21,102 nt of DNA from a virus, in the IMG/VR virus record IMGVR_UViG_3300045999_006958, positions 1 through 21,102 of that record; one strand, 5' to 3'. A model generated the notes under the pieces. It ran no database searches. It was given only the letters and a program-made list of their open reading frames with translations, and had not been told where the DNA came from. Positions within the stretch are counted from its first letter, which is position 1; each line of letters starts with the position of its first letter. Positions 1 to 21,102 of this stretch are shown here, piece after piece. The translations under genes were made by a program, and so were the position numbers.

Positions 1-8
1 ATTGAGCC

Positions 9-539
9 GTGCCCGCCGCCATTGACGCCACAGTGGGTGGAGCTTCGGCCAACAGCTATGTGACGCTGGCGGCTGCTGACACCTACTTTGAAACGGTGCC
101 TGATTCCAGCACCTGGACCACCAAGACCACCGACCAAAAAAACCGCGCCCTGATCTCCGCCACCCGCTGGATCGACGCGCTCAGCTTCTACGGCGATCGC
201 TGCACCGACACCCAAGCCCTGAAGTGGCCCCGCGACAACTACACGGTGGACGGCGTTGATCTCGCCTGCACCGTGATCCCCGACGGCATCAAAACCGCCA
301 CCTACGAGCTGGCACGCGCCTTCGCCAACGACACCGACGCCATCACCGGCAGCACTGGCACCACCGGCATCTATGACCAAGTGGAACTGGGCGAACTCAA
401 AGTCAAATACAACAAAACCAGCCAAACCAGCGGCGTCATCAACAACGTCTTCGACGTCTACCCGTGGCTCCAAACCTACCTAGGCCCTTACTGCATGGGT
501 GGCGCCGCCAACTACGCCGTCCGCCTCTTCCGAGGGTGA
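9..539 (+). CDS. Head-tail connector / neck protein (DnaT-like family)
   Basis: This 176-residue protein has the start of a family widespread in siphovirus neck regions, often labelled 'putative DnaT-like ssDNA-binding protein': a short beta-strand, then ANSYVTLAAADTYFETV, then a helical stretch with the RALISATRWID segment. Despite that label, its place just before a head-tail joining gene and a gp10-like gene suggests a connector that closes the portal and docks the tail. The start is GTG at 9; a TGA at 3-5 is probably the end of the upstream gene. The stop at 537-539 lies one base before the next ATG. A HIP1 octamer lies inside the gene at 193-200. The family match is from recognisable motifs; the neck role is inferred from position. 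Confidence 0.75.
   Translation: MPAAIDATVGGASANSYVTLAAADTYFETVPDSSTWTTKTTDQKNRALISATRWIDALSFYGDRCTDTQALKWPRDNYTVDGVDLACTVIPDGIKTATYELARAFANDTDAITGSTGTTGIYDQVELGELKVKYNKTSQTSGVINNVFDVYPWLQTYLGPYCMGGAANYAVRLFRG
193..200. other. HIP1 octamer (GCGATCGC)
   Basis: This palindromic octamer is strongly over-represented in many cyanobacterial genomes. It occurs here and at 5317-5324, where about 0.3 would be expected by chance in 21 kb. Two sites give weak support for a cyanobacterial host. Confidence 0.5.
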
Positions 540-540
540 C

Positions 541-918
541 ATGGGCCTAATCGACGACACTTTTGCCCCAATCCCGACCTCAATCCTTGCGGACTGGGGC
601 CAGGACATCACGTTCATCAAAAGCACCACGCCCCGCACCTACGACCCAACCAGCGGCAACGTTTTCGGCCCCGACATTTCCGTAACGGTAAAAGCTGTCA
701 TCACCCGCGTCACACCCCGCGAATCCGAAGGTCTGTACCAAGCCACCGACGTCAAATTCATCTTCGGCAGCAACGAACTTGGAACCTACTACCCAACTGA
801 AGCCGATCGCATCCGTTATACCCAAGCCGGTGTTACCCGCGAGGCCAAAATCCTCAACGTCAACACTTACCGAGGCGACGCCCCCGTGCTCCACATCGTC
901 ATAGCGAGGCCCCAGTAA
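541..918 (+). CDS. Head-tail joining / head-closure protein
   Basis: The protein is 125 residues. The frame is open upstream to an in-frame ATG at 499, but that start lies inside the preceding gene and would add a low-complexity MAPPTTPSASSEG leader. ATG 541, one base after the previous stop, is the natural choice. The protein is beta-rich: YDPTSGNVFG, then VTVKAVITRVTPRE, and a C-terminal strand ending in VLHIVIARPQ. Size and order fit the head-tail joining / head-completion class (lambda FII or HK97 gp7-like), which seals the connector and forms the tail-docking surface. The stop TAA at 916-918 overlaps the next ATG by one base, so translation is probably coupled. No single diagnostic residue was found; the call rests on fold style and gene order. 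Confidence 0.65.
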   Translation: MGLIDDTFAPIPTSILADWGQDITFIKSTTPRTYDPTSGNVFGPDISVTVKAVITRVTPRESEGLYQATDVKFIFGSNELGTYYPTEADRIRYTQAGVTREAKILNVNTYRGDAPVLHIVIARPQ

Positions 919-1457
919 TGGCACGCCGCCGCAACGACTTCATGCGTTTGGCAAAAAATATCGAAGCCGGCTTCCTTGCCCCCTTCATTATTGGCGTGGC
1001 ACGCAGCGCCGAAAACATCGTCCTCCAACTACAAGAACAAGGACCAGCTTGGTCCGGCCAATTTTCCAATTCTTGGGAAATAGCTACCCCCAGCAAAGTA
1101 TCCACTGGTACTGGTGCCTCTGGCGAAGCTCAACGACTTAAAGCGCCAATTCTTACGGTTGACGAATTTAAATTTAAACCAGAAATTAAATACTACATTG
1201 CAAACAAGGCCCCTCACGCAGATGTAGCCCTCGACTTGGTTGAAAGTAACTACCGCTATCCGGGCTACGAACCTATTAAAAAAGCAGAAAGAGGTCAACG
1301 AGTCAGCGGCCTGCGCGGTGATCTTGCTGTAAACCCAACTGGACCCAACAGACGCACTGCCCCATTGGATTGGTACACCACTTATTTGCGTGGTGGAGCG
1401 ATCGACAAAACCATCAGCTTGTACATGGACCAGTCCCTTCGTAATGTGAAGTTATGA
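918..1457 (+). CDS. HK97 gp10-like / gpZ-like tail completion protein
   Basis: The protein is 179 residues, close to lambda gpZ in size. It begins with a basic helix, MARRRNDFMRLAKNIEAGF, and carries the hallmark GPAWSGQFSNSWEIA, equivalent to the 'DTGxLRxSW' signature of HK97-gp10-family proteins near residues 40-55. Members complete the tail-proximal end before head joining. The gene starts on the ATG that overlaps the preceding stop and ends in an ATGA overlap with the tail terminator gene. Base composition is odd: about 1050-1300 is visibly richer in A/T (runs such as GAATTTAAATTTAAACC) than the genes on both sides, suggesting a separate history for this segment. Confidence 0.72.
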   Translation: MARRRNDFMRLAKNIEAGFLAPFIIGVARSAENIVLQLQEQGPAWSGQFSNSWEIATPSKVSTGTGASGEAQRLKAPILTVDEFKFKPEIKYYIANKAPHADVALDLVESNYRYPGYEPIKKAERGQRVSGLRGDLAVNPTGPNRRTAPLDWYTTYLRGGAIDKTISLYMDQSLRNVKL

Positions 1458-1885
1458 ACTACCAATCCATCCGCGCCACCGTCGAAAACCCGCTGCTGAC
1501 AGCCTTTGGCGCGTTGGTTCCAGCGGTTCCTGTCTACTTCGACAACATCACCGCCGTCCCACCCAACACAACGACTGAATACATCCGCGTCAACGTCACC
1601 TTCGGCATCACCAACGAACCAACGCTGACTTCCAGCGTGGATAATGCCCGTGGCGCGATAGTCATTCGCATTTTTACGGAAAAAGGTCGCGGCCCCGCCC
1701 GCAACCAAACCCTGCTGACCACAGCAGTCAACGCCCTTGAAACGTTAAACAATACCGCCAAAACAACTAGCGGCGTCTTTTTCCGCGTCGGTGAAATAAA
1801 CGGCCCAACGTTCTCCGCCACAGAAGATGCGCCCCATTTCGTGGGTCGAATTGACACCTCTTTCGTTGCAACTGTCCTGTCTTAG
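1454..1885 (+). CDS. Tail terminator protein (gpU-like, DUF4128-like)
   Basis: The protein is 143 residues and starts on the ATGA shared with the previous stop. It opens with a helix (MNYQSIRATVENPLLTAFGAL). A YFDN segment and TTTEYIRVNVTFG follow, then a strand-turn-strand core (GAIVIRIFTEKGRG), a long helix (NQTLLTTAVNALETL), and a C-terminal strand GRIDTSFVATVLS. That order matches the compact alpha/beta tail-terminator fold of the lambda gpU / DUF4128 type. The protein caps the growing tail tube and provides the surface that meets the head. Its place just before the major tail protein is the standard one. The last codons fall inside an RNA-hairpin-capable inverted repeat (1876-1902). Confidence 0.78.
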   Translation: MNYQSIRATVENPLLTAFGALVPAVPVYFDNITAVPPNTTTEYIRVNVTFGITNEPTLTSSVDNARGAIVIRIFTEKGRGPARNQTLLTTAVNALETLNNTAKTTSGVFFRVGEINGPTFSATEDAPHFVGRIDTSFVATVLS

Positions 1886-1902
1886 ATAATGTTTAGGACA
1901 GG
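1876..1902 (+). promoter_or_regulatory. Inverted repeat / RNA hairpin before the major tail gene
   Basis: The arms are CCTGTCTTAGA (1876-1886) and TTTAGGACAGG (1892-1902). They pair over 11 positions, two of them G-U wobbles, around a 5-base loop (TAATG). The hairpin covers the stop codon of the tail terminator gene and lies about 60 bases before the major tail protein ATG. No T-run follows, so it is not a standard intrinsic terminator. An RNA-processing or mRNA-stabilising role for the highly expressed tail-tube message is an inference. A GATAAT at 1885-1890 resembles a -10 box but has no suitably spaced -35. Confidence 0.45.
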
Positions 1903-1964
1903 CGCTAACCTGTAATAAGCCGGGCAGTGCCCGCCCAGAAACCCCCGCCTCTTGGTACGCCCCT

Positions 1965-2735
1965 ATGGCCACCACCGTTCTGTCCGGCACGTCCGGCGCT
2001 CTCTACTACAAGCCCGCTGGCACCACCGGTTCGTTCGGTGAAGCTGGCGTCAACATCAGCACCGACGTCATCACGGTCGAGACCTACCTGAACTTCAAGG
2101 TTGGTGACCCCGTGAAATTCCGCGTGGTGAACAGCCAGACCGGCGGCTCCGGCACCGGCACGCTGCCTGCCCCCATCTCTGACGCCACCACCTACTACGT
2201 TCTCAGCTACACCGCTGCCACTGGTGCGCTGACCGTCTCCACCAGCGCCGGTGGCACCATCCTGGCCATCACCGACGACGGCACCGCCGTTGCCCCCAAC
2301 GAATTCGAGGTCTATTACGCCGACTTCGCCGTTGTGGGCCAAGTCCGCGACTGGAGCTTCGAGATCAGCCGCGCTGAAATCGACGTCACCACCATCGGCC
2401 AAACCCCTGGTCAGTACGTGCCCTTCCGCACCTACATCAGCGGCTTCGGCGACGGCACCGGCACCGCCACGGTCTACATGACCAACGAGGACGCCGCCCT
2501 GTCCAACCGCATGATCCAGGACGTGCTGCAGCGCCAGCAAGACGGCGCCGCCTTCAAGCTGTACACCGACCGGGTGTTCAGCGGCGGCAGCCTGAGCGAG
2601 ACCCTCAGCCGCTCGATCAGCTTCGACGCTGTGCTGACCTCCGCCAGCCTGAACATCAACCCCGACGACGCCCAATCGGTGACCGTCAACTTCCGCCCCG
2701 CTGGCACCCCCACCTTCGACTTCGCTCAATCCTGA
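1965..2735 (+). CDS. Major tail protein (tail tube subunit) with internal domain insertion
   Basis: The protein is 256 residues. The conserved tube-protein parts are the N-terminal MATTVLSGTSGALYYKP region and the segment from about residue 120 onward, VVGQVRDWSFEISRAEIDVT. The latter continues through GFGDGTGTATVYM and a helix (NRMIQDVLQRQQDG) and ends in a beta-rich tail with LTSASLNINPDDAQSVTVNF. Between about residues 35 and 115 sits a separate beta-rich module (VGDPVKFRVV, ATTYYVLSYT, GALTVSTSAGG) of a type also seen in phage fibre proteins. It probably forms a surface decoration on the tube. The gene has strongly GC-rich third positions and is followed by a strong terminator, both typical of a highly expressed structural gene. 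The insertion boundary is judged by eye. Confidence 0.85.
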   Translation: MATTVLSGTSGALYYKPAGTTGSFGEAGVNISTDVITVETYLNFKVGDPVKFRVVNSQTGGSGTGTLPAPISDATTYYVLSYTAATGALTVSTSAGGTILAITDDGTAVAPNEFEVYYADFAVVGQVRDWSFEISRAEIDVTTIGQTPGQYVPFRTYISGFGDGTGTATVYMTNEDAALSNRMIQDVLQRQQDGAAFKLYTDRVFSGGSLSETLSRSISFDAVLTSASLNINPDDAQSVTVNFRPAGTPTFDFAQS

Positions 2736-2760
2736 TAACTTGTCGAATGGACGAGACCGT

Positions 2761-2788
2761 GACCCCGGCTTTACCGCCGGGGTTTTTT
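2761..2788 (+). terminator. Intrinsic terminator after the major tail gene
   Basis: A perfect 7-bp stem pairs CCCCGGC (2763-2769) with GCCGGGG (2776-2782) around a TTTACC loop. An A-T pair extends the base and six T residues follow (2783-2788). It lies 28 bases after the major tail protein stop. Partial read-through would give less mRNA for the chaperones than for the tube subunit. Confidence 0.9.
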
Positions 2789-2812
2789 ATTTCTAGTCCG
2801 CTACAGTAGTGC

Positions 2813-2833
2813 CATACCCAAATTTCTGGTATG
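2813..2833 (+). promoter_or_regulatory. Possible start-codon-masking hairpin of the gpG-like gene
   Basis: CATACC (2813-2818) can pair with GGTATG (2828-2833) around a 9-base loop. The right arm contains the whole ATG start codon (2831-2833). No clear Shine-Dalgarno sequence precedes this start. The stem is only 6 bp, so any translational control is speculative. Confidence 0.3.
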
Positions 2834-3172
2834 CCAGTTCCTGTCCGCGCCATTGACCGCCTCCGCAAGGCCGCCAACCTGGAGCCTGCCAAAAAGACCG
2901 TCACGCTTAGCGACGGTAGTGACTTTGAGATGTGGGTGACACCGCTGACCATGGCCGAGCGCGAACGCGCCCAAAAACAGGCCAAGTCCGACGACGCCAA
3001 CGCCTTCGCCCTCCAGCTGCTCATCACCAAAGCCCTGGACGACACTGGCGCCAAGATCTTCAACGCCGGCGAAATCGACGTCTTGAAGAACGAAGTCAAG
3101 GACAAGGACCTGCAAGCCCTGATGCTGGCGATCCTGACCGACGGCGAGGAGCCGATCGACCCAAAATCCTGA
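2831..3172 (+). CDS. Tail assembly chaperone, short form (gpG-like)
   Basis: The protein is 113 residues. It has a basic N-terminus (PVPVRAIDRLRKAAN), a beta segment ending in the sequence DGSDFEMWVTPLTMAERERA (the core of this family), and an acidic/helical C-terminal half ending DGEEPIDPKS. Its place between the major tail protein and the tape measure, and its overlap with a downstream -1 reading frame, identify it as a gpG-type chaperone. Such chaperones coat the tape measure protein and recruit tail tube subunits; they are absent from the mature tail. The stop TGA is at 3170-3172, just after a slippery heptamer at 3160-3166. The gene lies between two intrinsic terminators. Confidence 0.85.
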   Translation: MPVPVRAIDRLRKAANLEPAKKTVTLSDGSDFEMWVTPLTMAERERAQKQAKSDDANAFALQLLITKALDDTGAKIFNAGEIDVLKNEVKDKDLQALMLAILTDGEEPIDPKS

Positions 3173-3357
3173 GTGCCGAGCTTCGGAAAGACACTTGGCT
3201 CATGCTGCAATTCGGAGTCGCCAAGGAGCTAGGCAAAACACTTTCCGAAATCAGCACCACGATGACCGCCGAGGAATTGCTCGGCTGGAGCGCCTACTTC
3301 CAAATCCTGAACGAGGACCAGCAAAAGGAACTCGACAAGGCCAAACGCCGCCACTAA
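2831..3357 (+). CDS. Tail assembly chaperone, frameshifted long form (gpG-T-like)
   Basis: A -1 shift on C CCA AAA (3160-3166) joins the first 112 residues of the short form to 63 residues read from 3166 to 3357. The result is a fusion of about 175 residues. The added part starts ILSAELRKDTWLML and contains GKTLSEISTTMTAEELLGW followed by SAYFQIL. This is the T-domain pattern (a repeated 'tvxelxxxmtxxEfxxWxay' theme, DUF4035-like) that contacts tail tube subunits in lambda. The frame-1 reading frame upstream of the shift (from 2932) is not protein-like, so the T part has no independent start and depends on the shift. The final codons and the stop lie within the left arm and loop of the terminator at 3347-3372. 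Confidence 0.82.
3160..3186 (+). promoter_or_regulatory. Programmed -1 ribosomal frameshift site
   Basis: The heptamer CCCAAAA (3160-3166) is phased C CCA AAA in the gpG frame, an exact X XXY YYZ slippery sequence. Re-pairing to CCC AAA moves the ribosome into the open T frame. The zero-frame stop follows 3 bases later (3170-3172). Nine bases downstream a small hairpin can form: CCGA (3176-3179), loop GCT, TCGG (3183-3186). Only four pairs support this stimulator, so the heptamer is the strong evidence and the hairpin is tentative. Confidence 0.85.
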
Positions 3358-3372
3358 CCCTGGCGGCTTTTT
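3347..3372 (+). terminator. Intrinsic terminator between the chaperone and tape measure genes
   Basis: GCCGCCA (3347-3353) pairs perfectly with TGGCGGC (3361-3367) around a 7-base loop (CTAACCC); five T residues follow (3368-3372). The left arm encodes the last residues of the long chaperone, and the stop codon TAA lies in the loop. The T-run runs into a second near-palindrome, TTTACG-G-CGTAAA (3370-3382), just before the tape measure start at 3411. A ribosome finishing the long form would cover the stem, so translation of gpG-T could reduce termination. This coupling is an inference. Confidence 0.75.
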
Positions 3373-3410
3373 ACGGCGTAAACTGAAGTACCAGAGTGTG
3401 ACGCGGCGCC

Positions 3411-6400
3411 GTGGCCTACAGAGCCGATATTGAAATTGCGGTTCGCGGCGCACAAGAACTCAAGCGCCTGCAGAATGAAATTTCAGCCACCTCTAAGTTA
3501 GTTGACGGTTTAAATAACTATCTAGAAAACATAGGCACAGGAGGTATAGTAAGAAGCGTAAATAATTTAAAATCTGTAGTAGCAGACGCCGCAGAAGCGT
3601 TTAATAAAGCTGCTCTAGGTACAGATGAAGCTACGATTGCAGCCAGAAAATATGCTCAAGCTACTGATAGCTTAAATGCCGGCTTACGAGAACGTGCAGC
3701 GTTACTAGACAAAATAAATAGGCAAGAACGAGCAGCTGCTTTAGTGCGTGCAGGCGTAAATATGCCTGCTTCTCAACTCTTGCTTCCAGCAGCTGCACCT
3801 GGGGCCCCGGCAATGAGTGGCGGTGCCCGCCGCCGAATTACCGGCCCTGTGGAACGCCTTGGCGGCGCACGCACCGAAGACCAAGCTGCAATGGCCTTGC
3901 GCTTCGCGCAGGCTCTTGAAGAACAAGTACGCCCGTTAAGTCAGATACAGGCGCTATACGCGGGGATCGCCGGTCAAGCGGTAAAACTGCAGGGGATAAA
4001 GGCTCTGCCCGACTCCACAATGCTTAACGCTTCTGCAAGAGGCATTAAACAACTTGAACTAGGTCAAGACAGTTACAACCGCGAACTTAAAGAATCGGCA
4101 GACCGTATTCAGCAACTTGACCGACTTGAAGAAAGCCGTGCCCGTAGGGCGCGTAAATTACAAGATAGACAAGCATATTTTAACAACGAACCCGCATCAT
4201 CAGTAGCAGGTCCAGGAGGCTTTGGCACTGCTATGCGTGGTCGTGCTGGAGGCGCTATCAGTAGTGCAATTATTGGTGGCGGCTTTCCTCTACTGTTCGG
4301 TCAAGGAGCAGCTGCGGCAACAGGCGGTGCCCTTGGCGGTTTAGCCGGCGGTCTTCTCGGAGGAGGTTTCGGCTTCGCGCTTTCTATTGCTGGTACGGCT
4401 ATCGGAGATATAATTACACAGTCGGAAACATTAAATAAATCTCTGGCAAATCTTAATTCTAGTTTGTCTTCAACTGGCAACACATCGACTACAACGGCAG
4501 ATGACATAAAGAGCCTGGCAAAAACACTGCAAATAACAAATGACGAAGCTCTAAAGCTAGTAAATACTTTTAGCCAGTTCGGAGACGCCCAAACGCGAGA
4601 GGCTTTGGCAACGCTGTTTGGGGGCGTTGGAGGAGCAGCTACATTTGAAGCTATTGCCCGCGCTGGAATAGACGAGAAAAACGCGCTGTCCTCTATATTT
4701 GAACTGCGTAAGTACATTGGTACTGAAGCTGCCAATCAATTAGCGTTACAGCTAAATACAGTTGGAGCAACGCAAACTCAAGCCGCTCTACTAAAACTTG
4801 TAGTTGAAAGAAGCATACAAAGTGCCGTAGCTGCTAAGAGTCAAGTGCAGTTTACGGATAATCTGCTAAGTACGTGGGAAAATATCGTTGCAGGCATTGC
4901 AGGCGCATTAAGCCTAGCTATTCAATTTATACAAAAAATGCGCGAGGGTAGTTTACTGAGACTACCCTTCCTGGATCAAGTTGCTGCTGCGCTGGAAGGT
5001 GTAAGAGCCCGCAGCGGTAAGCAAATTGCTACACAAAATGCGGCTGAACTTGAAAAACAAATGCGGGCTGCTGTTGAAGCAGCAATGAGAGGTTTGACGC
5101 AAGAAACAGGAGCTTTGGGATTACAAAGTGCTTTACAGGATCAGTACACAGCAAAACCCAAGGGACCTGAAAGTCGTGCGGGGCAATTAAAAGAAGAACT
5201 TGCAGCAATAGTAGCCATCGGTGAAGCAGAAGACCGCATCAGAGATTTGCAGTTCCAGGGTAGGGACTACACAGCATTGGCAGCAGAAGAAGACAAAATT
5301 AGAGCAGATATTGAACGCGATCGCGTAAAAGCTCTTTTAAGTGCAAATTACGCTAGCGAAAAAGGTCTAATTAACCAGATTGCCCTGGCACGTCTTGAAA
5401 ACTTGCGTTTAGAAACAGCGGACAAGGCTCGGGCAATCAATCAGAAGAAATTTGAAGACGAGTTGCAGGCAGCAGCTGCTGTAAGGCAAAGCGTGCAGTC
5501 GTTTGTGCAGATTCGTAAAGAGCAAGAGTTCCAAGCTCAATACGCTAAAACGTACAACCGCCTTGTTACCGAAGGTTTGCTGCCCGCAGAGGCACAACGA
5601 ATTGCTAACTACGAAAAAATGATTGCACAGCAACTAGATGCTGTGGCAGAGCAAATTAAAATTACGGACCTTGCAATTATTGAGGCTAAGGCCCGTGGTG
5701 CAAGCACCGTTGAACTAGAAAAACAACTCAAAATCTATAAAGATCAGCAAGATGCTATTAAAGGTGAAGCTGCAAAAGGCCCTGGTGAAGGCCCTACAGA
5801 TCGCCAACGTCTAGAAGATCAAATAGCAAAACTACGCGGCGAGCTAAACACGCTAACTGATCCCATTAATCAAATTACAGCTGCTGCTGAAGGCATTGGA
5901 TCCGCCTTTGCCAACTCGTTCAAGGGAGTTGTATCTGGCGCCATGACCGCCCAAGAGGCGCTGTCCTCGTTCTTCCAAAGCGTGGCCGACCGCTTCCTAG
6001 ACATGGCGGCCCAGATCATCGCCAAGTGGATCGAAATGACGATCCTCAACAGTGTCCTTAACCTTTTCCCCGGCGGCGGAATGGGTCTTGGGGGTGCTAC
6101 GGCCGCTGCGGGCAAATTAAATCCTGCTGTCGGATTTGGGGTTGGCCCTATTGGATTTAGAGCAGCAGGCGGTCCTGTATCTGCTGGCTCGCCCTACATC
6201 GTCGGCGAAAAAGGCCCCGAGTTGTTCGTCCCAGGCCGCAGCGGCGGTATCGTGCCCAACGACAGCCTTGGAATGGGAAGCGCCAACGTCGTGGTGAATG
6301 TGGACGCCAGCGGGTCTAGTGTGCAAGGCGATGGCAACCAGGCCAACCAGCTCGGTAAAGCCATCGGCATCGCGGTCCAGCAAGAACTCATCAAACAAAA

Positions 6401-6425
6401 ACGCCCCGGAGGCTTGCTCGCCTAA
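3411..6425 (+). CDS. Tape measure protein (gpH-like)
   Basis: The protein is 1004 residues and starts with GTG at 3411 (MAYRADIEIAVRGAQELKRL). It has an N-terminal helical region. A Gly/Ala-rich hydrophobic stretch spans about residues 283-335 (AIIGGGFPLLFGQGAAAATG, then GGLLGGGFGFALSIAG) and may insert in the host membrane during DNA entry. Long charged coiled-coil segments lie at about 570-810. A lambda-type C-terminal domain covers about 826-886 (FKGVVSGAMTAQEALSSFFQ, ADRFLDMAAQIIAKWIEM). Near 917-945 is the terminal signature AAGGPVSAGSPYIVGEKGPE with LFVPGRSGG. At about 0.15 nm per residue the tail would be near 150 nm. Most of 3480-5880 is AT-richer, with different codon use from the GC-rich start and end, a mosaic pattern. 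A HIP1 octamer lies at 5317-5324. Confidence 0.92.
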   Translation: MAYRADIEIAVRGAQELKRLQNEISATSKLVDGLNNYLENIGTGGIVRSVNNLKSVVADAAEAFNKAALGTDEATIAARKYAQATDSLNAGLRERAALLDKINRQERAAALVRAGVNMPASQLLLPAAAPGAPAMSGGARRRITGPVERLGGARTEDQAAMALRFAQALEEQVRPLSQIQALYAGIAGQAVKLQGIKALPDSTMLNASARGIKQLELGQDSYNRELKESADRIQQLDRLEESRARRARKLQDRQAYFNNEPASSVAGPGGFGTAMRGRAGGAISSAIIGGGFPLLFGQGAAAATGGALGGLAGGLLGGGFGFALSIAGTAIGDIITQSETLNKSLANLNSSLSSTGNTSTTTADDIKSLAKTLQITNDEALKLVNTFSQFGDAQTREALATLFGGVGGAATFEAIARAGIDEKNALSSIFELRKYIGTEAANQLALQLNTVGATQTQAALLKLVVERSIQSAVAAKSQVQFTDNLLSTWENIVAGIAGALSLAIQFIQKMREGSLLRLPFLDQVAAALEGVRARSGKQIATQNAAELEKQMRAAVEAAMRGLTQETGALGLQSALQDQYTAKPKGPESRAGQLKEELAAIVAIGEAEDRIRDLQFQGRDYTALAAEEDKIRADIERDRVKALLSANYASEKGLINQIALARLENLRLETADKARAINQKKFEDELQAAAAVRQSVQSFVQIRKEQEFQAQYAKTYNRLVTEGLLPAEAQRIANYEKMIAQQLDAVAEQIKITDLAIIEAKARGASTVELEKQLKIYKDQQDAIKGEAAKGPGEGPTDRQRLEDQIAKLRGELNTLTDPINQITAAAEGIGSAFANSFKGVVSGAMTAQEALSSFFQSVADRFLDMAAQIIAKWIEMTILNSVLNLFPGGGMGLGGATAAAGKLNPAVGFGVGPIGFRAAGGPVSAGSPYIVGEKGPELFVPGRSGGIVPNDSLGMGSANVVVNVDASGSSVQGDGNQANQLGKAIGIAVQQELIKQKRPGGLLA
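4945..4968 (+). repeat. Inverted repeat inside the tape measure gene
   Basis: AGGGTAGT (4945-4952) and ACTACCCT (4961-4968) form a perfect 8-bp stem with an 8-base loop inside the coding sequence (around SLLRLPF). No T-run follows. The role is unknown and it may be chance. Confidence 0.35.
5317..5324. other. HIP1 octamer (GCGATCGC)
   Basis: Second copy, inside the tape measure gene in an AT-richer block. Confidence 0.5.
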
Positions 6426-6766
6426 TGGCCACCTTCCCCAGCTACAACCCGACCTACTCGGCCAACAAGAGCAGTCAGCCGAATGTCCGCACGGTCCGAT
6501 TCGGCGACGGCTACCAACAGCGCCTGACCTACGGCCTCAACCAAAATCCGAAAGAGTGGCGCCTCAGCTTCAACGTCACCGACGCTGACGCCGACATCAT
6601 CGAAACCTTCCTAAACGACCGCGCCGCCGACAACGCCAGTTTTGACTGGACCCCACCCGACACCACCACGTCTTACAAGTGGATCTGCCCCAGCTGGACC
6701 CGCGAAATGTACGATTTCCAGCGCAGCAAAATCGACGTCACCTTCCAACAAGTATTTGAACCCTGA
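6425..6766 (+). CDS. Minor tail protein (gpM-like, Phage_min_tail)
   Basis: The protein is 113 residues. It carries the family hallmark VRTVRFGDGYQQRLTYGLNQ near residues 20-40, WRLSFNV, a helix (DADIIETFLNDRAADNASFDW), then TPP...YKWICPSWTREM and a C-terminal strand IDVTFQQVFEP. This matches lambda gpM / phage minor tail family proteins, which form the ring joining tail tube and tip. The ATG overlaps the tape measure stop (TAATG at 6423-6427) and the TGA at 6764-6766 overlaps the next ATG, so the tip genes M, L, K, I and J form a tightly coupled chain. Confidence 0.9.
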   Translation: MATFPSYNPTYSANKSSQPNVRTVRFGDGYQQRLTYGLNQNPKEWRLSFNVTDADADIIETFLNDRAADNASFDWTPPDTTTSYKWICPSWTREMYDFQRSKIDVTFQQVFEP

Positions 6767-7659
6767 TGGCGTATTCAGCCTGGGCCAGTTCAACCGCTTA
6801 TGCCGTTGGCGCGATTGTCCGCGCCACCAGCCTGCAGGCATCCGGCCTCGTCTTCCAATGCACCACAGCTGGCACCAGCTCCAGCGCCCAACCCGCCTGG
6901 CCAACCGACATTGGCAGCACCATCACCGATGGCACGGTTGTTTGGACGGCGATCAGCAGCGTCTACGAAGAACTGGCCGCGCTGGCACCGAGCGCCATCA
7001 TCGAACTATTTGAGATGACGCTTGACAGCGCCCTGCACGGCAGCAGTGACACCTATCGCTGGCACAACGGCTGCAACGCCAACGTCACCGGCAACATCAC
7101 TTGGAACGGCAATACCTACACCCGCCTGCCCGTCAAGGCCGACGGTTTTGAATACAGCAACACCGGCACGCTGCCGCGCCCCACACTGACCATCAGCAAC
7201 TTGGACGGCACCATGACCACGCTGCTGTTGCTGGTCAACGCCACCACACCCGGCAACGACCTCGGTGGCGCCACCGTCAAACGCATCCGCACCCTCAAGA
7301 AATACCTAGACGGCGAAACCTCCGCCGACCCACATGCCAAATTCCCCGATGAGGTCTGGTACGTGGACCGCAAAGCAAGCGAAAACCGCGACTCTGTGAG
7401 CTTCGAGCTGGCCAGCAAATTCGACCTCGCTGGCGTGATGATCCCCAAGCGCCAGATCATCGCCAACATCTGCCAGTGGCGTTACCGCAGCACCGAGTGC
7501 GGCTACACCGGCAGCAACTACTGGGACGCCAACGACAACGTGGTGGGCACGCTGGCACAGGACAAATGCGGCAAACGCCTCAGCTCCTGCAAATTACGTT
7601 TCGGCGAAGTCGCTGAATTGCCCTTCGGATCCTTCCCCGGCGCCGGTCTGACCCAATGA
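6766..7659 (+). CDS. Tail tip protein gpL-like, Fe-S cysteine set, with extra N-terminal domain
   Basis: The protein is 297 residues; lambda gpL is 232. Residues from about 80 onward match gpL: IIELFEMTLDSALHG, then TYTRLPVKADGFEYS, and LPRPTLTISNLDGTMTTLL. Four cysteines in the C-terminal part, C236, C245, C268 and C275, have C-x8-C and C-x6-C spacing (NICQWRYRSTECGYTG; DKCGKRLSSC), as in the lambda gpL [4Fe-4S] ligands, so a cluster is likely. Residues about 3-70 are an added module (WASSTAYAVGAIVRA, LVFQCTTAGTSS, PAWPTDIGS, DGTVVWTAI). It resembles small aromatic, carbohydrate-binding-like domains common in phage tail proteins. The gene ends in an ATGA overlap with gpK. The cluster is inferred from cysteine spacing only. 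Confidence 0.88.
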   Translation: MAYSAWASSTAYAVGAIVRATSLQASGLVFQCTTAGTSSSAQPAWPTDIGSTITDGTVVWTAISSVYEELAALAPSAIIELFEMTLDSALHGSSDTYRWHNGCNANVTGNITWNGNTYTRLPVKADGFEYSNTGTLPRPTLTISNLDGTMTTLLLLVNATTPGNDLGGATVKRIRTLKKYLDGETSADPHAKFPDEVWYVDRKASENRDSVSFELASKFDLAGVMIPKRQIIANICQWRYRSTECGYTGSNYWDANDNVVGTLAQDKCGKRLSSCKLRFGEVAELPFGSFPGAGLTQ

Positions 7660-8369
7660 AACTCAGCAAAGCCATCCAAGAAGCTGCCCTGGAGCACGCC
7701 AAGGCGGAATTTCCAAGGGAATCCTGCGGTCTGGTCGCCGTGGTCAAAGGCCGCAAACGGTATTTCCCCTGCCGCAACATGGCCGAAACACCAGACGAAC
7801 ACTTTGTGCTGGACCCGGCTGACTACGTTGCTGCCGAGGAACAGGGCGAAATCGTGGCGGTGGTACATAGCCACCCGAAGACCAACCACGCCCCATCCCA
7901 AGCTGACCGCGTTGCCTGCGAAAAATCTGGCCTGCCCTGGCACATCGTCAACCCTCAGACCGAACAGTGGGGCTACTGCGAGCCCGAGGGTTTCGAGCTG
8001 CCCTACGTGGGACGCGAATTCGTCTTCGGCGTTGTGGACTGCTACACCCTCTGCCGCGACTGGTACAACCGCGAATTCGGCCTCAACCTCAGCGACTACG
8101 ACCGCCGCGACCAGTTCTGGCTCAAGGGTGAGAATTTATACCTAGACAACTTCGCCAACGAGGGTTTTTACCCAATCCCCTTGGAAGAACTGCAGTACGG
8201 CGACGCGATTTTGATGCAGCTCCAGTCACCGCTGCCCAACCACGCTGCCGTCTACTTGGGCGACCAGTTGATTCTGCACCACCTACAAGGCCGACTCAGT
8301 AGCCGTGATCTGTACGGCGGTTATTATTTGAAGAGCACCGCCCGAGTCCTGCGGCATGAAAGTCGTTAA
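7656..8369 (+). CDS. Tail tip protein gpK-like: JAMM peptidase plus NlpC/P60 hydrolase
   Basis: The protein is 237 residues with two catalytic modules. Residues 1-110 form a JAB/MPN domain: E22 in PRESCGL, then VVHSHPKTNHAPSQAD with H71, H73, S81 and D84, the metal-binding HxH...S..D signature. Residues 115-237 form an NlpC/P60 domain: C129 in GVVDCYTLCRDWY is the nucleophile and H196 in PNHAAVYLG its partner, followed by LILHHLQGRLSSRDLYGGYY. In lambda-like phages this protein helps tip assembly, and its peptidase likely cuts peptidoglycan at infection. All key residues appear intact. It is coupled to gpL by ATGA and overlaps gpI by 14 bases. Confidence 0.93.
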   Translation: MKLSKAIQEAALEHAKAEFPRESCGLVAVVKGRKRYFPCRNMAETPDEHFVLDPADYVAAEEQGEIVAVVHSHPKTNHAPSQADRVACEKSGLPWHIVNPQTEQWGYCEPEGFELPYVGREFVFGVVDCYTLCRDWYNREFGLNLSDYDRRDQFWLKGENLYLDNFANEGFYPIPLEELQYGDAILMQLQSPLPNHAAVYLGDQLILHHLQGRLSSRDLYGGYYLKSTARVLRHESR

Positions 8370-9003
8370 GGTCTACGGCGCACTCCGCAAAAAGCTCGGC
8401 CAGTGCCGCTTCCAGTTTGAAGCCGACACGCCTGCCCAAGCCCTCAAGGCACTCTGCGTCAACTTTCCCGGCCTTGAAAAGTGGCTGCTGGATAGCGAGC
8501 AAGACGGTGTTGGCTACCGCGTAACAATCGGCAGAGAAAAAGTTACTGAGCAAAACGCAGTTTTGATTGCGGCACCATTTAGTGAGCGCGAAGTTTTCAG
8601 TATTACGCCTGTAATTGCTGGTGCCGGCCAAGGCGCAGGACAGATTTTTGCAGGCATCGGCCTTATTGCGCTGGCTATTGTCGCCGGTCCAGCCGGTGCT
8701 GGCTTTTTAGGTTTAGGCGCTGGCATTTTTTCGGGTGCTACAGCCGCAACTATCTCTACAACCTTGGGTCTAGTAGGAGCGTCGCTTGTTCTTGGAGGCA
8801 TTGCCCAGGCAATTTCACCTGCACCGGTGCAATCTTCTGCGTCGTTTGAACGAGGGCGCGACGCGGCAAAATTTGAGTCTTTTACGTTTTCCGGCATCGT
8901 TAACACCGCCAAGCAAGGTTTGCCCGTGCCAATCGCCTATGGGCGTGTATTTGTTGGCTCCGCTGTTCTCTCCAGCGGCCTTGATGTTGACCAACTGATA
9001 TGA
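8356..9003 (+). CDS. Tail tip assembly protein gpI-like
   Basis: The protein is 215 residues; lambda gpI is 223. It opens with a ubiquitin-like beta-grasp segment (MKVVKVYGALRKKLGQCRFQ, TPAQALKALCVNFPGLEKWL). A strand follows, VGYRVTIGREKV, then a hydrophobic Gly/Ala-rich centre (about residues 90-150: AGQIFAGIGLIALAIVAGPA) and a conserved end NTAKQGLPVPIAYGRVFVGS. This is the Lambda_tail_I pattern. gpI acts with gpK and gpJ at the tip and is thought to be lost or cleaved in the mature particle. It begins inside the end of gpK and its TGA (9001-9003) forms ATGA with the J start. The middle of the gene, about 8520-8900, is less GC-rich than the neighbouring genes. Confidence 0.9.
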   Translation: MKVVKVYGALRKKLGQCRFQFEADTPAQALKALCVNFPGLEKWLLDSEQDGVGYRVTIGREKVTEQNAVLIAAPFSEREVFSITPVIAGAGQGAGQIFAGIGLIALAIVAGPAGAGFLGLGAGIFSGATAATISTTLGLVGASLVLGGIAQAISPAPVQSSASFERGRDAAKFESFTFSGIVNTAKQGLPVPIAYGRVFVGSAVLSSGLDVDQLI

Positions 9004-12000
9004 CACGGATTGTTGGCTCTGGCGGTGGTGGCGGTGGCGGTTGCTTCCTAGGGCACACTCTTGTTGCAATTCCCGGCGGCACGCGCCGCATTGACGAGCT
9101 GCAGGCCGGTGATCTTGTCCTGAGTTTTGACGACGAGGGCAAACTGCATGAAGCCAAAATCCTCAAAGTCCACGAACACGAAGGCGAGCGCGTCATTCGT
9201 TACACGCTCTGGGGCGGCGAGCATCTTGATGCCACCCCTAACCACTGGGTCCTCAACCAGTTCAATACCTTCGTCGAAATCGACACGCTCGGTTCCGACG
9301 ACTGCCTCGTTGATGCCAACAACCACCTGCGCCCAATCGTCGGCAAAACCGAATTCTGCACTGGCACTGTCTACAACCTGACGGTCGAAGGCCACCACAC
9401 CTTCATCGCCAACAACATCCGCGTCCACAATGCCGGCCTAGGTCTCGGCATTGCTGGTGCTGGCGGCGGAGGCGGTGGCGGCGGTAAAGGCGGCGGTGGT
9501 GGCGGTGGCTCCAGCCGCACCCCAACAGAAGCCGACGACTCACTCCAGTCAGTTCAATACGCCAGCGTGCTGGATCTGCTGTGCGAAGGCGAAATTGACG
9601 GCATCGAAAACGGCGAAAAGGGTATTTATCTGGAAGGCACACCCGTCCGCGACGCCGCCAACAACGCCAACTTCGAGGGCTACACAGTCGTCACCCGCAC
9701 TGGCACGCAAGCCCAGAGTTACATCAGCAACGCGAATGGCACCGAAAGCGAGGAAGGCGTCAACGTTGAAGTTGTTAATGCCACGCCAGTTGTTCGCACC
9801 ATCACCGATTCCGATGTGGATCGTGTGCGCGTCACGCTGCAGGTCCCATCACTGCAGATCATCGAAGATGACGGCGACATTGTTGGCCACAGCGTCCAAG
9901 TCCGCATCCAAGTCCAGTACAACGCCGGCGGCTATACAACCGTTGTAGACGACACGATCAGCGGCAAAACCAGCAACCGCTATCAGCGCGACTACATGAT
10001 CCCGCTGTCTGGCGCATTCCCCGTTGACATCAAAGTCATTCGCGTCAGCGCCGACGAATCGAGCACCAAACGCCAAAACCAAACCTACTGGTTCAGCTAC
10101 ACCGAAATTATCGACGAAAAACTGCGCTACCCCAACAGCGCCCTTTGTTATCTGCGGTTTGATTCCCGCCAGTTCGACTCAATCCCGACCCGCAAGTATC
10201 TGATTCGCGGACAAAAAATCCAACTGCCCAGCAACGCCACCGTCAATACCACCACTTACCTGGGTCGCGTTACCTATTCCGGCGTCTGGGACGGCACCTT
10301 CGGCGCCGCAACTTGGTGTAACGATCCAGCTTGGTGCTTGTGGGACTTGCTGACCAACACCCGTTACGGCGCCAGCATCCCCACCAGCAGCCTGGATCGC
10401 TATGACTTCTACGCCATCAGCCAATACTGCAACGCCCTTGTTGACGACGGCAAAGGTGGCTTGGAACCACGCTTCTCCTGCAACCTGTTGATCAACAGCC
10501 GCGACGAGGTTTACAACGTCATCCAAGAGATGACCAGTCTGTTCCGTGGTATCGCGTACTACGGCGCCGGCTCGCTCGTCCTCCAGCAGGACAAACCCAC
10601 CGACTCGCAATATCTGCTGGGACCCAGCAACGTTGTTGATGGTCTTTTTATCTACAGCGGCACATCACAAAAAGCCCGCCACAGCGTCGCCACTGTTGCT
10701 TGGCAGTCCTACGACACTCTTGGCGAAGTTGAGTACGAATACATCGAAGATGCAGACGCTGTAGCCAAATACGGCATCATCAACAAAGACATCAAAGCCT
10801 TGGGCTGTTACAGCCAAGGTCAAGCTCACCGCGCTGGTAAATGGGCACTCCTTAGCGAACAAAACCTAACCGAAACTGTCACCTTCTCGGTGTCAATCGA
10901 CAGCGGCATCATCCTGCGCCCTGGAATGGTGATTGACATTGCCGACCCGATGAAGACGGGTACACGTCGCAGCGGTCGCGTCAGTTCTGCAACCACAACA
11001 GCAATAACCATCGACAACAACAGTCTGACCGTCAACGTATCTAGTAGCCCAACTATTTCGGTCTTGATGCCAACCGGCTTGGTTGAAACACGCACCATTG
11101 TTAACATTTCAGGCCGCATTATTACAGTCAACAGCGCCTTCAGCGAAGCCCCCAACGCCAACGCAATCTGGCTCATCCAAACCAGCGACATCGAAGCACA
11201 ACAGTTTCGCGTTCTTAATGTTGCTGAATCGGAAGACGGCATCTACGGCGTCACCGCCCTGCAGTACAACAGCAGCATTTACAACGCGATTGAAAGCGAC
11301 AATACTCTGACCACCCGCGACATCAGTAACCTCAGCGATCCACCTGATCCGGTCAGCAGCATTAGCGGCACTGAATACCTTTACCAAGACGGGCAAGGTG
11401 TATTTTCAGGCTTCAGTCTTAGCTGGATCAGCCCCAAGGAACGTGTTTCTGAGTTCCGCATCAAATATCGAATCGACAATGACAACTGGCAACAAATCAA
11501 TACACCATCACCATCAACAAAAATTCTTGATACACGCCCCGGAACGCTATACATCCAAATTCAGGCATACAGTTACCTGAACAAAGGCAGCACGATTGCA
11601 ACCGCGCAATTTTCGCTTGTCGGCAAAACCGCTGTCCCCGGCAACGTCCAAAACCTAAGTTTTGAGGCCATCAACGCCAACTCCGGTCGCCTGCGCTGGG
11701 ACGAGACTGTTGATCTTGATGTGAAGGTCGGCGGCAAAATCCACATCCGCCACAGCAACCTGACCGACGGCACGGCTAGCTGGAGCAACAGCGTTGACCT
11801 AATCCCCGCCAAATCCGGCAGCGCCACCGAGGCCATCATCCCGCTGGTGGAAGGCGAGGTGCTGGTCAAGTTTGAGGACGATGGAGGCCGCCAAAGCGCC
11901 AGCGAAACCAGCATCATCATCGACCTGCCCGACACGCTGGCACCGCTCACGCTAATCAACCGCCGCGAAGATCAAGACGCGCCACCATTCCAAGGTACGC

Positions 12001-12752
12001 GCACCAACGTTTTCTACAGCGACGAATTTGACGCCCTGACGCTGGATGGCTCGGAATTATTTGACACCGTGCTTGACGTGGACGCCATGGTTACGTTCGA
12101 CGTGATTGGTGACGTTCAAAGTTCCGGCAGTTACAACTTCGCCAACACCGTTGATTTTGGCAACACGTTCTCCGTTGATTTCAGCCGTTACTTCGTCACC
12201 CGTGGTTATTTTCCCAGCGACCTAATTGACAGCCGTTTGGCCGAAGTAGACACCTGGAGCGACTGGGACGGCGGTGTGATCGACGCGGTGAACGCCACCC
12301 TTGAACTCCGCAGCACTACCGACAACCCCAGCAGCAGTCCGACTTGGAGCGCATGGCAGCCGTTCGTTAATGGCACCTTCCGTGGCCGTGGCTTCCAGTT
12401 CCGCACCACACTGACCAGTCACGACATTGCCGAAAACATCCTTGTGGATGAGCTGGGTTATCTGGCCAGCGTCCAACGCCGCACCGAGCAAAGCGTCGCC
12501 GCCATCTCCGGCACCACCAATACCGGCGTGACCTTCACCCACCCGTTCTTTACTGGGACGGCCAGCATCGGCGGCTTAAATGCCTATTTGCCTAGCGTCG
12601 GCATAACGGCGCAAAACCTGCAGGCTGGCGACTACTTCCAAATCAGCGCCGTCACCGGAACCGGCTTCACCATCAGCTTCTACGACTCCAGTAACAATCC
12701 CGTAACGCGCCAGTTCACCTGGAGTGCTAGCGGATACGGGCGAGCCGGTTAA
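9000..12752 (+). CDS. Central tail tip / host-specificity protein gpJ-like with N-terminal Hint domain
   Basis: The protein is 1250 residues and starts on the ATGA shared with gpI. Order: leader MTRIVGS plus seven Gly (1-14); Hint domain C15-N144; second Gly-rich linker (145-170); and from S171 the lambda J body. The body shows SSRTPTEADDSLQSVQYASV, LDLLCEGEIDG, VRTITDSDVDRVRV, QNQTYWFSYTEIIDEKLRYP, TYSGVWDGTF, WCLWDLLTN, YAISQYCNALVDDGKGG and YSQGQAHRAGKWAL, each with a close counterpart in lambda J. About 780-965 are two fibronectin-III-like repeats. The last about 70 residues (FTHPFFTGTASIGGLN to WSASGYGRAG) are a small beta domain common in J-type C-termini. J forms the tip hub and central receptor-binding spike. 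The embedded Hint domain is not part of ordinary J. Confidence 0.92.
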   Translation: MTRIVGSGGGGGGGCFLGHTLVAIPGGTRRIDELQAGDLVLSFDDEGKLHEAKILKVHEHEGERVIRYTLWGGEHLDATPNHWVLNQFNTFVEIDTLGSDDCLVDANNHLRPIVGKTEFCTGTVYNLTVEGHHTFIANNIRVHNAGLGLGIAGAGGGGGGGGKGGGGGGGSSRTPTEADDSLQSVQYASVLDLLCEGEIDGIENGEKGIYLEGTPVRDAANNANFEGYTVVTRTGTQAQSYISNANGTESEEGVNVEVVNATPVVRTITDSDVDRVRVTLQVPSLQIIEDDGDIVGHSVQVRIQVQYNAGGYTTVVDDTISGKTSNRYQRDYMIPLSGAFPVDIKVIRVSADESSTKRQNQTYWFSYTEIIDEKLRYPNSALCYLRFDSRQFDSIPTRKYLIRGQKIQLPSNATVNTTTYLGRVTYSGVWDGTFGAATWCNDPAWCLWDLLTNTRYGASIPTSSLDRYDFYAISQYCNALVDDGKGGLEPRFSCNLLINSRDEVYNVIQEMTSLFRGIAYYGAGSLVLQQDKPTDSQYLLGPSNVVDGLFIYSGTSQKARHSVATVAWQSYDTLGEVEYEYIEDADAVAKYGIINKDIKALGCYSQGQAHRAGKWALLSEQNLTETVTFSVSIDSGIILRPGMVIDIADPMKTGTRRSGRVSSATTTAITIDNNSLTVNVSSSPTISVLMPTGLVETRTIVNISGRIITVNSAFSEAPNANAIWLIQTSDIEAQQFRVLNVAESEDGIYGVTALQYNSSIYNAIESDNTLTTRDISNLSDPPDPVSSISGTEYLYQDGQGVFSGFSLSWISPKERVSEFRIKYRIDNDNWQQINTPSPSTKILDTRPGTLYIQIQAYSYLNKGSTIATAQFSLVGKTAVPGNVQNLSFEAINANSGRLRWDETVDLDVKVGGKIHIRHSNLTDGTASWSNSVDLIPAKSGSATEAIIPLVEGEVLVKFEDDGGRQSASETSIIIDLPDTLAPLTLINRREDQDAPPFQGTRTNVFYSDEFDALTLDGSELFDTVLDVDAMVTFDVIGDVQSSGSYNFANTVDFGNTFSVDFSRYFVTRGYFPSDLIDSRLAEVDTWSDWDGGVIDAVNATLELRSTTDNPSSSPTWSAWQPFVNGTFRGRGFQFRTTLTSHDIAENILVDELGYLASVQRRTEQSVAAISGTTNTGVTFTHPFFTGTASIGGLNAYLPSVGITAQNLQAGDYFQISAVTGTGFTISFYDSSNNPVTRQFTWSASGYGRAG
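9021..9038 (+). repeat. Left copy of the in-frame direct repeat flanking the Hint domain
   Basis: GGCGGTGGTGGCGGTGGC encodes six Gly just before Cys15. An identical 18-base copy in the same reading frame is at 9492-9509. The copies are 471 bases (157 codons) apart, so recombination between them would remove the Hint domain cleanly and keep the J frame open. Confidence 0.85.
9042..9431 (+). other. Hint (intein / BIL-like) domain inside gpJ
   Basis: This is residues C15 to N144 of gpJ, 130 residues. Block A is CFLGHTLVAIPGG with the nucleophilic Cys and is followed by IDELQAGDLVLSFDDEG. Block B is LDATPNHWV, giving T79-x-x-H82. Block F is VYNLTVEGHHTFIANN and block G is IRVHN with H143-N144. 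The length fits a mini-intein or bacterial intein-like domain with no homing endonuclease. The +1 residue is Ala, not Cys/Ser/Thr, so classical splicing lacks its second nucleophile. A-type BIL domains share this trait and carry out N- or C-terminal cleavage and sometimes splicing. All first-step residues look intact, so activity is plausible but not shown. Confidence 0.9.
9492..9509 (+). repeat. Right copy of the in-frame direct repeat flanking the Hint domain
   Basis: This is identical over 18 bases to 9021-9038 and lies in the second poly-Gly linker of gpJ, just before the lambda-like J body begins at residue 171. Poly-Gly codons make some repetition expected, but the exact 18-base identity in frame is notable. 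Confidence 0.85.
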
Positions 12753-12782
12753 ACTTCTACAAGATGACTTGCGCCTGACGCT

Positions 12783-13559
12783 GTGGCACAGCACGATTAT
12801 GTGATCAGCAATGGCACAGGTGCTGCTGTCCGTTCTGATCTGAATGGTGCGCTGGGCGCCATCGCCACCAACAACAGCGGCGCCACTGAACCAACCCCCG
12901 CCTACGCCTATCAATGGTGGCCTGATACGACCACCGGCTTGCTGAAGATCCGCAATGCCGCCAACTCCGCGTGGGTGACAGTTGGCACACTGGCCTCTGC
13001 CAACCTCGGCCTGCTGACCACCACCTCCGCAGCCAGCACCTATCTCGCCTTGGCGGGCGGCACCATCACCGGCGCCCTTGAGATTGGCTCCGCTGGTTCG
13101 TTGGTATTTGAGGGCAGCACCGCTGACGGCAACGAAACCACACTGGCGGTCACGGACCCAACCACAGACCGCACGATCACGCTGCCAGATGCCACTGGTA
13201 CGGTGCCGCTGCTCGGCTTGGCGCAGAGTTATACCGCCGCTCAGCGTGGTGCGATCACTGCCCTGACCTCAGCCAGCACCGTCACTCCCGACTTTTCGCT
13301 GGCCAACAATTTCAGTCTGACCTTGGGGCATAACGCCACCTTGGCGAACCCGACCAACCTGACCGCCGGCCAAAGTGGTGTCATCTTCATCACACAAGAT
13401 GCCAGCACCGCCTATACGCTGGCGTTCGGTAGTTACTGGGACTTCAGTGGCGGCACCGCCCCTTCTGTCACGAGCACGCTGTCGGCGGTGGACTGCTTGG
13501 TCTACGCGGTCCGCAGCAGCACCAGCATCCACGCCCAACTGATCACGAACCTGAGCTGA
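12783..13559 (+). CDS. Tail fibre-like protein with C-terminal module shared with the last fibre
   Basis: The protein is 258 residues; the start is GTG at 12783, 30 bases after gpJ. The N-terminal domain (about 1-75: HDYVISNGTGAAVRSDLNGA, then YAYQWWPDTTTGLLKIRNAA) is a recognisable phage fibre N-terminal module. It is followed by a repeat-like linker (YLALAGGTITGALEIGSAGS, TTDRTITLPDATGTVPL), a style seen in trimeric fibres. Residues 149-258 (AQRGAITALT to AQLITNLS) are a beta-rich module with a close copy in the fibre gene at 20072-20569, about 60% identical by eye. It lies directly behind gpJ and probably attaches to the tip as a side fibre. Receptor specificity cannot be read from sequence. 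Confidence 0.72.
   Translation: MAQHDYVISNGTGAAVRSDLNGALGAIATNNSGATEPTPAYAYQWWPDTTTGLLKIRNAANSAWVTVGTLASANLGLLTTTSAASTYLALAGGTITGALEIGSAGSLVFEGSTADGNETTLAVTDPTTDRTITLPDATGTVPLLGLAQSYTAAQRGAITALTSASTVTPDFSLANNFSLTLGHNATLANPTNLTAGQSGVIFITQDASTAYTLAFGSYWDFSGGTAPSVTSTLSAVDCLVYAVRSSTSIHAQLITNLS
13227..13556 (+). repeat. Fibre C-terminal module, copy 1
   Basis: This encodes residues 149-258 of the first fibre. It is paralogous to 20234-20566: shared blocks include AQRGAITALT, TPDFS-ANNFS, TLANPTN, TAGQSG, ITQD and TLAFGS, and both end in AQL-TNL. The copies are about 7 kb apart. Confidence 0.85.
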
Positions 13560-13562
13560 GAC

Positions 13563-15896
13563 ATGGGAGTTCCCGGAAGCGCCAATTTTCTACTCGCCGG
13601 CTCGCAGGGCTACCGCATCGAACGCAGCCTGCGGTTCAACTCGGCGGATTCGGCGTACCTCAATAGGACTCCGGCGAGTGCGGGAAATAGGCGCACATTT
13701 ACCTGGAGTGGGTGGGTAAAACGCTCAAAATTTGGAGACGAAAACAAAACCTTCACTGCAGGTTCGAGCGGCATAATCACTTATCTGCAGTTTCAAGATA
13801 ACGTTACCGATGGTCTAACGTTTGCCCGCTACACAGGTACTCATACGTTTCGTTTAAGCACAACACAAGTATTTCGCGATTCATCTGCGTGGTACCACAT
13901 CACCTTGGCTGTGGACACGACCCAAGCAACAGACACTAACCGGGTAAAGATTTACGTCAACGGGACTCAAATTACTGTCTTTACAACTGCAACATACCCT
14001 GCACAAAATCTCGATCTTGAAATTAACAATACAAACGACCACCGCATTGGAAGCGGATCAGTTGGTTTTTCAAGCTCTGGCTATCTTGACGGCTACCTCA
14101 CCGAGATCAACTTCATCGACGGTCAAGCCCTGACCCCCAGCAGCTTTGGCGAGACCGACACCATCACCGGCGTCTGGAAGCCCAAGAAGTATGCCGGCAC
14201 CTACGGCACCAACGGCTTCTACCTCAACTTCTCGGACAACTCCGGCACCACCAGCACCACACTGGGCAAGGACAGCAGCGGCAACGGCAACAACTGGACG
14301 CCCAACAACTTCAGCGTGACCGCTGGCTCCGGCAACGACAGCATGATCGACACCCCAACGCCCTACGCCGATGGCGGTAATGGCAGGGGGAATTACTGCA
14401 CCTGGAACCCGCTCAGTTCAAGCATCTTTGGAAGCAACTTTGATGGAAATCTGAAATTCGACGTTCCCAACGCACGCAGTTGCTTGGGTAATTTTGCGAT
14501 GTCATCGGGCAAATGGTATTGCGAAATTTCTATGGGACAAATTGGGGCGGTTGTTGGTATTGCAGCGGCAACGCTAAGTTTCACTGCAGCAGGTGCTAAT
14601 GACGCGTTTGGCACCATTAATGGGTGGGGTTATGTCAGCACTGGGAACAAACGAACAAACAATAGTGACTCGGCATACGGAGCTTCTTGGGTAGCCAATG
14701 ACATTATTGGTGTTGCTTACGATGCAGACGCCGGATCTCTTACATTTTACAAAAATGGAGTGAGCCAAGGTGCGGCGTTTACTGGTATTACTGTCCCCGT
14801 TGTATTTGCGGCATACGGTGGAGCTGGCACAACTACCGGAACATTTGCAACCTTGAACGCAGGCCAACGCCCCTTTGCCTACACCCCGCCGTCGGGCTTC
14901 GTGGCGCTGAACACGCAGAACCTGCCCGAGCCGTCGATTAAGAAGCCGAACCAGTATTTCAACGCTGTGACGTACACCGGATCTTCCAGTTCCGTTTCTG
15001 TTACTGGCGTTGGTTTTCAGCCAGACTTTATTTGGACAAAGGCCAGAAGCACTACGTTCAACCACGGCGTATTTGATTCTGTTCGTGGCTTTGGTTCTGG
15101 CGCGACAAAAATCTTGTTTACAAACAATACAAATGCGGAGCAAACGCAGAGCAACATTCTTAGTGTCAACTCCGACGGTTTTACTACAGGAACAACAAGC
15201 GTTGGCGAAACCAACAATTCTGGTGACACCTACGTCGCTTGGAACTGGAAAGAAAGCGCCACGCCGGGGTTTGACATTGTGACCTATACGGGGAACGGCA
15301 CTGCCCGCACCATCGCTCACTCGCTTGGTGTTGCGCCAAGCTGGATGGTCGTTAAAAGGCGTGATGCCGCTGAAGACTGGGGGGTGTATCACGTCAGCAT
15401 GGGCAACGGCAATTATATGTACTTAAACGGAACCCAAGGGTCTACTTCTGGAAGCGTGTGGAACAACACAACTCCTACCAGCAGCGTGTTTTCTGTCGGC
15501 ACCTCCACTGTGGTCAATGCCAACACCGGCACCTACGTCGCCTACCTGTGGTCCGAAGTCGCGGGCTTCAGCAAGTTCGGCAGCTACAGGGGCAACGGGT
15601 CCAGCGATGGTCCGTTTGTGTTCTGTGGGTTTAGGCCACGGTGGATCTTGATAAAGACCAGCTCTACTACCGGTAATTGGCACGTAATGGATGCTGTCCG
15701 CGGGACTTCAAATGCGATCACTGCCCGTCTGTTTCCGAACCTAAATAACGCAGAGCAAACAGGCAGCACCGACATTGATTTCTTGTCTAACGGATTTAAG
15801 ATCCGGAATAACATATCTGGATTCAATGATAACGGCGTAACACACGTTTATGCCGCATTCAGCGAGTCTGCCTTTAAATATTCCCTCGCCCGCTGA
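13563..15896 (+). CDS. Large adhesin: LamG-like, SPRY-like and three repeat domains
   Basis: The protein is 777 residues; ATG 13563 lies three bases after the previous stop. About 20-200 is a LamG/concanavalin-like sandwich (SLRFNSADSAYLNRTP, FTWSGWVKRS, WYHITLAVDTT, VKIYVNGTQI, GYLDGYLTEINFIDGQALTP). About 310-435 is SPRY-like (SSGKWYCEISMG, DIIGVAYDADAGSLTFYKNG). From about 465 three related units follow: FQPDFIWTKARS to YVAWNWKES; VAPSWMVVKRRDA to YVAYLWSE; FRPRWILIKTSST to YAAFSES. This is the DUF7483-type repeat seen in marine and freshwater phage adhesins. Such domains often bind surface glycans or proteins, so this is a likely receptor-binding protein. GC-rich blocks (about 14090-14400, 14870-14960) alternate with AT-richer blocks (about 13690-14080, 14400-14870, 14980-15240). 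Confidence 0.75.
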   Translation: MGVPGSANFLLAGSQGYRIERSLRFNSADSAYLNRTPASAGNRRTFTWSGWVKRSKFGDENKTFTAGSSGIITYLQFQDNVTDGLTFARYTGTHTFRLSTTQVFRDSSAWYHITLAVDTTQATDTNRVKIYVNGTQITVFTTATYPAQNLDLEINNTNDHRIGSGSVGFSSSGYLDGYLTEINFIDGQALTPSSFGETDTITGVWKPKKYAGTYGTNGFYLNFSDNSGTTSTTLGKDSSGNGNNWTPNNFSVTAGSGNDSMIDTPTPYADGGNGRGNYCTWNPLSSSIFGSNFDGNLKFDVPNARSCLGNFAMSSGKWYCEISMGQIGAVVGIAAATLSFTAAGANDAFGTINGWGYVSTGNKRTNNSDSAYGASWVANDIIGVAYDADAGSLTFYKNGVSQGAAFTGITVPVVFAAYGGAGTTTGTFATLNAGQRPFAYTPPSGFVALNTQNLPEPSIKKPNQYFNAVTYTGSSSSVSVTGVGFQPDFIWTKARSTTFNHGVFDSVRGFGSGATKILFTNNTNAEQTQSNILSVNSDGFTTGTTSVGETNNSGDTYVAWNWKESATPGFDIVTYTGNGTARTIAHSLGVAPSWMVVKRRDAAEDWGVYHVSMGNGNYMYLNGTQGSTSGSVWNNTTPTSSVFSVGTSTVVNANTGTYVAYLWSEVAGFSKFGSYRGNGSSDGPFVFCGFRPRWILIKTSSTTGNWHVMDAVRGTSNAITARLFPNLNNAEQTGSTDIDFLSNGFKIRNNISGFNDNGVTHVYAAFSESAFKYSLAR

Positions 15897-15931
15897 CCTA
15901 TGAAACGGGCATCTACTCACCGGAGCTAACA

Positions 15932-16441
15932 ATGGCCTTCCTGCTCGATGGTCAGCCCCTCGCGGTTGACACCCCCTTTAAGACCCCAGACGGCACGCAA
16001 TACCCCGCCAACTGGCTGCGCCTCTCCACGCTGGAGGAGAAGGAAGCCATCGGCATCACCGAGGTGCCCGATCCCACGCCCTATGACCAGCGCTTCTACT
16101 GGGGCTACGACGCCGAAGGCCACCTAATCCCCAAAGATCACGTTCAACTCGTCGAGCAGTGGACCGCCGCTACACGCCAAACCGCTGGCACGCTGCTGTC
16201 GCCCACCGACTGGATGATCATCCGCGAAGCGGATAACGGCACCGTCATCGACCCCGCCATCAAGACCTGGCGTGAAGACATCCGCCTCGCCACCGGCACC
16301 AAGGTCACAGCCATCAACGCGACCGCCGACACTGACGCCCTAGCTGCCTACATCACCGGCGCCGACTACCCCGTCTGGCCTGCTGATCCCTACGCCCCAG
16401 TGGTTGAAACCAGCGAAGATCAGTCCTTAGAATCCAATTAA
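15932..16441 (+). CDS. Putative fibre/tail assembly chaperone (DUF4376-like)
   Basis: The protein is 169 residues. Shine-Dalgarno GGAG at 15922-15925 lies 6 bases before the ATG. The N-terminal part (MAFLLDGQPLAVDTPFKTPD, QYPANWLRLSTLEEKEAIGI) resembles proteins that sit next to fibre genes. The middle, LLSPTDWMIIREADNGT and IDPAIKTWREDIRLATG, matches the pattern of small phage tail-assembly proteins with a DUF4376-like helical domain. Location just after the large adhesin supports a chaperone or adaptor for fibre folding. There is no enzymatic motif or signal peptide. The C-terminus is acidic and Pro-rich (WPADPYAPVVETSEDQSLE). Its stop TAA overlaps the strong ribosome binding site of the next gene. 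Confidence 0.6.
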   Translation: MAFLLDGQPLAVDTPFKTPDGTQYPANWLRLSTLEEKEAIGITEVPDPTPYDQRFYWGYDAEGHLIPKDHVQLVEQWTAATRQTAGTLLSPTDWMIIREADNGTVIDPAIKTWREDIRLATGTKVTAINATADTDALAAYITGADYPVWPADPYAPVVETSEDQSLESN

Positions 16442-16447
16442 GGAGGT
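16440..16447 (+). promoter_or_regulatory. Consensus Shine-Dalgarno of the BppU-like gene
   Basis: AAGGAGGT is a perfect anti-16S complement. The GGAGG core ends 6 bases before ATG 16453, and the site overlaps the preceding stop codon. It is the strongest ribosome binding site in the window, where most starts rely on stop/start overlap. Confidence 0.85.
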
Positions 16448-16452
16448 GCGTT

Positions 16453-16791
16453 ATGGCTGTCTCGCCTGGTGTTTACAACATCACCCTGCAGCGACGCGCT
16501 GACTACAGCGTTCAACTGCAGTTCAAGGACAGTGCTGGGGCAGCCATAAACCTGACAAGCTGGACCGTTGCCTCCCAAGCCTGGAGCACCGACCGCGCCA
16601 CAAAATACGCCGACTTCACAGTTGCCTACACAAACCGTTCGACTGGAACGGTAACGCTGTCATTAACAGATGAACAGACAGCATTATTTCCCGACGAACT
16701 GCATTACGACGTTCTTCTAACTAATCCCAGCGGTTTAAAAGAGTATTACCTTGAAGGCATTATTTACGTTGCTCAGGGTTATACGACATGA
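16453..16791 (+). CDS. BppU-like N-terminal-domain tail protein
   Basis: The protein is 112 residues and is a single beta-sandwich: GVYNITLQRRADYSVQLQFK, DSAGAAINLTSWTVASQAWS, ADFTVAYTNRSTGTVTLSLT, DEQTALFPDELHYDVLLTNP, and a last strand LEGIIYVAQGYTT. The 'dsaGxxinLtgwt...G.vtLsltdeqTa.l....yDv.lt...g....eGxv.v' pattern is that of the BppU N-terminal / small phage baseplate domain that links receptor-binding proteins to the tail. It probably serves as an adaptor for the following fibres. It ends in ATGA overlap with the collagen-like gene. Confidence 0.65.
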   Translation: MAVSPGVYNITLQRRADYSVQLQFKDSAGAAINLTSWTVASQAWSTDRATKYADFTVAYTNRSTGTVTLSLTDEQTALFPDELHYDVLLTNPSGLKEYYLEGIIYVAQGYTT

Positions 16792-17060
16792 CCAGCGTAA
16801 ATGTAACAACAACTGAAATCACAGTCGATGTTACTGCCGCTGGCTCAACGACTGTCGTTCAAGTCCCACAAACAACCACCGTCACCGCCGTCACCGAAGG
16901 TCCACAGGGTCCGATTGGTCCCGCCGGTCCAGGCGGTCTTGTCGTAGATACCACCGCTAAAGTAGATCAGAGCCTCGTGTACTACGACGCAGGCGCCGCT
17001 ACATTCAAAGCGGATGCTGTCTGGACCGTTCCCACACTTTCTGACGGGGGAAATTTTTAG
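16788..17060 (+). CDS. Small collagen-like tail protein
   Basis: The protein is 90 residues and starts on the ATGA shared with the BppU-like gene. The N-terminal half is Thr/Val-rich beta sequence (SVNVTTTEITVDVTAAGSTT). A short Gly-X-Y run follows at about 39-50 (GPQGPIGPAGPGG, four triplets), then VDQSLVYYDAGAATFKAD and a final LSDGGNF. Four triplets are too few for a stable triple helix alone, but such runs often mark trimeric fibre joints. It may be a trimeric connector between the BppU-like protein and the next fibre, whose C-terminus ends in a similar DGGTF. The exact role is unknown. Confidence 0.6.
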   Translation: MTSVNVTTTEITVDVTAAGSTTVVQVPQTTTVTAVTEGPQGPIGPAGPGGLVVDTTAKVDQSLVYYDAGAATFKADAVWTVPTLSDGGNF

Positions 17061-17063
17061 ACC

Positions 17064-18611
17064 ATGGCCAACACCCTTCGGATCAAGCGCAGTACAACCA
17101 CTGCCACCCCCGCTTCACTGGCCAATGCCGAGTTGGCCTACTCGGAAAACAGCAACAAGCTGTTCATTGGTGTTGGCACTGGCGGTGCAGGCGGCTCGGC
17201 ATCCACCATCGTTGCCATCGGTGGCTCTGGTGCGTACACCACGCTTGACACCACTCAAACCGTAAGCGGCAATAAAACCTTTACCGGCAGCGTCGATCTC
17301 ACTGGTGCAACCGCAACCGCTGCAACTCAGACAGCCAGCGACAGCAGCACCAAGCTGGCCACCACCGCCTTCGTCAAGGCGCAGAACTACATCACCGGCA
17401 ACCAGACCATCAGTTTTTCTGGTGATGCCTCCGGCTCCGGCACCACCTCCGTCACCTTGACGCTAGCCAGTGTTGGCACGGCTGGTACTTACACCAAGGT
17501 CACCACCGACGCCAAAGGCCGCGTCACCTCCGGCACCACGCTCAGCGCCACCGACATTCCGACGCTGACTGCCGCCAAGATCAGCGACTTCGACACCCAA
17601 GTCCGCACCAGCCGCCTGGATCAGATGGCGGCGCCGACCGCCTCGGTGTCGTTGAACAGCCAGAAGATCACCAACCTGGCAATGCCGACTGCTGACACCG
17701 ACGCGGCCACCAAGGCGTATGTGGACGCCTCCCGCAGCGGCCTCGACGTAAAGGCAAGCGTCCGCGCTGCCACCACCGCCAACATCACGCTGTCTGGCCC
17801 GCAGACCATCGACGGTGTGGCGGTAATCGCTGGTGACCGCGTGCTGGTCAAGGACCAAAGCACAGCTAGTGCCAACGGCATCTATGTGGTGGCGGCCAGC
17901 ACTTGGTCCCGCTCGACCGACGCCGACACCGACGCGGAAGTCCACGCCGGCATGTTCACCTTCGTCGAAGAAGGTACGGTCAATGCCGACAGCGGCTGGG
18001 TGCTCAGCACCAACAACCCCATCGTTGTTGGCTCGACCTCGCTGACCTTCGCCCAGTTTTCCGGCGCCGGTCAAATCACCGCTGGCGCAGGTCTGACCAA
18101 AACCGGCAACACCATCGACGCCGTTGGTACCAGCAACCGGATCACGGTCAATGCCGACTCCATCGACATTGCCTCCACCTACGTCGGCCAAACCAGCATC
18201 ACCACGCTGGGCACAATCGGCACCGGCACTTGGAACGGCAGCGTCATCGGCGCCACCTACGGCGGCACCGGCGTCAACAACGGCTCCTGCACCATCACGC
18301 TGGGCGGCAGCCTGACTTTCTCTGGTGCGTTCACCACCTCCTTCACCGTCACTGGCAACACCAGCGTCACGCTGCCCACCAGCGGCACCCTGGTCAACAG
18401 CGCCGTCACCACGCTGTCCAGCCTGTCCTCGGTTGGAACGATCACGACGGGCACTTGGAACGGCACCACGATTACAGTTGCCAATGGGGGCACCGGCGTC
18501 ACCACTCTGACCGGCCTGGTAAAAGGCAACGGCACCTCAGCCTTTAGTGCTGCAGTGGCTGGCACTGATTACCACGACACCAACTCCACCATCGACGGCG
18601 GCACCTTCTAA
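17064..18611 (+). CDS. Tail fibre protein, repeat-rich
   Basis: The protein is 515 residues; the ATG lies three bases after the collagen-like gene. About 1-55 is an anchor-like module (MANTLRIKRSTTTATPASLA, AELAYSENSNKLFIGVG, IVAIGG) related to the starts of the next two fibres. Next come SGNKTFTGSVDL, the motif TKVTTDAKGRVTSGTTL (about 145-165), KAYVDASRSGLDVKASVRAA, and a beta domain (IDGVAVIAGDRVLVKDQST, ANGIYVVAASTWSRSTDADT). Two GTWNG...GGTGV repeats follow near residues 387-405 and 462-480, and the end is STIDGGTF. Composition is extremely Thr/Ser/Gly/Ala-rich with few charged residues, typical of elongated beta-fibres. A host-contact role is inferred from position and architecture. No enzymatic domain is seen. 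Confidence 0.75.
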   Translation: MANTLRIKRSTTTATPASLANAELAYSENSNKLFIGVGTGGAGGSASTIVAIGGSGAYTTLDTTQTVSGNKTFTGSVDLTGATATAATQTASDSSTKLATTAFVKAQNYITGNQTISFSGDASGSGTTSVTLTLASVGTAGTYTKVTTDAKGRVTSGTTLSATDIPTLTAAKISDFDTQVRTSRLDQMAAPTASVSLNSQKITNLAMPTADTDAATKAYVDASRSGLDVKASVRAATTANITLSGPQTIDGVAVIAGDRVLVKDQSTASANGIYVVAASTWSRSTDADTDAEVHAGMFTFVEEGTVNADSGWVLSTNNPIVVGSTSLTFAQFSGAGQITAGAGLTKTGNTIDAVGTSNRITVNADSIDIASTYVGQTSITTLGTIGTGTWNGSVIGATYGGTGVNNGSCTITLGGSLTFSGAFTTSFTVTGNTSVTLPTSGTLVNSAVTTLSSLSSVGTITTGTWNGTTITVANGGTGVTTLTGLVKGNGTSAFSAAVAGTDYHDTNSTIDGGTF

Positions 18612-18631
18612 GGCGCTCCGCTGTCAGTCCC

Positions 18632-18643
18632 GCCTATATAGGC
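18632..18643. repeat. Perfect 12-base palindrome between fibre genes
   Basis: GCCTATATAGGC lies in the 48-base gap between the two largest repeat-rich fibre genes, 16 bases before ATG 18660. It could be an operator, a recombination site between fibre genes, or chance. The TATATA core does not sit in a recognisable promoter. Confidence 0.4.
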
Positions 18644-18659
18644 ACAACAGGGAAGGCAC

Positions 18660-20072
18660 ATGCCAAACGTCATCAGGATCAAGCGATCCGCAGTATCCAG
18701 TAAGGTTCCAGCCGTCGGTGACCTGCAGCTGGGCGAACTCGCCGTCAACACCTTCGACGGCAAGCTCTACACCAAAAAAGATAACGGCACCGCCTCGATC
18801 GTCGAGATCGGCGGTAGCAGTGCAGGCGTCACCAGCTTTTCAGCCGGCACCACCGGCCTGACCCCAAGCACGGGCACCACCGGCGCGATCACCCTGGCCG
18901 GCACCTTGGCAGTGGCTAACGGCGGCACCGGCGTCACCACGAGCACCGGCTCGGGCAGCACAGTCCGTAGCACCAGCCCGACGCTGGTGACCCCGCTGCT
19001 GGGCACGCCCACCTCCGGCACGCTCACCAACTGCACCGGCTACACCTTCGCCAACATCGCCAGCAAGCCCACCACGCTGAGCGGCTACGGGATCACCGAT
19101 GCGCCAACGACGACGGGAACCGGCGCCTCCGGCACTTGGGGGATCAGCATCACCGGCAGTGCGGCTCAGCTCAACGGGATCAGCTCTACAGGGCTGTTCA
19201 ACAACATGGGGCAAACCCATTCAACCCGAACGGCGTTTGATGCGAGTACGCCTTCCTATGACTTTGGCCTCCGATATGTCCAAGGTTTTACAAACGGACC
19301 AGGCACAGGTGGCAGCCAGTTTTACTCCATGTACATGGGGCTGGGCTCTGAGTACCCAGCAACCGGAGCAGGGTCTTATGGCATGTACATGGCCATTGAC
19401 CGCAACGTCACCACGCCTTACCTGTCGATCCGATACAACGAAAACAACAGTCTGAGCACCTGGCGCAAAATCAGTGCCGGGACTGCAGACACGCTGACCA
19501 CAGCCCGCACGATCAATGGCACCAGCTTCAACGGCTCGGCCAACATCACCACCAGCAGCTGGGGCACTGCTCGCACCCTGAGCTACACCGGCGATGCCAC
19601 CGGCTCAGGCTCCGTCGATGGTTCGGCCAACGCCTCAATCGCTCTGACGCTGGCCAACAGCGGCGTCTCGGCCGGCAGCTACGGCTCGGCCACGGTGGCG
19701 CCGGTGCTGACAGTGGACGCCAAAGGGCGTATAACCGCTGCTTCAACCGCAACCATTGCCCCGGCGTTCAGCTCAATCACCAGCAAACCAACGACGCTGA
19801 GCGGCTACGGCATCACCGACGGCTTTAGCAACACCGGCGGCAACGTCTCTGGTGACATCACCATGACGGGCACTGGCGCCATCAAGGTCGCCAACGGCAC
19901 GACAGCCCAGCGCCCAACACCCGCCTCAGGCCACTTGCGATACAACACAACGCTTGGCTGTCTTGAGGCTTATGTTCAAAGCGCATGGCAAGTCATTGCC
20001 AACACCGCGCTGGACTACGGCCTAATCACCACCGCCGCTGACACCACCTTCGACTACGGAGCCTTGGTCTAA
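18660..20072 (+). CDS. Tail fibre protein with internal globular domain
   Basis: The protein is 470 residues; GGAAGG lies just before the ATG. About 1-55 is an anchor module (MPNVIRIKRSAVSSKVPAVG, LQLGELAVNTFDGKLYTKKD, SIVEIGG). Then come LAVANGGTGVTTSTGSGST, SPTLVTPLLGTPTSGTLTNC, and SKPTTLSGYGITD at 135-147, repeated at 375-387. Between these lies a globular domain at about 177-275 (YDFGLRYVQGFTNGPG, YMGLGSEYPATGAGSYGMYM, YLSIRYNENNSLSTWRKISA) with more aromatic and charged residues, a candidate receptor-contact domain. TVDAKGRITAAST follows, and the end carries a YNTTLGCLEAYVQSAWQVIA module. Its TAA overlaps the next ATG. The family motif KPTTLxGYGITDA is well known in phage side fibres. 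Confidence 0.78.
   Translation: MPNVIRIKRSAVSSKVPAVGDLQLGELAVNTFDGKLYTKKDNGTASIVEIGGSSAGVTSFSAGTTGLTPSTGTTGAITLAGTLAVANGGTGVTTSTGSGSTVRSTSPTLVTPLLGTPTSGTLTNCTGYTFANIASKPTTLSGYGITDAPTTTGTGASGTWGISITGSAAQLNGISSTGLFNNMGQTHSTRTAFDASTPSYDFGLRYVQGFTNGPGTGGSQFYSMYMGLGSEYPATGAGSYGMYMAIDRNVTTPYLSIRYNENNSLSTWRKISAGTADTLTTARTINGTSFNGSANITTSSWGTARTLSYTGDATGSGSVDGSANASIALTLANSGVSAGSYGSATVAPVLTVDAKGRITAASTATIAPAFSSITSKPTTLSGYGITDGFSNTGGNVSGDITMTGTGAIKVANGTTAQRPTPASGHLRYNTTLGCLEAYVQSAWQVIANTALDYGLITTAADTTFDYGALV
19074..19099 (+). repeat. Fibre repeat copy 1 (TLSGYGITD unit)
   Basis: This encodes TLSGYGITD. The 26 bases match 19794-19819 with a single mismatch; the first 17 bases (ACGCTGAGCGGCTACGG) are identical. 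The copies are 720 bases (240 codons) apart in the same frame. Confidence 0.8.
19794..19819 (+). repeat. Fibre repeat copy 2 (TLSGYGITD unit)
   Basis: This is the second copy of the unit at 19074-19099, in the same frame of the same fibre gene. Recombination between the copies would remove the internal globular domain without breaking the reading frame. Confidence 0.8.
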
Positions 20073-20569
20073 TGCCTACCGCCGTTCAGTTCCGCCGTGG
20101 AACGACCACTCAACACACCAGCTTCACCGGCGCCCTCGGGGAAGTCACCGTAGACACCGACAAAGACGTTGTTGTTGTTCATGACGGCAGCGTCGCCGGC
20201 GGCTATCCAATGGCTGGCACGTCAATCGCCCAGACGTTCAGCAAAGCCCAGCGTGGTGCAATCACAGCACTAACCGATGGTGCGACGATCACGCCAGACT
20301 TTTCCGCCGCCAACAACTTCAGTGTCACGCTTGGTGGCAACCGCACTCTTGCTAACCCCACAAACATTACCGCTGGCCAAAGTGGCATCATTGTGATCAC
20401 GCAGGATGGCACTGGAAGTCGCACATTGGCGTTTGGGTCTAACTGGAAATTCCCCAACGGCGCCGCCCCAACATTGACGACAACGGCAAGCAAAGTTGAT
20501 GTGCTGGCGTACTATTGCGAGTCAGCATCGCGCATTAGCGCACAACTGCTCACCAACCTTGGAGGCTAA
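20072..20569 (+). CDS. Fibre protein with Mtd-N-like anchor and duplicated C-terminal module
   Basis: The protein is 165 residues; the ATG overlaps the previous stop (TAATG). About 1-50 (PTAVQFRRGTTTQHTSFTGA, LGEVTVDTDKDVVVVHDGS, AGGYPM) closely follows the N-terminal domain of the Bordetella phage major tropism determinant family, which anchors receptor-binding proteins. About 55-165 is a copy of the C-terminal module of the fibre at 12783-13559. No C-type-lectin variable region and no template repeat or reverse transcriptase is present, so there is no sign of a diversity-generating system. It is short for a fibre and may be a cap or a competing tip. Confidence 0.72.
   Translation: MPTAVQFRRGTTTQHTSFTGALGEVTVDTDKDVVVVHDGSVAGGYPMAGTSIAQTFSKAQRGAITALTDGATITPDFSAANNFSVTLGGNRTLANPTNITAGQSGIIVITQDGTGSRTLAFGSNWKFPNGAAPTLTTTASKVDVLAYYCESASRISAQLLTNLGG
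20234..20566 (+). repeat. Fibre C-terminal module, copy 2
   Basis: This encodes residues 55-165 of the last fibre and is paralogous to 13227-13556. The DNA has diverged mainly at third codon positions, so the duplication is not recent. Confidence 0.85.
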
Positions 20570-20706
20570 TGGCCGTTAAATCAAAAGTCGGCACCGCCCG
20601 CGTAGAGCACACCCCCGGCAAACCTAAACGCACCCGCCAAGGGCAAGGGCAACACAGCCTGCCAAGTCACGGCAGGAAAAAGATGCGCGGTCAAGGCAAG
20701 GGCTAA
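20569..20706 (+). CDS. Small basic protein (45 residues), cyanophage-like
   Basis: The ATG overlaps the fibre stop (TAATG), and GGAGG at 20561-20565 lies three bases upstream. The protein begins MAVKSKVGTARVEHTPGKPK, continues RTRQGQGQHSLPSHGRKK and ends MRGQGKG. It is very rich in Lys/Arg/Gly/Gln with almost no hydrophobic core. The pattern 'GKPKxTxxGxGxxSxPxxxxxKxxRGQGK' resembles tiny conserved proteins near structural genes of cyanophages. Its role is unknown: nucleic-acid binding, a virion-associated peptide or a ribosome-directed peptide are all possible. Overlapping translation signals and codon use like the neighbouring genes support it as real. Confidence 0.72.
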   Translation: MAVKSKVGTARVEHTPGKPKRTRQGQGQHSLPSHGRKKMRGQGKG

Positions 20707-20746
20707 CGGACCAGCGCATAAAATATAGGTAGAGCATTTCCCTGCG

Positions 20747-20989
20747 GTGAGCCAAACCCCGTCTGACACTAGTTTTTGGCGGGGCGTAAAGCAAGAAGCC
20801 GCCGCTGGTCTCGTCGTACTCCTTGCCGGTGGCGCCATCACCGGCATTGGTTATCTCGTCTACACCGTTCCATCGCAGCTGGAGCGCGTTATCCAAAATC
20901 AAGAACAGTTCAAAACCCGCGTTGGTGAACTGGAAGACACCGTTAAAGATCACGACGTTCGTATCATCAAACTAGAGTTACGCCGCTAA
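20747..20989 (+). CDS. Single-pass membrane protein with coiled coil
   Basis: The protein is 80 residues with GTG at 20747 as the likely start. It has a polar N-terminus (MSQTPSDTSFWRGVKQEAAA), one hydrophobic helix at about 21-42 (GLVVLLAGGAITGIGYLVYT), and a charged heptad-like C-terminal part (LERVIQNQEQFKTRVGELED, then VKDHDVRIIKLELRR). One helix plus a coiled coil downstream of fibres fits a holin-like or inner-membrane-spanin-like lysis protein, or a phage membrane protein of other role. No endolysin is visible in the window, so the lysis idea is unproven. The TAA overlaps the next ATG. Confidence 0.6.
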   Translation: MSQTPSDTSFWRGVKQEAAAGLVVLLAGGAITGIGYLVYTVPSQLERVIQNQEQFKTRVGELEDTVKDHDVRIIKLELRR

Positions 20990-21102
20990 TGGCCGTCGTA
21001 CATACCACTGACCACGGCGACGGCTACCGCCTGGAACAGTTGATGAACGAACGCGGCGACATCTACTACCGCGCCTGCAAAGACAGCGTGTGCCGTCCCA
21101 TT
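20989..21102 (+). CDS. Unidentified gene, start only (runs off the window)
   Basis: The ATG overlaps the previous stop (TAATG at 20987-20991). The 38 visible residues begin MAVVHTTDHGDGYRLEQLMN and go on to ERGDIYYRACKDSVCRPI. No family is recognised; two Cys spaced C-x4-C near the end could hint at metal binding, but too little is visible. The tight overlap supports it as a real gene. Confidence 0.55.
   Translation, partial: MAVVHTTDHGDGYRLEQLMNERGDIYYRACKDSVCRPI

Follow-up and report, generated by a model that had tools for sequence, protein, structure and literature searches.

Siphophages probably have to make the tail tube protein, the tail assembly chaperone and the tape measure protein at widely differing levels. 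In lambda, these amounts are thought to be mainly a matter of translation, and we know of neither such terminators nor such −10-like elements as are described below inside its late operon at this cistron. In T7, the T-phi terminator lies behind the capsid gene, and late promoters lie ahead of later genes. The cyanosiphovirus group studied here seems to rely instead on punctuating transcription, fitting a terminator and a promoter into fewer than 60 nt. From the comparative evidence, two terminator–promoter pairs, T1–P1 and T2–P2, probably divide the tail module so that the tube, gpG with gpG-T, and the tape measure are each transcribed as a unit of their own.

The arrangement appears to be new and its parts are known; comparative support for the parts is good and their function is predicted. 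For mapped transcription starts of S. elongatus, the available part of the source gives a −10 element, Ta-aaT, and no −35 motif; it also states that a strong −35 is missing in Prochlorococcus MED4 and that Rho is absent from S. elongatus and Synechocystis (PMC3219970). Termination at the E. coli terminator tR2 fell from about 90% to less than 10% once a stop codon had been placed 5 bp ahead of it, and the effect was undone by uncoupling translation, as described in the accessible portion of that report (PMC4824070). No description of terminator–promoter pairs at the tail chaperone of a cyanosiphovirus was found in the literature extracts consulted, and the KBS2A genome announcement is silent on promoters and terminators (PMC3751600).

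The window, a virus fragment of 21,102 bases from IMG/VR, carries a lambda-like tail module (Table 1). Its nearest named phage is Synechococcus siphovirus KBS-S-2A, followed by S-2L; the tube protein is 70.7% identical to that of KBS-S-2A and the gene order is shared. The source virus is presumably cyanobacterial, judging from the host of KBS-S-2A (Synechococcus WH7803). A scan of bacterial genome contigs found no gpG relatives, so no host could be assigned from prophages. The window gpG also matches phrog_20784 (unknown function, E 1.2e-32). As in lambda G/G-T, an X XXY YYZ heptamer followed by an open −1 frame lies between the tube and tape measure genes. No Rfam family matched the window at gathering scores.

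Table 1. Features of the tail module in the window, with the basis of each assignment.
Feature	Position	Strand	Basis or remark
Major tail (tube) protein gene	1965..2735	+	phrog_158 major tail protein, E 4.8e-4
T1, predicted intrinsic terminator after the tube gene	2761..2788	+	stem and T run, conserved in relatives
P1, −10-like hexamer TACAGT, 23 nt before gpG start	2802..2807	+	TANNNT conserved behind T1
gpG, tail assembly chaperone	2831..3172	+	phrog_344 tail assembly chaperone, E 1e-4
−1 slip heptamer C CCA AAA	3160..3166	+	sequence
−1 frame extension, T part of gpG-T; stop TAA 3355-3357	3163..3357	+	phrog_337 tail protein, E 3e-6
T2, predicted terminator; 5' arm formed by the last gpG-T codons (CGC CGC C..)	3347..3372	+	stop codon in loop
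P2, −10-like hexamer TAAACT, 26 nt before tape measure start	3379..3384	+	TANANT behind T2
Tape measure protein gene, GTG start	3411..6425	+	phrog_1538 tape measure, E 6.7e-12

Relatives were collected by scanning viral contigs with the gpG of the window and with that of KBS-S-2A, taking from each scan the best 80 loci of a longer list. Further loci came from a tube scan (80, partly the same), an S-2L scan (3) and two named phages. Once duplicates were removed, the 230 loci together with the window came to 174 distinct regions, with the window as L001 and three regions lacking a complete gpG. T1 and P1 were counted over 164 listed loci and T2 over 169, the window included in both.

A strict terminator caller (6 or more pairs, 5 or more G-C, T-rich tail) made four calls in the whole window. 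T1 and T2 are the only ones on the + strand; the other two are − strand calls within coding sequence. The sequence-only reading had described strong stem-plus-T-run structures at exactly these two places, one before and one after gpG/gpG-T, with the second folded through the gpG-T stop codon; the calls and the coordinates bear this out, the TAA lying in the T2 loop. Both hairpins have the features of an intrinsic terminator, namely a G+C-rich stem of about five or more pairs, a short loop and a T run directly behind. A looser scan of the first 10 kb gave 24 matches against 13.7 ± 3.5 in shuffles, so weak matches there mean little.

The T1 stem (2761-2784) begins 25 nt after the tube stop codon and consists of 9 pairs, 7 of them G-C, closed by a 6-nt loop. 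It is trailed by TTTTATTT, giving six consecutive T when the last two stem bases are included, since the stem ends in TT. The hairpin energy is −18.0 kcal/mol; folding of the surrounding 41 nt gives z = −4.24 (1 of 200 shuffles equally good), and the hairpin is retained in a 95-nt fold (z = −2.53). T1 was called in 132 of the 164 listed loci and starts 16-30 nt beyond the tube stop in 128 of them. The 32 uncalled loci comprise 21 with a gap of 4-8 nt, seven with a hairpin lacking the T run, two with a gap and no hairpin, and two (L210, L212) whose imperfect stems escape the caller and were counted as T1 by eye, which gives 134 T1 loci. With a slightly stricter caller, a terminator was found in 129 of 143 tube–gpG gaps (segments of at least 50 nt containing both codons), compared with 1 of 429 gaps after shuffling and 16 of 2853 segments of 100 nt taken at random.

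The T1 stems also vary in a way that keeps their pairing. Among 31 distinct stems, pairs 4 to 7 appear as several standard pair types, and when arms were swapped between stems only 26% paired fully and 80% of cells were paired. Since the count was anchored at a fixed stem position and the stems are perfect by construction, the arm swap is better evidence than the 212/212 paired cells of the native stems. MAFFT with RNAalifold recovered just 3 pairs, because loop lengths differ, with 270 of 270 cells paired against a shuffle mean of 267. Taken over the relatives, these comparisons point to a T1 stem kept under selection.

Relatives show several states of the tube–gpG gap: terminator with promoter, a hairpin with neither T run nor promoter (L170-L176), and a gap of 6-8 nt, the last in L177-L196 with TGATAACTAATG. 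From the sequences, the series from L170-L176 to L177-L196 looks as if T1 and P1 had been lost stepwise. Loci of the S-2L type (L147, L228, L229) have a 4-nt gap and no T1.

Behind T1, a TANNNT hexamer (P1) lies 20-27 nt before gpG in 136 of the 164 listed loci and in 192 of 3305 control windows, a comparison that, like the other control rates, overstates independence since the sampled rows are related and the pattern was chosen after inspecting the sequences. It is present in 134 of 134 T1 loci (two of them imperfect; groups assigned by hand), in none of the seven with a hairpin lacking the T run, in none of the 21 with almost no gap, and in both loci with a gap and no hairpin (L162 and L163, TAAAAT at 23 nt). 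Among distinct T1–gpG segments, it occurs 20-27 nt before the start in 97 of 97, at exactly 23 nt in 55, as 13 different hexamers; its T, A and T are set by the pattern, and the finding is that a match is always there. In much of the window's clade CTAnTCCGCTACAnTA is kept behind T1 while its surroundings drift. KBS-type relatives carry TAAAGT, TAAGCT, TAGAGT, TAGATT and similar hexamers at this place; TATTTT and TAACAT in such rows are probably wrong picks, owing to an uncertain gpG start codon. A hairpin over P1 (CGCTA-CAG-TAGTG in the window) was considered and dropped, as it is not kept in relatives with TACACTAT.

The T2 stem (3347-3367) has 7 pairs, 6 of them G-C, a 7-nt loop and five T in the trailing TTTTTACG. 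At −12.1 kcal/mol it is clearly weaker than T1. The 41-nt stretch around it gives z = −2.85 (3 of 200 shuffles equally good) and 112 nt give z = −1.68; in the longer stretch the centroid retains the hairpin, and in the minimum-energy fold it is absent, its 5' arm pairing nearer the tape measure start. T2 was called in 92 of the 169 listed loci, with an identical offset from the stop in 90. RNAalifold found one double-change pair, the rest being nearly invariant (309 of 315 cells paired, shuffle mean 307), so that conservation is evident and covariation slight.

In a FastTree tree of 139 distinct tube+gpG rows, which has many open forks, 74 T2 rows fall within one group of 78 (support 100) that includes the window; as judged from this tree, T2 is a clade trait. 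Four changes suffice, for example a gain after the L137 split and losses in L140, L141 and L024, the last of which keeps the stem with a run of only four T. The arm codons are CGC CGC in all 92 loci with T2, and since CGC makes up 404 of the 454 arginine codons in the gpG of these loci, the 5' arm comes almost free; for the same reason, synonymous-codon selection was rejected as evidence for T2. In loci without T2 the last codons are usually still arginines, in many different codons. About a dozen bases behind the stop (GGCGGC and the T run) would have been enough to make a terminator in the T2 clade. We read the overlap of T2 with the stop codon as compaction first, and as regulation only if shown.

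Upstream of the tube gene, a leader element at 1904-1964 of the window, with GCTANNNTGTANTAAGCCGGGCAGTGCCCGCC, is kept in 64 of the 71 T2 loci that have upstream DNA, and its core GCCGGGCAGTGCCCGCC is present in only 2 of 57 loci lacking T2. Where present, it occurs at a single place per record (long pieces were searched), it has no Rfam match, and it is possibly a tube promoter with a structured leader.

P2 occurs also in loci without T2. TANANT lies 22-29 nt beyond the gpG-T stop in 92 of 92 loci with T2, and in 64 of the 77 without T2 its first base is that of the stop codon, as in TAG-ACT; in the latter group the stop supplies TA, which leaves A[ACG]T behind TAA or TAG as the informative letters. 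KBS-S-2A itself lacks T2; it has TAAAGT ahead of gpG and, starting with the gpG-T stop, TAAACT ahead of the tape measure gene. Three of the 13 remaining loci show TAAGCT at this place. The pattern was found in 144 of 2035 control windows of 48 nt. The tape measure gene starts 22-27 nt away in 53 of 53 distinct segments with T2, and 21-24 nt away in 29 of 31 without it (174 in the other two), so that P2 lies 21-27 nt before the start in 82 of the 84 distinct segments with both placed. Spacing could be scored in 85 of 146 distinct segments, those with a tape measure N-terminus like that of the window or KBS-S-2A, one of which has no hexamer; the other 61 have no recognised tape measure start. 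Stop codons appear to do double duty in this group, as part of a hairpin in the T2 clade or of a −10-like element in relatives.

Elsewhere in the window, inspection by eye showed a third hexamer of this kind, the TAAACT at 12750-12755, which starts with the stop of the tip attachment gene and lies 27 nt ahead of the next gene, at 12783. The tip attachment protein (gpJ-like) itself opens, before its FNIII-A_GpJ domain, with a Hint/intein-like stretch (9036-9431; Intein_splicing E 1.1e-6, Hint E 1e-5, both below the Pfam cut-offs), a candidate for splicing or cleavage.

P1 and P2 both have the TANNNT form of a cyanobacterial −10 element. A TTGACA-like hexamer was found in none of the representatives, the corresponding place being occupied by the terminator (T1, T2) or, in loci without T2, by coding sequence, and a generic sigma-70 scan called neither P1 nor P2. 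In the KBS-S-2A genome, 11 of the 64 annotated genes, two of them on the − strand, are preceded by a TANA[CG]T whose end lies 16-30 nt upstream, a count that includes the gpG and tape measure genes which suggested the pattern; control shifts gave means of 1.0 (19 upstream) and 0.9 (18 downstream) with a maximum of 4. Besides gpG, CDS 5663 and the portal gene CDS 20524 follow a terminator and carry the hexamer.

KBS-S-2A (L231) also encodes a full sigma-70 type factor with regions 1.2, 2, 3 and 4 (7779-8708, − strand). Relatives of this factor occur in 4 of 5 records without T2 and in 0 of 11 with T2, where records may be incomplete; Sigma70_r2 was likewise not found in the window, whose record may be incomplete too. 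A phage sigma factor reading P1 and P2 was rejected on this count: both groups keep the hexamers, the factor was not found in the 11 T2 records, and a host sigma factor is the simpler reading.

From the hairpins and their conservation, from T1 stems that vary yet stay paired, and from hexamers at near-fixed distance from the start codons, we infer promoter function of the hexamers and termination in vivo, and with these the start sites and relative strengths. Since TANNNT without a −35 resembles mapped cyanobacterial promoters, transcription punctuation is the best reading of the locus. Polymerase coming from the tube gene would mostly stop at T1, and a new transcript would start about 7 nt past the P1 hexamer, leaving a leader of about 16 nt before gpG; T2 and P2 would repeat the stop and restart for the tape measure gene. 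Each mRNA would then depend for its level on its own promoter and on how much transcription leaks past the terminator. Punctuation accounts for the mostly joint presence or absence of T1 and P1, for the survival of P2 in loci that lack T2, and for the near-fixed distance from hexamer to start codon. T1 is missing from 30 and P1 from 28 of the 164 listed loci, and T2 from 77 of 169, so none of them is essential.

The sequence-only reading had proposed stepwise attenuation, falling from tube to chaperone to tape measure. In this alternative, a single promoter upstream of the tube gene serves all three cistrons, leaky T1 and T2 produce falling mRNA levels, and the hexamers are minor or no promoters. 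The gene order and the copy numbers that one would expect fit it, T1 is indeed the stronger hairpin in the window, and in the S. elongatus phycocyanin operon a partial terminator gives a ratio of 6:1, as stated in the available text (PMC3219970). What survives of the proposal is that both hairpins are conserved and of terminator type. However, a ladder needs one upstream promoter for three cistrons, and each following gene has its own −10-like hexamer 20-27 nt ahead, so the ladder is unsupported as stated. These hexamers are conserved at near-fixed spacing behind both terminators and are kept in most loci without T2 and in two without T1; moreover, T1 and P1 are mostly lost together, which a pure attenuator would not predict. 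Attenuation as the whole explanation is therefore rather unlikely, and leakage through T1 and T2 may add a partial ladder to the punctuation proposed above.

The earlier suggestion of translation-coupled termination at T2 is sterically sensible but weak. Here, a leading ribosome that has frameshifted would reach the stop inside T2 and block its folding, so that transcription continues into the tape measure gene, while ribosomes stopping at 3172 would leave T2 free; it would make T2 a frameshift-gated switch, a coupling added by the T2 clade onto an older promoter with its −10 at the gpG-T stop. If it held, the initiator chaperone fusion and the tape measure mRNA would come from the same transcript. 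The stop codon lies within the ribosome shadow of the stem, being in the loop, with the 5' arm in the last codons and the stop 185 nt past that of gpG. The tR2 case described above offers a precedent for repression by a ribosome near a stop codon, and T1, by contrast, is mostly outside the 10-15 nt given in the part of that source at hand (PMC4824070). On the other side, T2 is uncalled in 77 of 169 loci, and 69 of these 77 keep the slip heptamer, as do 80 of the 92 with T2, so neither slip site nor T2 depends on the other; the CGC CGC arm, in addition, needs no special selection. The lambda gpG:gpG-T ratio is given as 30:1 in the accessible text (PMC5009743), and at such a ratio no more than about 3% of leading ribosomes would be in a position to cover T2. 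With 90% basal termination, mean readthrough would then rise merely from 10% to about 12.6% (0.1 + 0.8/31, own arithmetic), about 23% of the read-through transcripts coming from shifted ribosomes (own arithmetic). We regard ribosome gating, and equally its addition to an older promoter by the T2 clade, as improbable. In 12 of the 92 T2 loci (L022, L035, L049, L089 and others), C CCC AAG replaces the standard heptamer, and frameshifting there may proceed by the P-site tRNA alone.

That the hairpins mainly stabilise the 3' end of a longer transcript or mark where it is processed, and are not terminators, is the least probable reading: seven loci (L170-L176) do keep a strong tube–gpG hairpin without a T run, but these also lack P1, and runs of at least five T stand behind T1 in 131 of 132 and behind T2 in 87 of 92 called loci, partly by construction as the caller demands a T-rich tail.

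The punctuated layout offers testable start and stop sites, as well as a natural test of ribosome-gated termination through frameshifting. Compared with known systems, it resembles T7 in having a terminator directly behind a high-copy structural gene and promoters before later genes; T7 uses promoters for the phage polymerase, whereas the window has host-type −10 hexamers around a frameshift chaperone. Unlike lambda, which is not known to have either, the cistron has a terminator and a −10-like element on both sides; what it shares with lambda G/G-T is a −1 slip heptamer close to where the first frame ends, located between the tube and tape measure genes, as the consulted part of the source describes (PMC5009743). 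In phiX174, several promoters and terminators set transcript levels, which is similar to the window, but in the portion of the report available a promoter comes first and is followed at once by a terminator (PMC11527146), whereas in the window the terminator comes first. The S. elongatus phycocyanin operon likewise has an intrinsic terminator between ORFs that sets stoichiometry, and, unlike in the window, the accessible sections mention no promoter behind it (PMC3219970). The tR2 construct shares with T2 a stop codon near enough for a ribosome to block the hairpin; as presented in the text at hand (PMC4824070), it is an engineered reporter in which ordinary translation reaches the stop, whereas at T2 only frameshifted ribosomes would. 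Among cyanosiphoviruses, 19 sigma-70 promoters and 22 intrinsic terminators have been predicted for P-SS2, according to the available part of its description (PMC2784084).

Follow-up and report, generated by a model that had tools for sequence, protein, structure and literature searches.

Does the tail-tip protein J of an uncultured phage cut off its own N-terminus? The question is raised by a 21,102-nucleotide fragment of the IMG/VR virus record IMGVR_UViG_3300045999_006958 (positions 1 to 21,102, referred to here as the window), in which the first-pass annotation placed an intein-like Hint domain within the glycine-rich leader of a lambda-J-like protein and proposed that J may be processed autocatalytically. 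The fragment carries a lambda-like tail operon with a tape measure gene (3411-6425), an M-like gene (6425-6766), and homologues of L, K, I, and J in that order. J residues 15–144 carry Cys1, T-P-N-H, block F, and His-Asn in order, followed by Ala, exactly as had been described, and the arrangement is far beyond chance. The features of the locus are as follows.

6766-7659, plus strand: gene L homologue (tail tip, Phage_tail_L; Pfam E 4e-55)
7656-8369, plus strand: gene K homologue with JAB and NlpC/P60 domains (Pfam; phrog_30)
8356-9003, plus strand: gene I homologue (tail tip plug / assembly protein; phrog_32, E 5e-45), its stop codon overlapping the J start (ATGA)
9000-12752, plus strand: gene J, a lambda-J-like tail tip / central fibre protein of 1250 aa carrying the Hint domain at its N-terminus
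9009-9041, plus strand: leader copy of the J start motif, IVGSGGGGGGG (N-extein), copy 1 of a 32-nt direct repeat
9042-9431, plus strand: Hint (BIL-like) domain, J residues 15-144
9042-9044, plus strand: Cys1 of the Hint (J C15), nucleophile of the N-S acyl shift
9171-9179, plus strand: His58-x-His60 (Hint H44, H46), invariant and specific to J-Hints
9234-9245, plus strand: block B T-P-N-H (J 79-82)
9303-9326, plus strand: Cys102 (Hint C88; 9303-9305) and His109 (Hint H95; 9324-9326), invariant and specific to J-Hints
9369-9410, plus strand: block F, VYNLTVEGHHTFIA (J 124-137), with Asn at the usual F-block Asp position
9426-9434, plus strand: His143-Asn144 followed by Ala145, the predicted Asn cyclisation and cleavage site with a non-nucleophilic +1 residue (H143-N144 at 9426-9431, Ala145 at 9432-9434)
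9432-9449, plus strand: AGLGLG, a conserved C-flank linked to the Hint and absent from Hint-free alleles
9450-9482, plus strand: second copy of the J start motif, IAGAGGGGGGG, copy 2 of the direct repeat

Sequence profiles and the predicted fold both place the domain in the Hint superfamily. Pfam Intein_splicing (PF14890) scores 37.6 bits against a cut-off of 35.8 when the domain is scanned alone, TIGR01443 is above its cut-off, and TIGR01445 and Pfam Hint (PF01079) lie just below theirs. A profile built from 59 homologues finds the solved bacterial-intein-like (BIL) domain 2lwy at E 1.1e-23, Tetrahymena BIL2 at about 1e-18, and the best intein, gp41-1, at 1.6e-16, so that the sequence is closer to known BILs than to inteins. 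The structure predicted by AlphaFold from a diverse alignment of the domain alone is confident (pLDDT 94.2, pTM 0.88), in contrast to a prediction from near-identical homologues with glycine tails (pLDDT 42). In a Foldseek comparison it matches inteins, BIL, and Hedgehog domains with TM 0.83–0.90, the closest being the BIL2 domain of Tetrahymena BUBL1 (6y75, 6tmm; TM 0.88–0.90, with 6y75 at 0.90) and 2lwy (TM 0.86), with DnaB and gp41-1 inteins also among the matches. The rest of the protein is a lambda-J homologue (phrog_31, E 8e-235; NF049904, E 4e-122, aligned from residue 166; Pfam FNIII-A_GpJ and Phage-tail_3).

The domain is not confined to this fragment. Scans of IMG/VR found over 500 related stretches (516 in one scan), from which we read 139 distinct Hint sequences, each located at the N-terminus of a J, 11–23 residues after the last Met. 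All have Cys1, DATPNH, VYNL, and HTFIA and end in VHN followed by Ala-Gly, and 48 of 130 positions are invariant. Because some of the scans used DATPNHW as a search pattern, the invariance of TPNH is partly by construction, and we therefore assembled a control set of loci chosen only by the J body. In this set, all 54 complete Hints kept every catalytic residue, 20 J genes had no Hint, and 6 were cut by contig ends. A Hint elsewhere in Hint-free loci was looked for and not found. The dN/dS ratio (NG86, 619 pairs) is 0.10 for the Hint and 0.07 for the J body, indicating strong purifying selection, and no decayed copy was seen.

Hint similarity is only loosely coupled to J similarity (correlation 0.50). 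At 60–70% J identity, Hint identity ranges from 60 to 98%, and Hints never fall below 60% even where J falls to about 30–35%, although retrieval by Hint similarity biases these values upward. Two of the loci read, L262 and L081, share a near-identical Hint on different J backgrounds, and a third, L071 (3722-4321), has a chimeric J start in which the N-terminal part of the Hint comes from one clade and its C-terminal part and flank from another, a sign of recombination inside the module. The module moves between J genes, always to the same site.

The Hint was not found in cultured phages: tblastn hits at E < 0.01 were other, distant Hint/intein proteins, mostly terminase, and the J genes read from cultured relatives have no Hint, with cyanophage S-H1 uninformative because it shows no recognisable J after gpI. 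The best match in BFVD is a 1016-aa 'putative gp62' of an uncultured virus. A search of genome contigs for a prophage or host yielded only distant Hints in secreted proteins of Elusimicrobia and others. The Elusimicrobia secreted proteins (loci L084, L085, L087, L088, and L089, around 10001) share the layout signal peptide, poly-Gly, Hint (CFxAGT...VHN), and Gly-rich segment, the same poly-Gly/Hint arrangement in an unrelated bacterial protein family, and a 1701-aa protein of WWE3 (CPR), resembling alpha-2-macroglobulin by eye, has a Hint after a poly-Gly stretch in mid-protein (L082, 10001-10387). A test for cyanophages by psbA was negative in ten long contigs, while the nearest gpL relatives are Synechococcus siphophages at 46%. 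The gene after the J cluster (window 13563-15896) encodes SPRY plus DUF7483 domains (PF24299, E 4e-101) and is a likely receptor-facing or adhesin-like virion protein.

What would remain of J if the domain acted? A comparison of the flanks offers the strongest hint we have about the product. Hint-free sisters whose J is 97–98% identical over the next 251 aa read MTRILGAGGGGGGGGGGKGGGG..., whereas Hint-bearing J read MTRIVGSGGGGGGG, then the Hint, then AGLGLG-IAGAGGGGGGGGKGGG.... The module is therefore flanked by two copies of the J start motif ([IVL]xG[AS]GG). In the form [ILV]xG[AS][GK]G, the motif is present in the leader in 145 of 148 cases and within 18 residues after the Asn in 147 of 148, but occurs once in the Hint-free sisters. 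Most of the cultured J genes read also have a related motif once: WIEGAGGGGKGGGG in a Halomonas phage, IQIEGAGGGGSK in an Acinetobacter phage, RIQGSGGGSK in a Pseudomonas phage, VISGSKAGE in a Vibrio phage, and VKGAKGGGG in cyanophage KBS-S-2A. At the DNA level the two copies form a 32-nt direct repeat, 84% identical (9009-9040 and 9450-9481), although the motif is low-complexity and the identity partly reflects glycine codons. The alignment to Hint-free alleles, at about 81–91% on both sides among the close sisters, breaks at 9040/9041 and resumes at 9452, the two flanks overlapping on the repeat. Recombination between the repeats would delete the module in frame, and cutting after Asn144 would give a protein that again starts with the J motif, a few residues further in (AGLGLG-IAGAGGGG). 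This is not proof, as splicing would keep both copies.

We therefore favor, with reasonable though not full confidence, a model in which the first 144 residues of J are a removable N-terminal unit consisting of a short glycine-rich leader and a catalytically complete, A-type-BIL-like Hint domain that probably cleaves itself from J. From established intein chemistry, Cys15 can take over the Gly14 acyl group, with TPNH assisting, and Asn144, with His143, cyclises and breaks the bond to Ala145. Ala145 cannot trap the thioester as Cys, Ser, or Thr would, and BIL domains lacking a +1 nucleophile give mainly cleaved products (PMC7664689, PMC5874633). In this model, mature J starts AGLGLG-IAGAGGGG.... 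That cleavage happens in vivo, that it outweighs splicing, and that uncapping matters for docking J with gpI and gpL in the tail tip are inferences made without biochemical or virion data. The core of the first-pass reading, a BIL-like Hint in the J leader with complete cleavage chemistry and no +1 nucleophile, survives every test we could run, while its suggestion of a timer or switch in tip assembly remains inference. The gpL Fe-S domain completes the N-terminal J region. The inclusion of gpK among the proteins docking at the J N-terminus is not supported, as gpK was not detected in the lambda virion (PMC10721106).

Splicing is the main rival, although we consider it unlikely. Here the free amine of Ala145 would attack the Gly14–Cys15 thioester after Asn cyclisation, giving a J that starts MTRIVGSGGGGGGG-AGLGLGIAGAGGGG, a longer glycine leader with both motif copies. 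Splicing without a +1 nucleophile is reported for BIL domains (Dassa 2004 and Aranko 2013, cited in PMC5874633 and PMC7664689), and conservation of the leader motif is as expected if it stays in mature J, yet the spliced protein would carry a tandem motif that no Hint-free or cultured J read here has. Why the module persists is a separate matter that overlaps with these chemical readings. It is possible, if doubtful, that it is a selfish mini-intein that does little harm in a tolerant glycine-rich leader and has no role in tail assembly, which would fit its presence/absence polymorphism among close relatives and the similar, or even near-identical, Hints on divergent J bodies. In contrast, it has no homing endonuclease, lacks the splice sites of a classical intein, always occupies the same site of the same gene, and is intact and under purifying selection.

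A catalytically silent Hint, serving as a structural or receptor-facing ornament outside the conserved hub domains of J, is very unlikely given that all catalytic residues are invariant while other positions vary, even though no activity has been measured. Equally remote is transfer of the Gly14 thioester to a lysine or amine of a neighboring protein, as in ciliate BUBL proteins. The closest folds are the BUBL BIL2 domains, BIL2 conjugates ubl4 to lysine (PMC8616854), and the operon encodes a JAB peptidase next to gpI, whose family has a ubiquitin-like domain (PMC1779556), but the J leader is only 11–23 aa with no ubiquitin-like domain, and fold similarity is shared by all inteins. Improbable on present evidence, though less remote than these, is a gated assembly switch. 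Beyond the usual catalytic residues, H44, H46, C88, and H95 of the Hint are invariant in all 139 J-Hints and missing in the Elusimicrobia Hints, and H46 aligns with H48 of BIL2, a zinc ligand whose zinc binding turns the catalytic His into place (PMC8616854). These residues, as a possible metal or redox site, could sense metal, redox state, or docking next to the Fe-S protein gpL, such that only then does J uncap itself, or transfer its glycine leader to a neighbor, and the tail tip matures in order.

Comparison with known systems places the domain nearest to the A-type BILs. As in described BIL domains (2lwy from Clostridium thermocellum; class 1 MafB of Neisseria), it spans about 130–140 aa, has Cys1, T-x-x-H, a His-Asn end, and a non-nucleophilic +1 residue, and is optionally present in a variable stretch of the host protein; 2lwy also has Asn at the F-block position where inteins generally carry Asp. 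Described BILs, however, are in secreted or surface bacterial proteins, whereas this one is in a phage virion protein, at a fixed site, flanked by a duplicated host-protein start motif, and with its own invariant His/Cys set. BIL2 of BUBL1 shares the glycine before Cys1 and a conserved His at the zinc-binding position, but BUBL conjugates ubiquitin-like domains. Phage inteins of TerL, ribonucleotide reductase, DNA polymerase, and DnaB share the Hint fold but interrupt conserved sites of enzymes and splice with a +1 Cys/Ser/Thr, often with a homing endonuclease, while the J-Hint sits in a non-conserved leader with +1 Ala and no endonuclease. Nor would removal of the Hint restore exactly the intein-free host sequence expected for a classical class 1 intein, as Hint-free alleles also lack AGLGLG and one motif copy. 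A class 3 intein was rejected because Cys1 is present and the F-block position is Asn, not Cys, and a Hedgehog-type Hog domain does not fit because His-Asn is invariant and a protein continues after it. Lambda gpJ and its relatives align with the J body from residue about 163–166 on, and the cultured J start directly with the glycine motif or, in lambda, with MGKGSSKG.

Intein-like domains in phages are known from enzymes of DNA metabolism and packaging, with those in the papers read here being in TerL and ribonucleotide reductase, and our text searches of an open library of papers found no paper on a Hint in J. The natural Hint-free sisters make the role of the domain directly testable, as they offer the same tail with and without the cap, and the family is also a ready source of small cleaving domains without a +1 nucleophile. 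A conserved, catalytically complete Hint in the central tail-tip protein of hundreds of environmental phages would be a new way to mature a virion protein without a protease.
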